In this document: positions 1-64,000 of the stretch, one piece after another
Layout of the letters: every line of letters begins with the position of its first letter
How positions within the stretch are numbered: the first letter of the stretch is position 1
Assembly: GCF_011378715.1 (NCBI RefSeq)
Contig: NZ_WTKU01000001.1
Location: forward strand, 310,001-374,000
Length of the DNA: 64,000 nt
Direction of reading: 5' to 3'
DNA from: Psychromonas sp. SA13A
Lineage (GTDB): Bacteria; Pseudomonadota; Gammaproteobacteria; Enterobacterales; Psychromonadaceae
Translations under genes and position numbers: made by a program
Notes under the pieces: generated by a model
What the model was told of the DNA's origin: nothing
The model's input: only the letters and a program-made list of their open reading frames with translations
The model's database searches: none

Positions 1-917
1 GCATTACAGAATTACTAGTTGTCGCAATCCCTATTTTACTCTGCGCCTATGGGTTGGCCTTATGCTATCGCGCTTCAATATGGAATATCGGTGCAGAAGG
101 ACAATTATTATTAGGTGCAGTGGTTGCCACCACAATGGCCTTAAAATTTGTTGATTCAGATAGTTTATGGGCAATGCCCTTAGTATTACTGGCAGGTATG
201 GTTGGCGGTATGCTTTGTTCCGGCATCTCAGCGTTCCTCAACTTGCGTTTAAATTGTAACGAAACGCTAGTGACCATCATGATGAACTACATCGCGCTTA
301 ATACTCTTTTGTGGGCGGTCTATGGCCCTTTAAAAGATCCGAGCGGATATAACTTTCCTGAAAGTGCCCTATTTGGAGACAGCTCTTTATTACCTATTTT
401 ATTTGAAGGAACACGCCTACATTTTGGTTTGTTATTGGTCATCTTAGCCTTGGTTATTGTTTGGGTATTTATGAGCAAAACTTTTTTAGGTTTCCAAATC
501 AAAGTACTAGGGTTGGATAAACCAGCCGCTCGCATGGCAGGGTTTAAAGAGAAAAAATTAGCAGCGATGGTGTTTTTGGTTTCAGGTGCATTAGCAGGGC
601 TTGCCGGCGCAGTCATTGTCACCGGTTCAACCGGCCAATTAATCCCCGCTATCTCTCCCGGATACGGTTATTCGGCGATTATTGTTGCCTTTTTAGGGCG
701 TTTGCACCCAGTGGGAATTACCCTAGCAGGGTTATTAATTGCCTTAATATTTATGGGCGGGGAAATGTCACAAATGGTATTGCAATTACCTAGAGCAATC
801 ACAGGTATTTTACAGGGGTTGATCTTATTTTTCTTGCTCTCCTGTGATGTGCTGATCCGTTACCGTATCGTATTCACCGTTAAGTTACCTGGTTTCACAG
901 CAGCTGCTAAACATTAA
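1..917 (+). CDS. BMP-type ABC transporter permease, 5' end outside window
   Basis: Inner-membrane permease of the BMP/nucleoside-type ABC importers (NupP/YufP-like). The reading frame is open from base 3, so the gene enters from upstream; the TTG at 54 is an internal codon. The family's NIGAEGQ motif lies at 87-107, and the rest is a run of hydrophobic segments typical of the branched-chain-type permease fold. Family members are usually about 350 residues, so roughly 50-80 N-terminal residues are missing. The next permease starts 22 bases after its stop, so the two form one operon. An ATPase gene is expected just upstream, outside the window. With xdhABC and a BMP binding protein nearby, purine bases or nucleosides are the likely substrate; that is inference. 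Confidence 0.9.
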   Translation, partial: ITELLVVAIPILLCAYGLALCYRASIWNIGAEGQLLLGAVVATTMALKFVDSDSLWAMPLVLLAGMVGGMLCSGISAFLNLRLNCNETLVTIMMNYIALNTLLWAVYGPLKDPSGYNFPESALFGDSSLLPILFEGTRLHFGLLLVILALVIVWVFMSKTFLGFQIKVLGLDKPAARMAGFKEKKLAAMVFLVSGALAGLAGAVIVTGSTGQLIPAISPGYGYSAIIVAFLGRLHPVGITLAGLLIALIFMGGEMSQMVLQLPRAITGILQGLILFFLLSCDVLIRYRIVFTVKLPGFTAAAKH

Positions 918-939
918 AGATTAACAAGGAGATCAACAA

Positions 940-1866
940 ATGGATATTGATTTAGTTACCAATATTTTATACGCCATGATCATGACCGGTACCCCGCTAT
1001 TATTGGTTGCGTTAGGTGAAATGGTATGTGAAAAAAGTGGCGTGCTCAATTTAGGTCAAGAAGGCATGATGCTAATGGGCGCGGTTGCAGGCTTTATTGC
1101 CATGTACCACACGGATAATCACTTTATTGGTTTTATCGCGGCGATCTTAGTCGGTATTGCCATGTCACTTTTATTTGCCTTCATTGCATTAAATTTAAAT
1201 GCAAATCAAGTTGCAGCAGGCCTAGCCCTAACTATCTTCGGCACTGGTTTGTCCGCTTTTTTAGGCAACGATTATGAGGGCAAGCAAATAGCTGTGCTAC
1301 CTTCGTTATCTATCGATGCATTACAAAGCATTCCATTAATAGGTAAGCCACTATTCGGGCAAAATGCGATTGTATATTTAAGCTGGATATTGGTCATTGT
1401 GGTGTATTTATTCTTCCGTTATCACCGCCAAGGTTTATCAGTAAGAGCGGTTGGCGAAGACCCAAGCGTTGCTAGCAACTTAGGACTACCGGTGATGTTC
1501 ATTCGTTATTTATCGGTTATTTTTGGTGGTGCAATGGCTGGATTAGCAGGTGGTTACTTATCCATTGCTTATACTCCCATGTGGACAGAAGGCATGGTAT
1601 CAGGCAAGGGTTGGATTGCATTAACCTTGGTTGTGTTTGCGAGCTGGCGAATAGAACGCATTATTTTAGGCGCATATTTATTTGGCTTTGCAAGTATTAT
1701 GCACCTTGTGGCACAGGGTTTAAATTGGGATGTCTCTTCTAATTTATTAGCGATGATGCCTTATGTTGCGACATTAGTGGTGTTGGTGATGTTAAGTCGC
1801 GACAAGCAACGATTGAAGTTGTTTGAGCCGATGGCATTAGGGAAACCATGGCACAGGAGTAGCTAA
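940..1866 (+). CDS. BMP-type ABC transporter permease
   Basis: Second inner-membrane permease of the same importer (NupQ/YufQ-like, 308 residues, normal length). It carries the NLGQEG motif at residues 37-42 and about eight to ten hydrophobic segments. The start is set by AAGGAG at 926-931, eight bases ahead of the ATG. It would form a heterodimer with the preceding permease and bind the shared ATPase. The gene ends the transporter operon. The purine-like substrate is inferred from the xanthine dehydrogenase genes and the BMP binding protein about 9.6 kb downstream; the cassette-containing stretch between them probably separated an originally tighter locus. Confidence 0.9.
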   Translation: MDIDLVTNILYAMIMTGTPLLLVALGEMVCEKSGVLNLGQEGMMLMGAVAGFIAMYHTDNHFIGFIAAILVGIAMSLLFAFIALNLNANQVAAGLALTIFGTGLSAFLGNDYEGKQIAVLPSLSIDALQSIPLIGKPLFGQNAIVYLSWILVIVVYLFFRYHRQGLSVRAVGEDPSVASNLGLPVMFIRYLSVIFGGAMAGLAGGYLSIAYTPMWTEGMVSGKGWIALTLVVFASWRIERIILGAYLFGFASIMHLVAQGLNWDVSSNLLAMMPYVATLVVLVMLSRDKQRLKLFEPMALGKPWHRSS

Positions 1867-1911
1867 CCTCGCTAGGTTGTCATCGCTTATTTAATGCTTT
1901 GGATGGGTTTG

Positions 1912-1996
1912 CTTTGAGTTGGGTTCGTCTGCGCTCATCAGGTCAGTGCGATTAATTGTTCGCTTTGAGTTTGGTTCGTCTGCGCTCATCCGGTCT
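1912..1996 (+). repeat. Tandem copy of the module-end motif
   Basis: A 34-base unit beginning CTTTGAGTTNGGTTCGTCTG appears twice, at 1912-1945 and 1963-1996, with two or three differences. It appears again at the left edge of the second module (4957-4990). An inverted, slightly shorter version lies at 6466-6486. The core is GGTTCGTCTGCGCTCATC followed by NGGTC. This suggests it marks an element end. Confidence 0.75.
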
Positions 1997-2040
1997 ACTT
2001 GATATTTATTATCAGTGGTTTCGCCCTGTCGGCGACACGT

Positions 2041-2063
2041 CTTTCTTTTATCAGAAAAGAAAG
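2041..2063 (+). repeat. Conserved hairpin with compensatory change
   Basis: CTTTCTTTT pairs with AAAAGAAAG across a five-base loop. In the second module (5037-5062) the stem reads CTTTCTCTT with AAGAGAAAG, so a T-A pair has become C-G on both arms. This points to selection on the fold rather than the sequence. Confidence 0.75.
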
Positions 2064-2388
2064 GCGGCAAAGAAACTGACACCGAATCGTTTTCTCATCC
2101 AAATAATAAATGGCTTTTATAACGCACCGGCTCTTACGGCACATCCATGTGCCAAACGAGCCTAATCCAAACATCCTGTTTGGCTTTGCTAAAAGCCATT
2201 GATGATTTGGGAAAACTCAACGGTGGGATTGTTCGTCCATGATGGACAATGTTAACTGCTTATTTTATTCAACATGGCAAAGCTATAACCTATTTTCACA
2301 TAATCCATTTGGTTCTGCATTTCCGCCATAAATGTGGGATTATTCTGTCTATCTACATGACCAAGGTTTCAGTTTTATTTTTAACTTG

Positions 2389-2416
2389 TTGATTAGTTTA
2401 TTCAGTTTGTTATTCT
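2389..2416 (+). promoter_or_regulatory. Possible promoter reading into the cargo slot
   Basis: TTGATT (2389-2394) and TATTCT (2411-2416) are 16 bases apart inside the conserved left end and are also present in copy 2. They would read outward into whatever cargo follows. The match to the sigma-70 consensus is only fair. Confidence 0.3.
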
Positions 2417-2516
2417 AACATCAAATTTAAATAAATAATCGCGCTCTATCTATCCACCAGAAATACAGAATAGTTCTGCTTAATTACGCTGTTAGCTTTT
2501 ACTCAAGGAGAGAGTT

Positions 2517-2981
2517 ATCGAATACGCAGAAGAGTTCTCAAAACCGGAAAAATACAAAAGGATATTTTTATTTCTTTTGCTCGGTGTGCTGTGCCTAATA
2601 ATTAATGAAAAGTGGTATCTACCTTTTCTTAATTGGTATGTAGATACTGTTCATTGTCACACACCGTTCGGTTACTCTGGAATTTCAGTTATGTGGTATT
2701 CGTTATTTGTAGGTATACCGCTCTTCGGTGCTTTCATGATTGGTATTGTTACTGTTCCAATTGGCTATAAAGGTATTATTCATAAACAGTTTCCCCCCAA
2801 GGGAATGAAAGTGTACAAGCCCACGAAAATCCTAAGAGGCTGGAAAGGTAATTTAAAATCGGTATTTCATCTATTAATACCAACCTTCTTAATATTGTTT
2901 TCTATTTGGGGCTACTTTCAAGTTGACCAAATGCCGCACGAAGTACCCGAAGATTTTGACTATAGCGTATGTAAAAGCTAA
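2517..2981 (+). CDS. Hypothetical membrane protein, cargo of module 1
   Basis: I do not recognise this family. The open frame has no ATG or GTG near its beginning. AAGGAG at 2505-2510 points to an ATC codon at 2517 as the start, giving 154 residues; the alternative TTG at 2577 has no well-placed ribosome site. The N-terminus is charged (EYAEEFSKPEKYKR), followed by a membrane segment at about residues 21-36, a second at about 60-85 and a third near 118-135. The C-terminus is acidic (PHEVPEDFDY). Its stop overlaps the first base of the conserved right end. The hydrophilic leader fits the upstream start. The ATC could be a rare start codon, a mutated ATG or a sequence error. Confidence 0.6.
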   Translation: MEYAEEFSKPEKYKRIFLFLLLGVLCLIINEKWYLPFLNWYVDTVHCHTPFGYSGISVMWYSLFVGIPLFGAFMIGIVTVPIGYKGIIHKQFPPKGMKVYKPTKILRGWKGNLKSVFHLLIPTFLILFSIWGYFQVDQMPHEVPEDFDYSVCKS

Positions 2982-3144
2982 TCGGGTAGCCGGAGGTATC
3001 TAACCTCCAGCCCCCACATCACCCTGCATGCGGCTCCGCACAGGGCGGTTCATCTTATGATGAATAGTGAATATTAATCCACAAGCCCTTTAATGACATC
3101 AAACCTTGTCTGGCTAAAAACTCATTACTAATCGCACTATTGAT
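2981..3144 (+). repeat. Right conserved end of module copy 1
   Basis: This 164-base block is the same length as 6159-6322 and nearly identical to it. It begins ATCGGGTAGCC and folds into two consecutive hairpins. The first is GGAGGT/ACCTCC with a five-base loop. The second has stems CCCTG/CAGGG and TGCGG/CCGCA, flanked by ACC/GGT. The blocks diverge right after CGCACTATTGAT. The fold recalls structured ends of retroelements or single-strand transposons, but I cannot assign it. Confidence 0.85.
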
Positions 3145-3377
3145 ACCTTGAGTTAGTGGATTGGAGTGGACGTATTTTACGAGAAGATAAGCGAGGTGCT
3201 ATTGCAGGCCATCATCCTAAATTGCTCAGTAAGCTTGGCCTAGATGAAGCAACTTGGTTAACGTTAGCTAGTCGATTTGGTAAAGACTATCAAGGTGCTG
3301 TTGGCTCTTTAGAAGAATTAGCTTCATTTGCAGAACATACAGGTAAATGCTGGATAGCCAGTAAGAACCAATTATGA
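3144..3377 (+). pseudogene. Y1 (REP-associated) transposase, C-terminal remnant
   Basis: The frame encodes about 75 residues: LVDWSGRILREDKRGAI, then an LGLDEATW segment and a C-terminal helical stretch. This resembles the tail found after the HUH tyrosine domain in the larger Y1/RAYT transposases, which have a typical DWTGR-IRDDKRG motif. The catalytic HUH histidines and tyrosine are absent, and the frame runs into a stop at 3141-3143 in the right end of module 1, so the gene is cut off at its 5' side. The GTG at 3156 is probably only an internal codon. It is a possible relic of the enzyme that moved the modules; that link is inference. Confidence 0.6.
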
Positions 3378-3965
3378 CGACAAGCTCATTAATCTTTCTT
3401 AAAAATTCCTTAATCAAAATATAATTAGCGATAGCTAATCGTAAACGTGCGCATAACTCACGATTTATGTTGAAATGTGTATTATTTGGGTATTTTAAAC
3501 ACCTAAGAATTCCAGCAGATAATGACGACTATGATTTTAACAATCATGTTTAAGCCTGTTTCAGATTTTAAATTATTGGCTGTCTATTTTTTCTCATATT
3601 GTTTATACCGAAGAAGTAAGCTACTGATCAGCTATAAAATCTTATCTCAGTTGATGCTAAATAATATTAAAATGTGTCAGTATATTTTACAGTTTACAAT
3701 TATATAGAAAAGGTTGTTTTATAACTCATTAAAACTGTTGATAATCTTTTTTCGGTATACTTTATGCTTTGAACTTGACTGAAGGAACAAATACAAAAAG
3801 GTTAATGATAGCTCAATTAAATGGTTTTAATTGGAACAGAAAAATTGTCTGATTATTGAATAATCGTAGTAAAGCGCTTTTATTTCTCCTCTTTTATTTC
3901 TCCTCTAATATAACGAAAATTTAACATGAATTTAATATAGCTCTAACATAAAAGAGGATGTTGAC
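3378..3965. other. AT-rich gap without a convincing gene
   Basis: A 61-codon open frame at 3522-3707 has low-complexity composition, no ribosome site and no recognisable motif, so I do not call it. A perfect 14-base tandem duplication, CTTTTATTTCTCCT, lies at 3877-3904 just ahead of the PEP-CTERM gene. Confidence 0.6.
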
Positions 3966-4679
3966 ATGAATAAATCTATAGTAATAGGCATTGTAATGAG
4001 TTGCGTTGTTGCACTTATTCCGGTTAAATCTAACGCGATCTTGTTAAATGCAGGCGATACTGCTTTTCTTCCTGGTACAACGGCTGCAATGGAGCCGGAA
4101 TTAGCTGGCGTAGTTATCTCTGATAATTCAATCTACGATTCTATAGTGCCAGGTGGTAACAATCTTTTTCAAGTAGGCATTGATGTTACCAATAGAGTGA
4201 CTCGCTCAAATGCTAACAATAGCTTAATATTTTCTCCTAGATTAGTACCTACATTGAATAACACTACTGGTAACTTTCTTGTCGACCAAGTTGTCATCGC
4301 TGGTTTTTCTGATTTTGTGTTAGATGTTAACTATCGTAGCGATGGTTTAGGCGACAGAGGGCCTAATACGGCAACTCGCTCGGCAGATGGAAACGAGCTT
4401 AGTTTTGATTTCCTGTTTCCACTCTCAGTGGCTAATTTATTCGCAAATCCTCAAGAACAGAGTTATTTCCTTTCAATAAACTCCAATGCCACGGCCTATA
4501 CGAATACTGGTAGTATGAGCATTTTTGGCAGACACATAGATTATCCTGGGGAAACATTTGAATTTACTTATGCGGGGTTAGCTGTGCCTGTAAATGAACC
4601 TGTTGCGGTTAGTGAGCCCCCTCTCACTGCACTTTTTGTGATATTTCTTTCGTGTTTAATGGTATTTAGAAGATCTTAG
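3966..4679 (+). CDS. Secreted PEP-CTERM-type protein
   Basis: A 237-residue exported protein of unknown function. It has a Sec signal peptide (MNKSIVIG, hydrophobic core, cleavage near SNA at residues 22-24). The body is rich in Asn, Ser and Thr, predicts as beta-rich and has no cysteines. The C-terminus has the tripartite sorting layout: SEPP at about residue 216, a hydrophobic helix and a closing RRS. This matches exosortase substrates, although the usual VPEP is SEPP here. Such proteins are cut and released or anchored by exosortase (EpsH/XrtA type), often in exopolysaccharide producers. No exosortase is in the window. The start follows GAGGA at 3953-3957. It lies alone between the two cassette modules. 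Confidence 0.65.
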   Translation: MNKSIVIGIVMSCVVALIPVKSNAILLNAGDTAFLPGTTAAMEPELAGVVISDNSIYDSIVPGGNNLFQVGIDVTNRVTRSNANNSLIFSPRLVPTLNNTTGNFLVDQVVIAGFSDFVLDVNYRSDGLGDRGPNTATRSADGNELSFDFLFPLSVANLFANPQEQSYFLSINSNATAYTNTGSMSIFGRHIDYPGETFEFTYAGLAVPVNEPVAVSEPPLTALFVIFLSCLMVFRRS

Positions 4680-4691
4680 GAAATGTAGGCT

Positions 4692-4708
4692 AGCTGCACG
4701 GATTGCAG
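4692..4708 (+). terminator. Short hairpin after the PEP-CTERM gene
   Basis: GCTGCA and TGCAGC pair around a five-base loop, 13 bases past the stop, followed by a loose T-rich stretch. It is a weak terminator candidate. Confidence 0.35.
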
Positions 4709-4956
4709 CACCATTTTCATCCAATTTTAATCTTTTGTGTTTTGTTTCATTTCTTACAGTTAAAGACAGTTGTTTATTCTGCTTTTATATATAAAAAACA
4801 ATTGCGTACACATATTTTATATCTGATATTTTTCATACACTAGCCGAGCTGAAACTTAGCTGGGCTACATTAAATTTGACTACAAGCATATTAGCAAAAC
4901 CTTCAAGAGGTAATATCACGAGTTGAAATTCGTCGAAGATCGTGGACCCCCATAAA

Positions 4957-5492
4957 CTTTGAGTTGGGTTCGTCTCCGCTCATCCGGTCTGCTTGATTAA
5001 TTATATGCTTTGGTATTTCGCCCTTGCGGCGACTTTACTTTCTCTTGATCAGAAGAGAAAGTAAGCAAAGAGACTGACACCGAGTCGTTTTCTGGTCCAA
5101 ATAATAAATGGCTTTTATAACACACCGGCTCTTACGGCACATCCATGTGACAAACGAGCCTAATCCAAACATCCTGTTTGGCTTTGCTAAAAGCCATTGA
5201 TGATTTGGGAAAACTTAACGGTGGGATTGTGCGTCCATGATGGGCAATGTTAACTGCTTATTTTATTCAGCATAGCAAAACTATAATCTATTTTTCACAT
5301 AATCTATTTGATTCTGTATTTCCGCCATAAATGTGGGATTATTCTGTCTATCTACATGACCAAGGTTCAGTTTTATTTTTAACTTGTTGATTAGTTTATT
5401 CAGCTTGTTATTCTAACATCAAATTTAAATAAACAATCGCGTTCTATCTATCCACCAGAAATACAGAATAGTTCTGCTTAATTACGCTGTTA
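4957..5492 (+). repeat. Left conserved end of module copy 2
   Basis: This 536-base block corresponds to 1963-2494. It starts with the CTTTGAGTTGGG edge motif and ends at GCTGTTA. It keeps the covarying hairpin (5037-5062) and the branched inverted structure at about 5095-5212. Differences from copy 1 are mostly single substitutions and short indels in the first 100 bases. Confidence 0.85.
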
Positions 5493-5510
5493 AGTTTCTA
5501 AGGAGGTCTG

Positions 5511-5915
5511 GTGCCAGAATTTAAACTTTTAGATAATGTTATTGATTACATGGAATCCACTGGATCAACATATAAGTTAGTAACTCTTGGTGTAGATGAA
5601 AAGTTATTAAATGAAATCAATAGTCAAAACAATACAACCTATACGCTCAACGAATTAGAGAAAGCCGCTGATAAGTGTTTGGCTCATGAGTGGTTAACAC
5701 ATGCAACTATGGGGGGCGGTAAATACGGAAGTTTACGAATTACCCCAAAGGGTGTTGGTGCGGCTCGTTCAAGACGAAAAGCCGAAGAACTAAAAGCCTC
5801 ACGAACATGGCTTAAGAAATCATCTGACTATATTGAAGACCACAAAGGCATTTTAATATTTTTCGGTGCTGTTATTGCTCTAGCTACATTCATTTTAAAA
5901 GTTACGGGAGAGTAA
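5511..5915 (+). CDS. Hypothetical protein with C-terminal membrane anchor, cargo of module 2
   Basis: I do not recognise this family. GTG start, with AAGGAGG about six bases upstream and only 18 bases from the end of the conserved left block. The 134-residue product has a soluble N-terminal part (about 1-85) rich in alternating helices, with a GGGKYGSLRITPKGVG segment that looks like the wing of a winged-helix fold. A basic helix (RSRRKAEELKASR) follows, then one membrane segment at about residues 113-131. It could be a membrane-anchored regulator or a host-interaction protein; this is a guess from shape only. It is one base from the next gene, so the two are co-expressed cargo. Confidence 0.7.
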   Translation: MPEFKLLDNVIDYMESTGSTYKLVTLGVDEKLLNEINSQNNTTYTLNELEKAADKCLAHEWLTHATMGGGKYGSLRITPKGVGAARSRRKAEELKASRTWLKKSSDYIEDHKGILIFFGAVIALATFILKVTGE

Positions 5916-5916
5916 A

Positions 5917-6147
5917 ATGGAAGATAAAAGCTTCTCAATTAGCTTAAAGTGTTTGTTTTGTGATTGTCCCCTTGAAGGGGAGTCTGAAACGGAGTTCAAG
6001 TCAGGAGATTTATTAAAGTGCCAAGAATGTGGTGAATTAAATGATTACGATGCATTAATCGATGTTGCATCTGATGAGGGCAAAGAGTTAGCCACAGATT
6101 ATGCTAAATTAGAAATAGAAAAAATGCTCAAAAAGGCATTTAAGTAA
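5917..6147 (+). CDS. Small zinc-ribbon-like protein, cargo of module 2
   Basis: A 76-residue protein with a CLFCDC pair near residues 13-18 and CQEC at about 35-38, spaced like a zinc ribbon. A helical acidic/lysine tail follows (ELATDYAKLEIEKMLKKAFK). There is no signal peptide, so it is probably cytoplasmic. The start ATG lies one base after the preceding stop, inside a TAAAATG junction, so translation is probably coupled. Its stop is 11 bases before the conserved right end. The function is unknown; the family likely binds one zinc ion through four cysteines. Confidence 0.7.
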   Translation: MEDKSFSISLKCLFCDCPLEGESETEFKSGDLLKCQECGELNDYDALIDVASDEGKELATDYAKLEIEKMLKKAFK

Positions 6148-6158
6148 ACGAAACTTCA

Positions 6159-6322
6159 ATCGGGTAGCCGGAGGTATCTAACCTCCAGCCCCCACACCAC
6201 CCTGCATGCGGATCCTCACAGGGCGGTTCATCTTATGATGAATAGTGAATATTAATCCACAAGTCCTTTAATTACATCAAACTTTGTCTGGCTAAAAACT
6301 CATTACTGATCGCACTATTGAT
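6159..6322 (+). repeat. Right conserved end of module copy 2
   Basis: The 164-base counterpart of 2981-3144. The first hairpin (GGAGGT/ACCTCC) is unchanged. The second keeps CCCTG/CAGGG, but its upper stem reads TGCGG against CCTCA, with one mismatch, so this copy may be slightly decayed. Confidence 0.85.
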
Positions 6323-6508
6323 CCCTTTGGTTTTCGAACTACGACAAGGCCCTTTACTGGTACTTTTTATAAGCCCATTGGCACAGGAAACAGCTTCCTT
6401 TGGCTAATCAAAGGAAAGAAAGGCGTCACAAAGACGGAATACCAAAGCCTACCATTAACCTTAATGACCGGCGAGCGCAGACGAGCTATAGCCAATAGTA
6501 GGAAACTA

Positions 6509-7405
6509 CTAACTAACCTTACTTTTATTACTTTGTAATTCACTTAAATGAACCAAGTTACTTTGTAACTCTTTCCATTCTTTACCCTGTCGTTTTGGTG
6601 ATTGCACTTGCACACTTTGGTATAACTCAACTAACTGCCCTGCTATTGAAATAGCGACTTCCATTGGTAATTTACCTGATACTTCTTTTAGGCCAACAGG
6701 ACAGGTCATGGTTTGAACCTGTGCATCAGTGAAACCTCTTTGCGATAAACGGTATTGAAACTTCTTCGCTTTAGTTTCTGAGCCAATCACTCCTAACCAT
6801 AGTGAATCTGCACGTTTTATAACGGCTTGCGTTAACGAGAAATCTAATTGATGGTTATGCGTTAAGATTAAAGAAGCAGTATTTTTTACTGCATTGTTAA
6901 CTTGATCCACAGGCGCTTCATCAACCACTTTTTGGACGTTGCTTGGTATCTGCTCTGGAAATAGATCTGTGCGGCTATCAATCCAACGTACGCGTATTGG
7001 CAGCTGCCCGAGCATTGGTATCAAGGCTTGCGCCACATGACCTGCACCATATATATCTAAGTGCATGTTGTCGCTAGCAAAGACTTCAAATAATACTAAC
7101 ACTTGGCCACCACAGCACTGTCCGAGACTGGCCCCTAGTTGAAAGTTTTCAACTTGCTGGCAGGTTTCTCCCTGTGTTATCAACTGTCGAGCATGTTTAA
7201 TCGCTTTAAACTCTAAATGCCCGCCACCAATAGTCGCGTAGATATTATTTTTACTCACCACCATTTTAGTGCCACTGGCACGCGGTGTTGAACCTGCCGC
7301 GCCTAATAACGTAATAATGACGTAGGTTTCGCTACCCTGTTCAAGTTCAGTGGCAGCTTGTAACCAACTATGTTTATGCAAACCTTGCATTGAAATATTA
7401 AGCAT
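6509..7405 (-). CDS. xdhC: Xanthine dehydrogenase accessory protein XdhC
   Basis: XdhC binds the molybdenum cofactor, supports its sulfuration and inserts it into the large subunit of xanthine dehydrogenase in the cytoplasm. The N-terminal part has the family motif LLGAAGSTPRASGTKM followed by IGGGHLEF and GQCCGG. The C-terminal half is a Rossmann-like domain opening with DIYGAGHVAQALIP. I place the start at 7405 (MLNISMQ), where AAGGAG lies six bases upstream. A longer frame to 7483 would read backwards into xdhB. The start overlaps the end of xdhB by eight bases, so the genes are translationally coupled. It is the last gene of xdhABC. Length, about 298 residues, is normal. Confidence 0.92.
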   Translation of the reverse strand: MLNISMQGLHKHSWLQAATELEQGSETYVIITLLGAAGSTPRASGTKMVVSKNNIYATIGGGHLEFKAIKHARQLITQGETCQQVENFQLGASLGQCCGGQVLVLFEVFASDNMHLDIYGAGHVAQALIPMLGQLPIRVRWIDSRTDLFPEQIPSNVQKVVDEAPVDQVNNAVKNTASLILTHNHQLDFSLTQAVIKRADSLWLGVIGSETKAKKFQYRLSQRGFTDAQVQTMTCPVGLKEVSGKLPMEVAISIAGQLVELYQSVQVQSPKRQGKEWKELQSNLVHLSELQSNKSKVS

Positions 7406-9776
7406 CATCAACTCCTTGTTGGCCTTGTTCACTGCCCTCTTTTTTCTGCGCTTGTAACCACTCTTGCGCCACTTGCACGGCACCTAAAATACATTCTGCT
7501 GTAGCAGGCGTGTTTAAGCTCGGTGCAAATTGATAATCTGTGATACTGGCGACGGCATTTCGCAACGCACTCCACACGCTGATTCCTAACATGAAAGGAG
7601 GTTCACCGACGGCTTTGGATTTAAACACGGTTGTCGCTGGATTTTGTGAATCGTAAAGCGTGACATTAAACTCTGCAGGTGTATCGCCTATCGCTGGAAT
7701 TTTATAAGTAGCAGGTGCGTTACTGGCCAACTGACCTTTATCATTCCAACTTAAGTCTTCAGTGGTTAACCATCCCATACCTTGAATAAAGCCACCTTCA
7801 ATCTGTCCAATATCTAATGCGGGATTAATCGAGTTACCGACATCATGCAAAATATCAACTCGTGTGACTGAGTTTTCTCCGGTTAACACATCAACTTCTA
7901 CTTCACTCAGTGCAATTCCATAAGCGTAATAAAAGAAAGGATTACCTTCCGCTTTTTCACGGTCGTAATAGATTTCAGGGGTGGCATAAAAGCCAGTGCT
8001 AGAAAGTGAAATACGATTTAAATAAGCCAGGTTAATTAATTCTGGAAAGCTGATTTTCCCTTTTTCATGGATCAACTGATTATTCACTAACTGTAAACTG
8101 TCCGCTTTTACTGCAAAGTGCTCGCTAGCAAAGGTGAGTAATCTTTCTTTAATCGTGTTTGCTGCGTTTAATGCAGCCATACCGTTTAAGTCGGTTCCAC
8201 TTGATGCTGCAGTGGGTGAGGTGTTGGGCACTTTATCGGTACGTGTTGCATTGACTAGTACATGTTGCATATCGATGGAAAAAGCCTGTGCCACTATTTG
8301 TGCTATTTTGGTGTGTAAACCCTGTCCCATTTCCGTACCGCCATGATTCACATGAACGGAGCCATCGGCGTAAATAACCACTAGCGCACCGGCTTGGTTT
8401 AAATGCTGTACGGTAAAGGAAATGCCAAATTTAACCGGTGTTAATGACAACCCTTTTTTAATGATTGGAGAATGCTGATTAAAGTTTTCAATACTGGCTT
8501 TACGAGCCCAGTAATCGGCCTCTACTTCCATTTTTGCAATCATATCCTGAAGAATAAATTGCTCTACTTTTTGTTTATAAGGAGTGATATCACGACCAGG
8601 CGTATACAGGTTAAGCTTACGAATCTGTAATGGGTCTTTACCAAGGTAGTAAGCAATATCATCAACAATTTGCTCTGCGACAATCATGCCCTGCGGACCA
8701 CCAAAACCTCGGAATGCGGTATTACTAACGGTGTTCGTTTTACAACGGTTTCCATTAATATGTGCGGCAGGATAATAATAAGCATTGTCAGCGTGAAACA
8801 ATGCACGGTCTACAATTGCATCGGATAAATCTGCGGAGTAACCACAGTAACCATTGATATCAATATCAACACCGGTGATCAGTCCATCATCATCAAACCC
8901 TACTTGATAGGTGTTGTAAAAGGGATGACGTTTGCCCGTTACTTTAAAATCATCGCCACGTGCTAAACGAATTTTAACACTTTTACCCGTATAAAAAGCG
9001 GCCAGTGCAGCTAGACATGCCCAAGGTGCAGCCTGCGTTTCTTTTCCTCCAAAACCACCACCCATACGACGCATTTCTACGGTGACATAATTAAATGGTT
9101 TATTAAGAATTTTTGCGACTAAGTGCTGCACTTCAGAGGGATGTTGGCTTGACGACTCAATAAACATGCCACCATCTTCCGTTGGCGTGGCAGTGCTCAC
9201 TTGCCCTTCTAAATAAAAATGCTCTTGCCCACCCACGTAGAGTTCACCATTAATTTGGTGCTTGGCGTCATTAATTGCTTTTTTTGGCTCACCTCGATGT
9301 AATGCATGTGGAGGGCGCACCCAATGTTGCTCAGCCATCGCTTGTTTAATATCAAGCACAGTCGCTGTCTCTTGATATTCAATTTTCACTTTTCTAGCAG
9401 CAGTGCGAGCTATTTGATAACTGCTTGCGACTACCAATAAAATAGGCTGACTATGATATTCAATTTTGTCATCTGCCAATAATATATCGCCACTAAATAC
9501 AGGACTGACATCATTTTTACCCGGTATATCCTTGGCGCTATAAATATCCACCACACCTGTTACTGACAAAGCATCGCGTGTATCGATGGAAACAATATGG
9601 CCACAGGTAATTGTTGATAACACAGGGTAGGCATGCAAACTGTTTATTGCTTCGGGTTTATCATCAATATAAATGGCCTTGCCAGTGACCTGTTTAAGTG
9701 CACTTTCATGCGCAAAAGATTGGCCAATCGCATTCTTTGCAAGGCCACTTGGTTTATCTGTTTTAAAGTGCCTCAT
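7398..9776 (-). CDS. xdhB: Xanthine dehydrogenase, molybdopterin large subunit
   Basis: This 792-residue subunit carries the molybdenum centre and oxidises hypoxanthine and xanthine to urate in the cytoplasm. Visible family motifs are QEHFYLEGQ, RMGGGFGGKET, AFRGFGGPQGM, GTEMGQGLHTKI and AVGEPPFMLG; the last contains the conserved active-site glutamate. No signal peptide is present, as usual. It overlaps xdhA by 14 bases at its start and xdhC at its end. Its natural partners are the iron-sulfur/FAD subunit encoded just upstream and XdhC. Expression is probably under the RutR-like operator at 11371. It is complete and without frame damage. Confidence 0.94.
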   Translation of the reverse strand: MRHFKTDKPSGLAKNAIGQSFAHESALKQVTGKAIYIDDKPEAINSLHAYPVLSTITCGHIVSIDTRDALSVTGVVDIYSAKDIPGKNDVSPVFSGDILLADDKIEYHSQPILLVVASSYQIARTAARKVKIEYQETATVLDIKQAMAEQHWVRPPHALHRGEPKKAINDAKHQINGELYVGGQEHFYLEGQVSTATPTEDGGMFIESSSQHPSEVQHLVAKILNKPFNYVTVEMRRMGGGFGGKETQAAPWACLAALAAFYTGKSVKIRLARGDDFKVTGKRHPFYNTYQVGFDDDGLITGVDIDINGYCGYSADLSDAIVDRALFHADNAYYYPAAHINGNRCKTNTVSNTAFRGFGGPQGMIVAEQIVDDIAYYLGKDPLQIRKLNLYTPGRDITPYKQKVEQFILQDMIAKMEVEADYWARKASIENFNQHSPIIKKGLSLTPVKFGISFTVQHLNQAGALVVIYADGSVHVNHGGTEMGQGLHTKIAQIVAQAFSIDMQHVLVNATRTDKVPNTSPTAASSGTDLNGMAALNAANTIKERLLTFASEHFAVKADSLQLVNNQLIHEKGKISFPELINLAYLNRISLSSTGFYATPEIYYDREKAEGNPFFYYAYGIALSEVEVDVLTGENSVTRVDILHDVGNSINPALDIGQIEGGFIQGMGWLTTEDLSWNDKGQLASNAPATYKIPAIGDTPAEFNVTLYDSQNPATTVFKSKAVGEPPFMLGISVWSALRNAVASITDYQFAPSLNTPATAECILGAVQVAQEWLQAQKKEGSEQGQQGVDDA

Positions 9777-11286
9777 GATGGATCCTTGTTTGAATGGCGC
9801 TGCTAATTTGCGTATTTTGTTTTAATTGAATTTTACCTAATGCTTGAAACCAAATACGGTCAAAGAGATTTTTACTAACTTGAAGACGGTAAGTAGAAGA
9901 AGCACGGACGTCGGATAACGGCTGGAAATCGACATCTATTTGTTGTGCGGCGTGCTGTAGATTTTCTAGGTTTAAGATTTGACCATTTAGTGCTTTGGCA
10001 ACATTTTTAGCCAGTGCTGGCGTTGCAGCCATGCCACCCATTGCACATCTAACATTGTGCATTTTATCGTTATCCAATTGATAACTTAAAACTAAACATA
10101 CAGCGGAGATATCATCTTCTATACGTTTCGATATTTTATGACAGCTTAATTGCAATGTAGTCTCACGCTTAGGAATATGGATTGCAACGATCACCTCATC
10201 ATCAGCTAATTGTGTTTTGCGATAATCCATAAAGAAGTCGGCCAATGCAATCACACGTTGTCCACGACAACTCTGTAACTCAATGTTAGCGTTTAGCGCA
10301 ATAAATAGTGGAGCAGGATCGCCAATCGGTGAAGCATTAGCAATACTGCCACCTAGCGAACCTGCATTTCTAATTTGTAATGATCCTAGGCGTTCAAACA
10401 GTTCATGGGATTCTGGGTAAATTTCACAAAACCGCTCTAAAAATTCGCTATAAGGTAATGCAGCCCCAATATGTAAACCTTGCTGATCTTCATTAAACTG
10501 CATTAATTCAGGACAGTAACGTACTGAGATAAGTTTATTGTTATAACTAAGGCGCTGACTGAACTCTACCGATAAATCCGTTGCACCAGCTACAAATTGA
10601 GCCTGAGGATGTGATGCTTTTAAGGCACACAACTGTGATAAATTCTGTGGTAAATAAAAATGTTGATCACCCTCTTCTAACATTGGAATTTGATTTGCTA
10701 ACAGGGCTTTTTTAAGCGTTTCTGTTAATACGCTAACCTGTTGGCTAAAACGATGATCTTGGTGTGAAATATTTTGTGCTGCCTGCTTTGGATAGCTAAA
10801 GCATTTTTTTGCGGCTTTTAAAATCGGTTGATAACCGGTACAACGACATAAGTTACCGCCTAGCGCTTGAATAACCGCTTCTTTACCAGGGTATTGATTA
10901 TGGTTCATGTACAAAGCAAACAAACTCATAATAAAACCGGGCGTACAGAATCCACATTGAGAACCATGGCACTCCACCATCGCACGTTGTACTGGATGTA
11001 AATCTTCTAGCGTGGGGTCAACTTTAGTCGTGAGTGCTTCCACCGTGATTAGATGCTTACCATGTAAGTTGCCCACCAGCATTAAACAAGCATTAATGCT
11101 TTTGTATTGCCACTGGCCATTAATGAGATCGCCAACTACTACTGTACAGGCACCACAATCTCCTGAAGCACAACCCTCCTTGCTCCCTGCTCTCCCCATA
11201 TTGGTGCGTAACCAGTCTAAAATGCTCAGACTTGGCGCAAACGATTTCAGTTCAATCATTTCGTTATTAAGTAAAAACTGAATCAC
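9763..11286 (-). CDS. xdhA: Xanthine dehydrogenase, iron-sulfur/FAD small subunit
   Basis: This 507-residue electron-transfer subunit has a plant-type 2Fe-2S domain first (CASGDCGACTVVVG near residue 39), then the helical 2Fe-2S domain (CGFCTPGF and NLCRCTGYQPI, about 112-155). An FAD-binding domain follows (AGATDLSVEF; GGSIANASPIGDPAP) and a CO-dehydrogenase flavoprotein C-terminal domain closes the protein. It passes electrons from the molybdenum site to NAD. It is the first gene of the operon; the divergent purine-binding-protein gene starts 219 bases away with the operator between them. All eight cluster cysteines appear present. Confidence 0.94.
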   Translation of the reverse strand: MIQFLLNNEMIELKSFAPSLSILDWLRTNMGRAGSKEGCASGDCGACTVVVGDLINGQWQYKSINACLMLVGNLHGKHLITVEALTTKVDPTLEDLHPVQRAMVECHGSQCGFCTPGFIMSLFALYMNHNQYPGKEAVIQALGGNLCRCTGYQPILKAAKKCFSYPKQAAQNISHQDHRFSQQVSVLTETLKKALLANQIPMLEEGDQHFYLPQNLSQLCALKASHPQAQFVAGATDLSVEFSQRLSYNNKLISVRYCPELMQFNEDQQGLHIGAALPYSEFLERFCEIYPESHELFERLGSLQIRNAGSLGGSIANASPIGDPAPLFIALNANIELQSCRGQRVIALADFFMDYRKTQLADDEVIVAIHIPKRETTLQLSCHKISKRIEDDISAVCLVLSYQLDNDKMHNVRCAMGGMAATPALAKNVAKALNGQILNLENLQHAAQQIDVDFQPLSDVRASSTYRLQVSKNLFDRIWFQALGKIQLKQNTQISSAIQTRIHHEAL

Positions 11287-11370
11287 GTAAACCTCCCTTT
11301 ACTAACTGAGCCTTTGTTTATAGGTTCTTAGCATTATTAATTGTAGAACATTAAAAAATTTTAAATGCAT

Positions 11371-11386
11371 TTGACCACTTGGTCAG
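11371..11386. promoter_or_regulatory. RutR-type operator
   Basis: TTGACCACTTGGTCAG matches the E. coli RutR palindrome (TTGACCA-N2-TGGTCAA) at all but the last base. It lies between divergent xdhA and the BMP binding-protein gene. It overlaps TTGGTC (11379-11384), which with TACTAT (11401-11406) at 16 bases makes a plausible promoter for the binding protein. The RutR-like regulator at 12703-13392 is the obvious ligand-responsive binder. The motif is read from sequence; binding is inferred. Confidence 0.8.
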
Positions 11387-11505
11387 TTTCTTGCTCTGCA
11401 TACTATGTACCAACCTTGATTCGTGTTCAAAAAATGGTATTTGATATGGAACGTCATTAAGCAGTTTTTAATGCAAAACAAAAAATCGATATATGGAGAA
11501 TAAAT

Positions 11506-12573
11506 ATGAAAAAGATTTTCAAAATGTTGTGTTTAACCCTGACCTTGGGTTTCTCTGCATTTAGCCACGCCGAAGAGCCATTAAAAATAGGGTTTGTTTA
11601 CGTGAGCTCAACGGGAGAAGCAGGTTGGACCTACACACATGACCAAGCACGACTTAACCTAGAAAAAGTATTTGGCGATAAGATTAAAACAACGTTTATC
11701 GAAAATGTTGCAGAAGGGCCGGATGCTGAACGAGTGATCACACAACTTGCACAAAGTGGTCATAAATTAATTTTTACCACTTCTTTTGGTTACATGAACC
11801 CAACACTTAAAGTAGCTAAACGTTTCCCAAATGTTCGCTTTGAACATGCAACGGGTTATAAACGTGCTAAAAATGTCGGCACTTATTTCGACCGTATTTA
11901 TGAAGCAAGATACTTAACGGGTGTGGTTGCAGGTTACATGACTAAATCAAACACCTTAGGTTATATCGGTGCGTTCCCTATTCCTGAAGTAGTGCGTGGT
12001 ATTAATGCATTTACACTAGGTGCTCGTTCAGTAAAACCAGACCTAAAAGTAAAAGTAGTATGGGTAAATACTTGGTTTGACCCTGCAAAAGAACGTGAAG
12101 CAGCAAACAGCTTGATCGACCAAAAAGCCGATGTTATTACTTTTCATACGGATTCTCCAGCAGCAGTACAAGCAGCTGAAGATGCAGGTGTTTATGCCAT
12201 TGCGTACCATTCAGATATGAGCGATTACGGTCCAACAGCACAGCTCACAGCAGCGGTTCATAACTGGGACAGCTTTTACGTTAAACGTGTGCAATCAATT
12301 ATGGATGGTACTTGGAAATCGGAAGATGTTTGGGAAGGTATTGGGTCAGGTATGACACAAATTGCTCCTTTCAATAAAGCTGTTCCACAGGATGTGGCAG
12401 ATAAAGTAAATGCATTGTCAGCACAAATTGTCAGTGGTGCATTCCACCCATTCACAGGCCCAATCAAGGATCAGTCTGGCAAAGTAATTGTACCTGCCGG
12501 CGAAGTGATGAAAGACGGTGATTTATTACGTATGGATTATTATGTTGAAGGCGTTGATGGCAAACTAAAATAG
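11506..12573 (+). CDS. BMP-family substrate-binding protein, probably purine
   Basis: A periplasmic binding protein of the basic-membrane-protein family (355 residues), feeding the BMP-type permeases at 1-1866. It has a Sec signal peptide with cleavage after SHA at about residue 22. The mature start PLKIGFVYVSSTGEAGWTY is typical of the nucleoside/purine BMP group, as are the AEGPDAERVI and FTTSFGYMNP segments. There is no lipobox, so it is soluble. Related BMP proteins next to xanthine dehydrogenase genes are thought to bind purines. It is co-controlled with xdhABC by the operator upstream. A 30-base hairpin follows the gene. Confidence 0.88.
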   Translation: MKKIFKMLCLTLTLGFSAFSHAEEPLKIGFVYVSSTGEAGWTYTHDQARLNLEKVFGDKIKTTFIENVAEGPDAERVITQLAQSGHKLIFTTSFGYMNPTLKVAKRFPNVRFEHATGYKRAKNVGTYFDRIYEARYLTGVVAGYMTKSNTLGYIGAFPIPEVVRGINAFTLGARSVKPDLKVKVVWVNTWFDPAKEREAANSLIDQKADVITFHTDSPAAVQAAEDAGVYAIAYHSDMSDYGPTAQLTAAVHNWDSFYVKRVQSIMDGTWKSEDVWEGIGSGMTQIAPFNKAVPQDVADKVNALSAQIVSGAFHPFTGPIKDQSGKVIVPAGEVMKDGDLLRMDYYVEGVDGKLK

Positions 12574-12600
12574 CCCTCATTCCTCTTAACATTATAAATA

Positions 12601-12630
12601 GATGGGATTTAAGATTATCTAAATCCCATC
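12601..12630 (+). terminator. Hairpin after the BMP binding-protein gene
   Basis: GATGGGATTTA pairs perfectly with TAAATCCCATC around an eight-base loop, 27 bases past the stop. No T-run follows, so it may stabilise the message or be a weak terminator before the regulator gene. Confidence 0.5.
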
Positions 12631-12702
12631 ATGTTAAACATCTATTACATCTTTAAATGCGTCAGTTATTAACATAACAACCCTAAAGAGTGCTTCCTAG
12701 TT

Positions 12703-13392
12703 ATGAACAAGACAATTAAAAAATCGACTCAAAAAACAGGACAAAAAAGAGCAATACATGAACGGGGAAAATTAGTTGATATACGTAAAGATAATGTAAA
12801 ACATATTTTAGCAGCCGCTGAAAAAATATTTGCAGAGCGCGGTTATCGAGGCACCACTGTTTTAGCAGTCGCACAGGAAGTAGGTTTACCAAAGGCCAAT
12901 ATTCTTTATTACTTTAAAACCAAAGAAGGTTTGTATAAAGAAGTCATGAGCCAATTATTAAAGCTATGGATGGGCAGCATGAATGAAATGAATGAGCACT
13001 CTCACCCTAGAGATGCCCTGCCGATTTATATCGCCAATAAAATGCGTCAATCCCAGAAACATCCCAATGCATCTCGTATTTTTGCTGCAGAAGTCTTACA
13101 TGGTGCTCATTATCTTCGTGCACCGTTAGAGGCAGAATTAAAAGAACAATATGAACAGACCTGCCAAGTATTCCAAAGTTGGATCGATAAAAAATGGATG
13201 GATCCGATGAATCCGCAACATTTATTGTTTATGTTATGGTCCAGTACACAGGCCTATGCAGACCATGGTTTACAAATAAGTATTCTAATGAAGAAAGAGC
13301 AGCTAGAAGAGCAAGACTTTGAACAAGGCGTGCAACTATTAACACAAGTGATTTTAAAGGGCTGTGGTGTTAGCAATAAAAATAACGATTAG
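12703..13392 (+). CDS. TetR-family regulator, RutR-like
   Basis: A 229-residue repressor. The N-terminal TetR helix-turn-helix lies at about residues 28-75 (AAEKIFAERGYRGTTV, then VGLPKANILYYFKTKEGLY). The C-terminal half closely follows RutR: SRIFAAEVLHGA, a PQHLLFMLWSSTQAYAD segment and a final helix. E. coli RutR senses uracil/thymine and controls pyrimidine and purine genes. Here the neighbours are xdhABC and a BMP transporter, so purine catabolism is the likely target and the ligand may differ. A RutR-type palindrome occurs at 11371. It may be transcribed from its own start or by readthrough from the binding-protein gene. Confidence 0.85.
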   Translation: MNKTIKKSTQKTGQKRAIHERGKLVDIRKDNVKHILAAAEKIFAERGYRGTTVLAVAQEVGLPKANILYYFKTKEGLYKEVMSQLLKLWMGSMNEMNEHSHPRDALPIYIANKMRQSQKHPNASRIFAAEVLHGAHYLRAPLEAELKEQYEQTCQVFQSWIDKKWMDPMNPQHLLFMLWSSTQAYADHGLQISILMKKEQLEEQDFEQGVQLLTQVILKGCGVSNKNND

Positions 13393-13420
13393 TAGTAAAA
13401 ATAACGAAGGAAAATAGACT

Positions 13421-13502
13421 GCTCTCTTTACGACTCAACAACAAATAATTCCCTCTACAGCTCGACAACAAATAACTCTCTTTACGACTCAACAACAAAC
13501 AA
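13421..13502 (+). repeat. Three imperfect tandem repeats
   Basis: A unit of about 25-30 bases is repeated at 13421-13450, 13451-13475 and 13476-13502. Units 1 and 3 share CTCTCTTTACGACTCAACAA; unit 2 is more diverged. They sit between the regulator stop and the terminator, and their role is unknown. Confidence 0.7.
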
Positions 13503-13531
13503 AAAAGCGCTCTTTATAAAAGAACGCTTTT
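13503..13531. terminator. Bidirectional terminator
   Basis: AAAAGCG/CGCTTTT plus TCTTT/AAAGA form a stem with A-rich and T-rich flanks on both strands, between the convergent rutR-like gene and dctM. Confidence 0.8.
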
Positions 13532-13568
13532 AAAGTTTAAGCAGAGTGAAGGCCAGTGAGTAGCTTTT

Positions 13569-14948
13569 TTAACCGTACACTAATTCAGGTAACCACGTTG
13601 CCAGTTGCGGGTAATAAGCAAGCAGCCCAATCACCACTATTTGAATCCCGATAAAGGGAATAACACCGCGATAAATTTGTGGTGTTGATACCGAGTCGGG
13701 CGCGACACCACGCAAATAAAACAGTGAGAATCCAAAGGGGGGTGTTAAGAACGACGTTTGTAAATTTAACGCGATCATAATACCTAACCAAACAGGATCA
13801 ATACCCATTGCTAGCAAGATAGGGGCAACAATTGGGATCACAACAAAAGTAATTTCAATAAAGTCTAAAAAGAACCCTAATAAGAACATCACTAACATTA
13901 CTAAAAAGACGGCACCAAACACACCACCCGGTAAGTTAGTTAAAAACTCACGTACTAGGTCATCACCACCAAAACCTCTAAATACCAATGAGAAGATAGA
14001 AGCACCAATGAGTATCATAAATACCATTGAGGTTACTTCAGTAGTGCTGCGTAGCACTTTCTGTAATACAGGAAAGGTGAGTGTCTTCTTAAGTTTAGCG
14101 AGAATAATCGCGCCAATAGAACCCACTGATGCAGCTTCTGTTGGTGTTGCGATACCGCCAAGAATAGAACCTAGTACTAAAACAATTAACCCAATTGGCG
14201 GAATCAATACGGTTAGTACTTGCATCCACAGTTCTCTACTTACCTTACGTTCATCGGCAGGGATCGGTGGAACTTTTTTAGGGGCAATAATAGCAATGGC
14301 GATAATATAAAGCGCATATAAGCTGACCAATAAAATACCTGGAAGCAAAGCGCCTAAAAATAGGTCTCCTACGGTGACACTTTCCGGAGAGAAAATGCCT
14401 TGGTCTAATTGTGCTTGTTGGTAAGAAGATGAAATAACATCACCTAATAACACTAAGACAATAGAAGGAGGAATGATTTGTCCTAAGGTGCCGGAGGCAC
14501 AAATTACACCCGTTGCAACTTGTGGAGAATAACCACGCTTAAGCATGGTCGGTAATGCTAACAAGCCCATAGTGACAACCGTTGCACCAACAATCCCAGT
14601 ACTAGCGGCTAATAACATACCAACAATCAGTACCGATAAGCCGAGACCACCTGGTTTGCCACCAAAAACTTGGCCCATGGTATCTAATAGCTCTTCCGCT
14701 ATTTTAGACTTCTCTAACATCACCCCCATAAATACAAATAAGGGGATCGCTATTAATAGATCATTAGCGAGAATACCTTGAATACGATTAGGAATAGCCT
14801 CTAAAAAAACACTATCAAAGGTATCTGTTGCAAAGCCAACTAAAGCAAACAATAAAGCTGAGCCTGCTAACGCAAACGCAACCGGATAACCAATCAATAA
14901 AATGATGAAGGCAAAAGCAAATAACCACAGAGGAATAAATTCGATCAT
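13569..14948 (-). CDS. dctM: TRAP transporter large permease (DctM)
   Basis: The 459-residue large membrane subunit of a TRAP transporter couples substrate uptake to a sodium gradient. It has about 12 membrane segments and family signatures such as GYPVAFALAGSALLFAL, ASTGIVGATVVTMG and GQIIPPSIVLVLLGD. This larger DctM class goes with TakP-like binding proteins. Its start overlaps the small subunit's stop by four bases. It is the last gene of dctP-dctQ-dctM on the minus strand and faces the terminator at 13503. Substrates of this class are usually 2-oxo acids; that is inference. Confidence 0.92.
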   Translation of the reverse strand: MIEFIPLWLFAFAFIILLIGYPVAFALAGSALLFALVGFATDTFDSVFLEAIPNRIQGILANDLLIAIPLFVFMGVMLEKSKIAEELLDTMGQVFGGKPGGLGLSVLIVGMLLAASTGIVGATVVTMGLLALPTMLKRGYSPQVATGVICASGTLGQIIPPSIVLVLLGDVISSSYQQAQLDQGIFSPESVTVGDLFLGALLPGILLVSLYALYIIAIAIIAPKKVPPIPADERKVSRELWMQVLTVLIPPIGLIVLVLGSILGGIATPTEAASVGSIGAIILAKLKKTLTFPVLQKVLRSTTEVTSMVFMILIGASIFSLVFRGFGGDDLVREFLTNLPGGVFGAVFLVMLVMFLLGFFLDFIEITFVVIPIVAPILLAMGIDPVWLGIMIALNLQTSFLTPPFGFSLFYLRGVAPDSVSTPQIYRGVIPFIGIQIVVIGLLAYYPQLATWLPELVYG

Positions 14949-15511
14949 AGTCCATGCTCCTCTTCAGTTACATCTAATGCCAACACGTGTTGTTCATATC
15001 CTTTAATAATTAATATCGCTTTTAAGCTTTCGGCAATGCCTTGAATGATCATTAATACCGGCATTAATAAAATCGTAGACTTAAACAAGTAACGCGCATC
15101 CACTCCGCCCGCTTCCTGTGAACCTTCTAATATTTCCCAAGAGGCAGCCACATATTCCCACGCGATATAGAAGATAAAGACACAGGTTGGCAGTAATAAA
15201 AATAGGAAGCCTAATAAGTTAACCCAGGCTTTTTTCTTTGCGGAGGCAGGTCGGTAAAATATATCAACACGGACATGAGCACCTTTGAGCAAGGTGTAGC
15301 CCATACCTAACATGATCACATAGTTGTGAAAGTAACTAATAGATTCTTGCATAAATACAGAGCCAGTATTAAAAGCATAACGCATAACAACAACGGTGAA
15401 GGTAATCAGCACAATCGCTAAAACAAACCAAGAGACAAAACGACCTAACCAATCACTGAAACGATTAATGTTCCTGATCATTGCTATTAATGAAGGGGAT
15501 GGTGTATCCAT
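14945..15511 (-). CDS. dctQ: TRAP transporter small permease (DctQ)
   Basis: The 188-residue small membrane subunit has four predicted membrane helices. Family features seen include FNTGSVFMQESISYFHNYV and LKGAHVRVDIFY. It complexes with the adjacent DctM. The gene begins about 200 bases after the binding-protein gene, with a long hairpin between, and overlaps dctM. The C-terminus is charged and cytoplasmic. Confidence 0.9.
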   Translation of the reverse strand: MDTPSPSLIAMIRNINRFSDWLGRFVSWFVLAIVLITFTVVVMRYAFNTGSVFMQESISYFHNYVIMLGMGYTLLKGAHVRVDIFYRPASAKKKAWVNLLGFLFLLLPTCVFIFYIAWEYVAASWEILEGSQEAGGVDARYLFKSTILLMPVLMIIQGIAESLKAILIIKGYEQHVLALDVTEEEHGL

Positions 15512-15631
15512 ACAAAATTCTCAATCTACAAACTAAAAGAAACGGCGCAGTGTGACTATTAATCTAATGCAATCCAGTACATTACGATTCAATAAAATAT
15601 CACGGCCGTTATTATGACGTTAAAACAGAAA

Positions 15632-15680
15632 TTAATCCTATTCATAAAGGTATTAATAACACTTTAATGAACAGGATTAA
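15632..15680 (-). promoter_or_regulatory. Hairpin between dctP and dctQ
   Basis: TTAATCCT and AGGATTAA close an imperfect stem extended by TTCATAAAG against CTTTAATGAA. It lies between the binding-protein gene and the permease genes and could stabilise dctP mRNA or attenuate readthrough. No strong T-run follows on the minus strand. Confidence 0.5.
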
Positions 15681-15707
15681 CATTGAGAGTAGTGAAATAG
15701 GGGCTAA

Positions 15708-16793
15708 CTACTCAGGACTTCTTGCATTTAAGTAAGCTTTTTCTGAAATATCATGCCATTTAATAACTTGATCTCGATAAGCTTTATAAGATGCATAAAC
15801 TTTTTTACTCATTTCATCTTTTTGAGCTTCTTCTTCAACCACTTCTTCTGACAAGGTTTTTAATTTAGCTAACACATCTTTTGGAAAAGGTAATAACTCA
15901 ACACCACCTTTACTCATTAACTGTCCAAGGGCCGCATGATTACGCGTTGTGAAATCGGCTAACATATCTGCATTAGCAATTTTTGTTGCATTTAACACAA
16001 TCGATTGCAGATTTTCAGGTAACCCTTCTAATGCTTTTTTATTGATCAGGATTTCCATTGATGAACCTGGCTCATGCCATCCTGGGTAGTAATAGTATTT
16101 AGCTGCTTTGTTTAAACCAAAAGCTAAATCGTTATACGGACCAACCCACTCCGTCGCGTCAATAGTACCCGATTGTAAAGCAGGGAAAATTTCGCTACCC
16201 GGTAGCAATACAGGTGTACCGCCAGCACGTTTTAAAACTTCACCACCTAAACCCGGTATACGCATTTTTAAGCCTTTAACATCGGCTAAACTATCGATAC
16301 GTTTATTAAACCAACCACCCATTTGCACGCCTGTATTACCGCCCGGCATAGGCACAATACCAAAAGGTGCATAAGCTTCATGCCAAAGTTCTAGCCCGCC
16401 TCCACTATATATCCAGCCATTCATTTCTTGCGCCGTTAAACCAAAAGGTACTGCGGTGAAAAATTGGCCTGCTGGTACTTTACCTTTCCAGTAATAGGCT
16501 GCACTGTGCCCTAATTCTGCGGTACCACGAGAGACTGCATCAAACACTTCTAATGCACCCACTAACTCTTTTGCCCCATAAACTTTGACTTGAATTCGTC
16601 CATCACTCATCTCATTAATGAGTTTCGCTAATTCATTTGCCCCTGTCCCTAAACCTGGAAAGTTTTTTGGCCAAGTTGTTACCATTTTCCACTTATATTC
16701 TGCTTTAGCGGCATTGGCCATAAAAGGCGTTAATAACGCCCCTGCCATCGTCATTCCGATCGCTAATTTTGTAATTATTCTTTTTAACGGCAT
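15708..16793 (-). CDS. dctP: TRAP substrate-binding protein, TakP-like
   Basis: A periplasmic binding protein (361 residues) with a Sec signal peptide cleaved near ANA (about residue 28). The mature part begins YKWKMVTTWPKNFPGLG. The segment GNTGVQMGGWFNK and the later WHEPGSSMEILINKK match the TakP/2-oxo-acid group of DctP proteins, in which Gln and Arg residues hold the carboxylate. It delivers substrate to DctQM, encoded 200 bases downstream. The start has an upstream AAGGAG about eight bases away. The exact ligand cannot be read from sequence. Confidence 0.9.
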   Translation of the reverse strand: MPLKRIITKLAIGMTMAGALLTPFMANAAKAEYKWKMVTTWPKNFPGLGTGANELAKLINEMSDGRIQVKVYGAKELVGALEVFDAVSRGTAELGHSAAYYWKGKVPAGQFFTAVPFGLTAQEMNGWIYSGGGLELWHEAYAPFGIVPMPGGNTGVQMGGWFNKRIDSLADVKGLKMRIPGLGGEVLKRAGGTPVLLPGSEIFPALQSGTIDATEWVGPYNDLAFGLNKAAKYYYYPGWHEPGSSMEILINKKALEGLPENLQSIVLNATKIANADMLADFTTRNHAALGQLMSKGGVELLPFPKDVLAKLKTLSEEVVEEEAQKDEMSKKVYASYKAYRDQVIKWHDISEKAYLNARSPE

Positions 16794-16931
16794 TCTAAAC
16801 TCCTTGAATGGTAACGATTATTTATAGTGTTACATTTTCCAATGCTTCACTTATCTGTAATAAAGTCTTTAGGATGTTAATGAAATGCTAACAAGTAGCA
16901 AATAAATCATCCCTTAAGTGTCGATTTATTT

Positions 16932-17912
16932 TCAACTTTTTGACATACCTCTAGCCTGAGTATTGAATTTAAACAAAACAGCCAGTTTATTGGCTGGTAG
17001 CAGCGCGAATAACATGCCTAACAGAGAGCACACACCGCCTGCAATATGGAACCAAAATATGGATTCATCAAGAAATACAATCGCCAATACAGCACCAAAT
17101 AAAGGCATTAAGGTTATTGATAATGACGCACTTTCCGCGCCTAGTCGTAAAACCCCATTGGTCCAAAATATATAGGCAAGAATGGATGGGAACACCCACA
17201 AATAAGCAAACAAACTGATGTGTTCAAAAGAAGGTAAATAAAATTTAAAAAATACAGCTTCAATGGCATAGGCGACTATCAAGAAAGGCAGCCCCAACAT
17301 GATCAATAGATACAGCACATTAATAGACGATAATTTAAGTGACAACTTTTTCAACAACACAGTAAACAATGCCCACACCACCACAGCGGCAATCATCAAT
17401 AGATCACCCTGACTGAATTTAAGGCTCAATAAATGTAGCAACTGCCCTTTTGTTAAAATCAGTAACACCCCTAATATTGAGATCACCATACCAAGGAATT
17501 GCATCAAGCGAGGACGATTACCCAAGACGCGCCATGCCATCAATAAAGTGGCAATCGGAATAAGCGTATTAATAAGGGTAATATTTACTACGGTGGTAAA
17601 GTTAGCGGCCAAATAAAGTAAGCTGTTATAAAATACGATACTTAATATCGCTAGCCCTGTTAACGCCGATAAATGTGGGCGGATCATTGCCCAATTTTTT
17701 ATCACTCTAGGTAAGCAAAAAGGCGTCAGCAATATAAAAACACCGAACCAACGGAATAGATTCATCGCAATAGGCGCGACTTCAGGCATATAACTTCTCG
17801 CTAAAATAGCATTAATGGCCCAAAACAAATTGGTCATTAACAAACCTAAAAAAGCCATCCATAAAATACGATTATTAGTCGTTGTAGTATTACTCGCCGC
17901 TCTGTTAGTCAA
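16932..17912 (-). CDS. DMT-family (EamA) transporter
   Basis: A 326-residue inner-membrane protein with ten predicted membrane helices in two EamA repeats. The first covers about residues 14-150 (NLFWAINAILARSYMPEVAP); the second about 170-300, ending in LMPLFGAVLAIVFLDESIFW. Such proteins usually export metabolites or amino acids. It starts 73 bases after the HAD phosphatase gene on the same strand and may be the last gene of that operon. The substrate is unknown. Confidence 0.85.
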   Translation of the reverse strand: MTNRAASNTTTTNNRILWMAFLGLLMTNLFWAINAILARSYMPEVAPIAMNLFRWFGVFILLTPFCLPRVIKNWAMIRPHLSALTGLAILSIVFYNSLLYLAANFTTVVNITLINTLIPIATLLMAWRVLGNRPRLMQFLGMVISILGVLLILTKGQLLHLLSLKFSQGDLLMIAAVVVWALFTVLLKKLSLKLSSINVLYLLIMLGLPFLIVAYAIEAVFFKFYLPSFEHISLFAYLWVFPSILAYIFWTNGVLRLGAESASLSITLMPLFGAVLAIVFLDESIFWFHIAGGVCSLLGMLFALLPANKLAVLFKFNTQARGMSKS

Positions 17913-17985
17913 TGTTTACTCCGTAGGGATGATCTATAAGTGCTATGAACCTATCAAAGCAATAATCGTAACAGTGAATGCATTG

Positions 17986-18780
17986 TTAAGCTAAGTTCTT
18001 TATCGCTAATAACTGTTTAGTAAACTCAGCAAAACCATAACCACCTGGTTCAGTCATAATGAATTCTGGATGATGTAAAAGCCTTTCCCAGTAATTTTTG
18101 ATATTAGCGACACCCACACTTTTAGGTAAAGCCGCGAACATAAATTGATCATTCAAAGAGTCTCCCACATAACAAGCTTGTGCAAGTATCTCAGAGGTTG
18201 ATAAGCCTTTTTCCTGCAAAAACTGAAACGATGTCGCTTTTTTTGAATGCTCTCCATACCAGCTATTAATATGGATTGAGCTTGCCGTTGCATTAGCGCC
18301 CAAGGCTTTAATTTTAGAGACCACTTCTTCAATAATAGGCGTAGCAACAGGGTCTCGATTTTGACCGATATCAATCGCGACTTCACACAAGCGATAAGAC
18401 TGATCCAATGTTAAACCTAAGTCAGGGTAATCCGCTAAAATGCTAGTAACTTGCTCTTTTAAGGTGGCTTTATTTTGTGCAATTTGTTGAAGAGGAAGCC
18501 CTGACTTAAGGGTTAAGTTACCCGCTTCCTTTTCCATAATAAAGGCACCATTTTCGCCAATCACTGCATCAACTGGCCACAATTGTGCAATATGGTCACA
18601 CCACCCCGCGCAAGCGCCTGTGACAGCAACCACTTTCAGCCCAGCCTGTTGTAACGCAGCTAGCGCTATTAAAGTCTCTGGAGGTAGTTGCCCGTGCCAG
18701 GTTAGTGTGTCGTCAACATCTGTTAATACCCATTGCACCTCTTTCCAATCATTGGTTAAGGTGTTTTTTAATTGCTTCAT
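17986..18780 (-). CDS. HAD-superfamily phosphatase (Cof/HAD-IIB type)
   Basis: A 264-residue cytoplasmic phosphatase. HAD motif I is DVDDTLT (residues 21-27, nucleophile D21, acid D23). Motif II is VTGA with its Thr, motif III is the Lys in SKKATSF, and motif IV is GDSLND. The cap between motifs II and III fits the IIB class acting on sugar or polyol phosphates. It follows dctM of the second TRAP operon by 54 bases and is divergent from a glycerophosphodiesterase. It may therefore strip phosphate from an imported or internally made glycerol- or sugar-phosphate. The specific substrate is not known. Confidence 0.85.
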   Translation of the reverse strand: MKQLKNTLTNDWKEVQWVLTDVDDTLTWHGQLPPETLIALAALQQAGLKVVAVTGACAGWCDHIAQLWPVDAVIGENGAFIMEKEAGNLTLKSGLPLQQIAQNKATLKEQVTSILADYPDLGLTLDQSYRLCEVAIDIGQNRDPVATPIIEEVVSKIKALGANATASSIHINSWYGEHSKKATSFQFLQEKGLSTSEILAQACYVGDSLNDQFMFAALPKSVGVANIKNYWERLLHHPEFIMTEPGGYGFAEFTKQLLAIKNLA

Positions 18781-18834
18781 TGTATTTCCTTAAGCATCTA
18801 TAACGCTTATCTATTAATGCTTATTTATTCATGC

Positions 18835-20118
18835 TTACAGCAAGTTAGGTAAGAACATTACTAAACCTTCCGAGTACGTTAAAATCATTAACACGGTTAA
18901 TAATGCTAATAATAAAGGTGCAACTTCTCGTACAAAATCAGTCAGTTTTACTTTAAGAATTGAGCAAACCGTAAACATCATGGATCCAAAGGGTGGCGTA
19001 ACACCTCCAATCATAATATTAACAATCACGATGATCCCAAAGTGCACAGGGTTCACCCCAAGATTAAGTACTGCCGGTAGTAATAATGGCGTAAGAATAA
19101 TCATTGCAGCGCCACCTTCAATAAACATACCCACAATCAACAACAGTAAATTGATCAACATTAATAGAACTAACTTGTTATCGGTGACTAAGATTAATGC
19201 TGAGGCAACGCTCTGTGGAATTTGCTCCAAGGTCATGTAATAACCAAAGATCATCGCACCGATAATAATGAACATGACACTACTGGTACCTTGCACCGTC
19301 TCTTTAAAAATAGCAGGGAAATGTGTCAGCTTTAACTCGCGATAAACAAATAAACCAATGATTGCACACAGTAAAACTGCGATCGCACCTGCTTCTGTAG
19401 GTGTGAATAAACCAAAGCGCATGCCTAAAATAATCCCGAAGGGAATCAATAAAGCTGGAATAGCTTTACCTAAATAATGAAGCCTTTCTTTGGCTGGTGC
19501 AGGCTCAGATCTTGATGGGGCATACTTTCTACGTCTCGCTATAATTGCAATCGTCACCATTAATGATAATGCCATCATAAAAGCAGGCACATAACCTGCG
19601 ATGAACATTTCATGTACTGAAACATTGGCTAGCAAAGCATAAATAATCAAATTAATACCCGGTGGAATAACTGGGCTAATACTCGATGATGCCGCTGTAA
19701 TTGCAGCGGTAAAGGGTAAATCGTAACCTCGTTTAGTCATTTCTGGTGCAAGTATTTTCGATTGCATGGCTGCGTCTGCATTCGCAGATCCCGAAATGCC
19801 TCCCATTAACGTACTTAAAGCCACATTCACATGCGCCAAACCACCGGTTTTATGACCGATCAATGAATCCGCCAAAGATAACAAACTGCGACTAATGCCG
19901 GAATAATTCATTACCGACCCCACCATAATAAAGAAGGGGATCGCTAATAGCGGAAATGAGGAAGCTGATGAGATGAATCGTTGCATCACTAGCGTCACAG
20001 GGATCGAGGTATTAATAAATAAAAAATAAACCAACGAAGAAGCTATTAAAGAAAATGCAATCGGTACATTTAGCAAAAACAGAGAGAACAAAATAATAAT
20101 AGGAAGATAGATTTCCAC
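18835..20118 (-). CDS. dctM: TRAP transporter large permease (DctM)
   Basis: The 427-residue large TRAP permease has about 12 helices. Signatures seen are NVPIAFSLIASSLVYF, GGISGSANADAAMQSKIL and SPVIPPGINLIIYALL. It belongs to the SiaM-length DctM class, distinct from the 459-residue paralogue at 13569. It lies eight bases after dctQ. The genes on either side (lipoprotein-type DctP, HAD phosphatase, glycerophosphodiesterase) suggest an unusual TRAP substrate related to glycerol phosphates; this is inference. Confidence 0.92.
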   Translation of the reverse strand: MEIYLPIIILFSLFLLNVPIAFSLIASSLVYFLFINTSIPVTLVMQRFISSASSFPLLAIPFFIMVGSVMNYSGISRSLLSLADSLIGHKTGGLAHVNVALSTLMGGISGSANADAAMQSKILAPEMTKRGYDLPFTAAITAASSSISPVIPPGINLIIYALLANVSVHEMFIAGYVPAFMMALSLMVTIAIIARRRKYAPSRSEPAPAKERLHYLGKAIPALLIPFGIILGMRFGLFTPTEAGAIAVLLCAIIGLFVYRELKLTHFPAIFKETVQGTSSVMFIIIGAMIFGYYMTLEQIPQSVASALILVTDNKLVLLMLINLLLLIVGMFIEGGAAMIILTPLLLPAVLNLGVNPVHFGIIVIVNIMIGGVTPPFGSMMFTVCSILKVKLTDFVREVAPLLLALLTVLMILTYSEGLVMFLPNLL

Positions 20119-20126
20119 TGTGTCAC

Positions 20127-20636
20127 CTATATGTCTGACTGCGACGAGGAAGCGTCGCTAGATTGCTTAGTTTGTGCGGGTTGCCTAAGCTGCTTAATAT
20201 CTTTGAAAATAAAATTGACGGTATGAATCGACATCAAAGAGAAACAAAGAAATAGCACACCATTAATAGTGAAGTAGGACATGCCCATCACCGGAGTCAC
20301 TTTATTAGACAGCATCATGTAATCGTAACTTAGGTAAGCAAGGATCAAATTTATTGCCAGTAAAAAAACTGAAATGACTATATTGAATGGAATTTTTGCT
20401 TTTTCAGGCAATAGCGCAATGATCACATCTACGCCCATATGTAGCTTATGTTTGTAACAAGAACTAATACCAAAATAGACAGACCAAATAAAGCAAATAA
20501 CGGCTAACTCTTCACTCCACGGAACAACAAAACCAAAACCATAACGTAGGATGACATTAATAATGACCATCAAAATGGTAATGGAGATAGCAACTGATGC
20601 TAAGATTTCTTCAAAATTTTTAAATAAGAAGCCCAT
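20127..20636 (-). CDS. dctQ: TRAP transporter small permease (DctQ)
   Basis: A 169-residue four-helix small subunit. Family features include VVPWSEELAVICFIWSVYFG and KHKLHMGVDVI. The C-terminal tail is Gln/Ser-rich and disordered (TKQSSDASSSQSD). It pairs with the DctM encoded eight bases downstream. About 230 bases and a strong hairpin separate it from the binding-protein gene. Confidence 0.9.
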   Translation of the reverse strand: MGFLFKNFEEILASVAISITILMVIINVILRYGFGFVVPWSEELAVICFIWSVYFGISSCYKHKLHMGVDVIIALLPEKAKIPFNIVISVFLLAINLILAYLSYDYMMLSNKVTPVMGMSYFTINGVLFLCFSLMSIHTVNFIFKDIKQLRQPAQTKQSSDASSSQSDI

Positions 20637-20757
20637 GACTTCTCCTACTCGTTAACCCATTGCAGCACTGAAAAGCAACTAGGTTGGTGATACTTTGTTT
20701 TGCTTAAAAACACATAACTAATGCGAATGACACAATAACTATTACAGGCCAAAAAAG

Positions 20758-20791
20758 ATGCTGCTTTATCGTTAAAACAATAAAGCAGCAT
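20758..20791 (-). terminator. Attenuator-type hairpin between dctP and dctQ
   Basis: ATGCTGCTTTAT and ATAAAGCAGCAT pair perfectly around a ten-base loop, with CTTTTTT following on the minus strand. It looks like a partial terminator giving more binding protein than permease. Confidence 0.75.
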
Positions 20792-20865
20792 TATTTTTTA
20801 ATATTTAACGGTGGCACTCAGTCTTAGTGATTAAAGGCCAGTTAAATATAATGACTTCATTTCGA

Positions 20866-21894
20866 CTATTTAGCTGCTCGAATTGTTTCCAACTCTGCAC
20901 CTATTTTACTACGAATATCACTGCTCCATTCTGGGAACTGGTTATAAACGTCAGCAGTTAATTTACTAAATTCAGCGCTATCAACTTCGTTAAATTTAAC
21001 ACCTAACTCTTCCAGTTTTTGCGTGTATTCAGCATCAAGCTTAACTAGTTCTTTCGTATTTGAAATGGCACCAGCTGCAAACTCTTCATTAACAATTTGT
21101 TGTTGTTCCGGTGTAAATTTATCCCATAATGTAGGTGAAATATACAGACCAACAGTACCTAAGAAATGTTTAGTTAAAGACATGTTTTTAGCGACTTCAT
21201 ACATTTTAGTGGAGTACATTGTTAAAATTGAACCTTCAAGACCATCTACAACACCTTGTTGTACACCAGCATAGGTTTCAGGGAAAGGTAATGATGCAGG
21301 TGCAGCGCCCATTGATGCCAATGTGCTAATAAATAATTGGCTACCTGGAACACGAATACGCATACCAGCCATATCAGCAGAGTTTTTAATCTCTTTATTA
21401 GTGATCATGTGACGGAAACCAAACATGTAATCGGCATTTAATACTTTGATCCCTTTTGCTTCTACTTGTGCTGTTAAATCAGCAACTAATTTTGTATCCA
21501 TCATGGCAAGGTATTCATCGTAAGAGTTGTATAACATAGGACCAGCTAATGCAGCAAAGTCAGGCACGTAATCACCTAGGTAACTTAAATCTTCTACCGC
21601 AATCCAATCTGCGCCATTAACAACTTGCTCAAGATTATCTTTATAAACAGGTAACTGGCCGCCTGGGTAAACTTTAATATTAATGCCACCATCGGTACGT
21701 TCGCGGATTTTGTCCGTTGCTTTTATTAATTCTTGAGTTAGTAACTCATTTTGAGTAAAAACTAAACTCATGTTGATGTCGATTGGCTCAACTTTTTTTG
21801 CAACGTCTGCGCTTTTCGTTGTATCAGCAGGTTTTTCGCCACAACCAACAAGCAATGCAACAGCTGTTAATACGGTTCCGATTACCTTTATCAT
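20866..21894 (-). CDS. dctP: TRAP substrate-binding lipoprotein (DctP family)
   Basis: A 342-residue DctP-family protein with a lipoprotein signal: hydrophobic stretch, then LLVGCGE with the lipidated Cys at about residue 18, and a short acidic/Lys linker. The mature domain has DctP hallmarks: VYPGGQLP, FGFRHMITNKEI, RIRVPGSQLF and FPETYAGVQQGVVDGLEG. Membrane-tethered TRAP binding proteins are less common than soluble ones in Gram-negative bacteria. The gene is first in the operon dctP-dctQ-dctM-HAD. Its upstream region holds two sites resembling those in front of glpD. The ligand is unknown. Confidence 0.88.
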   Translation of the reverse strand: MIKVIGTVLTAVALLVGCGEKPADTTKSADVAKKVEPIDINMSLVFTQNELLTQELIKATDKIRERTDGGINIKVYPGGQLPVYKDNLEQVVNGADWIAVEDLSYLGDYVPDFAALAGPMLYNSYDEYLAMMDTKLVADLTAQVEAKGIKVLNADYMFGFRHMITNKEIKNSADMAGMRIRVPGSQLFISTLASMGAAPASLPFPETYAGVQQGVVDGLEGSILTMYSTKMYEVAKNMSLTKHFLGTVGLYISPTLWDKFTPEQQQIVNEEFAAGAISNTKELVKLDAEYTQKLEELGVKFNEVDSAEFSKLTADVYNQFPEWSSDIRSKIGAELETIRAAK

Positions 21895-22003
21895 AAATAG
21901 TACCTTTGTTTGTAAAGTTAGTTTTAATAAATTAGTTTGTTTATTAAAACAAAAAAATAGTGAAATAGGTTATATGTGCTTTTTTGTTAACCCACACAAC
22001 ATT

Positions 22004-22017
22004 ATTCATATGAACAT
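22004..22017 (-). promoter_or_regulatory. Putative GlpR-like operator 1
   Basis: Read on the minus strand, ATGTTCATATGAAT shares ATGWTCRTWYG with three other sites near the glycerophosphodiesterase and glpD genes. It lies between divergent dctP and the diesterase gene. Confidence 0.5.
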
Positions 22018-22180
22018 TTGTAGAATCATATGAAAATGATTATCGTGCAAATAGTAGGTTACAAAAATGTAGACCTGAACGTATAAATACCACTGAATTG
22101 TTAAGTTAATATGACAGCCTGTTGTATTTTTAAGCCTTTTATATTTTCTAAAATACATTATCATCAACAAAGTCATTAAC

Positions 22181-22194
22181 GTTCAAATGAACAT
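22181..22194 (-). promoter_or_regulatory. Putative GlpR-like operator 2
   Basis: Minus-strand ATGTTCATTTGAAC, with internal symmetry GTTCA-N2-TGAAC, lies just ahead of the diesterase gene and overlaps an upstream in-frame ATG at 22187. It is consistent with control by the DeoR-type regulator encoded in the same operon. Confidence 0.5.
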
Positions 22195-22207
22195 TACAGG
22201 TGGATTT

Positions 22208-22921
22208 ATGATTGCAGGTCATCGTGGTGCAGCATCGCTAGCACCAGAAAATACATTAGCTGGTTTCAAAAAAGCTTTACAGTTTGGTGCAAAATGGATT
22301 GAGCTTGATACACAATTGAGTGCCGATAACACGCCCGTCATATTCCATGATGAGACAGTGGATCGTTGTACTAATGGCAAAAATAAAGTCGCAGACTTAA
22401 CGCTTGAGCAGTTACAAGCATTAGATGCAGGTAGCTGGTTTTCCAAGGAGTTTGCAGGAGAACAGATTCAATCTTTAGAGCAAACGTTAGCCTTTTTTAT
22501 AGCTAATGATTTATCTATGAACCTAGAAATCAAAATTCATCATGATCATCAAGTACAACCTTTAGTCGATAAAGTGGCAGAAGTGTTGGAAAAAATGAAC
22601 TTCCCGCATGAAAAATTAATCATATCTAGTTTTTCAACATTAGCATTAACGCACTGTCGACAAGTAATGCCAACGATTCGTCTCGGTTATATTACCGAAC
22701 ATGAACCGCGAGCAACATTAGCAAAATTAAAACCGATCAATTTATACAGCCTGCATATTGATTACAAAATATTAACCGAAGAGATGGCCAAAGAAGTCAT
22801 ACAATCAGGTCTAAAATTAAATATTTGGACGCTTAATGATCTTCAGCAAGCGAGTAAATTTAGAGCTTGGGGAGTTGAGATGATCATCACTGACAAACCT
22901 GATCAGTTTGCTCAAGCATGA
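22208..22921 (+). CDS. ugpQ: Glycerophosphodiester phosphodiesterase, cytoplasmic type
   Basis: It hydrolyses glycerophosphodiesters to glycerol 3-phosphate and an alcohol. The GDPD signature is complete: AGHRGAASLAPENTLAGF at the N-terminus, ELDTQLSADNTPVIFHDETVDRCT and LEIK for metal and phosphate binding, and a closing WTLND. There is no signal peptide, so it acts in the cytoplasm like UgpQ. I start at 22208 because AGGTGG is five bases ahead; an ATG at 22187 would add seven residues but has no good ribosome site. The stop overlaps the regulator start (GCATGA), coupling the two. GlpD, encoded nearby, would oxidise the product. Confidence 0.92.
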   Translation: MIAGHRGAASLAPENTLAGFKKALQFGAKWIELDTQLSADNTPVIFHDETVDRCTNGKNKVADLTLEQLQALDAGSWFSKEFAGEQIQSLEQTLAFFIANDLSMNLEIKIHHDHQVQPLVDKVAEVLEKMNFPHEKLIISSFSTLALTHCRQVMPTIRLGYITEHEPRATLAKLKPINLYSLHIDYKILTEEMAKEVIQSGLKLNIWTLNDLQQASKFRAWGVEMIITDKPDQFAQA

Positions 22922-23652
22922 TAAAAATAAATGCGCGCCAACAAAATATTCTCGCTCGTTTGAGGCAACACGAAGATATTCAGATTGATACTATTGCTGA
23001 ATATTTTCAAGTTACCACTCAAACCGTTCGCCGTGATGTTAACCAACTGTGTAAAGCTGGCTATGCGCGGCGTATTCACGGCGGTGTTGGTTTACCAGTA
23101 CTACTCACTAATACCAGCTATCAACTGCGTAGCGACTTGCAGTTTAATGTGAAAGACACGATCGCGAAGAAAGTCGCCGACTCGATTCCCGATGGCGCAA
23201 CCATCATGATGGGAATAGGCACCACAGTGACACGTATTGCTTATTATTTAAAAACCAAAAATCGAGTGATCACCAACAACTTACAAGTAGTGAAGATTTT
23301 AGAGTCGAACCCTGAAATTGAAGTTTATATTGCCGGCGGGTTATTTAGATCTCAGCAACAGGATGTGGTGGGTCATAGTGTGTTAACGTTTTTTAATAGT
23401 TTTGAAGCAGATATTGGCATCTTAGGCTGTGCCGCCATCACTGAAAGTCATACTGCGATGGAACATGAAACCGCTGAAGCAGAGTTATCACAAAGTATTT
23501 TACATAACTCACGACAAACCTGGTTAGTGGCGGATGCGAGCAAATGGTCAGGTTCAGCTTCAGTGAAAATAGCTTCATTAGCAACATTTGATCAGATCTA
23601 TACTAATCAAACTAACCTACCTCAAGATTTACCTATCACTGCAATCGAATAA
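22918..23652 (+). CDS. DeoR-family transcriptional regulator, GlpR-like
   Basis: A 244-residue repressor. The N-terminal DeoR helix-turn-helix (residues 6-60: ARQQNILARL, then VTTQTVRRDVNQL and RIHGGV) is followed by the phosphorylated-sugar sensing domain (MGIGTTVTRIAYYL, TNNLQV, AGGLF, GCAAI). The family binds phosphosugars; GlpR binds glycerol 3-phosphate. Its position between a glycerophosphodiesterase and glpD supports that ligand. Four similar operator-like sites stand before dctP/ugpQ and glpD. It ends at a bidirectional terminator shared with glpD. Confidence 0.9.
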   Translation: MIKINARQQNILARLRQHEDIQIDTIAEYFQVTTQTVRRDVNQLCKAGYARRIHGGVGLPVLLTNTSYQLRSDLQFNVKDTIAKKVADSIPDGATIMMGIGTTVTRIAYYLKTKNRVITNNLQVVKILESNPEIEVYIAGGLFRSQQQDVVGHSVLTFFNSFEADIGILGCAAITESHTAMEHETAEAELSQSILHNSRQTWLVADASKWSGSASVKIASLATFDQIYTNQTNLPQDLPITAIE

Positions 23653-23694
23653 AATTGCATTAAGCTAAGAATCATTTTTATTCTTTTAAAAAAC

Positions 23695-23723
23695 AAAAAA
23701 CCACTACGCTTGGTAGTGGTTTT
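23695..23723. terminator. Bidirectional terminator
   Basis: AAAACCACTAC pairs with GTAGTGGTTTT around a short loop between the convergent regulator gene and glpD, with A and T runs on the two sides. Confidence 0.88.
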
Positions 23724-23776
23724 ATTAGCTTAAAGCTTTAGTTAATTTTCAATTTAAGAAACTAACTTTCGCGCAA

Positions 23777-25390
23777 TTAATCTCGGTTGAATGAAACCGC
23801 GTTACGAAACTCAGTAACTTTCTGTTGTGCCTTGTCGCCAAATAAACGTTCACTAACCGCTTCTAGCCCTTCAGCATTATCTAAAAGTTCTTTACGGATC
23901 ACTAATGTTGCTTTCGAGCGACGACGCAGTAGATCATCAAGGTTAACAACCATCTCATTCTCAGCAACCCAATCGATTTCAGCCCAAGTAAACTCTGTAT
24001 GCTCAAGAGCAAGTTCAGCTTTACTAGGATCTTGCTTGATTGCCTCAAGTAAAACAAAAGCATCTTCACCATAACGGCGCCAGAAACGACTTGATAAAGG
24101 CTCTAGTGCACCTTTTGGTGTTAATTTATCAATCTCCACCATTGCGCTCATAAATTTAGCTTTAACTGAATCAGCTGGTTCACCATACCAAAGTGAATCA
24201 TTCTTTTTCATTGGAATGGCTAGATCTTTAACGATATCAGCCACTTCATCACCAACATTAATACAGTCAGTTAATTTACCACCAAAGATACTAATGTGTT
24301 TATCTTGCTTATTAACATCTATCGCATGCTTGCGAGATAAAGCAACCCAGTCTGCCACGCCTTCTTCAGCTTCAATCGCTAATGGTCGAACACCACATCT
24401 TTCTGCAATAATATCTGCTTTAGTTAACGGCTTATCTAACTCTAATAATGTATTAGCATTATCAAGAATAAATTGACGATCTTCGTCTGTAACTTCTGTT
24501 TTATGGCTCTCTACTTGGTTATCAGTGGTACCGATACAAGTTTTTGAACCCATTGGTAATACAAAGAATAAACGTCCATCGCTTGCAAAAAAGGCCAATA
24601 CACGGTGATCTTTTGAAATACGTTCAACCGTTAAATGCACACCTTTTGAAAACAAGTGATGATGTGATGTTTTCTGTTTGGTGCTTTTATTTACTTGGTC
24701 AACCATTGGTCCACAGGCATTGATCAAGGTTTTTGCTTTAATCGTAAAGGTTTCATCAGTGGTGTTATCTTTAGCATCAATAACCCATTGATTATTTTCA
24801 CGCACCGCCTTAATTGACTCTACATAGTTTGCAACAAGCGCTGATTTTTTTGCAGCTGCCGTTATAAAGTTAAATACAAAGCGTGAATCATTGTCTTTTA
24901 AGAAAGCATCTGAGTACTCAAAACCTGCTTGAGCGCCAGTTACTTTAATACTTGGTTCAAGTTGTTTAATAGCATTACGTGTTAGGTATTTAGGTGCCAT
25001 AGTAAATAGTCGACCAAATAACCAATAAGCTAACGTCCCCATGAATACAAACCAAACAGGGAAACGGAAACCTTTTTGAATAGTAGTTAAGAAACGTACC
25101 TCAGTCACTGATGACGGGTAATGTTTCATTAAGTTATTACGGCTCTTACAAAGTTTATTCACTAAACGGTATTCGTGACTTTCTAAATACTTAATACCAC
25201 CCCATGCAAGATTTGATGAGTTAGAGCTTGTTGCGCCAGCAAAGTCGCCTTTATCGATCAGGCCAACTTTAACTCCCTTTGCAGCCAAAGATGCAGCAGC
25301 GACAGCACCGTTGATACCGCCCCCTAAAATAAGGACATCTAACTCTTCTTCAGCTAGTTGTTTAATATTGTTCGTTCTATTGAGGCTCAT
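23777..25390 (-). CDS. glpD: Aerobic glycerol-3-phosphate dehydrogenase
   Basis: A 537-residue membrane-associated flavoenzyme that oxidises glycerol 3-phosphate to dihydroxyacetone phosphate, passing electrons to quinone. The FAD-binding motif VLILGGGINGAVAAASLA is at residues 19-36, followed by SSNSSNLAWGGIKYLE. GTTD and the FGGKLTD segment are present, and a GlpD C-terminal domain follows. No N-terminal membrane helix is seen; the family binds peripherally. Putative operators lie within 100 bases upstream. It is separated from the PhnE genes by a terminator, so it is its own transcript. Confidence 0.93.
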   Translation of the reverse strand: MSLNRTNNIKQLAEEELDVLILGGGINGAVAAASLAAKGVKVGLIDKGDFAGATSSNSSNLAWGGIKYLESHEYRLVNKLCKSRNNLMKHYPSSVTEVRFLTTIQKGFRFPVWFVFMGTLAYWLFGRLFTMAPKYLTRNAIKQLEPSIKVTGAQAGFEYSDAFLKDNDSRFVFNFITAAAKKSALVANYVESIKAVRENNQWVIDAKDNTTDETFTIKAKTLINACGPMVDQVNKSTKQKTSHHHLFSKGVHLTVERISKDHRVLAFFASDGRLFFVLPMGSKTCIGTTDNQVESHKTEVTDEDRQFILDNANTLLELDKPLTKADIIAERCGVRPLAIEAEEGVADWVALSRKHAIDVNKQDKHISIFGGKLTDCINVGDEVADIVKDLAIPMKKNDSLWYGEPADSVKAKFMSAMVEIDKLTPKGALEPLSSRFWRRYGEDAFVLLEAIKQDPSKAELALEHTEFTWAEIDWVAENEMVVNLDDLLRRRSKATLVIRKELLDNAEGLEAVSERLFGDKAQQKVTEFRNAVSFNRD

Positions 25391-25409
25391 TTCGGAATCC
25401 TTGAATTAA

Positions 25410-25423
25410 ATGTTCGTTCGCGC
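25410..25423 (+). promoter_or_regulatory. Putative GlpR-like operator 3
   Basis: ATGTTCGTTCGCGC lies 20 bases upstream of glpD and is close to the E. coli GlpR half-site TGTTCG. It shares ATGWTCRTWYG with sites 1, 2 and 4. Confidence 0.5.
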
Positions 25424-25465
25424 CAGTTAATGCTCACATTAGAACATAATGTTTTTCTAATTAAT

Positions 25466-25479
25466 ATGATCATTCGCAC
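25466..25479 (+). promoter_or_regulatory. Putative GlpR-like operator 4
   Basis: ATGATCATTCGCAC lies 76 bases upstream of glpD, in the same orientation as site 3 and 56 bases from it, about five helical turns. Confidence 0.45.
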
Positions 25480-25590
25480 TTTACGAATAAAAAAGTGATA
25501 CCTGTTCCATTAATAATGGACAGACGAAGGCAGCGATTACAATAATTAGATGAAAAACTAAATAAAAAATTAAATAAAAAGTTAAATGAA

Positions 25591-25635
25591 AAAAAGCCAA
25601 CTTTATGGGGGCAGTTCATAATCAGTTGGCTTTTT
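25591..25635. terminator. Terminator after the phn-type operon
   Basis: AAAAAGCCAACT pairs with AGTTGGCTTTTT around a 21-base loop. It ends the minus-strand phnD-C-E-E operon before glpD. The rest of 25391-25804 holds the glpD control sites and no gene. Confidence 0.8.
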
Positions 25636-25804
25636 ATAGTGTTGTTTTATTGATTCGTTTCAAGTGAATGCAACCTGAAAGGTCGAGCTAAATAACTACT
25701 TACATATAACAACATAAGGCCTCCCTTTCTAAGCACACAAGAAATAAAATAAATAACTTACGTAAATAATGATTGCTCTAAACCATAAACGAGATCGTAC
25801 GAAA

Positions 25805-26608
25805 CTAGATCAAACGCTTACGGATTTGAATAGCGATAATTTCAGCAACAATAACCACTGCAAAGATACTAACAAGCACCATCGCAACTTTCTGCCATTG
25901 GAATAAGTTTTGCGCATCATTCAGTACCACACCGATACCACCAGCACCTACTAAACCTAATACCGCCGATTCACGCACATTAATATCCCATCTAAATAAT
26001 ACAATTGAATAAAATGCCGGCATCACCTGTGGCCAGTAACCTTTTACTAAAATACTGCCCCAAGGTGCTCCCGTTGCTTTCAAGGCTTCAATGGTGCCCA
26101 TATTTACTTCAGCTAATGCTTCAGATAATAATTTACCCACAAAACCAATACTACGAATCGCGATAGCCATTATCCCTGCAATAACACCTGGTCCAAACAA
26201 GGCAATAAATAACAATGCCCAAACTAACGAGTTAATAGATCGCGTTGCCACTAAAAAGAATTGTGCAATCCAATTGAGTGTTTTACTAGGGGTTATATTA
26301 GGTGCATTTAATAAGGCTAAAGGCACAGCAAAAATTAACGTAATCAGCGTACCCAGCGTAGCAATGTGTAAAGTTTCAATTAATGCATCATGAATTGAAC
26401 TAGGGTAAAACGCATAATCTAGCGGTGTCATCCGTTGAAACATATCCAGCAATTGCTCTGGTGCATCGTATAAAAACTCTTCAATCACCTCTACACTTTG
26501 CCATGACCATACTAGTGAAACCACGATCACCAAATAAACAGCAAAACGCGAAATCCTTTCCTGTAACGTAAATCTTTTCCACTCTAAATCGATACTTGAA
26601 GTTGTCAT
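25805..26608 (-). CDS. phnE: Phosphonate-type ABC permease (PhnE-like)
   Basis: A 267-residue inner-membrane permease with six predicted helices. The BPD-type EAA loop reads EALKATGAPWGSILVKGYWPQ. It is paralogous to the permease encoded just upstream, and the junction is TAATG, so translation is coupled. The pair probably forms a heterodimer. Members of this family import phosphonates, phosphite or related esters; the glpD and diesterase genes nearby make a glycerol-phosphate compound plausible here. Confidence 0.9.
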   Translation of the reverse strand: MTTSSIDLEWKRFTLQERISRFAVYLVIVVSLVWSWQSVEVIEEFLYDAPEQLLDMFQRMTPLDYAFYPSSIHDALIETLHIATLGTLITLIFAVPLALLNAPNITPSKTLNWIAQFFLVATRSINSLVWALLFIALFGPGVIAGIMAIAIRSIGFVGKLLSEALAEVNMGTIEALKATGAPWGSILVKGYWPQVMPAFYSIVLFRWDINVRESAVLGLVGAGGIGVVLNDAQNLFQWQKVAMVLVSIFAVVIVAEIIAIQIRKRLI

Positions 26609-27405
26609 TAGAAAATCCTTCTAACTAAATTTGATAGCATTTCACCAACCAGAATAATAGCGATAATGGTAATTAAAATGGCAGAGACAAAATCGTAATC
26701 AAAGCGTTGGAAGGCTGAAAATAAAGTTCCGCCTAAACCACCAGCTCCAACGATGCCAACCATGGTTGAGTTTCTTAAATTTGAATCTAATTGATAACTT
26801 GCAAAGCCGATAAAACGCGTGAATACCTGTGGCATAACGGCGTAAATAATGACACTAAAGAAACTTGCCCCAGTCGCTCTAATCGCTTCTACCGAGTTAA
26901 ATGAAATCTCTTCAATGGCTTCAGCAAATAATTTAGCGATAAAACCAATTGATGCAAATATCAGCGTTAATATCCCAGCTAACGCCCCAAAACCCACCGC
27001 TTTAACAAAAATAATAGCGATGATAACGGGATGAAATGAACGACACAGCGCAATAAACGCACGTACTGGCGCAGTGATCATAATAGGCATCATATTACGA
27101 GCCGCTAAAAGGCCAATAAACAATGAAATCACGATACCAAAAAAACTAGAAATAATGGCAATCTGTAAGCTTTCTGCCACCCCATCCATCAACAAACCAG
27201 CACGAGAAAAGTCTGGTGGGAACATTCTTGTTAGCAAACGCTCACTTTCACTAAATCCTAATAAAATACGTTCTAACGATAACCCTAATGAACTAGCACT
27301 ATAAAAAATATAAGCAACTACAACTAACCACAGCGCACGATTTAATAACGAAGCTTTAAATGGGTTAACCGCATGCTTAGCGCTAGATTTGGCTAATCCA
27401 TCCAT
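26608..27405 (-). CDS. phnE: Phosphonate-type ABC permease (PhnE-like)
   Basis: A 265-residue permease with an EAA loop [21 protein letters not shown] and a [10 protein letters not shown] end motif. It is the partner of the following PhnE paralogue. Its start lies inside the end of phnC (13-base overlap), so phnC, phnE1 and phnE2 are tightly coupled. The N-terminus before the first helix is longer than that of the partner. Confidence 0.9.
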
Positions 27406-28163
27406 GACTCACCTCCATAAATGACTTTCAGATCCGCCTCACTAATATCTTCAGGTGGGCCATCGTAGTGGACTTTACCGTTGGACATACCAATGATTCG
27501 TTTAGCGTAGCGTTTGGCCAAATTTACATCATGGATATTAAGCAACACAGGGATATCATTGCGTTGTGCAAAAGTTTCCATTAGCTCCATGATTTCAACG
27601 GCTGTTTTTGGGTCTAATGAAGAAGTTGGCTCATCGGCTAATAATAGATAAGGCCCCTGCATTACTGCTCTGGCGATACCTACCCTTTGTCGTTGCCCAC
27701 CGGATAATCCATCGGCTCGTTGATTGGCAAAGTCAGTTAATCCAACCACCTCTAATAATTCAAAGGCATGTTTTAAATCTTCCGGTTTATAATTGCGGCG
27801 CCACGCATCCCAAGAGCTCATATAACCTAAGCGCCCACTTAATACGTTTTCTAAAACAGTCAATCGCTCCACAAGATTATATTCTTGGAATACCATGCCT
27901 ATGTGTCTGCGCATCTTGCGTAATGCTTTACCTTGAAGTTTAGTTAAATCAGCACCGTCAAATAAGATTTCACCACTGCTAGGGTCATTTAAACGGTTGA
28001 TACATTTTAATAATGTACTTTTACCGGTGCCTGAAGGGCCAATAATGGCTACGATGCCAGATTCATTAATATCAATATTTATGCCTTTAAGGACAGGTTT
28101 ACCGGCGATATATTCATGATGAAGATCGTTAATTTTAATTGCGTTAGAACTTGTAGATGCCAT
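27393..28163 (-). CDS. phnC: Phosphonate-type ABC ATPase (PhnC-like)
   Basis: A cytoplasmic ATPase of about 256 residues that energises the PhnE pair. It carries Walker [11 protein letters not shown]-loop FQEYNL, signature [14 protein letters not shown], Walker [13 protein letters not shown] and the H-loop NIHDV. I start at 28163 ([10 protein letters not shown]), with AAGGA about ten bases upstream; the frame stays open to 28262 but the extra 33 residues look non-coding. A hairpin separates it from the more upstream phnD. Confidence 0.93.
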
Positions 28164-28292
28164 GGTGACAATTCCTTGTATCAACAGAAATGCTAAGTAA
28201 TACCAATCGAATTTAATAAAAGATCTATTTTGATGCCAAGGAAAAGTGATCAAAAAAGGCATAAATGAACGGATAATTCGTTAGATTGGTAA

Positions 28293-28322
28293 AATAGGCT
28301 GAAGCTCGATTTTCAGCCTATT
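28293..28322 (-). terminator. Attenuator-type hairpin between phnD and phnC
   Basis: AATAGGCTGAA pairs with TTCAGCCTATT around an eight-base loop, 15 bases after the phnD stop, followed by a short T-run (ATTTTACC) on the minus strand. It is likely a partial terminator favouring the binding protein. Confidence 0.75.
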
Positions 28323-28337
28323 ACTTAGGTAGTTTTA

Positions 28338-29369
28338 TTATTTTTCAGCGGCTAAAGCTGCGGCTTTTTTTGCGGCTTTTTTAGCAGCATTCTGTTCTGC
28401 TAACTTTTGTAAACCAGCTTTTGTATAAGCCGTGCCAGTAGCATGCGCGATATCACGGATCACACCCCAGTCTTCTTTATAAGTAATAGGTGCAAATCTA
28501 TCTGCTCCTTTAAACGTGGCACTCATTTCCGGTGTAAAGCGGTAAGTTGAGAAGGCACTCTCTATTTTTTTAACAAGTTCAGGGTTAAGATCATTTGCAT
28601 AACCAAATGCAGAAGTTGGGAATTTTGGACTACGGTAAATAATTTTAATGTTTTCATCATCAACACGGTCCGCAGCTACCATGCGGTCGTAAACATCTGA
28701 AGCGACTGGTGCAGCATCGTAATCGCCATTAAACACGCCTAAAATTGATTGGTCATGCTTACCTGAGTACAACACTTTATAGTCTTTATCTGGCACGATA
28801 CCTAAGGCAGGGAATAAAGCACGAGGTGCTAAGTTGCCAGAATTAGAAGAAGCAGAAGTATGTGCAACCTTTTTACCCTTTAGATCTGCCATTTCATCAA
28901 TGCCACTGTCTTTTCGAGTAATGGTGATCAAGTTATAACCTTGAAAACCTTCCGCGGTGCCTTTTACAGCAATCGGAACATAGCCCGCTAGATTAACGGC
29001 ATAACCTGTTGGCCCCGTAGAAAATCCTGCAATATGTAAACGTCCTGAACGCATCGCTTCAACTTGTGCAGAATTAGAGTGTACTGTGTAATAAACAACA
29101 CGCTTGCCTGTAACTTTACTGAGGTGTTCTTGGAAGTCTTTGAAAGCATCTTTATAAACAGCGGGATCTTCAACAGGTGTGTAAGTAAATACTAAAGTAC
29201 TTGGGTCTCGCCACTGTTCAGGATCTTTAGGTGAATCTGCCACTAAATCATTATTTTCATCACAGTATCTATCATCTAATACACCGCGATTTGTACACTC
29301 ATCAGCAATCGCTAATGTCGGCACAGTTAACGCGCCTGCGAGTAGTAATCCTTTGTATAATTTATTCAT
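28338..29369 (-). CDS. phnD: Phosphonate-type ABC substrate-binding protein (PhnD-like)
   Basis: A 343-residue periplasmic binding protein of the phosphate/phosphite/phosphonate family. The signal peptide is cleaved near AIA (residue 22). The mature N-terminus is unusual: two Cys (ECTNRG and RYCDEN) around an acidic DENNDLVAD stretch that resembles a calcium-binding loop. The family core follows: HSNSAQVEAM, AGFSTGPTGYAV, KVAHTSASSNSGNLAPR, and GDYDAAPVAS, where backbone and Ser groups normally hold a phosphonate or phosphate. The C-terminus is a Lys/Ala tail (AAKKAAKKAAALAAEK). A sigma-54 promoter lies 125-145 bases upstream. The ligand may be a glycerol-phosphate compound, judged from neighbours only. 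Confidence 0.88.
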   Translation of the reverse strand: MNKLYKGLLLAGALTVPTLAIADECTNRGVLDDRYCDENNDLVADSPKDPEQWRDPSTLVFTYTPVEDPAVYKDAFKDFQEHLSKVTGKRVVYYTVHSNSAQVEAMRSGRLHIAGFSTGPTGYAVNLAGYVPIAVKGTAEGFQGYNLITITRKDSGIDEMADLKGKKVAHTSASSNSGNLAPRALFPALGIVPDKDYKVLYSGKHDQSILGVFNGDYDAAPVASDVYDRMVAADRVDDENIKIIYRSPKFPTSAFGYANDLNPELVKKIESAFSTYRFTPEMSATFKGADRFAPITYKEDWGVIRDIAHATGTAYTKAGLQKLAEQNAAKKAAKKAAALAAEK

Positions 29370-29493
29370 TTTACTTCCTTTTAGTTATGAGATTGTCATG
29401 CTCGTATCAGGTTATCTATTGGTCTGCTCTGAAACTTATTACATTGTCGCAGAGGTATTGGCCAGACATAAGCTATTGAGCAGGAATAACCTA

Positions 29494-29512
29494 TAGCAAG
29501 CCAAATGCCAAA
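29494..29512 (-). promoter_or_regulatory. Sigma-54 promoter for phnD-C-E-E
   Basis: Minus-strand TTGGCATTTGGCTTGCT fits YTGGCACG-N4-TTGCW: GG and GC are exactly ten bases apart. It lies between the response-regulator gene and phnD, pointing at phnD, so the leader would be about 115 bases. The adjacent gene encodes a sigma-54 activator, which supports the call. Confidence 0.8.
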
Positions 29513-29622
29513 ACAAAAAACAGATATTAATCAACAACTTAAACTAAATACAAATAAAAAACTCTATTTTTTGAGTCAATAAAGTCAACTAATTTAATGC
29601 TTTCAAAGGAAGAATGGGTCAC

Positions 29623-30990
29623 TTATGTCTCTTTTGTTGCACTCACTCTAAAGTCAAATTTGTTGATGTTATATTTTTTTAACTTACGGTATAGCGTTTT
29701 TCTAGGCAGGTTTAATTGCTCTGAAGAAGCATTAATATTACCTTCTGATTTTGCTAGTGCTTCTAATAACAATGCTTTTTCATAGCCTTCCATTTGTAGG
29801 TCAAAATCAAATCCTTCAGGCTCTGTTTCTGAGGTTGTTTTCTGTAGGTTAAAGCCTTGCCCATCAATACCTAAAACAAACCTGTCTGCGACATTTCTCA
29901 GCTCTCGAGTATTACCCGGCCAATCATGCATATTCAGAGCACGTAATTGCTCACACAATAAAATAGGCGGTTGAGTTTGAAATTTTTGACAGGATTTTTT
30001 CACAAAATGACAAAATAGCGGATGCACATCTTCGACCCGTTCTTTTAATTTAGGAATATTAATACTGGCCACATTTAAACGATAAAACAGATCTTTTCTG
30101 AATAGCCCTTGATCACTGAGTTCCTCTAAATTTGCTTTACTCGCCGCGACCACCACTATGTTTACAGGGATCAATTGATTACCACCAACACGTTCAACGA
30201 CCCTTTCCTGTATTACTCGCAATAGCTTTATCTGCACTGAAATAGGCATACTTTCAATTTCATCTAAAAAAAGTGTTCCATTATTCGCTAGTTCAATTTT
30301 CCCTATTCGTTGCTTACTGGCATTGGTAAATGACCCTAATTCATGTCCAAACAACTCACTTTCAATAATACTTTCTGTCATTCCGCCACAATTAATGGCC
30401 ACAAAAGGTTGCTCTTTTCGTGTACTAAACTGATGTAAAGCATTGGCGACAACCTCTTTCCCAGTGCCCGTATCACCATTGATAATGGTATCGACCCCTG
30501 TTTTTGCCAGCACTAATATTTGTTGTCGAATCTGCTCAATACTGCGTGATTCACCAATCAAAAATTCTTCAATAGTGAGCGAAGAGTTGTTTTCAACGGC
30601 ATCATCAATGCTTTCAAACTGGCGTTTAGCAAATGCATCATTCAATTTAATAATTAAATCAGAAGGCACTAGCGGTTTTTCTAAGAAGTCGTAAGCTCCA
30701 TTTTTTATGGCTTGCGTTGCCATCGGAATATCACCGTGTCCACTCATCAATAACACCGGCAAATTAGAGGCACGTTTATTGATAGCATCCAACAAGGTTA
30801 AGCCGTCAATATGTGGCATTTTCACATCGCACAACACCACACAATGACTGTCAGATTTTATAGAGCGCAGCGCTAATTTAGGGTCGGTAAATGGCAACAC
30901 GTCAAACCCTTCTAGTTCAAGCATTTCAGTTAATGCTTCAATTACATCGATTTCATCATCTATCAGCACTACTACTTTAGTATTTTGCAT
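29623..30990 (-). CDS. Sigma-54-dependent response regulator, DctD/NtrC type
   Basis: A 455-residue activator. The receiver domain occupies about residues 1-125 (phosphate acceptor Asp in LCDVKMPHIDG; Lys in FLEKPL). The AAA+ domain covers about 145-370 (Walker A GDTGTGKE, Walker B GTLFLDEIE, arginine-finger region FRKDLFYRLN). A Fis-type helix-turn-helix ends the protein (NINASSEQLNLPRKTLYRKL). The sigma-54 contact loop reads GSFTNA instead of GAFTGA. It overlaps the kinase gene by 14 bases, and the sigma-54 promoter of phnD lies about 110 bases beyond its stop. It therefore probably switches on the phn-type transporter. Confidence 0.9.
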   Translation of the reverse strand: MQNTKVVVLIDDEIDVIEALTEMLELEGFDVLPFTDPKLALRSIKSDSHCVVLCDVKMPHIDGLTLLDAINKRASNLPVLLMSGHGDIPMATQAIKNGAYDFLEKPLVPSDLIIKLNDAFAKRQFESIDDAVENNSSLTIEEFLIGESRSIEQIRQQILVLAKTGVDTIINGDTGTGKEVVANALHQFSTRKEQPFVAINCGGMTESIIESELFGHELGSFTNASKQRIGKIELANNGTLFLDEIESMPISVQIKLLRVIQERVVERVGGNQLIPVNIVVVAASKANLEELSDQGLFRKDLFYRLNVASINIPKLKERVEDVHPLFCHFVKKSCQKFQTQPPILLCEQLRALNMHDWPGNTRELRNVADRFVLGIDGQGFNLQKTTSETEPEGFDFDLQMEGYEKALLLEALAKSEGNINASSEQLNLPRKTLYRKLKKYNINKFDFRVSATKET

Positions 30991-32854
30991 GGTTAATACA
31001 CTCCCCGTTGATTTTCTTCAATTCAATGGTGAAGGTTGCCCCTTTCCCTAGTTCTGATTGCACAGACAAGTTGCCATTGAAATCTTTAATAATATTAAAC
31101 GTAATTGATAAACCTAAGCCCAATCCCTTACCGACCATTTTTTTACTGAAAAAAGGATCAAAAATATACGGTAAATCTTCACTGATAATGCCAGCCCCAT
31201 TATCTTTGACTTTAATGCAAAGTAACTGCTCACTTTCAGTAAGATAAATAGTAATATGTGGGTCTTTTACACCTTCCACTGCATCCAAAGCATTGGCGAT
31301 AATATTAACCATCACCTGTTCCAAACGAATAGCATTAGCCCACACAGAGTAATCATCGAGTTGGGAATAACTGATCCTACATTTGCCATGGTCAATACGG
31401 CTTGATAACAGTTCCAACGCCTCTTTAATCACCTCATTAACACTCACTTTTTCAAGTTTTCCATCTGACTTACGAGCAAATGACTTAAGGTGTTGAGTAA
31501 TAACCGAGGTTTTAGCAATTAACTTTTCTATTTTACATAGGCTATTTTTTACCTTATCCAGTTGCTGCCTTTCCAACCAAATCGACGCGCTGTGTAAGTG
31601 GCTATTAACCGCCGTCAAAGGTTGATTTATCTCATGGGTGATACCGACACTAAGTTCACCTAATGCAGCTAATTTCCCTGATTGCACTAATTCATTTTGC
31701 AGTAATATGAGTTGTTTATTGGTCTGTTCGAGCTTCTGTGAATTGGCTTGAAATAGCAGCACATCTTTGGCCATTTCAGTTATTTCATCACGCCCTTTGA
31801 TTTGTATTTCAGTATCTAACTTTCCAGATGAAATTAAGCGCATGCTCGATTGCAAGTTACGAATACGTTGTAGAATATTATTTCGAACATAAAACCAAGA
31901 GAAAAAGACCGCGGCGCCTAAACTGAAAAATGAAACCAACAGTGCTAATTTCATATTCTGTAATAGTCTTTTTTCCGTCGAATCTATTTCTGAGTCGACT
32001 TGCTGATTAACACGCTTAGCGTAACTTTCTACTTGCACCGCCAGTTGATGTAACTGTAAACGACTGTTGCCCCAAAGGAATTTCTGTTGATAATGTAAAT
32101 CGATCTGTTGGTTCTTTAATTCAAATAATTTACCCTGCCGAGACATCATGTTGTTAATAAATAAAAGGCGTTTATTAAGTGCTTGATCAGTGACTTCTAA
32201 TTGCCCTGATTGCCATAACTCCCACCAATTACTACTCACTCTTTCTAAACGTAAAATAGTGTCGTCCAATTCGTTAAATGTCAGGTCGTTATACAGTTTT
32301 TCAGCTAAGCCAAATTGGTAATGTAATAACCTTCTTAATTCGTTGTGATTAATAGCGCGCTTTTTTGTTTCACTTAACTGCGATAACCATTGATCCGTTG
32401 CAATCAAAAATGGAAATAATCCACTTAATAAATCTTTAAATCGTGTATTTAGCACCTGCATTTTTACTTCATTACTGTATAGCAGACTTAAGTTATAATT
32501 AATTTGATTGATTAGGTTTTTAAAGTATTGATTGTAATCGGGGAAGTTAACCATCAACTCACTCATAGTAGAAAGTGAACTATCTATTTCTTGCATTGCT
32601 TGGTCACGTTCTTGATCTGACTCCGCAGAAAGAATAATAAAAGAAGTAGAAATAATGACACGAGCAAGGTCATTAAGGCGTGCCGCTTCTTCTAAAGAAA
32701 CCATATCTTCCTGTTGGATTTCAGTCAGCTTACTCAAGGTTTCATTAAAAGTGGAATAGGAAACACTGGAGACTAAAATGGCTGAAAAAGCCAACACACT
32801 GAAAGCACAAACAAGCCTAAACCCGATACCAAAATACCTTGCTTTTGCTTTCAT
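30977..32854 (-). CDS. Sensor histidine kinase, partner of the DctD-type regulator
   Basis: A 625-residue membrane kinase. There is a first membrane helix at about residues 10-30, a long helical periplasmic region (about 31-300) resembling the four-helix sensor of TorS-like kinases, a second helix at about 308-330 and a HAMP region. The HisKA box follows (SVGITHEINQPLTAVNSHLH, with the phospho-His). The HATPase domain has NIIANALDAV, DNGAGI and GKGLGLGLSITFNI. The N-box and G-boxes are intact. TorS-type kinases can sense through a periplasmic binding protein, so PhnD might be its co-sensor; this is inference. Confidence 0.88.
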   Translation of the reverse strand: MKAKARYFGIGFRLVCAFSVLAFSAILVSSVSYSTFNETLSKLTEIQQEDMVSLEEAARLNDLARVIISTSFIILSAESDQERDQAMQEIDSSLSTMSELMVNFPDYNQYFKNLINQINYNLSLLYSNEVKMQVLNTRFKDLLSGLFPFLIATDQWLSQLSETKKRAINHNELRRLLHYQFGLAEKLYNDLTFNELDDTILRLERVSSNWWELWQSGQLEVTDQALNKRLLFINNMMSRQGKLFELKNQQIDLHYQQKFLWGNSRLQLHQLAVQVESYAKRVNQQVDSEIDSTEKRLLQNMKLALLVSFFSLGAAVFFSWFYVRNNILQRIRNLQSSMRLISSGKLDTEIQIKGRDEITEMAKDVLLFQANSQKLEQTNKQLILLQNELVQSGKLAALGELSVGITHEINQPLTAVNSHLHSASIWLERQQLDKVKNSLCKIEKLIAKTSVITQHLKSFARKSDGKLEKVSVNEVIKEALELLSSRIDHGKCRISYSQLDDYSVWANAIRLEQVMVNIIANALDAVEGVKDPHITIYLTESEQLLCIKVKDNGAGIISEDLPYIFDPFFSKKMVGKGLGLGLSITFNIIKDFNGNLSVQSELGKGATFTIELKKINGECINHAKY

Positions 32855-33550
32855 TAAACTTCACCTCGTATTAATTTATAAACTGTATTTATAACCTTTT
32901 GCATTTCTTTCCACTTATTTTTTACTTTCCAAACATTCAAAAATTTTTGCTTTCAATAGCGATTAACCAACCAAATAACTAAGTCAGTTAATAACAGCAG
33001 TCGATATAAGCAATTGCGCTTATTATACGAATCTAGGATAGGAATATTGATGCAGTTTTAACGAGGAAGTAGATTGATAATTAAGACTTTTACTCGGAGA
33101 GGGTAGCGCTAAATAACAAATAAAGAGTCATTAAAACCGCACAATAAATACCTAAACACCTGACCAATATTGCTCTAGGTAAACAGAGCAACTAGCAACA
33201 ACAAGATTACACTTGATTAACAAAGATTAAACATCACAAACAAGAAAACACGTGTTCGAACACGTTAAATGAGCAAAAAGGAACACGAATGTGACCTAGG
33301 TTTAATGACATACTTGTAGTCGAGCTGTAGTGGTTATTTAATGGCAGTATAATGATGATGTAGTGGCGGTTTAGTTACGTAGTTATTGTTTGAGGGCTAT
33401 TACAGATTTTTAGTGTAAGTTGCTTTTCTTACTTGAATTCAAGAAGAGGAAAATAACACTGCAACGGCATTTTGATTTTTAATCATTTAAATCGAAGAGG
33501 GTATTTTTAACATCAATAGCTGATAGGTTAGGTTGTCGCTCCGCCTATTT
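32855..33550. other. Non-coding gap of about 700 bases
   Basis: No open frame with a ribosome site or recognisable product was found on either strand. It contains the kinase promoter region and scattered A-rich stretches. Nothing structured stands out apart from the terminator at its end. Confidence 0.55.
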
Positions 33551-33578
33551 AAAAAAACGGCTTTCCTTAGAAAGCCGT
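33551..33578 (-). terminator. Terminator of the BCCT transporter gene
   Basis: GGCTTTC pairs with GAAAGCC around a four-base loop, with a run of seven T on the minus strand, 17 bases past the BCCT stop. Confidence 0.9.
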
Positions 33579-33595
33579 CATAATGCAATAGTACT

Positions 33596-35182
33596 TTACA
33601 CTTTTGCTATAACGCAGTCTTTTTCAGTCTCACCTTTAAAGATAACGGATTTAGCTTGTAACTCATCAGGAAAGTCTTCTTTAACCATTTTAAAGAAAGC
33701 TAAAATCATCATAATAATAACGGGAACCATAGGTAAAGCGACAATAATAGTAGAGGTTTGTGCTGTTTTTAATCCCCCGACAGATAATAATCCCACCCCT
33801 ACAAAGGCAAGACAAGCAGTCCAAAATAGGCGGTTAATACGACTTGGTTCTTCTGTAACATGGAGCTTTTTAGACGTCACTAACGCTAACGTATAAGCAG
33901 ATGAATCAACAGTGGTCGCTAAGAAGATAAAGCACAATAATATAAATAGAGGTAATACTACTGCTCCAGCTAAGGGCAATGTATTAACAATTTGCGTCAC
34001 AGCTGCGGGAATACCTTCATTATTTAAAATCCCTTCAACATCCAATATGCCATTAAAATCTAAGTGTAAAGAGTATCCACCCCAAACGGCGAAGAATACA
34101 CATGTACCAGCAGAGCCCCATAAAACACCATTTAATATAAACTCTTTTATAGTGCGCCCTTTTGAAATGCGAGCAACAAAGATACCCATCATAGGCGCAT
34201 AAGCAATCCACCAAGCCCAGTAGAAAATAGTCCAACTTCTTGGGAAACTGTCATGTACAACAGGAGAGGTCCATGTGTTAACACGGAAAAAGTTATCTAA
34301 AAATAACCCAAAACTATTGGCATTAAGGTTTAAAAGAAAGATCGTTGGACCAGCAATGAAAACAATAGCAAGTAATAGAAATGCTAAACCAACATTAACG
34401 TTAGACAAAATCTGAATACCTTTACCCAGCCCTTTATAAACAGACCAGCCGATCAAAATAATCCACACGCCTAAAATGGCCATTTGCAACCCAAAGGATT
34501 CTTCAATACCAAAAGCGCTATTGATCAATGTTGAAGCAAGTGGAACAGACAATCCCAACGACGTTCCTACGGCACCCACAATTGATAAAATAACAATTAG
34601 ATCAATTGTTTTACCAAGAATTCCATCAACTAAATTACCTAAAATTGGTCGGCACACCTCACTAAATTTCATGATAGGAATGCGTCGAACATAAAAATTG
34701 TAGGCCATAGGAATAGCGGGCAACAAATAAATAGACCAAGGTACTATTCCCCAGTGTAATAATGGGTACATAGCTCCCCACTCAATCGCCTTTGCACTAC
34801 CTTTTTCGATCCCAAAAGGTGGTGAAGACATAATATAAATAGGCTCAATAAACGCCCAATTACATAATGAAATACCGATTCCAGCACAAAAAAGCATGGC
34901 AATCCAAGAAGCTTTACTAAACTCAGGGTGATCTTCCTCTCTACCCAATTTAATCCGTCCTATACGACTAAAAGCTAGAATGAACATCACAAAAAAACAA
35001 ACAAGGCCAATACTCAAATAAAGCCAACCAAATTTACTCGTTGTCCAATTAAAAAGAGTATCGACTATTTGAGAGCCGGCCTCTGGTTCAATAGCGAGGT
35101 ATGAGCAACTCGATATAATTATTATCATTGCGGGTATAAAGAGCGTGTAGTCAATATTGCTGGATCCATTTTTTATCATCAC
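33596..35182 (-). CDS. BCCT-family transporter, probably carnitine/betaine
   Basis: A 528-residue inner-membrane carrier of the betaine-carnitine-choline family with 12 predicted helices. The tryptophan-rich family segment is clear (HDSFPRSWTIFYWAWWIAYAPMMGIFVARISKGR), as is the upstream MYPLLHWGIVPWSIY. It is divergent from the CntA-type oxygenase gene, matching the E. coli order yeaV-yeaW-yeaX. It therefore most likely imports carnitine or a close analogue for degradation. The C-terminal tail is short, so osmotic regulation of the BetP kind is less likely. Confidence 0.9.
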   Translation of the reverse strand: MMIKNGSSNIDYTLFIPAMIIIISSCSYLAIEPEAGSQIVDTLFNWTTSKFGWLYLSIGLVCFFVMFILAFSRIGRIKLGREEDHPEFSKASWIAMLFCAGIGISLCNWAFIEPIYIMSSPPFGIEKGSAKAIEWGAMYPLLHWGIVPWSIYLLPAIPMAYNFYVRRIPIMKFSEVCRPILGNLVDGILGKTIDLIVILSIVGAVGTSLGLSVPLASTLINSAFGIEESFGLQMAILGVWIILIGWSVYKGLGKGIQILSNVNVGLAFLLLAIVFIAGPTIFLLNLNANSFGLFLDNFFRVNTWTSPVVHDSFPRSWTIFYWAWWIAYAPMMGIFVARISKGRTIKEFILNGVLWGSAGTCVFFAVWGGYSLHLDFNGILDVEGILNNEGIPAAVTQIVNTLPLAGAVVLPLFILLCFIFLATTVDSSAYTLALVTSKKLHVTEEPSRINRLFWTACLAFVGVGLLSVGGLKTAQTSTIIVALPMVPVIIMMILAFFKMVKEDFPDELQAKSVIFKGETEKDCVIAKV

Positions 35183-35381
35183 ATTACTATCCTTTCATCA
35201 GTAGAGTTTTTGTTAACTAGTACTTAACATTAAGTGTTTAAAATCTAATCCTGTCAATACAACAAAAGGAGATAAAAAACATAACAAACTTAAAAAAATA
35301 TACATAACAATATGTTTTATAACAATTAAAAAACAAGATCAACATGTTATGAAAGTGTTAAATATGAGTTAAAATTGTTTA

Positions 35382-35398
35382 AATTGTGATCGACAATT
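35382..35398. promoter_or_regulatory. Inverted repeat before the carnitine oxygenase gene
   Basis: AATTGT and ACAATT flank five bases in the divergent BCCT/cntA gap. Further AACAAT/ATTGTT-like words at 35308-35380 suggest a repeated regulator site, possibly for the XRE-PAS or LysR protein of the cluster. The 35183-35502 gap has no gene. Confidence 0.35.
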
Positions 35399-35502
35399 GT
35401 TTCCTGCAAGTTTACATTAATATGTTATTGATCGGATTTAATTTAAGATATAGCCTTCACGTAAACCTGAAGTTAACAAGCAAAACTAATGAGGAAACAA
35501 TG

Positions 35503-36624
35503 ATGCGTCCATTAACTAAGTTGAACAAAGAAGAATATACTGATATCGACAATGCATGGACCATCCCTGCACAGTACTACACCGATGAAAGTATTTTTGA
35601 GTCTGAGAAAGAGAAAATATTCGCTAATTCGTGGGTTTGTGTAGCACATAGCAGTGAAGTAAAAGAAAAAAATTCATATATTACTCGCGAGATTATTGGC
35701 GAGAACCTTATTGTTGTTCGTGGTAGAGATAATATCTTGCGGGGTTTTTACAATGTCTGCCCACATAGAGGACATCAGTTATTATCAGGGGATTCTGGTA
35801 AAGCAAAAAATGTGATTACGTGCCCTTATCACTCATGGGCATTTAAGCTTGATGGTGAGTTAGTACATGCAAATAACTGTGATAATGTTGAAAATTTTGA
35901 TAAAGATTTATCTAGTTTAGTCTCTTTCCATGTTCAAGAGTTTGCAGGTTTTATTTTTATTAATTTAAGTGAAACGCCTAAGCCGATAGAAGATCAATTA
36001 GTAGGTTTAGAAGATAAAGTATTTGAAGCATGTACTGTAGTAAAAGACCTCAAATTAGCGGCTCGTTTTGTAAGCGAAACGCCAGCGAACTGGAAAACTA
36101 TCGTTGATAACTATATTGAATGTTATCACTGTCCAACTAATCACGTGAGTTTTGCTGAGTCTGTAGATGTTGGAGATTATGAGCATAGCTTGCACCACAA
36201 TTGGACACTACAAGTAGGTAAAGCAAAGCCTTCTGAATCCTCATATAAATTTGATGAGTCCATCGTAGATCCTCGCTTTAGTGGCTTTTGGATTTGGCCT
36301 TGTACCATGTTTAATATGCCCCCTGGTGGCGATTACATGACCGTTATTTATGAGTTTCCAATGAGCGCAGGGAAAACATTACAATATTATGATATTTATT
36401 TTCTAAATGAAGAACTTACAGAAGATCAAAAACGTTTAGTGGAGTGGTACAAAGATGTATTTCGCCCAGAGGATTTACGCTTAGTTGAGAGTGTTCAAAA
36501 GGGATTAAGCTCAAGAGGCTATCGTGGTCGAGGCCGTATTATGACAGATAAACAAAGAAGTGGTATTAGCGAACATGGTGTCGCACATTTCCATCAAATT
36601 CTTGTTCAACAACATTTAGATTAA
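35503..36624 (+). CDS. cntA: Carnitine monooxygenase, Rieske oxygenase subunit (YeaW/CntA type)
   Basis: It cleaves carnitine or related betaines to trimethylamine and malic semialdehyde, together with the reductase encoded downstream. The Rieske centre is CPHRGH plus CPYHSW. The mononuclear iron site is in NWKTIVDNYIECYHCPTNH; the residue before CYH is Glu rather than the Asp of classic ring hydroxylases, a known mark of CntA/YeaW. Sequence runs collinear with E. coli YeaW over almost the full length as I recall it. The frame opens at 35386, but the protein starts at 35503 (or 35500), where GAGGA lies seven bases upstream. About 373 residues. First gene of cntA-ALDH-cntB. Confidence 0.9.
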   Translation: MRPLTKLNKEEYTDIDNAWTIPAQYYTDESIFESEKEKIFANSWVCVAHSSEVKEKNSYITREIIGENLIVVRGRDNILRGFYNVCPHRGHQLLSGDSGKAKNVITCPYHSWAFKLDGELVHANNCDNVENFDKDLSSLVSFHVQEFAGFIFINLSETPKPIEDQLVGLEDKVFEACTVVKDLKLAARFVSETPANWKTIVDNYIECYHCPTNHVSFAESVDVGDYEHSLHHNWTLQVGKAKPSESSYKFDESIVDPRFSGFWIWPCTMFNMPPGGDYMTVIYEFPMSAGKTLQYYDIYFLNEELTEDQKRLVEWYKDVFRPEDLRLVESVQKGLSSRGYRGRGRIMTDKQRSGISEHGVAHFHQILVQQHLD

Positions 36625-36638
36625 TAAAGGACTTTGCA

Positions 36639-38087
36639 ATGAACATACTTCAACAACCAACACTTTTTAAACAGTCTTGCTATGCCGGTGGTAAGTGGAT
36701 CTCTTCGAGCAATGTTATTAATGTAACAAACCCAGCAAATGGTGAATTGATAGGCACGATCCCAAAGTTATCAGAGCAACAAATAATAGACACAATTGAA
36801 CAATCTCAGCAGGCAATGCAAAAATGGAAACAAGAAACTGCAAAATCTCGCTCAATTATTTTACGAAATTGGTTTAATTTAATTGAAAGTAATATTGATG
36901 ATTTAGCATACATTATGACCATGGAACAAGGTAAACCGTTGCATGAATCACGTGGTGAAATTAAATATGCAGCTTCATTTATTGAATGGTTTGCAGAAGA
37001 AGGTAAACGTACTTACGGCGAAACTATTCCCCAAACCATAGGAACAAACCGCCTCACAACAATTAAACAACCTATTGGTGTGTGTGGTGCAGTTACTCCA
37101 TGGAACTTCCCTGCTGCGATGATCACTCGAAAAGCGGCACCAGCAATGGCGGCAGGATGCAGTATTATTATTAAACCAGCTTCTGAAACGCCTTATACTG
37201 CTCTAGCCCTAGCAGAGTTAGCAGATCAGGCTGGGATCCCAGCAGGTATATTTAATGTAGTAACGGGCGAGTCGAGACAAATTGGTGAAATACTTACATC
37301 GCATTCACTGGTGAAAAAGTTTTCATTCACAGGATCCACCCCTGTTGGGCGACAACTATTAAAACAATGTGCAACAACGATTAAAAAATCTTCAATGGAA
37401 TTAGGCGGCAATGCTCCTTTTATTGTTTTCGATGATGCAGATATTGATAAAGCGGTAGAAGGCGCAATGATCGCAAAATTTAGAAACGGGGGACAAACTT
37501 GTGTTTGTGTAAACCGTCTATATATCCATGATGCGATCTATGATCAATTTGTCAGTAAATTCATGGATAAAGTTAGTAATCTTAAAGTAGGCAATGGACT
37601 TGATGAAGGCATTGATATTGGCCCGATGATCACGTCTCAAGCAATTAAAAATATGCAAAGCTTACTTCAAGATGCGCTAGACAAAGGGGCCAAACTCGCT
37701 CCTTTATCTATTTCAACACCTGACCATGCTAACTATATGAGTCCACAAGTACTATTAGATGTTGACCATAGTATGAATATTGTACATGAAGAAATTTTTG
37801 GACCTATTGCTTCAATCATCAGGTTTAGTACTGAAGAAGAAGTACTTGAACGGGCTAATGATACGATTTACGGTTTGGCTTCTTATTTCTATACCAATAA
37901 TATTAAACGAGTTTACCGCATGTCAGAAAATTTAGAGTACGGCATGATAGGTATTAATACTGGATTAATTTCAAATGAAGTATCTCCATTTGGCGGTACA
38001 AAACAATCAGGCTTGGGCAAAGAAGGCTCTAAATATGGTATCGAAGATTACTTAGAGGTTAAATACCTCTGCTTAGATATAGCGTAA
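36639..38087 (+). CDS. Aldehyde dehydrogenase, probably malic semialdehyde
   Basis: A 482-residue NAD(P)-dependent aldehyde dehydrogenase of the succinate-semialdehyde (GabD) group. The oxyanion Asn is in TPWNFPAAM, the general-base Glu in MELGGNAPF, and the catalytic Cys in GGQTCVCVNRLY; EEIFGPIASI and PFGGTKQSG are also present. It starts 14 bases after cntA and is followed 14 bases later by cntB. In this setting its natural substrate would be malic semialdehyde, giving malate. It could also act on other short semialdehydes; the assignment to malic semialdehyde is from context. Confidence 0.88.
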   Translation: MNILQQPTLFKQSCYAGGKWISSSNVINVTNPANGELIGTIPKLSEQQIIDTIEQSQQAMQKWKQETAKSRSIILRNWFNLIESNIDDLAYIMTMEQGKPLHESRGEIKYAASFIEWFAEEGKRTYGETIPQTIGTNRLTTIKQPIGVCGAVTPWNFPAAMITRKAAPAMAAGCSIIIKPASETPYTALALAELADQAGIPAGIFNVVTGESRQIGEILTSHSLVKKFSFTGSTPVGRQLLKQCATTIKKSSMELGGNAPFIVFDDADIDKAVEGAMIAKFRNGGQTCVCVNRLYIHDAIYDQFVSKFMDKVSNLKVGNGLDEGIDIGPMITSQAIKNMQSLLQDALDKGAKLAPLSISTPDHANYMSPQVLLDVDHSMNIVHEEIFGPIASIIRFSTEEEVLERANDTIYGLASYFYTNNIKRVYRMSENLEYGMIGINTGLISNEVSPFGGTKQSGLGKEGSKYGIEDYLEVKYLCLDIA

Positions 38088-38101
38088 TAACAGAGGTTTA
38101 T

Positions 38102-39055
38102 ATGGAAGAGAAAGCAAAATTAGTAGTAACGGTTACTGAATGCAAGTTGATCAGTGAAACAGTTAAATACTTTCAATTTGAGTTAATTGATGGCTCTTTA
38201 CCAGAGTTTTCACCTGGCAGTCACGTGACAGTATCGATGCAAAATGGGGAATTACAACGCTCATATTCTTTGTTAAGCGCACCTACAAACACACGCTTTT
38301 ATGCGATTGCAGTCCACCTTAATGAAACCTCAAAGGGTGGCTCACATTATATGCATAACAATGTAAAAGTGGGTGATACTTTAGATATTTCTGAGCCTGA
38401 AAACTATTTTCCCTTAGTAGAAAATAGTACAAAGAAACATATTCTAATTGCGGGTGGTATTGGTATTACTCCATTTCTTTCATATCTACATACGCTACAA
38501 AAAGGAGCGTTTGACTTTGAATTACATTATTGTTTTCGTCAGCCAAATACCGCAGGCTTTATATCAGAGTTAAAAGAGCAGTTAGGCGATAAGCTATTCT
38601 TGTATAATGGCGCACAACAACAAAGGATTAATATAGCTGAGCTAATGTCTACTATTCCTGCAGATAGCCATTGCTATGTATGTGGTCCAGATTCTCTGAT
38701 TGATGAAGTCATTGAGAGAGGCAAAAAGTCATTTGACGATGAATATATTCACTTTGAAAAGTTTACTGAAAGTATTCAAACTGGCCATGCTTTTGATGTG
38801 CATTGTAAGCGATCTAACATTACGCTTCGAGTAGAAGAAGATATGTCTATCCTCCAAGCATTAGAAGCAGATGCACGTATTAATATTGAGTGTCTATGCC
38901 GAAATGGTGTTTGTGGAACCTGCGAAACAACTATCTTAGAAGGTGAAGCAGAGCATCATGATCTTTATCTATCAGAAGAAGAGCAACAAGAGCAATCTAC
39001 TATGATGGTATGCGTGTCTCGTGCTCGCTCTGCTCGACTAGTTCTCGATTTATAA
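38102..39055 (+). CDS. cntB: Carnitine monooxygenase reductase (YeaX/CntB type)
   Basis: A 317-residue reductase that passes NAD(P)H electrons to the Rieske subunit. The N-terminal ferredoxin-reductase-like part binds flavin (RSYSLLSAP) and NAD (IAGGIGITPFLS, YVCGPDSLI). The C-terminal plant-type 2Fe-2S domain has CLCRNGVCGTCETTILEG and a distal Cys in MMVCVSRA. The domain order is that of phthalate-dioxygenase-reductase proteins. It overlaps the convergent regulator gene by six bases at its 3' end. Confidence 0.92.
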   Translation: MEEKAKLVVTVTECKLISETVKYFQFELIDGSLPEFSPGSHVTVSMQNGELQRSYSLLSAPTNTRFYAIAVHLNETSKGGSHYMHNNVKVGDTLDISEPENYFPLVENSTKKHILIAGGIGITPFLSYLHTLQKGAFDFELHYCFRQPNTAGFISELKEQLGDKLFLYNGAQQQRINIAELMSTIPADSHCYVCGPDSLIDEVIERGKKSFDDEYIHFEKFTESIQTGHAFDVHCKRSNITLRVEEDMSILQALEADARINIECLCRNGVCGTCETTILEGEAEHHDLYLSEEEQQEQSTMMVCVSRARSARLVLDL

Positions 39056-39940
39056 TTGTTCAAAAACTAACATCAAATAAGGTTGTTTATTCTGCTCATG
39101 ATAACTTGCAATAATAGTTGAATGATCAAATTCGTATCGCATATTTGATGCCACTTGAAGTTGCTCCACTAGTTTTTGTTCAGCTGCAATAAAGTGATAG
39201 ATTTTTGTTTGCAGTTTTAGATAGGAGATCTCTGGCTTTTTGTCATGATAGTTTGTGGCCAGAATTTCTCCTTCTTTATCGGTAAATACAACAATTTTAG
39301 GGATGTACTTCAATAGCGTATTAAAATAGTGTTGTGTTTTTTGCAAATTAATTTCAGCTTCCTTACGCACTGTATTATCAAGGCTGATACCAATCAATTT
39401 TGTTATTTTCCCGTTACGGCCCCTAACACCTGTAGCACGAGAGGTTATCCAACGAGAAAGTCCATCTTTAGATATTTTAAAATCAATTTCATGTGCCCCG
39501 CCATGCTTAATAATATCTTCATAGTTACTATTTAAGCGTTGCTTTGTATTTTCATCCATCAAACTCCAAAAATCGCTATTAGAGGTAACGTTAACACCAT
39601 AAACTTTTTCAACATTGTCAGAATAAGTGGCAGTATCATTAAACAAATCCCACTCCCAAGTTACAATTTCACCAGTACTATGCAGTATATTTAACTCATT
39701 AATTTTCTTGGTAGAAATGGGGTGCATTTCCTCACTAGGCGTTCCATATTTAAGCCATATTTGATCTACTTTTAAAAAGTCAGCTAACTGTTCTAGATTA
39801 TTATCATCGATTTTGCCGTCTTTAGTCCATTTGTTGACTGCAGTACGAGAAATATCTAGCATTTTAGCAACTTTTATTTGCGTTATTTTTTTATCTTTAA
39901 GTAACTTAACAAAACGTTGATTGAACTGTTCAGTGCTCAT
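39050..39940 (-). CDS. XRE-type regulator with PAS domain
   Basis: A 296-residue protein: an XRE helix-turn-helix at about residues 6-65 (ITQIKVAKMLDISRTAVNKW), a PAS/PAC domain at about 85-200 (EWDLFNDTATYSDNVEKVYG, ITKLIGISLDNTVRKEAE) and a coiled linker. A second PAS-like half, starting HYFNTLLKYIPKIVVFTDKEGEILATN, closes the protein. Fusing XRE to PAS suggests a small-molecule or redox signal directly tuning DNA binding. It sits between cntB and the LysR gene and probably controls the carnitine cluster. I know of no close characterised relative. Confidence 0.8.
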   Translation of the reverse strand: MSTEQFNQRFVKLLKDKKITQIKVAKMLDISRTAVNKWTKDGKIDDNNLEQLADFLKVDQIWLKYGTPSEEMHPISTKKINELNILHSTGEIVTWEWDLFNDTATYSDNVEKVYGVNVTSNSDFWSLMDENTKQRLNSNYEDIIKHGGAHEIDFKISKDGLSRWITSRATGVRGRNGKITKLIGISLDNTVRKEAEINLQKTQHYFNTLLKYIPKIVVFTDKEGEILATNYHDKKPEISYLKLQTKIYHFIAAEQKLVEQLQVASNMRYEFDHSTIIASYHEQNKQPYLMLVFEQL

Positions 39941-39953
39941 GAAAGTTATAACC

Positions 39954-40898
39954 TCAGGTAGCTGGTATATTTAAATCAGACTGAATTTGAGTCGCTAAAA
40001 ACTGTTCAAATTCAATTAAAAATGTCCGTAGATTGGCGTTATGACTGGTTTTTTGGTGGTAAACAGCATAAACGTTTGCCTCTTGTTTCCATTGAGGTAA
40101 TAGCTGAATAAGCTGTCCTGACTTCAATTCTGCTTCAACATCCCAAATTGAACGCAATATAATACCCTGCCCTTCTTGACACCATAACTTGGCTACATGG
40201 CCATTATTCACAATTAATTCAGTGTTCGGCATGATAACCACAGACTCACCATGACAACCTAATTTCCAACTCCCAAATAAGGTATCGCGCTCTCTAATAC
40301 CAATGCAAACATGCTTTGACTCAAGATCTGATGGATGTATTGGTTTGCCATGTTGCTCTACATAACTAGGGCTCGCACATAGGATTCGGTGGTTATTAGC
40401 TATTTTTTTGGCGATATATTGTGGGGGAAATGAGCCACCGATCCGAATATCTAGGTGTAGATTGTCTTCTATAAGATCAGAAGGTTTGTCATTTAAATAT
40501 AAATCAATATTTAGCTGTTGGTATTTTTGTTTTAAAGCTGCAATAAAATGACTTAAAAAAGTGGCCCCAAATCCTGAGCTACAACCAACACGGATTAAGC
40601 CTTTAGTTTCAATGGCTAGCTCTCGTAGTTGAGCTTGCATTTTATCCAGTTGGATTAATAGCTGTTCAGATGTGTTGAGTACAATTTTCCCCTGCTCAGT
40701 TAAGTGTACAGATCTAGGTGCACGAAAGAATAAAGTAACCCCAACATTATCCTCTAATAATTTAATGCGCTTTGAGATATATGCAGGTGATACGCCTAGT
40801 TGGTCTGCCGCAATACTAAAGCTTTCGCAATGAGCCGCAACACTAAACACTTTTAAATCTTCTAAAGAGGGTAATTTGTTTACATTTTGTAATCTCAT
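39954..40898 (-). CDS. LysR-family regulator, DmlR-like
   Basis: A 314-residue activator. The helix-turn-helix (residues 11-70: SLEDLKVFSVAAHCESFSIA, VSPAYISKRIKLLE) precedes a substrate-binding domain (GLIRVGCSSGFGATFL, LCASPSYVEQHGKP). It is divergent from the D-malate dehydrogenase gene, the same arrangement as dmlR-dmlA in E. coli, so it probably activates that gene in response to malate. The 13-base gap to the XRE-PAS gene suggests the two regulators share a transcript. Confidence 0.88.
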   Translation of the reverse strand: MRLQNVNKLPSLEDLKVFSVAAHCESFSIAADQLGVSPAYISKRIKLLEDNVGVTLFFRAPRSVHLTEQGKIVLNTSEQLLIQLDKMQAQLRELAIETKGLIRVGCSSGFGATFLSHFIAALKQKYQQLNIDLYLNDKPSDLIEDNLHLDIRIGGSFPPQYIAKKIANNHRILCASPSYVEQHGKPIHPSDLESKHVCIGIRERDTLFGSWKLGCHGESVVIMPNTELIVNNGHVAKLWCQEGQGIILRSIWDVEAELKSGQLIQLLPQWKQEANVYAVYHQKTSHNANLRTFLIEFEQFLATQIQSDLNIPAT

Positions 40899-40985
40899 AC
40901 TTTACACCTTGGCACTCCTTAGTTAAGTCGTTTCATTCTATTATCTTTCGAACGAATAAAATCATTATATAGTAAAGGATTAATT

Positions 40986-42071
40986 ATGAAAGAATACAAT
41001 ATAGCAGTAATAGCTGGCGACGGAATCGGTAAAGAAGTGATTCCAGAGGGAATTATTGCTCTACAGGCAGCAGCAAAATTACATGGCGTTAACCTGAAGT
41101 TTACTTATTTTGATTGGTCATGTGAAACCTATCATCGAACAGGACGTATGATGCCTGAAAATGGTATTGAACAATTAAAAGCTTTCGATTCTATTTATTT
41201 AGGTGCAGTTGGTTACCCTGGTGTACCAGATCATATTTCCTTATGGGGCCTTTTATTACCAATAAGAAAAGAATTTGAACAATATATAAACTTACGACCT
41301 GTGCGATTATTTGATGGTATTCCTTCACCGCTAGCAAATAAAAAAGCAGGAGACATAGACTTTTATGTGGTTCGCGAAAATGTGGAAGGTGAATACTCGG
41401 CGATTGGAGGCATACAATATGAAGGTACTGAAGATGAGTTTGTATTACAGCAAAGTGTATTTACACGAAAAGGAACAGACCGAGTTTTAAAATATGCCTT
41501 TGAACTAGCACAAAGCCGCCCTAAAAAACACTTAAGCTCAGCCACTAAGTCAAACGGTTTATTTCATTCAATGCCTTACTGGGATAGTCGAGTGAAAAAT
41601 ATGGGAGAACAGTACCCTAGTGTCAATGTAGATCAATTTCATATAGATATTTTCACTGCTAACCTTGTACGTATGCCCGAGTTTTATGACGTCATCGTCG
41701 GCTCTAACTTATTCGGTGATATTTTATCTGATTTAGGACCCGCTTGTACTGGCACCATCGCGATTGCCCCTTCTGCCAATATAAACCCGGACAAACGATT
41801 TCCATCAATGTTTGAACCAGTCCATGGGTCTGCACCAGATATAGCTGGCCAAGGTATTGCAAACCCTATCGGGACTATTTGGGCTGGAGCAATGATGATG
41901 AAACACCTAGGGGAAACAGATATACATGACCTCATGATCGATGCTATTGAAAAAGTAATTAAAAAACAACAGTGTTTAACAAGAGACATGGGAGGAACAG
42001 CCAGCACTGGTGAACTAGGACAGGCAATTACAGACCAAATTAGCCAATTAAACATAACTGCATGTGCTTAA
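40986..42071 (+). CDS. dmlA: D-malate/tartrate dehydrogenase (decarboxylating)
   Basis: A 361-residue member of the isocitrate/isopropylmalate dehydrogenase family, close to DmlA and TtuC. It oxidises and decarboxylates D-malate to pyruvate with NAD and a divalent metal. Seen are the N-terminal AVIAGDGIGKEVIPEG, the metal-binding SNLFGDILSDLG, and the NAD-binding FEPVHGSAPDIAGQGIANPIG. In this cluster it would finish carnitine breakdown by taking malate to pyruvate. It is divergent from the LysR gene and ends at a perfect terminator. Confidence 0.9.
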   Translation: MKEYNIAVIAGDGIGKEVIPEGIIALQAAAKLHGVNLKFTYFDWSCETYHRTGRMMPENGIEQLKAFDSIYLGAVGYPGVPDHISLWGLLLPIRKEFEQYINLRPVRLFDGIPSPLANKKAGDIDFYVVRENVEGEYSAIGGIQYEGTEDEFVLQQSVFTRKGTDRVLKYAFELAQSRPKKHLSSATKSNGLFHSMPYWDSRVKNMGEQYPSVNVDQFHIDIFTANLVRMPEFYDVIVGSNLFGDILSDLGPACTGTIAIAPSANINPDKRFPSMFEPVHGSAPDIAGQGIANPIGTIWAGAMMMKHLGETDIHDLMIDAIEKVIKKQQCLTRDMGGTASTGELGQAITDQISQLNITACA

Positions 42072-42131
42072 AAAAAGTGTTATAACAAAAGGGTGTTAAC
42101 AGTGATTTAATAACACCCAGTTAACGTAAAT

Positions 42132-42172
42132 AAAAATGCCTCGATATAAGTAACTTATATCGAGGCATTTTT
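42132..42172. terminator. Strong bidirectional terminator
   Basis: TGCCTCGATATAAGT and its exact complement form a 15-base stem with hardly any loop, with A and T runs outside, between the convergent dmlA and sugar ATPase genes. Confidence 0.92.
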
Positions 42173-42225
42173 GTTAAACGGTAAAAGTAAGTTTTAAGTA
42201 AAGTACTAAAATAACAGCCTAAACA

Positions 42226-43329
42226 TCACTTGGATTCATAATCACGTAGTGACAGCCCTTCTTGATCAAATAAATGCAGGTCAGACTGCTCTGCATATAA
42301 AGACATTTTATCGCCTCTATTCACTTGTTGATCCGAAGGAATGTGCACAATAAAATTATCATTGCTCTGATAATGCCCAAATAGATAAGTACTATTACCT
42401 AAGCGCTCTACGTTGTTAGCCAGAAATGATAGCGTCAGTGCGTTTGCTTCTGTAGCAGCTAGTTGCATATGTTCCGGTCTGATACCCAACTTAACTTGGT
42501 CGCCTTTTTGGCAATTGCTTGAATGCGTATTAATCAATACCGACTGCCCATCAGGTAAGCCGACGCTAACTTGAGAGCCGCTAACATCAAGTAATGTTGC
42601 ACTAATAAAGTTCATTTTAGGAGAGCCTATGAATCCGGCAACAAACTCATTACCAGGACGGTAATACAGTTCCATTGGACTGCCAGTTTGCTCCACTCTA
42701 CCATCTCGTAATATGACAATTCGATCTGCTAGGGTCATGGCTTCAACTTGATCATGGGTAACATAAACCATGGTATTACCCAGTTGCGAATGTAAGTTAG
42801 CTATTTGCAAGCGCATCTCAACACGTAACTCAGCATCTAGATTAGATAATGGTTCGTCAAATAGAAACACTTCAGGGTCACGAACGATGGCTCTTCCTAT
42901 TGCAACACGTTGACGTTGGCCACCCGATAGTTCTTTTGGTTTACGATTTAATAATGGCTCTAATTGTAAAATATCACTGGCTTTCTTAACTTGCTTTTTA
43001 ATCTCACTTATCTCAACGTTTGCCATTTTTAAAGCAAACCCCATATTCTCCTCAACCGTCATATGCGGATAAAGTGCATAGGATTGAAATACCATGGCGA
43101 CTCCGCGATCAGCAGGTTCTACGTTGGTGACATCGATGTCTCCAATAGAAAGTGTGCCACTGGTAATATCATCAAGTCCAGCAATGAGACGCAATAGGGT
43201 AGATTTACCACAACCAGAGGGACCGACAAAGACAGTAAACTCACCTTCTTTTATTTCTAAATCAACACCATGGATAATTTCGGTTTCTCCAAAGCGCTTA
43301 ACAACCTGATGTAATGAAATTGCAGCCAT
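42226..43329 (-). CDS. CUT1 sugar ABC ATPase (MalK/UgpC-like)
   Basis: A 367-residue ATPase for CUT1 importers. Nucleotide-binding domain: Walker [11 protein letters not shown]-loop [11 protein letters not shown], signature [14 protein letters not shown], Walker B VFLFDEPLSNLD and H-loop TH. A regulatory OB-type domain begins near residue 240. It is transcribed divergently from the two permeases and the binding protein at 43718-46796, which it probably energises. Such ATPases can serve several CUT1 transporters. The substrate is unknown. Confidence 0.9.
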   Translation of the reverse strand: MAAISLHQVVKRFGETEIIHGVDLEIKEGEFTVFVGPSGCGKSTLLRLIAGLDDITSGTLSIGDIDVTNVEPADRGVAMVFQSYALYPHMTVEENMGFALKMANVEISEIKKQVKKASDILQLEPLLNRKPKELSGGQRQRVAIGRAIVRDPEVFLFDEPLSNLDAELRVEMRLQIANLHSQLGNTMVYVTHDQVEAMTLADRIVILRDGRVEQTGSPMELYYRPGNEFVAGFIGSPKMNFISATLLDVSGSQVSVGLPDGQSVLINTHSSNCQKGDQVKLGIRPEHMQLAATEANALTLSFLANNVERLGNSTYLFGHYQSNDNFIVHIPSDQQVNRGDKMSLYAEQSDLHLFDQEGLSLRDYESK

Positions 43330-43452
43330 GACTAATTACCCTCTTAAGAACGTGTGATGAAAACCGAGTGCGAAGCGAAAATAATGTTTGCGAAAACGCT
43401 CAATCAAATGAATTTACGTTATCGCAACTTTCCTCGTGTAGATAGTCCCGAG

Positions 43453-43465
43453 CACATTAAATGTG
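43453..43465. promoter_or_regulatory. Palindrome in the divergent sugar-transporter promoter region
   Basis: CACATTAAATGTG is a near-perfect palindrome and is followed by TGATCT, giving an AAATGTGATCT word that resembles a CRP half-site. It lies between the ATPase and permease genes. The rest of the 388-base gap shows no gene. Confidence 0.35.
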
Positions 43466-43717
43466 ATCTATAAAAATACAATTTATAATAAGTATGACTG
43501 GGATCTCACTGTTATTTTTGAATTATTTACACATAAAAAAGGAGAGAGACCAACCTCCCAATTTTTAATTTTTAAACTGAAATCGTGAGTGAAAATGTTT
43601 ACCTTATTAGGGTAATTAGCTAGGCTTATTTGAAATAAGTGAAATAAAGGCTTGAAATGTATTGCGTAAACATAAGCGCAATTGATGATTATCTGATAAC
43701 AATATGATGGAGCAGAT

Positions 43718-44644
43718 ATGTTGCAGCAATCAACAGCCAAAACAAATGGAATTCAACGACCAAAGCGCTTACCAACACCAACACGCAGAATATCCAAACA
43801 GTGGGTACCTTGGATATTTATGGCACCAGCCTTAATATTATTCAGTCTCTATGTGCTCTATCCCATCGCTGATAGCTTTATGCTTAGTTTTTATAGTTGG
43901 GATGGTCTTGGCGATAAAACTTGGATTGGTTTCGATAATTATATTCAGTTGTTTGACTCAGAAAGCTTCTGGACGGCATTAAAAAATAATATTCTTTGGA
44001 TGATATTGTTTATGTTAGCTCCGCCGATCGGGTTAGCGATCGCACTGTTTTTAAATCAAGACGTGGCCGGTATACGTTTAGTTAAAGCCCTCTTTTTCTT
44101 TCCATTTGTAATTTCCCAAGTAGTTATAGGATTAGTTTTTTCTTGGTTTTATGATCCTAATTTAGGGTTGCTGAATACCATTTTAGATGTTTTTGGTTTT
44201 CAGACCATTGCCTTACTGTCTAGCGAAGAATATGTCACCTACGGCATTATTGTTGCGGGTTTATGGCCACAAATAGCGTACTGCATGATTTTGTACCTCA
44301 CAGGATTAAATAGCCTCAGTCCCGATCAAATAGAAGCGGCACGCTTGGACCGCGCAAAAGGTTTAAAAATGCTGCGTTATATTATTTTACCGCAACTATC
44401 ACCTGCAACATTTATCGCTGTCGTCGTGACCGTGATAGGTGCACTACGTTCCTTTGACTTAGTGGCAACCATGACAGCCGGCGGACCATGGGGAAGTTCC
44501 ACAGTACTCGCCTACATGATGTATGAAGAATCTATATTCAATTACCGTATGGGTTATGGCGCTGCCGTTGCCGTTGTGTTGTTTTTGATTATGGCTGTTT
44601 ATATTGCCTATTTCTTAGTTAATATGTTGAGGAGTGAAAGATAA
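43718..44644 (+). CDS. CUT1 sugar ABC permease (MalF/UgpA-like)
   Basis: A 308-residue inner-membrane permease with six predicted helices after a basic N-terminal tail. The EAA loop reads EAARLDRAKGLKMLRYIILPQL. It pairs with the next permease, whose ATG overlaps its last codon (ATAATG). The first gene of a permease-permease-binding-protein operon that is divergent from the ATPase. No glycosidase is adjacent, so the sugar cannot be inferred. Confidence 0.9.
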   Translation: MLQQSTAKTNGIQRPKRLPTPTRRISKQWVPWIFMAPALILFSLYVLYPIADSFMLSFYSWDGLGDKTWIGFDNYIQLFDSESFWTALKNNILWMILFMLAPPIGLAIALFLNQDVAGIRLVKALFFFPFVISQVVIGLVFSWFYDPNLGLLNTILDVFGFQTIALLSSEEYVTYGIIVAGLWPQIAYCMILYLTGLNSLSPDQIEAARLDRAKGLKMLRYIILPQLSPATFIAVVVTVIGALRSFDLVATMTAGGPWGSSTVLAYMMYEESIFNYRMGYGAAVAVVLFLIMAVYIAYFLVNMLRSER

Positions 44645-45495
44645 TGTATCCAACACCGATAAAACATGCTTCACCGTTAACCAACATTCTTTATCGTATT
44701 TCACTACCGATAACTATTTTATTATGGTTAATGCCTTTAGCAGCGGTAATGATGACTTCGATACGATCCATTCAAGATATTAACCAAGGTAATTATTGGG
44801 GTTGGCCCACCAGCTTTAACTTCATTGAAAACTATAATATGGTTTTTCAATCAACAGAGATGGGACAATATTTACTTAACTCCATGATCATCACTCTACC
44901 TGCCGTACTCGGTGCGGTCGCTTTATCAACCTTAGCGGGCTTTGCTTTAGCCAAGTATAAATTTAAAGCAAATATTTGGATGTTGGCTATTTTTATTGGT
45001 GGTAACTTTGTTCCTTTTCAAATTTTAATGATCCCAGTACGAGACCTCACTATCTCTTTAGGTTTGTATGATACTCACATGGGATTAATCATGTTTCATG
45101 TAGCTTTTCAAACCGGCTTTTGTACGCTATTTATGCGTAACTTTATTGTAGGTTTGCCTAATGAATTATTAGAGTCTGCGCGGGTTGATGGCGTTAGTGA
45201 GTTTAAAATCTTTTGGTATATTGTTTTACCCTTAGTACGCCCCGCACTTGCAGCACTTTCTGTACTTATTTTTACTTTTATTTGGAATGATTACTTCTGG
45301 GCATTGGTATTGGTACAAAGTGATACCGTGCGTCCTGTGACGGCTGGCCTAAGTTCATTGCAGGGCCAATGGCTAGCGTCTTGGAATCTAATTTCAGCGG
45401 GTGCAGTCGTGGCCGCATTGCCACCTGTAGCACTCTTTTTTGCCATGCAGCGTCACTTCATTGCAGGGTTAACACTCGGTGCAACCAAAGGATAA
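44644..45495 (+). CDS. CUT1 sugar ABC permease (MalG/UgpE-like)
   Basis: A 283-residue permease with six helices. The EAA loop reads ESARVDGVSEFKIFWYIVLP, and the C-terminal segment FAMQRHFIAGLTLGATKG is typical of MalG-like proteins. Translation is coupled to the preceding gene by a one-base overlap. It is followed 71 bases later by the binding-protein gene. Confidence 0.9.
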   Translation: MYPTPIKHASPLTNILYRISLPITILLWLMPLAAVMMTSIRSIQDINQGNYWGWPTSFNFIENYNMVFQSTEMGQYLLNSMIITLPAVLGAVALSTLAGFALAKYKFKANIWMLAIFIGGNFVPFQILMIPVRDLTISLGLYDTHMGLIMFHVAFQTGFCTLFMRNFIVGLPNELLESARVDGVSEFKIFWYIVLPLVRPALAALSVLIFTFIWNDYFWALVLVQSDTVRPVTAGLSSLQGQWLASWNLISAGAVVAALPPVALFFAMQRHFIAGLTLGATKG

Positions 45496-45566
45496 TAGTG
45501 ATCTTATAGATCAAGTTTAAATAACCATTGGCGACAAGATGCTGCCATTACTTACAAGGAAAAAAT

Positions 45567-46796
45567 ATGAAAAAGTTCAATACAATATTGGCTGCTAGTG
45601 CGCTTTCCGTGACGCTATCATCCATGTCCTATGCTGGTAACTTAGTCATCAATTCAGATGCTTCAGATCCAGCACCAAAAGCGGCATTTGGTGAAATAAT
45701 CACTGCCTTTGAAAAAGAAAATCCAGATATTAAAGTAACTTACAATCTTTATGACCATGAGGGTTATAAAACCACTATTCGTAATTGGTTAGTTACGTCA
45801 CCACCAGATGTTGTATTTTGGTATGCAGGTAACCGCATGAAGGCATTTGTGGACAAAGGCTTATTTGAAGACGTATCCGATATTTGGAATGCTAACGATA
45901 TGCACCAAGATTTTGCCAGCTCTAAACCAGCGATGACCATAGATGGGAAACAATGGGGGGTACCTTATACTTATTATCAATGGGGTATTTATTACCGTAA
46001 AGATATCTTTGATAAATATGGTATTGCTGAACCCAAAACATGGGATCAATTCCTTGCAGCTAGTGAAACACTGAAAAAAAATAATATTGCACCCGTCGCG
46101 ATTGGTAGTAAATATCTTTGGACTACGGCCGGTTGGTTTGATTACATTAATTTACGTGTCAATGGCTTAGATTTTCATATGGATCTAATGGATGGAAAAA
46201 TACCATACACAGACGAACGTGTGAAAAATACCTTCAACACATGGAAACAGATGGTTGAACCTGGCTATTTCCTAGAAAACCATGCCACTTACTCTTGGCA
46301 AGAGGCACAGCCTTTCTTATACCGTGGTGAAGCGGCAATGTATTTGATCGGTAACTTCATTACCCCTAACTTCCCAGCAGAATTAGAAGGTAAAATGGCC
46401 TTCATGCAATTCCCAGTGATCAACCCAAAAGTTGGTATGGCTGAAGATGCGCCAATGGATACCTTACATATTCCGTCAAAAGCAGCAAACAAAGAAGATG
46501 CACGTGCTTTCCTCGCATTTATGGCAAGACCTGAAAACCAAACCTTAGTTAACAAAGCGCTATTACAGATCCCACCGAATAAAAAAGCAAAAGCAGTTGA
46601 TAATCCTTTCCTAAATAAAGGGGTTACCATGCTTAATAATGCCGATGGAACGGCTCAGTTCTTTGACCGAGATACCGATCCAGGTATGGCTAAAGAAGCA
46701 ATGAAAGGTTTCCAAGAGTTTATGGTAAAACCAGAGCGACTTGATAGCATTCTTAAACGTTTAGAAAAAGTGCGTAAACGTACTTTTAAAAAATAG
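45567..46796 (+). CDS. CUT1 sugar ABC substrate-binding protein
   Basis: A periplasmic binding protein of about 409 residues. The signal peptide starts MKKFNTILAASALSV with cleavage near SYA. A frame opening at 45528 would add 13 residues ahead of a typical signal and lacks a ribosome site, while AAGGA sits right before 45567. The mature part follows the family 1 (MalE-type) pattern: FEKENPDIKVTYN, WGVPYTYYQWGIYYRKDIFD, and a C-terminal helical lobe. It is the last gene of the operon, before a strong terminator. The sugar is unknown. Confidence 0.9.
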   Translation: MKKFNTILAASALSVTLSSMSYAGNLVINSDASDPAPKAAFGEIITAFEKENPDIKVTYNLYDHEGYKTTIRNWLVTSPPDVVFWYAGNRMKAFVDKGLFEDVSDIWNANDMHQDFASSKPAMTIDGKQWGVPYTYYQWGIYYRKDIFDKYGIAEPKTWDQFLAASETLKKNNIAPVAIGSKYLWTTAGWFDYINLRVNGLDFHMDLMDGKIPYTDERVKNTFNTWKQMVEPGYFLENHATYSWQEAQPFLYRGEAAMYLIGNFITPNFPAELEGKMAFMQFPVINPKVGMAEDAPMDTLHIPSKAANKEDARAFLAFMARPENQTLVNKALLQIPPNKKAKAVDNPFLNKGVTMLNNADGTAQFFDRDTDPGMAKEAMKGFQEFMVKPERLDSILKRLEKVRKRTFKK

Positions 46797-46880
46797 ATCG
46801 CAGATGCTAAATAACTAAATATTTGATAAATAAACATTAAATAATTAGCTAACTAGGCACTACCTCTAGCGTTACTACTT

Positions 46881-46913
46881 AAAAAGGAGCTGTTAATAAC
46901 AGTTCCTTTTTTT
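46881..46913 (+). terminator. Terminator of the sugar ABC operon
   Basis: AAGGAGCTGTT pairs with AACAGTTCCTT, with one internal mismatch pair, followed by seven T. Confidence 0.9.
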
Positions 46914-47632
46914 ATGCGGCCATCAAAATAATGCAATGTAGTAGTATTTTCACCTCTACCAATGATAATTAACTAACCTCAATTCTGCTTAATGGAAGTG
47001 GAATTATATTGAAATCATAAGATTATATTTTGGGGCTATACCGTGCTGTTAGTTTTGCGTAGTTCAAGGCGAGTTATTACTTGAATTCAACAAGCAATAA
47101 CTGGTTATTGAGAGGTAATTTAACGAAGAAATAAGCGGAAATAAGAGTGTTGTATCGCTTTGCTTATACAGAACTGAAGTTAACTAGATGACTAAAAATT
47201 AAGAAGGGGTTAAGGAGGTAAGACCTGATAAGTAAAATGGCTAAAAACGACTACTACAGCTACTACCACTGAACCGAAACTGAAACGGCTAATTTAAACC
47301 AGTAGTACCTCGACCGTTAACAAACGGACTTATAACAGGACACTACGGTCTTTTTTACTAACTAGCCAGCCACAATATATGGGCTAGCGATACTTACCTA
47401 TTAATCATCAAGATGCATATGCTATCGCCAACACCACACTCAAACGAGGTATACCTGCAATGACCTTACGGGCAGCTAACTACGATAACCTTCTTATTTT
47501 ACAAATAAAGATTATCGAATTAACACCTCATAGAGCAAGTCATGGAGTAAACACCTTTGCGTTTGTAATACACCTTTGCTCTTGTAATAAATGATGAATG
47601 GCATTTTATTGCCTGTTTTTTAACAATTTCTA
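46914..47632. other. Non-coding gap of about 720 bases
   Basis: No supported gene was found. The only open frame, at 47520-47711 on the minus strand, overlaps the end of tctA and has no motif. No clear repeats or hairpins were seen. Confidence 0.55.
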
Positions 47633-49102
47633 TTATCTGCTTTTTAATAATTTCTTTTGTAGCATAGGTAAAAACAAAGATACGATTATTAATATAAAGA
47701 ATACCCAACAAATACCAGTAGAAAGGAAAGTACCATAATCCCCTCGCCCCATTAATAGTGCCCTTCTAAAATTACTTTCAGCCATAGGTCCAAGAATCAG
47801 TCCTAATATAATAGGTGATGAGGACATTTCTATTTTTTGGAAGAAGTACCCAAGAATGCCAAAAAATAACATAACAATCACATCGAATATATTGTTAGCT
47901 AAAGCATATGAACCGACAAAACATAAAAGAAAAATGGTAGGAACCAATATTGACTTTGGAACCGATAAAACCTTGGTAAATAACCGAACGCTGTTTAAAC
48001 CTAATACCAACATACAAACATTAGCAATCAATAAACCTATAAAAATCGCATATACAATTGGGCCATCGTTTTGAAATAATAAAGGACCGGGCTGTAAACC
48101 TTGCACTGTCAGCGCACCTATCATAATAGCAGCAACCGCATCGCCGGGAACACCTAGCGTTAACATTGGTATAAGCGCCCCACCTGTCACACCATTATTG
48201 GCAGCTTCAGGTGCTGAAATCGCTTCAGGCAACCCTGTACCAAATTTTTCAGGATGTTTAGACATACTTTTTGCTTGGCCATAGGCGATAAACGAAGCGA
48301 TATCAGCCCCCACACCAGGAATACTACCAATAAAGGTGCCTAATGAACCAAAAGCAAAACTATTTTTAATAATCACTCCCCAATCTGAACGCTCAGGGAA
48401 CACTTTTGTGACTTTTCTAGTCGGCGCGGTCTTCTTAAAGATATCTTCGACACCAACAAAGGCTTGGCTCATTGCAAAAAGACCAATCATGACTGGAATA
48501 AAATTTATGCCGCTAAAAAGATTCATATTATTAAAGGTGAAACGTAACGTGCCTGTAATATCATCAATTCCTATCGTCGCAATAAGTATCCCAAACGCGC
48601 CACTTATCAAACCTAATAGCATTGATTTCCCTGATATGCTCGAGATAACACACAATCCAAACACTGCAAGCATAAAGAATTCAGGCGCACTAAACCTTAG
48701 TGCAAATTTAGCTAGTAATGGTGAAATTAGAATCAGGAAAATACAGCTTATAGTGCCACCTAAAAACGAACTGGTAGTCGAAATACCTAGGGCACGCCCA
48801 GCCTCTCCCCTGGATGCCATTTTATAACCATCAAGTGCTGTTGCAGCAGAGGCAGGCGTTCCTGGAGTATTAAGTAAAATTGCTGATATAGAACCACCGT
48901 ATACAGCACCAACATACACGCCAATTAATAATAAAATACTATGTGTTGCATCCATTCCGAAGGTTAAGGGTAAAACTAAAGCAACCCCCATTGTGGTCGT
49001 CAGGCCGGGAAGGCATCCAATGCACATTCCTCCTGCGACACCTAATACGATATATAATAAAACAGAGGGTTGTAATACCAAATTTAATGCTTCAGCTAAC
49101 AT
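47633..49102 (-). CDS. tctA: Tripartite tricarboxylate transporter, large permease TctA
   Basis: The 489-residue large membrane subunit of a TTT carrier, with about 11-12 helices. Family signatures are GCLPGLTTTMGVALVLPLTFG, LNTPGTPASAATALDGY, the mirrored GSIPGVGADIASFIAYGQAK, and LGVPGDAVAAIMIGAL. It imports carboxylates or sugar acids using an ion gradient. It begins eight bases after tctB. It ends a tctC-tctB-tctA operon whose neighbours suggest a sugar acid derived from an algal glycan; that is inference. Confidence 0.93.
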   Translation of the reverse strand: MLAEALNLVLQPSVLLYIVLGVAGGMCIGCLPGLTTTMGVALVLPLTFGMDATHSILLLIGVYVGAVYGGSISAILLNTPGTPASAATALDGYKMASRGEAGRALGISTTSSFLGGTISCIFLILISPLLAKFALRFSAPEFFMLAVFGLCVISSISGKSMLLGLISGAFGILIATIGIDDITGTLRFTFNNMNLFSGINFIPVMIGLFAMSQAFVGVEDIFKKTAPTRKVTKVFPERSDWGVIIKNSFAFGSLGTFIGSIPGVGADIASFIAYGQAKSMSKHPEKFGTGLPEAISAPEAANNGVTGGALIPMLTLGVPGDAVAAIMIGALTVQGLQPGPLLFQNDGPIVYAIFIGLLIANVCMLVLGLNSVRLFTKVLSVPKSILVPTIFLLCFVGSYALANNIFDVIVMLFFGILGYFFQKIEMSSSPIILGLILGPMAESNFRRALLMGRGDYGTFLSTGICWVFFILIIVSLFLPMLQKKLLKSR

Positions 49103-49110
49103 ATCAACTC

Positions 49111-49557
49111 CTAAAAAAGCACACCAAATCTAAATGGCACTTTTAAAACATAGTGGAAAACACAATAAATAACTGCGGTGATAGCAAAGGAAGAAATAAC
49201 TCTGAAATACCATTTATAACTACTAAACCATGTAATAAAGCCATATAACATTACGAAGGTTGATACTGCGAACCCAATAAAAGTCATCGCTATCAAATAT
49301 ATAACTAAAGAGATCATTGATAGATAAACTCTAACTTGCTCTTTCCCAGCGATACCTAGTGGTTTTTTATCCTTATCATTAAAAGATTTAATAGCGACGG
49401 TGATTGCAGAGAACAGCATAATTAAAGATATTAATATTGGCCAAGTTCCAGGACCAGGAACACCTTTTCTTGAAGCGGGTAGTTCAAGGGCGAACGCAAT
49501 AATGAATAGTGATAAAGTGATAAAAACACCTGCTAATACCAATTTTCCTTTTCTCAT
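49111..49557 (-). CDS. tctB: Tripartite tricarboxylate transporter, small permease TctB
   Basis: A 148-residue membrane protein with four predicted helices (first at about residues 6-25, including the ELPASRKGVPGPGTWP family element). It forms the membrane complex with TctA. It is separated from tctC by a hairpin-containing gap of 80 bases. Confidence 0.88.
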   Translation of the reverse strand: MRKGKLVLAGVFITLSLFIIAFALELPASRKGVPGPGTWPILISLIMLFSAITVAIKSFNDKDKKPLGIAGKEQVRVYLSMISLVIYLIAMTFIGFAVSTFVMLYGFITWFSSYKWYFRVISSFAITAVIYCVFHYVLKVPFRFGVLF

Positions 49558-49582
49558 ATAATTCTCACTTAAATCTTTTATG

Positions 49583-49624
49583 AAGCATTACAACAGAACA
49601 AGTGATTAGTCTGCTGTAATGCTT
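49583..49624 (-). promoter_or_regulatory. Hairpin between tctC and tctB
   Basis: AAGCATTACA and TGTAATGCTT pair, extended by CAG/CTG, around a long loop. It is another stem placed between a binding-protein gene and its permease genes. Confidence 0.65.
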
Positions 49625-49637
49625 TGTTATTTTAAAA

Positions 49638-50573
49638 TTATAAAGTTGAAATTAGGTTTTTATAAAAATCATCTTCTCTTTTTAATTTCTTAGCGAAACC
49701 TTCAGAGTCAATGATTTCAATATCATTGTTAGTATTTTTCATGAATTTAATAAAAGTATCTGTTTCAGCTGCTTTTAAGATTGATTTAGTTAAAAAATCT
49801 ACTGTTGCTGTCGGCGTACCCACTGGTACTGCATAACCTCTCCATGTTCCAATCACCACATCGTAACCAAGTTCAGTTGCAGTAGGCACATTAGGGGCAT
49901 CAGCTAATCTATTTGGCGCTAATACTGCTAAAGTTCTTAATGCACCTGCTTTTACTTGAGATGCAACTTCTGCATAAGAAACAGAAACAGCATCTAAATG
50001 ATGACCAAGTAGTGAGGTAACTGCAGCAGAAGAGCCTTTAAATGGTACATGCGTAAATTCAACACCGGCAGATTGCTCCATCCCTGCACCAGCTAGGTGC
50101 CAGATAGAACCTGTTCCTGAATTACCAAAAAGTAGATTGTTCGATTTAGCATCTTTTAATAGGTCATCTAACGTTTTGTATGGAGAGTCAGAAGGGACTG
50201 TAATTGCAGCATAACCTGAGTTAACAATTGCCAAAGGAATGAACTGTTTATAATCAATATCGCCACCATTTCCAGTATGTGGAAGCATCACTAACTCTGG
50301 CGCAACCATAGTAATAATGCTCCCGTTTGCTTTCGAATGCATACCATATGACATACCAACTGAACCTGCGCCACCAGTTCTATTTTCTACCGCTATTCCA
50401 TCAGGGAACTCAGGTTTTAAAGCTTCAGCTAATGCTCGACTTACACTATCTGAGCCACCACCTGCTGAGTAAGGGACAATGATTTTTACAGGTCCATCAG
50501 GGTAAACATCTTTAGCAGATGCACCAATTGTAACTAATGATAATAACAATAAAGACAGTAGTGATTTTTTCAT
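49638..50573 (-). CDS. tctC: Tripartite tricarboxylate transporter, binding protein TctC
   Basis: A periplasmic binding protein of about 311 residues of the Bug/TctC family. The signal peptide begins MKKSLLSLLLLSL with cleavage near ASA. The mature part starts YPDGPVKIIVPYSAGGGSDSVSRALAEAL, the typical ligand-contact motif for carboxylates, then VENRTGGAGSVG and GNSGTGSIWHLAG. I start at 50573, preceded by AAGGA, rather than at 50624, which adds 17 unlikely residues. It is the first gene of tctCBA; a possible IclR-type site lies about 200 bases upstream. Confidence 0.92.
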   Translation of the reverse strand: MKKSLLSLLLLSLVTIGASAKDVYPDGPVKIIVPYSAGGGSDSVSRALAEALKPEFPDGIAVENRTGGAGSVGMSYGMHSKANGSIITMVAPELVMLPHTGNGGDIDYKQFIPLAIVNSGYAAITVPSDSPYKTLDDLLKDAKSNNLLFGNSGTGSIWHLAGAGMEQSAGVEFTHVPFKGSSAAVTSLLGHHLDAVSVSYAEVASQVKAGALRTLAVLAPNRLADAPNVPTATELGYDVVIGTWRGYAVPVGTPTATVDFLTKSILKAAETDTFIKFMKNTNNDIEIIDSEGFAKKLKREDDFYKNLISTL

Positions 50574-50770
50574 GTTAATTCCTTTTTTGATTAATACTTT
50601 TATTACTAAATGATAAAAAGCCATTTAAAAAATTAAAATAAGCCTTTGAATTTAAAGCAATATGTAGTTTTAGGGTTAAAGGTTTTAAACTAAAAACCTA
50701 TTTTTCACAGGATAAATATTAGCCTATGACAAGGTTAGGAACTACATAATAAAGCCCAGAAAGGGAAATA

Positions 50771-50785
50771 TCCCACCATCTGGTA
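50771..50785. promoter_or_regulatory. Weaker copy of the IclR-type palindrome, upstream of tctC
   Basis: TCCCACCATCTGGTA agrees at 12 of 15 positions with TCCCACTATATGGAA (57363). It lies in the gap between the epimerase-like gene and tctC; the rest of 50574-50927 shows no gene. Confidence 0.4.
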
Positions 50786-50927
50786 TCTTCTATTTTGTGT
50801 GATCTTGGAAGGAATAATTTTTATGATATTGTGCAAAATTAATACAAATAAATTTAAAGCATTAGCATCTCTTAGATCACCTTAAAATTTTTCAGCAATA
50901 AGGAGATGATGAGCTTTAAAGAGACGG

Positions 50928-51860
50928 TTATGCCTTAATTTTTATAGAAAATTTCCACTCAATGCTGCTATTCGGTTCAACAACTTGGCATAATTTTGAG
51001 TCGTATGCATGGGCTGTATCATCATAAATACCAGTACAAGGTTCGATAGCAAAGTTGTAATGCCCTTTATAGGCCCCTTGGTTTTTCCAAATACCTAAAT
51101 AGGGAACAATATGATGATCAACACTCATTCTGACTTCGATATTATTATCGTTAAAACCAAACAAACTATTCGCACAAAGTTTCTTAGTAAAATAATATTT
51201 TTCACAGTTATTTGCAGATTTTGGTTCAAGATACCTTAAATCCAACATTGCCTGCTTAATTGCAATCGGGTAATCGTATACACAACCATAAGGACCTAAA
51301 CGGCCTCCGCCACATACATTATAAATTTTATCCATATACTCAGGAATGATAAATTGGGTTGTAGCTGTTCCACGAAACAGTGCATGCGGAGTCCATATAA
51401 AAGGCAATGATAATACTGATTTATGTAATTGAACTTGATAGGTACTTATTAAGGAATCATCATCAAGGGTAATATTTTTACTAAAAGTGTAATTAAATTT
51501 TTCACTATAAACACTAAAGGTCAATGAGCCATTAAGGAGTTGTTCACAATGCCATGGCATTGCCCAAACCTCACCATGGTCAGGCATATTTTGATGATTC
51601 CATTCACAACTATCTATACTAGGAAAGCATTCATCGAACCCACTTGAATCATAGTCACTAAATACAGCTCCATAGCTTGGTATAATTAATTCTGTCAAAT
51701 CAGATTGAAATAATAACTCCTGTTCACCGGACTGATTTTTAGCAATAAGAGATGCTAATTTAGAACCATAGCTTGGTAACCAAGTTGCTCTTATTTTTTC
51801 ATTCTCAAGGACAACTGAAGCCACCCCTTTATATTCGCTATTGTAAAATTGTGTTTTCAT
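50928..51860 (-). CDS. Aldose-1-epimerase-like protein
   Basis: A cytoplasmic protein of about 310 residues with the galactose-mutarotase beta-sandwich pattern. Seen are SYGSKLASLI near the start, GFDECFPSI, WTPHALFRG with the His expected in the active site, and a late NFAIEPCTGIYDD with the likely catalytic Glu. It probably interconverts anomers of a released sugar. I start at 51860 (MKTQFYN) because GAAGGG stands four bases ahead; an earlier in-frame ATG at 51896 lies inside the intergenic hairpin. It follows the GH127 gene in the same operon. Confidence 0.75.
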   Translation of the reverse strand: MKTQFYNSEYKGVASVVLENEKIRATWLPSYGSKLASLIAKNQSGEQELLFQSDLTELIIPSYGAVFSDYDSSGFDECFPSIDSCEWNHQNMPDHGEVWAMPWHCEQLLNGSLTFSVYSEKFNYTFSKNITLDDDSLISTYQVQLHKSVLSLPFIWTPHALFRGTATTQFIIPEYMDKIYNVCGGGRLGPYGCVYDYPIAIKQAMLDLRYLEPKSANNCEKYYFTKKLCANSLFGFNDNNIEVRMSVDHHIVPYLGIWKNQGAYKGHYNFAIEPCTGIYDDTAHAYDSKLCQVVEPNSSIEWKFSIKIKA

Positions 51861-51874
51861 TTTTCCCTTCATTA

Positions 51875-51906
51875 AAAAAGGGAAGAGCATAAGCACTTCC
51901 CTTTTT
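51875..51906 (-). terminator. Hairpin between the GH127 and epimerase-like genes
   Basis: AAAAAGGGAAG pairs perfectly with CTTCCCTTTTT around a ten-base loop, ending in T on the minus strand. It is probably a partial terminator. Confidence 0.75.
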
Positions 51907-51914
51907 ATTATTAG

Positions 51915-53789
51915 CTAGGCTCTAGGAAACCAGATGCCCATATCCTGCTCTTCTCTATTTGCCCAAGAGAAATAAGGAATAAACCGCACCGATACTTTTT
52001 CTTGATCCTCAAGAATAGGATAATAAAGTTTATCCCCCTGTGGACGGCGTATTAAATCAGCTCTCAGACCAACCATGTTATATGGGAACTCTGGAATTGC
52101 TTCTTCGGTAAATAACGTGTCTTTACTAATGACAAGCTCGTCAATAGAAACCCCATTACTAATATCAGAGCTTTCTAGGCAATAAACAACCGAACCACGT
52201 TTGATCGCACACATTCCATTAGCTTGCTCTACCATTGGGTTTGCAGCATAAAGTTGAGCTTTCATCGGTAATTTAATCTCTAAAACTTGGCCTTTTTGTA
52301 CCTCAATTGTATGCATACCTGATGCAATTTTTTGATTATCAAGTGTTGCTTTATTACACCAATTAGGAATACGAAATGTCAGCTCTATTCCATCTTTAGG
52401 AGCATCAACCACTTCAATTTTGACATTCTCATCCCATGGATAATCCGTAGTCATTACTATTTTCACCTGACTACCATCAGCAAGCTTGGTGTCTAGATCG
52501 GCACCTGCAAACAAGTTAATCGAAACTCCTTTCTCTGCAATCGCATAAATCCACTTAGGCATGCCAGTAAAGGTACGTAACAATTGCGGAGGACAACACC
52601 AACAATCAAAGGTAAAGAAGCGTTCATTAGGAACATGCGAATATTGACCAAAAGTAGGTTCAATATGATGATGCGCTTTATGAGCTAAAGGATTGGCATA
52701 AAAATAACGCGTCATTTCTAAATTTGAACCTGAAATGCCCGCATTAAATAATATGTTTTCCATCCAATCGCCATATTCAGCTTTATTAGTCAGTAATAAC
52801 ATTCGCTTAGCCCACATTGCGACGGCAATATTGGCGCACGTTTCATTGTATGCTACACGCTGAGGAAGATTGTATTCAGAGGTAAATGCTTCATAAACAG
52901 GGTCGCCACGATCTGAATAACCGACATATTGTGGACCAACACCGCCTGTAATATAAATGCGACGTTTAATCAGATCATTCCAAATGCGTTCAATCGCATC
53001 AAGCAATGCTTTTTCACCTGTTTGTGCATAAACATCAGCAGCTCCTGCATAAAGGTAAGCCCCAGTTACTGCATGACCAGTCGGGTGAGTTTCATCTCGA
53101 AGAGCAACATGATTTTGATTACAATCACCGCCAATTGCAGGATTTTCACCGCGCATTTGAGTGTAAATATCAGCTAACTTTAGATAGTTTTCATTATTAG
53201 TTAAACGGTATAACTCAACTAATCCCATAATTTGACTTGGATTAAAACCAAAATGACTTAACTCTGGAGGGCGGGGAGAAAATGTTACCCATAGATAGTC
53301 AGCAGCTTTTTTTGCTACATTAAATAGTCGCTCATCTCCGGTAACTTCAAAATGTATGCAAGCCATTGTTAATAAATGACCCATATTATAAAGTTCATGA
53401 TTTTCAGTATCAGTCCATCGTTCTCTATCGGTTAATAAAGTTTGTGTACCGATATAACCATCCTCTTCTTGAGAGGCTTCAATCCATGGAATATATTTGT
53501 TAATGACCGTTAAAATACGTTCATCATTTGTCACAGCATATTGATTGATACAACCCTCAAGAAACTTATAACAGTCACCATCAGACCACTCATTCATATG
53601 GAATTTACCTTCAACTTCCCCTGCCGCAATGCCAAAATTAAGCATACGTGCGGCGTTATCATTCGATAGCAACGCCTCCTCTAAGTTAAAAATAATGCCC
53701 ATATAATCATTAACACGATTAGCCCAAAAACCGGTTGTTAGTTTTGAATCACCTGTTTTTAATGTTTGGAATTTTGAAAAATTATCCAT
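51915..53789 (-). CDS. GH127-family glycoside hydrolase
   Basis: A 624-residue enzyme of the DUF1680/GH127 family. The Zn site known from the beta-L-arabinofuranosidase HypBA1 is preserved: Glu and Cys in YNETCANIAVAMW, and the Cys pair in FDCWCCPPQL about 80 residues later, one of them the nucleophile. An (alpha/alpha)6 barrel covers about 1-400 and beta domains follow. No signal peptide, so it acts on imported oligosaccharides. GH127 members include beta-L-arabinofuranosidases and the 3,6-anhydro-D-galactosidases of carrageenan degraders; with two sulfatases beside it, either fits. The substrate cannot be decided from sequence alone. Confidence 0.88.
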   Translation of the reverse strand: MDNFSKFQTLKTGDSKLTTGFWANRVNDYMGIIFNLEEALLSNDNAARMLNFGIAAGEVEGKFHMNEWSDGDCYKFLEGCINQYAVTNDERILTVINKYIPWIEASQEEDGYIGTQTLLTDRERWTDTENHELYNMGHLLTMACIHFEVTGDERLFNVAKKAADYLWVTFSPRPPELSHFGFNPSQIMGLVELYRLTNNENYLKLADIYTQMRGENPAIGGDCNQNHVALRDETHPTGHAVTGAYLYAGAADVYAQTGEKALLDAIERIWNDLIKRRIYITGGVGPQYVGYSDRGDPVYEAFTSEYNLPQRVAYNETCANIAVAMWAKRMLLLTNKAEYGDWMENILFNAGISGSNLEMTRYFYANPLAHKAHHHIEPTFGQYSHVPNERFFTFDCWCCPPQLLRTFTGMPKWIYAIAEKGVSINLFAGADLDTKLADGSQVKIVMTTDYPWDENVKIEVVDAPKDGIELTFRIPNWCNKATLDNQKIASGMHTIEVQKGQVLEIKLPMKAQLYAANPMVEQANGMCAIKRGSVVYCLESSDISNGVSIDELVISKDTLFTEEAIPEFPYNMVGLRADLIRRPQGDKLYYPILEDQEKVSVRFIPYFSWANREEQDMGIWFPRA

Positions 53790-53873
53790 TTTTAAATACC
53801 TCAGTTAAATACTTTAATTGCCTACTGCTCTTATAAAACATTGATTTTTATAATTGAAACTATAAAGCTTCCA

Positions 53874-55403
53874 TTACCAAAGTGAGTAATGATTGAATAA
53901 ACCATTATCACTTTCGACATGTTTTTTTAGTACGCTACTTTTAAATTTCTCACATAATGATCCCATTTCAGGTGTTGCATTAGTGGCTAAATTAATGAGT
54001 TCTTGATAATCCGTACGATGGTCGTATAGCTCTTCTTCTTCACTATCTAAATAATAGGTATAACGATAGTTATCATCATATAAGGTAATATTTCTATTTT
54101 TCCCACTAGCAGAAAAACAGGTTGCCATCGGTGTGTTGTGTTTAGCTTTAGGGCTTAGAATATCGATACCTTGCAGGTAGTCATCTGGTTTAATACCGAC
54201 CATAGATAACAACGTAGGAAGTACATCAACATTACTCATTGCCGTATCAATTTTCTTTGGGATTTCAACATGGTCGGCAGCAGGTTTAAGGATAAAAGGC
54301 ACATGCAGAAGATTATGGAATGCCAAATCTGTTTTACAAATCATATCCAAATCACCAAGAAAATCGCCATGGTCTGAAGTGAAAATGATAATGGTATCGT
54401 CGTAGATACCAAGTTGCTTTAATTTATCAACAATAATGCCAACAGACTTATCGATGAGATGCACTGAAGCACTCGTATATCGATACGCTTTAGTAAGATC
54501 ATCTGACTCAACACTGAATGAATTCATCGCATCAGCGACAGCCTGAGGTTTACCCCCTACTATGTTTTTTTTATCTGAAAAACCAGGGAGTGGAAGATCA
54601 ACAAACTCTTTTGCAATTTCCTTTGGTGGCGTAAAAGGATGATGAGGATCAGGGTATCCAACGAACATAAATGTTGGTTCATCACTGTCTTTATTTTTTT
54701 CTAAATATTGGGATACTTCATCTGCTAACCACATCGAATTATGTTGTTCAGGTGTAAGGTTAGACATGTAAATATCATTACTAATAGAGCCATCTTTAGT
54801 ATTGGCATCTTCTCCAGGGAAAACTTTATCAATCACGTCAGGGAAATTTTTATGCAACCAACGCCCATAATGGCCACGATTAAAACCACAAGGTTGTTCG
54901 CCATGACCTAAAATAAGTTTTCTAGTTTGAAAACCATAATAAGGCTTAGCATCTGTTACTGCATCTTCCTCTTCCCAACGACTATAAGATTCAAAGAAAT
55001 CATAAGAACGATCGGACAAATGCGGCTCAAGATGAATCTTTCCAAATAAAGCGGTCCGATAGCCATTTTCTCCCATAATATCGGCCATAGTTGGTATTTT
55101 ATCTTTCACTGATACACCAAAAATACGCTTAAATGTACTGTTATGTTTATCCTCACAACCATTATCTCGACGCCATAATGGAATGCCATTAGAAGAAACG
55201 CCATGACCTGGAACATAAAGACCAGTCATCAAACTTGCCCTCGAGGGCATGCACACACTATTAGCAGTAATATGACGAGAAAAATTACAACCTTCAGATG
55301 CAAGCGCGTTGATATGCTCTGTGCGAGCAGATGAATTACCATTACAGCCCAAACTGTCAAAGCGTTGCTGATCCGTATGTAGAATAATTATATTTTTTTT
55401 CAT
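53874..55403 (-). CDS. Type I sulfatase, cytoplasmic
   Basis: A 509-residue formylglycine sulfatase (S1 family). The active-site signature is NSVCMPSRASLMTG, in which the Cys would be converted to formylglycine. Metal ligands are in HTDQQRFDS and in FTSDHGDFLGD; the FVGYPDPHHPFTPP segment is also typical. No signal peptide, unusual for polysaccharide sulfatases and implying desulfation in the cytoplasm. Maturation would need an enzyme outside this window. It lies between the MFS porter and the GH127 gene, 85 bases from each. Confidence 0.9.
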   Translation of the reverse strand: MKKNIIILHTDQQRFDSLGCNGNSSARTEHINALASEGCNFSRHITANSVCMPSRASLMTGLYVPGHGVSSNGIPLWRRDNGCEDKHNSTFKRIFGVSVKDKIPTMADIMGENGYRTALFGKIHLEPHLSDRSYDFFESYSRWEEEDAVTDAKPYYGFQTRKLILGHGEQPCGFNRGHYGRWLHKNFPDVIDKVFPGEDANTKDGSISNDIYMSNLTPEQHNSMWLADEVSQYLEKNKDSDEPTFMFVGYPDPHHPFTPPKEIAKEFVDLPLPGFSDKKNIVGGKPQAVADAMNSFSVESDDLTKAYRYTSASVHLIDKSVGIIVDKLKQLGIYDDTIIIFTSDHGDFLGDLDMICKTDLAFHNLLHVPFILKPAADHVEIPKKIDTAMSNVDVLPTLLSMVGIKPDDYLQGIDILSPKAKHNTPMATCFSASGKNRNITLYDDNYRYTYYLDSEEEELYDHRTDYQELINLATNATPEMGSLCEKFKSSVLKKHVESDNGLFNHYSLW

Positions 55404-55488
55404 AAAAAACCTTGATAGAAACTGCCTAAATAAAACAGACCGCTGTTATGAATAACCTTTAAAAGTGACTGTCATAAAAAATATGCCA

Positions 55489-57075
55489 TCAATTACTTAC
55501 TATGATTGGGGCTGTTACTTTTTTATTCTTCACCATTAAATCTTCAATTTCTTCAATCGATTTGTTTTTTGTCTCTGGCAAAATCATACTCACCAATAAA
55601 ACGCCTAAGCCACTAAATAATGCATAGGATAAAAATGTATCCGCAGCCCCAAATGTATTTAACTGCCAAGGGAAATAACGTTGTACAAAGAACGCAAATA
55701 AACTTGCGATCAAACCAAAGGCAGGAATAGCTGCAGAGCGAATTGAGTTAGGCGTAATTTCAGAAAATACAACCCACATAACAGGCCCAATAGAGAAGAA
55801 GAAAGCAATTTTAAATAGGAAAATAGCGGAGATAATTGGCGTCGCACTTACTTTAACAAAGGCTTTTATCAACGCATCTGCATGCAAACGAGTTACTTTT
55901 TCGCCATAGTTTTGTTGAAGTAAGTTTTTAAACTCAATATCCGTTTTAAATACCTTACCGATATGTGTTCGTAACGGTGCCACATCAATAATTTTTTCAA
56001 CTTTAGCAATATTTGCTTCTGTTATTGAATAAGAGGCATTACTAAAATTGTACCAAATAGTAAGATGACTCAAGCTGATTGCTAATAGACCAATAATTAA
56101 AATAGGTTTACGACCAATTTTATCAATTAAACTTACTGAAACTAATGCAGATATAATGCTGACAAAACCAAGTAGTGTCGTTTGGAAGAAGGCACTGTTT
56201 TCACCTAGTCCAACTTGTTTAAAAATCATCGGTGCATAGAATGAAACAGCCCCCATTCCACTTAAGGATTGAACAATAGCAAGCCCAACACCTATATATA
56301 GAACTAGGCGCATATTACTTGATAGTAAGGTTTGTAACTGTTGTTTGATTGGCGTGTTACAAGCTGTTTCTGTAATATTTTTCTTGATTTGAGAAATGAC
56401 ATCTTTTACATCTTCATCTCGGTTGACTAAATTAACAACTTGCTCTGCTTCTTTCTCGCGCCCTTTAATCATTAACCAACGTGGCGATTTAGGTACAATC
56501 AATAGGAAAGCAAACCAAATAGCAACAACAGGAATTTCAGTTGCAAACATAGTTCGCCAAACATTCTCTGGAGAGAATAATATTGATTCAGCACTAACAT
56601 TAAGGATCAGAATATAATTGATAAGGTAAGCGATAAAGAAACCGAGCCCCATCATTACCTGTGCTGCAACGACTAACTTACCACGCATTTTTGCAGGAGC
56701 TAATTCACCGACATACATCGAAGCAAGGCTAATTGAGCAGAAAGCCATACCACCAAGCATTCGAGCAAGGGTTAAAGACCAATATCCAACTGCAAATGTT
56801 GAAGCGACAGCTGAAAGGAAATACATAAATGCAATTAATAACATCGCATTCTTACGACCTAAACTATGTGCAATTTTACCAGTAAAAAGCAACGCAATAA
56901 TTGCACCAAATGCTGGTGCACTAACCACTGTTCCTACTTGTAAATCGGTCAAAGAAAATTCAGTTCGAATGAATTTTATAGTTCCGGAAATAAGCCCTGC
57001 ATCGATACCAAATACAAACCCACTCACAACCAATATAAGTATGTACTTCAATGCACTTTTATCTTTTATATTCAT
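55489..57075 (-). CDS. MFS sugar porter with central insertion
   Basis: A 528-residue inner-membrane carrier of the sugar-porter family. Motifs seen include GFVFGIDAGLISGTI, the RXGRR-like GRKNAML, PKSPRWLM before the central loop, IGRKPILII and a closing PETKNKSIEEIE. It has about 12 helices. An additional stretch of about 65 residues, rich in charged helices (NASYSITEANIAKVEKII onward), is inserted between two late helices at about residues 345-410 and should face the periplasm. It is the first gene of the porter-sulfatase-GH127-epimerase operon, divergent from iclR, with two copies of a shared palindrome in between. Confidence 0.88.
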   Translation of the reverse strand: MNIKDKSALKYILILVVSGFVFGIDAGLISGTIKFIRTEFSLTDLQVGTVVSAPAFGAIIALLFTGKIAHSLGRKNAMLLIAFMYFLSAVASTFAVGYWSLTLARMLGGMAFCSISLASMYVGELAPAKMRGKLVVAAQVMMGLGFFIAYLINYILILNVSAESILFSPENVWRTMFATEIPVVAIWFAFLLIVPKSPRWLMIKGREKEAEQVVNLVNRDEDVKDVISQIKKNITETACNTPIKQQLQTLLSSNMRLVLYIGVGLAIVQSLSGMGAVSFYAPMIFKQVGLGENSAFFQTTLLGFVSIISALVSVSLIDKIGRKPILIIGLLAISLSHLTIWYNFSNASYSITEANIAKVEKIIDVAPLRTHIGKVFKTDIEFKNLLQQNYGEKVTRLHADALIKAFVKVSATPIISAIFLFKIAFFFSIGPVMWVVFSEITPNSIRSAAIPAFGLIASLFAFFVQRYFPWQLNTFGAADTFLSYALFSGLGVLLVSMILPETKNKSIEEIEDLMVKNKKVTAPIIVSN

Positions 57076-57251
57076 ATTAACTCTCTCATAAGTAACATAT
57101 AAAGGATCACTTTAATTTCAATACACCATTTTCAAAAAACATAAAATTTTGAAAGAGTTGGTGTATTGGAAATAAATAACAAAGCGGATTTTAGCGATCA
57201 AGCTGATAATAAACGTGACTAGGATCTCTCTTTAAAAAAACAGAATAATAG

Positions 57252-57266
57252 TCCCGTTATGTGGAA
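57252..57266. promoter_or_regulatory. IclR-type palindrome, site A
   Basis: TCCCGTTATGTGGAA lies in the gap between the MFS porter and iclR. It agrees with sites at 57363 and 60432 (consensus TCCC-RYWTA-N2-GGAA). The gap 57076-57467 holds no gene. Confidence 0.6.
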
Positions 57267-57362
57267 TTAATTGAAAACATTGGACTTTTATCCACTGATT
57301 TAACGTGTATTTATCGTTATAGAGAGTTAATTTTTTAACAAACATATAGTTTTTGATCATTT

Positions 57363-57377
57363 TCCCACTATATGGAA
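57363..57377. promoter_or_regulatory. IclR-type palindrome, site B
   Basis: TCCCACTATATGGAA, 111 bases from site A and about 90 bases before the iclR start. It is close to a perfect inverted repeat and could mediate autoregulation. Confidence 0.6.
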
Positions 57378-57467
57378 CTTTATGTCCTGTATATAGAATT
57401 TTAATCATACTCACATTTTTTTGTACAAATAAATGTAACTATCGACTCTAATAAAAGGGGACTCACA

Positions 57468-58193
57468 ATGACTACCAATGTTAGAAATCAATCACTTAAC
57501 AAGGCTATTTTAGTTGTTGATGCCGTAGCTGATGGCCACCGCCACCTTAAAGGTATTTGCGATCATTTAAATTTACCCAAATCTACTGTGCATCGAATTT
57601 TATATGGACTCATTGAAGCGCGATATATTCGAGATGTGAAAGGGATCGGCTTAGTACTTGGCACTAAAATGATTCAATTAGGCAATCGAGCACAAAGAGA
57701 TATGCCATTAAAAGAGATTGCACACGGTTATCTTTGCGAGTTAGCAGAATTAACTAATGACACCGTGCACTTGGGGATCAAAGATCGAGATGAGATTTTT
57801 TATCTAGATAAAGTGCCAGGAAATCGTGCTATTCAACTTCGTTCACAAATCGGTGACCGACTTCCACTAGCTGGTACTGGTGTTGGTAAAGCCTTGATGA
57901 TAGATATGCCGAAGATGGAGTGGAAACGCTTAATTGACAAAGAAAAGCACTTGGATACGGATCTAATGATTACGAGAATGGAAAAGTATGCAAAGCATGA
58001 TTACACATTTGATTTAGAAGACAATGAAGAGCTTGTTCGTTGCGTCGCTGTTCCTATCCGTAATAAATATGGCAACATTATAGCGGCCATTTCAGTCACC
58101 AGTATTAAACCTTATATGTCTGATGCCAGAATGATTGAATTAATTGAGACTATTACCATCTATAGTAAAAAAATATCTGAAAAATTAAATTAG
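57468..58193 (+). CDS. IclR-family transcriptional regulator
   Basis: A 241-residue regulator. Winged helix-turn-helix at about residues 5-65 (GICDHLNLPKSTVHRILYGL), then the IclR effector domain (HLGIKDRDEIFYLDKVPG, RSQIGDRLPLAGTGVGKALM, RCVAVPIRNKYGNIIAAISV). It sits between the sulfatase/GH127 operon and the second sulfatase and ABC genes, and the same palindrome occurs in both promoter regions. A sugar or sugar acid from the glycan is the likely effector. The 345 bases after its stop carry no gene. Confidence 0.9.
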   Translation: MTTNVRNQSLNKAILVVDAVADGHRHLKGICDHLNLPKSTVHRILYGLIEARYIRDVKGIGLVLGTKMIQLGNRAQRDMPLKEIAHGYLCELAELTNDTVHLGIKDRDEIFYLDKVPGNRAIQLRSQIGDRLPLAGTGVGKALMIDMPKMEWKRLIDKEKHLDTDLMITRMEKYAKHDYTFDLEDNEELVRCVAVPIRNKYGNIIAAISVTSIKPYMSDARMIELIETITIYSKKISEKLN

Positions 58194-58538
58194 TAAAATA
58201 GAGAATAGAGTAAAATTTCTGAGCAACATTTGTTCTCTATTTAAGATTTTTAATACAGTTAATTTTAAAGAATAAGGCTGCTCACCTATTTATATCCGTT
58301 GCCATCAAAGTGAAAAAATCATTAAGCTCTGAGTCATTAGTGCGAAAATTGATATGTTAATCTAACATTCAATAAGCACTCATATGCCTTCATGCAGTGC
58401 CTTTTTTTAGTGTCCAAATCAGTGGCTTAATAATGTATTTTGGTTGATGACGGATAGAGTTCATCTAGCATGAGCAATAATTAGACCTTATTTAAGCAAC
58501 TGATTTGTTAATGATTTTCCTACTTTATTTTAATAGCT
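58194..58538. other. Gap between the convergent iclR and sulfatase genes
   Basis: No gene or convincing terminator stem was found; a T-run stands at 58405-58410. Confidence 0.5.
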
Positions 58539-60092
58539 TTATTTTAATATTTTTAATTGTGATAACTTGCCATCATCGGCTAATGAATTTTTTACTTTAT
58601 TTATATTTTCACCCTGCAACAAAATATATTGTCCAAATCGATTAGGTAGTTGATTGGTATGAGTATTAACGAGCTCTCCTAAGCTAGTTAACCATTCTTT
58701 AATTTCTGTCAGGTAATTATCTTTTATCTCACTATATTGCTCGTCATTAAATAAATTGTACCTTTCCTCGGGGTCTTTTTCTAAATCGTACAATTCCCCT
58801 AAAAATTCTTCACAATCAAAAAATTCTGACATTTTTAATGGATGATCTTCCAATAAAAAATCTTCAAGGGCATGCCCTTCTGGATAAGAAGTTAATTTCC
58901 ATTTTTTATCACGAACCATCAATGCAGGGGTATTTTGAAGAGAGCCACAATAGTATTGCGCAAATACTTTATCTTTATGGTTCGAAGTATGCTCTCGAAT
59001 ATAGGGTACTAAACTCTTACCATGCACATTTTCAGGGATATCCACATTCAATAAATCTAGTAAAGTTGGCATCAAATCGATTGATTCTACAAAACTTTTT
59101 TTACGCGTATTTTCAGCTTCATTATTTGGCATTTTGATTAATAAAGGAGTGTGTATAACCTGATCATACATATAGCCCCACTTCTCAAGAAACCCCTGTT
59201 CTCCTAACATGCTGCCATGGTCGGATGTAAAGATGATCAAACTATCGTCATAAAGATCATTTGCTTTTAAATAATCTACAAATATGCCAATACGTTCATC
59301 TACATGTGAAACAAGCCCATAATAAGCAGCTTTAGAACGTCTAAAGTCAGCTTCATTAAAAGCTTCAAAGCCACGCACTTTCTTGAAATATTGCTGTAAT
59401 ATTGGTTTATTTTTTAAATTATCAAACATGCTTTCTGGCATAGGTAACGAATCAGGATCGTACATCGATGCAAATGGTTCCGATGGTAAATAAGGAGTGT
59501 GTGGATCTAAAATAGATAAGCGGGCAAAAATAGGCTGGTCACTATTTTTAATACTGTCGAGATAGTCTAAATAATGCTTTGTGACCACCGTATCTAAGGT
59601 GTGATCTTTATGAGTTGGACGTGTGCCCGACATAATTAGGGAAATATCACCGGGATTTTTTTTATAGGTTGTAGATTGACGCGTTTTTTTATCTGCAATC
59701 CCAAAGCAGCTAATCGTTTGCTCAATCTCATCGGTCTCATTCTCGTATGTATTTGAAATATCTATACCAAATTTTTCTGGTGCTATATTGCTATGCCACT
59801 TTCCAAAATTAGCAGTAGAATAATTTTGCTCTTTTAATATTTCATAAAATGACTTTTCAGTTTCTAAAGGCTTTAATAAGTTATCAACTGCACCATGACA
59901 AAGAGCATGACGACCAGTTGAAATACTAACACGAGAAGGTACACACATCGGTGAACCACAAAATGAGTTTTCAAAGATAACAGAGTCTTTTGCCATCTCA
60001 TCTATTCTTGGTGTTTTAATAATGTCATTGCCCATAAACCCTAATGCATCTGCGCGCAATTCATCACATAAAACCATAAAAATATTCATCAT
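58539..60092 (-). CDS. Type I sulfatase, cytoplasmic (second)
   Basis: A 517-residue formylglycine sulfatase, only distantly similar to the one at 53874. The signature is GSPMCVPSRVSISTGRHAL, with the Cys destined to become formylglycine. Metal ligands are in VLCDELRADALG and FTSDHGSMLGE; the LDPHTPYLPS segment is also conserved. No signal peptide. Two ATGs open the gene (60092 and 60089) and a GGGA just upstream fits either. It is divergent from the ABC binding-protein gene across a 478-base gap holding one IclR-type palindrome. It probably removes sulfate from a different position than the first enzyme. Confidence 0.9.
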   Translation of the reverse strand: MMNIFMVLCDELRADALGFMGNDIIKTPRIDEMAKDSVIFENSFCGSPMCVPSRVSISTGRHALCHGAVDNLLKPLETEKSFYEILKEQNYSTANFGKWHSNIAPEKFGIDISNTYENETDEIEQTISCFGIADKKTRQSTTYKKNPGDISLIMSGTRPTHKDHTLDTVVTKHYLDYLDSIKNSDQPIFARLSILDPHTPYLPSEPFASMYDPDSLPMPESMFDNLKNKPILQQYFKKVRGFEAFNEADFRRSKAAYYGLVSHVDERIGIFVDYLKANDLYDDSLIIFTSDHGSMLGEQGFLEKWGYMYDQVIHTPLLIKMPNNEAENTRKKSFVESIDLMPTLLDLLNVDIPENVHGKSLVPYIREHTSNHKDKVFAQYYCGSLQNTPALMVRDKKWKLTSYPEGHALEDFLLEDHPLKMSEFFDCEEFLGELYDLEKDPEERYNLFNDEQYSEIKDNYLTEIKEWLTSLGELVNTHTNQLPNRFGQYILLQGENINKVKNSLADDGKLSQLKILK

Positions 60093-60431
60093 CTATCCCA
60101 TTTAAAATTATAAAAGGGAAATACAATATCATTTACCTTACTTTTTAATGTGATATATGTCGCACCATAAACACCAATAAAAACAATCCCATCATATAGA
60201 ATAAAGTTATTTATCAGCAGCTTACGAAAAATTTCAAGAGTGTAGTTAAAAGGTATGAATCAATCTAATAGTGATTCCAATACAAACTAATATGTTAATG
60301 AGATAACCATTTTATAGAGTGGGAAAAATGGTCATCGCTTGATAATAAATATCAATTTATAGGGTGAAATGAGTGAATTATCAAAAAATAACGACCTATT
60401 TTTTAGATTTACTCAGCTTTAATGAAAAATA

Positions 60432-60446
60432 TTCCACTATGTGGGA
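60432..60446. promoter_or_regulatory. IclR-type palindrome, site C
   Basis: TTCCACTATGTGGGA, the reverse complement of TCCCACATAGTGGAA, is nearly perfect dyad symmetry. It lies between the divergent sulfatase and ABC binding-protein genes. The rest of 60093-60570 shows no gene; a degraded half copy is at about 60311-60325. Confidence 0.6.
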
Positions 60447-60570
60447 TTCGAAATCACAATTTATTGGTGGTGATGGCAATCACAAACTTTTAACACTTTT
60501 CACTGTAACTTACAGTGATTATAAATAGATGAAATTCCCTTACCCAGACTAACTACAAAGGAATCTAACA

Positions 60571-61803
60571 ATGAACAAACAAAAAATAAAGCTCATTGGC
60601 ACAGCCATTTCCCTACTTTTAGCGAGTAATTATTCATATGCAGCTGCCGTTACTTTAGATGTAACAGCATGGAAAGGTAACGAAGCGGAACCAGCAGGTT
60701 TTCCTGTATTACTTAAGAAATTTGAACAAGAAAATCCAGATATTAAAATTAAATTAAGCTTTATTAGCCGTGGCGATACCGATGTTGTTATTCCTCCTAG
60801 ACTTCAAGGCAATAACTCACCCGATGTAATGATGGTTGATATGCCATTAGTTAAAATTTGGGGTGATGCTGGCATGCTGAAAGATTTAAATACTAAGAGT
60901 GATTGGTATGGAGATATTGCGCCTGCAATTAAAGAATCTATCGCTCCCAAAGGTAAGTTATATGTTCAACCACTAGAGTTAGTAGGAATGGGCAACTTTA
61001 TTAACACTGACTTAATGAAAAAAGCAGGTATTGATAAAACGCCTACAACGGTCAATGAACTAATCGACTCTTGTAAGAAACTTAACGATGCAGGTATAAG
61101 CCCTATGTTATTTCCTTCAGGTTTATCTGCTCGCCTGTTTGCTTTTGCTAATGGCTTAAGCCGTTCACCATCAAAACCTTGGGAACTAGGTAATGGAACG
61201 GCTAGCTTTGTTGATGACCCAGGCTTTAATAAAGCTTTTAGCTTAACCAGAGATTTGATCGCTGCTAATTGTTTTGACCCAAAAATACAAGCAGCTTTAG
61301 ACCCTTGGACAACCACTCTATCAGAATTTCGAGGTGGTCGAGTTGCGATGGTAATGCATGGCGCGTGGAATATTAAAAGTTTCTCTGAGACTGAAGGGCT
61401 TAATTATACTTTAGGTCCAATTCCAACAGATAAAGCAACCGGAACGGCTTTAGATACTTTTGGTATGGGTTGGGCAATCAGCTCTAAAACGAAACACGCA
61501 GAAGCTGCTCGTAAGTTCTTAAACTTTTTCGCTGAAGATGAAAATTTAGCGGTATTACTTAAAGATGAATCGGCTTATAGCCCATACATAAAGGGTACTG
61601 ATGGCGTACCAGCATTAGCTGAAAAATATAATGCAGCTCGTGCGGCCGGTAATATTGTGATGTGGCCTGTTTATATGAACCATTGGCCACAAGCGATGGA
61701 ATCCGAATCAGTCGATGGCATGGCTTCCTTTTTACTTGATCCAGATATGAGCAGTAAAGAAGTACTTGAAATATGGGATGAAACAGTTGAAGACAGTATG
61801 TAA
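60571..61803 (+). CDS. CUT1 sugar ABC substrate-binding protein (glycan oligosaccharide)
   Basis: A 410-residue family 1 binding protein. Sec signal peptide (MNKQKIKLIG, hydrophobic core, cleavage near SYA, about residue 24). The mature part carries FEQENPDIKIKLSF, a TDVVIPPRLQGNNSPDVMMVD segment and a C-terminal lobe typical of oligosaccharide binders. It starts a new operon with two permeases and an ATPase. Position next to sulfatases and GH127, and a shared operator, suggest it binds the sulfated oligosaccharide; this is inference. Confidence 0.9.
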   Translation: MNKQKIKLIGTAISLLLASNYSYAAAVTLDVTAWKGNEAEPAGFPVLLKKFEQENPDIKIKLSFISRGDTDVVIPPRLQGNNSPDVMMVDMPLVKIWGDAGMLKDLNTKSDWYGDIAPAIKESIAPKGKLYVQPLELVGMGNFINTDLMKKAGIDKTPTTVNELIDSCKKLNDAGISPMLFPSGLSARLFAFANGLSRSPSKPWELGNGTASFVDDPGFNKAFSLTRDLIAANCFDPKIQAALDPWTTTLSEFRGGRVAMVMHGAWNIKSFSETEGLNYTLGPIPTDKATGTALDTFGMGWAISSKTKHAEAARKFLNFFAEDENLAVLLKDESAYSPYIKGTDGVPALAEKYNAARAAGNIVMWPVYMNHWPQAMESESVDGMASFLLDPDMSSKEVLEIWDETVEDSM

Positions 61804-61835
61804 TCAATTGTAAACCACGTTAACAATGAGAAAAA

Positions 61836-61862
61836 GGCTCGCGGATTTTTAACCAGCGAGCC
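61836..61862 (+). promoter_or_regulatory. Hairpin between the binding-protein and permease genes
   Basis: GGCTCGC pairs with GCGAGCC around a 13-base loop, preceded by AAAAA. No long T-run follows. Like the other binding-protein stems in this window, it may set expression ratios. Confidence 0.6.
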
Positions 61863-61884
61863 AAATTAATATGGAGGTTGAATT

Positions 61885-62754
61885 TTGAACAATAAATTAA
61901 ATATTTACTTATTCACTATTCCTGCTTTGCTTGTATTGTGCATATTTTTTATCTACCCAATTAGTCTTTCTTTGCAAATGAGTTTTACTGACTTTACTGG
62001 GGTAGGTATCGGAAATGATGTCGGATTGAAAAACTACGAACGTATTTTTTCTAGATCGCGTTATTTAGATGCGATTACGATCACTTTTGCATTTGCTTTT
62101 ATAGTTGTTGTTGTACAAAACTTAATCGGGCTATTTTTCGCAACGGCTTTATTTAGGTTACCTAGGATCCGTAATTTTAGCCGTGCAGCTTTATTCACTC
62201 CTGCAATGATGTCTTTTGTTATTGTTGGTTATGTATGGCAGTTCATCTACTCGCCATATAGTGGAGGCCTAAATGCAATGTTGGTTTCTATTGGTTTAGA
62301 GTCATTTCAACGACCATGGTTAGGCGACCCATCAACGGCATTATTTGCAATTACTGCGGCTCATATCTGGATGTTTGTTGGTTATTCCTGCGCCATATTC
62401 TTAGCAGGTTATGCCAATATACCTACCGATATTCAAGAAGCTAGCCGATTAGATGGTGCATCTTCATGGCAGCGTTTTTGTCATATAGAGTTTCCACTTT
62501 TGGCGCCAAGCATCACTATTAATATCGTATTAGCAACCATTGGTACATTAAAGACCTTTGAACTCCCTTTTATCATGACCGGTGGTGGTCCTGCAGGTGC
62601 AACACGAACTTTAAGTCTAGAAATTATGACCAATTTATTTGGTCGTTATAAATTTGGTTTCGCAAGTGCACTTTCTATTGTCATGCTTATTGTGATTGTT
62701 GTGGTTGTAACCTTAATGAATAAATACCTGCGCAATAGGGAGAACAACACATGA
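61885..62754 (+). CDS. CUT1 sugar ABC permease
   Basis: A 289-residue permease with six helices. TTG start, placed by GGAGG at 61873-61877, seven bases ahead. The EAA loop is EASRLDGASSWQRFCHIEFP. Its stop overlaps the next ATG by four bases (ACATGA), coupling the two permeases. The pair would use the ATPase encoded at the window edge. Confidence 0.9.
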   Translation: MNNKLNIYLFTIPALLVLCIFFIYPISLSLQMSFTDFTGVGIGNDVGLKNYERIFSRSRYLDAITITFAFAFIVVVVQNLIGLFFATALFRLPRIRNFSRAALFTPAMMSFVIVGYVWQFIYSPYSGGLNAMLVSIGLESFQRPWLGDPSTALFAITAAHIWMFVGYSCAIFLAGYANIPTDIQEASRLDGASSWQRFCHIEFPLLAPSITINIVLATIGTLKTFELPFIMTGGGPAGATRTLSLEIMTNLFGRYKFGFASALSIVMLIVIVVVVTLMNKYLRNRENNT

Positions 62755-63632
62755 GTATCTCCATGAATAAATCTTCATCAGGATCCCCAAAAGGTAACGG
62801 TATGAAATTCACTGGTAAAACCGTATTTTCGGCTTCTGCGAATGTGTTTGTACTATTCCTCGTTATTGCGATGCTCATTCCTGTTGCCTATATGATTATG
62901 ATGTCATTTAGAACCGGTTCGGAAATTGCACAAGATCCACTTGGTTTCCCGACTAGCTTATACTTTGGCAATTACATCAATGCCATGGATAAAATGAATT
63001 ATTTCCGTAGTGTAGTAAACTCGCTTGGCATTACCTTGTCTGTCACGGCATTAGTTTCATTACTTGGATCTATGGCTGCCTATCCTCTTGCTCGTCGTAC
63101 TAATGGTTTTTCCAAAGCGGTGATCATGTTAGTTTCCTTGGGTCTTGCGACTCCGAACTTTGTAAACATCACGCCTATTTATATCATCTTTCGGGATTTA
63201 GGTTTATTAGACAGTTACGTCGGTATTATTATTGTTTTTACCGCGTTGAACTTACCTTTATCTATTTTCTTTTATACCGGATTTATAAGCTCAGTTCCTA
63301 AAGAGCTAGAAGAAGCGGCACGTTTAGACAACTGTAGTAACTGGCAAATATATTGGCACGTGATCCGCCCTTTACTTGGTTCGGCTACAGCAACGTTATC
63401 GCTATTTGTGATGTTGATGGTGTGGAATGACTTCATATATCCACTACTTCTGTTAACAGATGAAAGTAAATTTACTGTGATGATTTCAGTTTATCGATTT
63501 GTAGGTAATCGAAGTATTGAACCAGATATGCTTTTCCCAGCAGCAGTATTAGGGTCATTACCGTTATTAATACTATTTGGATTTTTCCAACGTCGTATTT
63601 TGTCTGGTGTAACTGCAGGTGCAGTGAAATAG
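62751..63632 (+). CDS. CUT1 sugar ABC permease
   Basis: A 293-residue permease with a 28-residue polar N-terminal extension before the first of six helices. EAA loop EEAARLDNCSNWQIYWHVIR. The C-terminal FFQRRILSGVTAGAVK is typical for MalG-like proteins. It is followed 93 bases later by the ATPase gene. Confidence 0.9.
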   Translation: MSISMNKSSSGSPKGNGMKFTGKTVFSASANVFVLFLVIAMLIPVAYMIMMSFRTGSEIAQDPLGFPTSLYFGNYINAMDKMNYFRSVVNSLGITLSVTALVSLLGSMAAYPLARRTNGFSKAVIMLVSLGLATPNFVNITPIYIIFRDLGLLDSYVGIIIVFTALNLPLSIFFYTGFISSVPKELEEAARLDNCSNWQIYWHVIRPLLGSATATLSLFVMLMVWNDFIYPLLLLTDESKFTVMISVYRFVGNRSIEPDMLFPAAVLGSLPLLILFGFFQRRILSGVTAGAVK

Positions 63633-63725
63633 AGCAAACGTTATTTAAATCGTAATTGTTAGTGATTTAAATAATTATTTCCGGTTTTGAGCCAACGAGC
63701 TCGATAAAGATTAGGTGAGTAAAAA

Positions 63726-64000
63726 ATGGCTAATATTAATTTAAAAAATGTCACTAAAAGCTTTGGTGATGTAAAGATAATTCACGGTATAGACTTAGAT
63801 ATTAATGATGGTGAATTTGTTGTATTTGTTGGACCATCAGGCTGTGGTAAATCTACATTATTAAGACTGATTGCCGGTTTAGAAGATATTACTGACGGCG
63901 AAATATATATTGATAATGACTTAGTTAATGATGTAGATCCTGCAAAAAGAGGCGTAGCAATGGTATTTCAAAGCTATGCGCTTTACCCACATAAAACCGT
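63726..64000 (+). CDS. CUT1 sugar ABC ATPase, 3' end outside window
   Basis: The first 91 residues of a MalK/UgpC-type ATPase are present: [18 protein letters not shown], Walker [10 protein letters not shown] at about residues 37-45, and the Q-loop [11 protein letters not shown] at the very end. Signature and Walker B lie beyond the window. It closely resembles the N-terminus of the ATPase at 42226-43329, so the two sugar importers have separate ATPases. A normal protein would be about 370 residues. Confidence 0.93.

What the first reader, a model, noticed from the sequence alone, without database searches (positions are those of the whole stretch)
1912..6486. Two cassette-like modules with constant ends and exchangeable cargo
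The sequence shows two units with matching left ends (1963-2494 and 4957-5492), right ends of exactly 164 bases (2981-3144 and 6159-6322), and unrelated cargo. Cargo in unit 1 is one membrane-protein gene; in unit 2 a membrane-anchored protein plus a zinc-ribbon protein. Cargo starts 18-23 bases after the left end with its own ribosome site and stops 0-11 bases before the right end. There is no recombinase inside. This is the best candidate in the window for an undescribed gene-capture or passenger-gene system. Known integron cassettes differ: they have short attC sites and no constant block of 0.5 kb.
Basis: seen in the sequence. Interest (0 to 1): 0.85.

Follow-up and report, generated by a model that had tools for sequence, protein, structure and literature searches.

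The report
Integron sites capped by intron fragments
The two look-alike modules in this marine Psychromonas genome are landing sites of an integron (a bacterial gene-capture device) that sit away from their integrase gene, each holding a different captured gene and each closed off by a broken piece of a jumping intron, and close relatives carry tandem rows of such modules with other genes inside.

Summary
In each unit the left block is a dispersed TwoAYGGAY repeat plus an attI site (crossover G at 2491 and 5489). The cargo is one integron cassette: it starts G|TTRRRY, ends RYYYAA|, and the two ends are complementary. The right block is the 3' end (RT C-terminus, D5, D6) of a group IIC-attC intron on the minus strand, sitting in the cassette's R'' box; its 5' part is missing. 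"164 bases" is only where unit 1's copy is broken. The one integrase gene of this genome is on another contig and has an in-frame stop. In other Psychromonas the same ends recur with other cargo, and up to six units [attI or attI-like block][cargo][intron tail] stand in tandem, with about 0.33-0.81 kb of tail plus attI where a 57-141 bp attC is expected. Orthologous arrays share flanks and distal cargo but differ in proximal cargo, with the left break at the attI crossover. The parts are known (integron, IIC-attC intron, attI-ended "unusual" cassettes); the tandem, multi-site, intron-capped organisation was in no paper I found. New variant of a known kind. Integrase acting in trans is inferred.

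The parts
1963..2260 (+). Unit 1: copy of a dispersed genomic repeat; holds a TwoAYGGAY RNA match on the minus strand (2088-2222)
   Evidence: RF01731 64.9 bits, gathering 43; dispersed in own genome
2261..2491 (+). Unit 1: attI site, crossover G at 2491
   Evidence: 95% identical to unit 2 attI; 74% over 145 nt, E 5e-22, to the region beside an intact intI in G019
2492..2981 (+). Unit 1 cargo: one integron cassette; frame 2517-2981, small membrane protein (by reading) of unknown function; start codon unclear (ATC 2517 or TTG 2577)
   Evidence: start TTAGCTTTTAC is the reverse complement of its end GTAAAAGCTAA; 68 homologous proteins
2980..3149 (-). Unit 1: 3' tail of a group IIC-attC intron (D5/D6 at 2981-3050), 5' part missing
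   Evidence: RF00029 41.7 bits, gathering 40; alignments
3144..3502 (+). Right flank of unit 1, 89% identical to the right flank of the sister platform on contig C7, where other cargo lies between the same flanks
4957..5258 (+). Unit 2: dispersed repeat; TwoAYGGAY RNA match on the minus strand 5086-5220
   Evidence: 52.8 bits, gathering 43
5259..5489 (+). Unit 2: attI site, crossover G at 5489
5490..6157 (+). Unit 2 cargo: one integron cassette with two genes (5511-5915, 134 aa, C-terminal membrane segment by reading; 5917-6147, 76 aa, zinc-ribbon-like only by reading and sub-threshold Pfam)
   Evidence: start TTAAGTTTC pairs with end GAAACTTCAA with one extra base; Pfam; 154 homologous proteins of the 134-aa product
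6158..6370 (-). Unit 2: 3' tail of the same intron family (D5/D6 at 6159-6228), including codons of the reverse transcriptase C-terminus
   Evidence: RF00029 39.7 bits, just under gathering 40; up to 94-95% to tails in other Psychromonas
6404..6484 (-). Fragment of the dispersed repeat, inverted (73%), right of unit 2

Best explanation
Each unit is an orphan integron platform: an attI site without a neighbouring integrase, holding one gene cassette whose attC was hit at its R'' box by a group IIC-attC intron; only the intron's 3' tail survives and the rest of the attC is gone. Shown: identity of attI, cassette ends and intron tail; other cargo in the same frame at orthologous and paralogous sites; left breakpoint of the exchange within 3-5 nt of the attI crossover. 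Inferred: (1) an integron integrase encoded elsewhere in the cell inserts cassettes at these attI sites in trans; (2) the intron, reverse-transcribed from its 3' end, leaves 5'-truncated tails in the bottom strand of the last cassette's attC and so fixes that cassette; (3) units multiply and lose cargo by homologous recombination between tails and between dispersed repeats, which gives tandem attI-cassette-tail arrays. In this genome the only integrase gene over the family cut-off has an in-frame stop, so the units may be frozen now.
For: attI: w1 and w2 match the region beside an intact intI of G019 (E 5e-22, 8e-20); block iii E 3e-43 to the intI locus of G006; block ii only E 3e-6. intI over cut-off in 21 of 24 Psychromonas genomes. 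Cassette ends: of 51 tail starts 40 have an attI-type block within 4 kb; of the 25 with cargo under 1.2 kb, 20 have at least 7 of 9 complementary end bases (shuffled ends: mean 2.9, maximum 8 of 25 in 2000 shuffles). Intron: Rfam D5/D6 on the minus strand; a full-length copy in another genus of the order (L274) has an attC-like remainder on its far side (read by eye), its RT passes TIGR04416 and is nearest to GsI-IIC RT (E 3e-134). Exchange: permease/xdhC site with different cargo in three species; w1 and C7 share the left flank to 3 nt past the attI G and the right flank from 3144; G009/G019 array pairs share flanks and distal cargo, left break 3 and 5 nt past the attI_iii G. Cassettes with a whole attC sit at sister attI sites: C7, C10, the SduA cassette at attI_iii of G019, and one at an attI_ii of G003.
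Against: No recombination was observed. The own intI has a TAA at codon 71. In the L103/L104 pair the right breakpoint is not at an att crossover: identity rises about 120 nt inside the tail. In L102/L105 the right break lies inside the constant block. So integrase alone does not explain the exchange. Use of an internal attI is not shown: behind the internal attI_ii of L104 I expected a cassette with whole attC, but found a cassette ended by a ~20-nt tail fragment and then what looks like half an attC before the AbiH cassette. Five of 25 units fail the end-pairing test, and among the 25 are three orthologous pairs and one tandem duplicate. Block iv, the border in most units of the six-unit array, matches no attI beside an intI held. 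My attC finder gave many false hits. No promoter excess in the units (11 found, 14.7 expected).
Confidence: 0.85

Rival explanations
1. The mobile unit in the arrays is cargo + intron tail + attI: an attI-ended cassette moved by attI x attI recombination, so that the tail-attI block has taken the place of attC.
For: Tail-to-attI_ii blocks of 405-410 nt stand between different cargos in arrays of G009, G019 and G003 (7 of 10 type-ii distances); IntI1 excises an attI1-aadB-attI1 construct at 100% and reinserts it (PMC12901181: abstract, parts of introduction and discussion, passages); distal cargo is shared and proximal cargo differs in both array pairs.
Against: In L103/L104 the tail part next to the differing cargo and the rest of the block seem to have different histories, which one moving unit does not predict. 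In the window no attI directly follows a tail. Internal attI use was looked for in one place and not confirmed.
Confidence: 0.22
2. Cargo is shuffled only by homologous recombination between the constant blocks; no integrase has acted since the platforms formed.
For: Change of identity inside the tail in L103/L104; many tails 87-95% identical to the window's across loci; dispersed repeats; own intI broken.
Against: Left breaks lie within 3-5 nt of the attI crossover in 3 of 3 pairs compared; cassettes with whole attC at sister attI sites.
Confidence: 0.25
3. One ordinary segmental duplication whose cargo then decayed.
For: Left blocks 92% alike; w1 and C7 also share a right flank, so the platform itself was duplicated.
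Against: Cargos are not diverged copies: no cargo-to-cargo match between the units, different protein relatives, each with its own matching pair of ends; other cargo at the same site in other species.
Confidence: 0.03
4. A gene-capture system unrelated to integrons, as first proposed.
For: No integrase and no whole attC in the two units.
Against: attI, cassette ends and the attC-specific intron all point to an integron.
Confidence: 0.02

Closest known systems
Sedentary chromosomal integron (intI-attI-cassette array)
   Same: attI sequence, G|TTRRRY crossover, cassette ends, small genes; in relatives also defence genes (AbiH, Shedu SduA)
   Different: no intI beside the attI; several attI sites per genome and in tandem in relatives; mostly one cassette per site; last attC lost
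Group IIC-attC introns (S.ma.I2 and kin)
   Same: D5/D6; opposite orientation; insertion in R''; class C RT in the full-length relative L274
   Different: copies beside Psychromonas cassettes in the loci held are 5'-truncated, except that one (G001:C195) runs into a contig end and may be longer; 19 and 11 matches, fragments included, in G009 and G019; tails repeated in tandem. One 5'-truncated copy in an array is published (UHB.F1, PMC7923331)
[quoted passage not shown]
   Same: an attI in place of attC downstream of the cargo, in the relatives' tandem arrays
   Different: chromosomal arrays of several units with an intron tail between cargo and attI; function untested
CALIN (clusters of attC lacking integrase)
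   Same: cassettes without neighbouring integrase
   Different: these have attI and lack whole attC

Membership tests
Integron | attI site | tested here: met
   homology to the region beside intact intI
Integron | intI adjacent to attI | tested here: not met
   none in the units; the one intI over cut-off in this genome is on contig C33 and has an in-frame TAA. Hence 'orphan platform', not 'integron'
Integron | cassette boundaries G|TTRRRY and RYYYAAC with complementary ends | tested here: met
   in the window the intron end follows RYYYAA in place of the C
Integron | complete attC (R''-L''-L'-R') | tested here: not met
   absent in both window units; present in sister platforms C7 and C10
Group IIC-attC intron | D5/D6 ribozyme core | tested here: met
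   RF00029 41.7 and 39.7 bits, gathering 40, so the second is just below
Group IIC-attC intron | insertion in attC R'', bottom strand (TTGT/T) | tested here: met
   3' junction at R'' in the window; both junctions only in L274, read by eye; consensus from PMC7923331
Group IIC-attC intron | class C reverse transcriptase | tested here: inconclusive
   the full-length relative is nearest to GsI-IIC RT; the window keeps only C-terminal codons
Group IIC-attC intron | complete intron with 5' end | tested here: not met
   both window copies truncated
delta-attI-type gene cassette | attI-derived site directly downstream of the cargo | tested here: not met
   not in the window; in relatives an attI follows after an intron tail
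delta-attI-type gene cassette | excision and insertion by IntI | not testable with these tools
   needs the assay
CALIN | clustered complete attC sites without intI | tested here: not met
   no credible complete attC in the window units

The most novel reading that the evidence does not exclude
Psychromonas has evolved a second cassette format: cargo + truncated-intron tail + attI, stacked in tandem at several chromosomal sites, in which a dead retroelement end and a duplicated landing site do the work of attC, so that every unit is itself a new landing site and integrase serves many platforms in trans.
Probability: 0.22. Interest if true: 0.8.

Novelty: new variant of a known kind. Interest (0 to 1): 0.6.

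Why it matters
Integrons are usually described with one landing site beside one integrase. Here several species of a genus carry several landing sites, some in tandem, whose cassettes are closed by fragments of the intron class that has been proposed to take part in cassette formation (PMC7923331, background section). It offers natural material to test whether integrase works in trans on orphan attI, whether attI-ended cassettes are used outside the clinic, and whether intron tails serve as recombination handles. Annotation that looks for attC alone would be expected to miss such arrays.

Tried and rejected
Rejected: plain duplication with decayed cargo, and a system unrelated to integrons (see rivals). 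Rejected: '164 bases' as a designed right end. Led nowhere: promoter/terminator scan (promoters 11 against 14.7 expected; terminators 8 against 3.8); Pfam on five window proteins gave only sub-threshold hits for three and none for two; PADLOC gave nothing for the two window cargo proteins tried; my attC finder was noisy, so no attC count is given. I did not build an attC covariance model, predict a protein structure, or search the viral, phage or plasmid collections.

Literature: searches in the open PMC library. PMC12901181: abstract, first part of the introduction, first part of the discussion, found passages. PMC7923331: abstract, sections 3 and 6. PMC8876359 and PMC2864571: passages only. 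All other papers: search listings only. Partridge 2009, Quiroga and Centron 2009 and Leon et al. are known here only through those texts. Subscription papers could not be searched, so 'not found in print' is limited to these searches.
Full report
Observation. The window is G000:C1:310001-374000 of a 4.57-Mb genome.

Left block. It has two parts. The first ~300 nt is a dispersed repeat; the whole block gives 52 listed matches in this genome (40 of 71 candidates scored), many confined to this part. It contains a TwoAYGGAY RNA match on the minus strand (64.9 and 52.8 bits, gathering 43). The remaining ~231 nt, ending in the G at 2491 and 5489, is an attI: it matches the region between an intact intI and the first cassette in G019 (74% over 145 nt, E 5e-22), and shorter stretches upstream of other intI genes, this genome's included (81% over 48 nt). 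Three other block types (ii, iii, iv) stand at the same place in other units; iii is a clear attI (E 3e-43 to the intI locus of G006), ii a weaker match (E 3e-6), iv has no intI partner.

Cargo. In unit 1 the cargo starts TTAGCTTTTAC and ends GTAAAAGCTAA; in unit 2 it starts TTAAGTTTC and ends GAAACTTCAA, with one extra base. This is what an integron cassette has (R' and R''). Across held Psychromonas loci, 51 tail starts were examined (one nested locus left out); 11 had no attI-type block within 4 kb and 15 had cargo of 1.2 kb or more and were left out of the test; of the other 25, 20 had at least 7 of 9 complementary bases, one skipped base allowed at a cost, against a mean of 2.9 and a maximum of 8 of 25 in 2000 shuffles. 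Three orthologous pairs and one tandem duplicate are among the units, so the effective number is smaller. The window cargo proteins have no family match over cut-off; they have 68 and 154 relatives, most unnamed, the named ones mainly gammaproteobacterial for unit 1 and broader for unit 2. Of ten cargo proteins chosen from other units, six matched Pfam (AbiH, SduA, LysE, GNAT acetyltransferase, RES, short-chain dehydrogenase) and four did not.

Right block. Rfam finds group II intron D5/D6 on the minus strand, ending at the cargo (41.7 and 39.7 bits, gathering 40). In longer copies the frame beyond is the C-terminal part of a group II reverse transcriptase (G001:C195, which runs into its contig end, and G005:C20). 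A full-length relative in another genus of the order (L274) has a 443-aa RT nearest to GsI-IIC RT, with the cassette end on one side and an attC-like remainder on the other (read by eye). That is a group IIC-attC intron, which PMC7923331 describes as inserting in R'' of the bottom strand at TTGT/T. Window copies lack the 5' part, and '164' is where unit 1's copy meets a flank shared with contig C7.

Elsewhere. Tails occur in 19 of 79 genomes searched, 13 of them among the 24 Psychromonas (at most 10 candidates per genome scored). A fuller search of eight genomes gave 19, 11, 10, 7, 6, 3, 3 and 2 matches, fragments included. The window attI matched 8 of 79 genomes, one of these a 22-nt match that may be chance. 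Between the permease and xdhC genes, the window genome, SP041 and 2B2-76 have units with different cargo, and strain RZ5 has one 440-aa gene (guaD by recall) and no unit; a fourth Psychromonas contig ends at the permease, and P. antarctica has another gene order and no unit in the stretch held.

Tandem arrays. In G009:C29 and G019:C1:1.68M an attI_iii is followed by five and four tails with attI_ii between them; in G009:C4 and G019:C1:2.15M by six and three tails with block iv between them. From tail start to the next attI-type G the distance was 334-431 nt for type ii (10 values, 7 of them 405-410), 596-814 nt for iv (8 values) and 578 and 1113 nt for type i; four further rows spanned a whole unit. 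An attC is 57-141 bp (PMC12901181). Between G009 and G019 the flank is alike up to 3 and 5 nt past the attI_iii crossover (94.6% and 90.3%), the middle cargo differs, and the distal cargo is shared (98.9% over 2019 nt; 95.8% over 1373 nt). In the first shared block of the first pair, the 120 nt next to the differing cargo are 91-93% alike and the rest 96-100%, whereas a block with shared cargo on both sides is 99.8% alike. Swings of a few percent also occur between other blocks, so this points to recombination within the tail but does not prove it.

Mechanism. Best reading: IntI inserts cassettes at orphan attI sites in trans; IIC-attC introns hit the last attC and leave 5'-truncated tails; homologous recombination in tails and repeats multiplies units and swaps cargo. 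The first two steps are inferred from anatomy, the third rests on one array pair. Cassettes with a whole attC at sister attI sites (C7, C10, attI_iii of L104, an attI_ii of L260) fit step one. I expected the same behind an internal attI of L104 and did not find it. Whether cargo+tail+attI moves as one unit is open; IntI1 does this with an artificial attI1-aadB-attI1 construct (PMC12901181).

Integrase. The only intI over cut-off in this genome has TAA at codon 71. G003 has a copy with the same stop. Between the two, pN/pS after the stop is 0.16 (19 synonymous and 11 nonsynonymous differences; Fisher 5e-7), as if the product were still selected. Two sequences only, so this is a lead.

Novelty. 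Each part is known: cassettes without integrase, IIC-attC introns in arrays, one truncated intron in an array, and attI-ended cassettes. The tandem, multi-locus, intron-capped attI organisation was not seen in the listings of the searches made. Hence new variant of a known kind.

Noticed in passing
G000:C33 (L043 3260-4252; L044) and G003:C1:100589-101551 (L142): Integron integrase genes in two species share an in-frame TAA at codon 71, yet the frame after it looks selected (pN/pS 0.16, Fisher 5e-7). Read-through, re-initiation or a recent common loss are possible.
   Followed up: partly
L106 889, L257 5127, L258 392, L259 7463 and, in reverse, L110 3256: An element with an IS91-type transposase and a phage-integrase-type gene (L110 1094-3045) seems to end in a 43-nt hairpin that lies directly after a cassette-end-like ...ATAA in four loci: it may target, or mimic, attC. 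That the hairpin is the element's end is inferred.
   Followed up: partly
window 2088-2222 and 5086-5220 (minus strand): TwoAYGGAY RNA matches lie in a repeat dispersed, partly in tandem, over this genome. A table in PMC2864571 lists the motif as probably RNA and probably not cis-regulatory.
   Followed up: partly
window 2506-2579: Unit 1's gene has a good ribosome site but the codon in place is ATC (2517); the first TTG is 20 codons later. Lost start or unusual initiation.
   Followed up: no
L102 6696-6895 and similar; L041 2574-2773: Block iv (...GAAATTCTACAGCCTCG|TT) acts as left border of cassettes like an attI but matches no attI beside any intI held.
   Followed up: partly
L043 2-2980 (minus strand): The first frame beside this genome's intI is at least 993 aa long and reads like a DNA methylase of a restriction system (name from reading, not searched), large for a cassette.
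   Followed up: no
L104, about 7340-7500 (minus strand): Between the internal attI_ii cassette and the AbiH cassette lie a very short intron tail fragment and what looks like the left half of an attC, so attC remnants without intron also occur.
   Followed up: partly
G019:C1:1684354 and G020:C21:74781: The same AbiH cassette (86% over 975 nt), each followed by an intron tail, stands behind different left borders in two species.
   Followed up: partly
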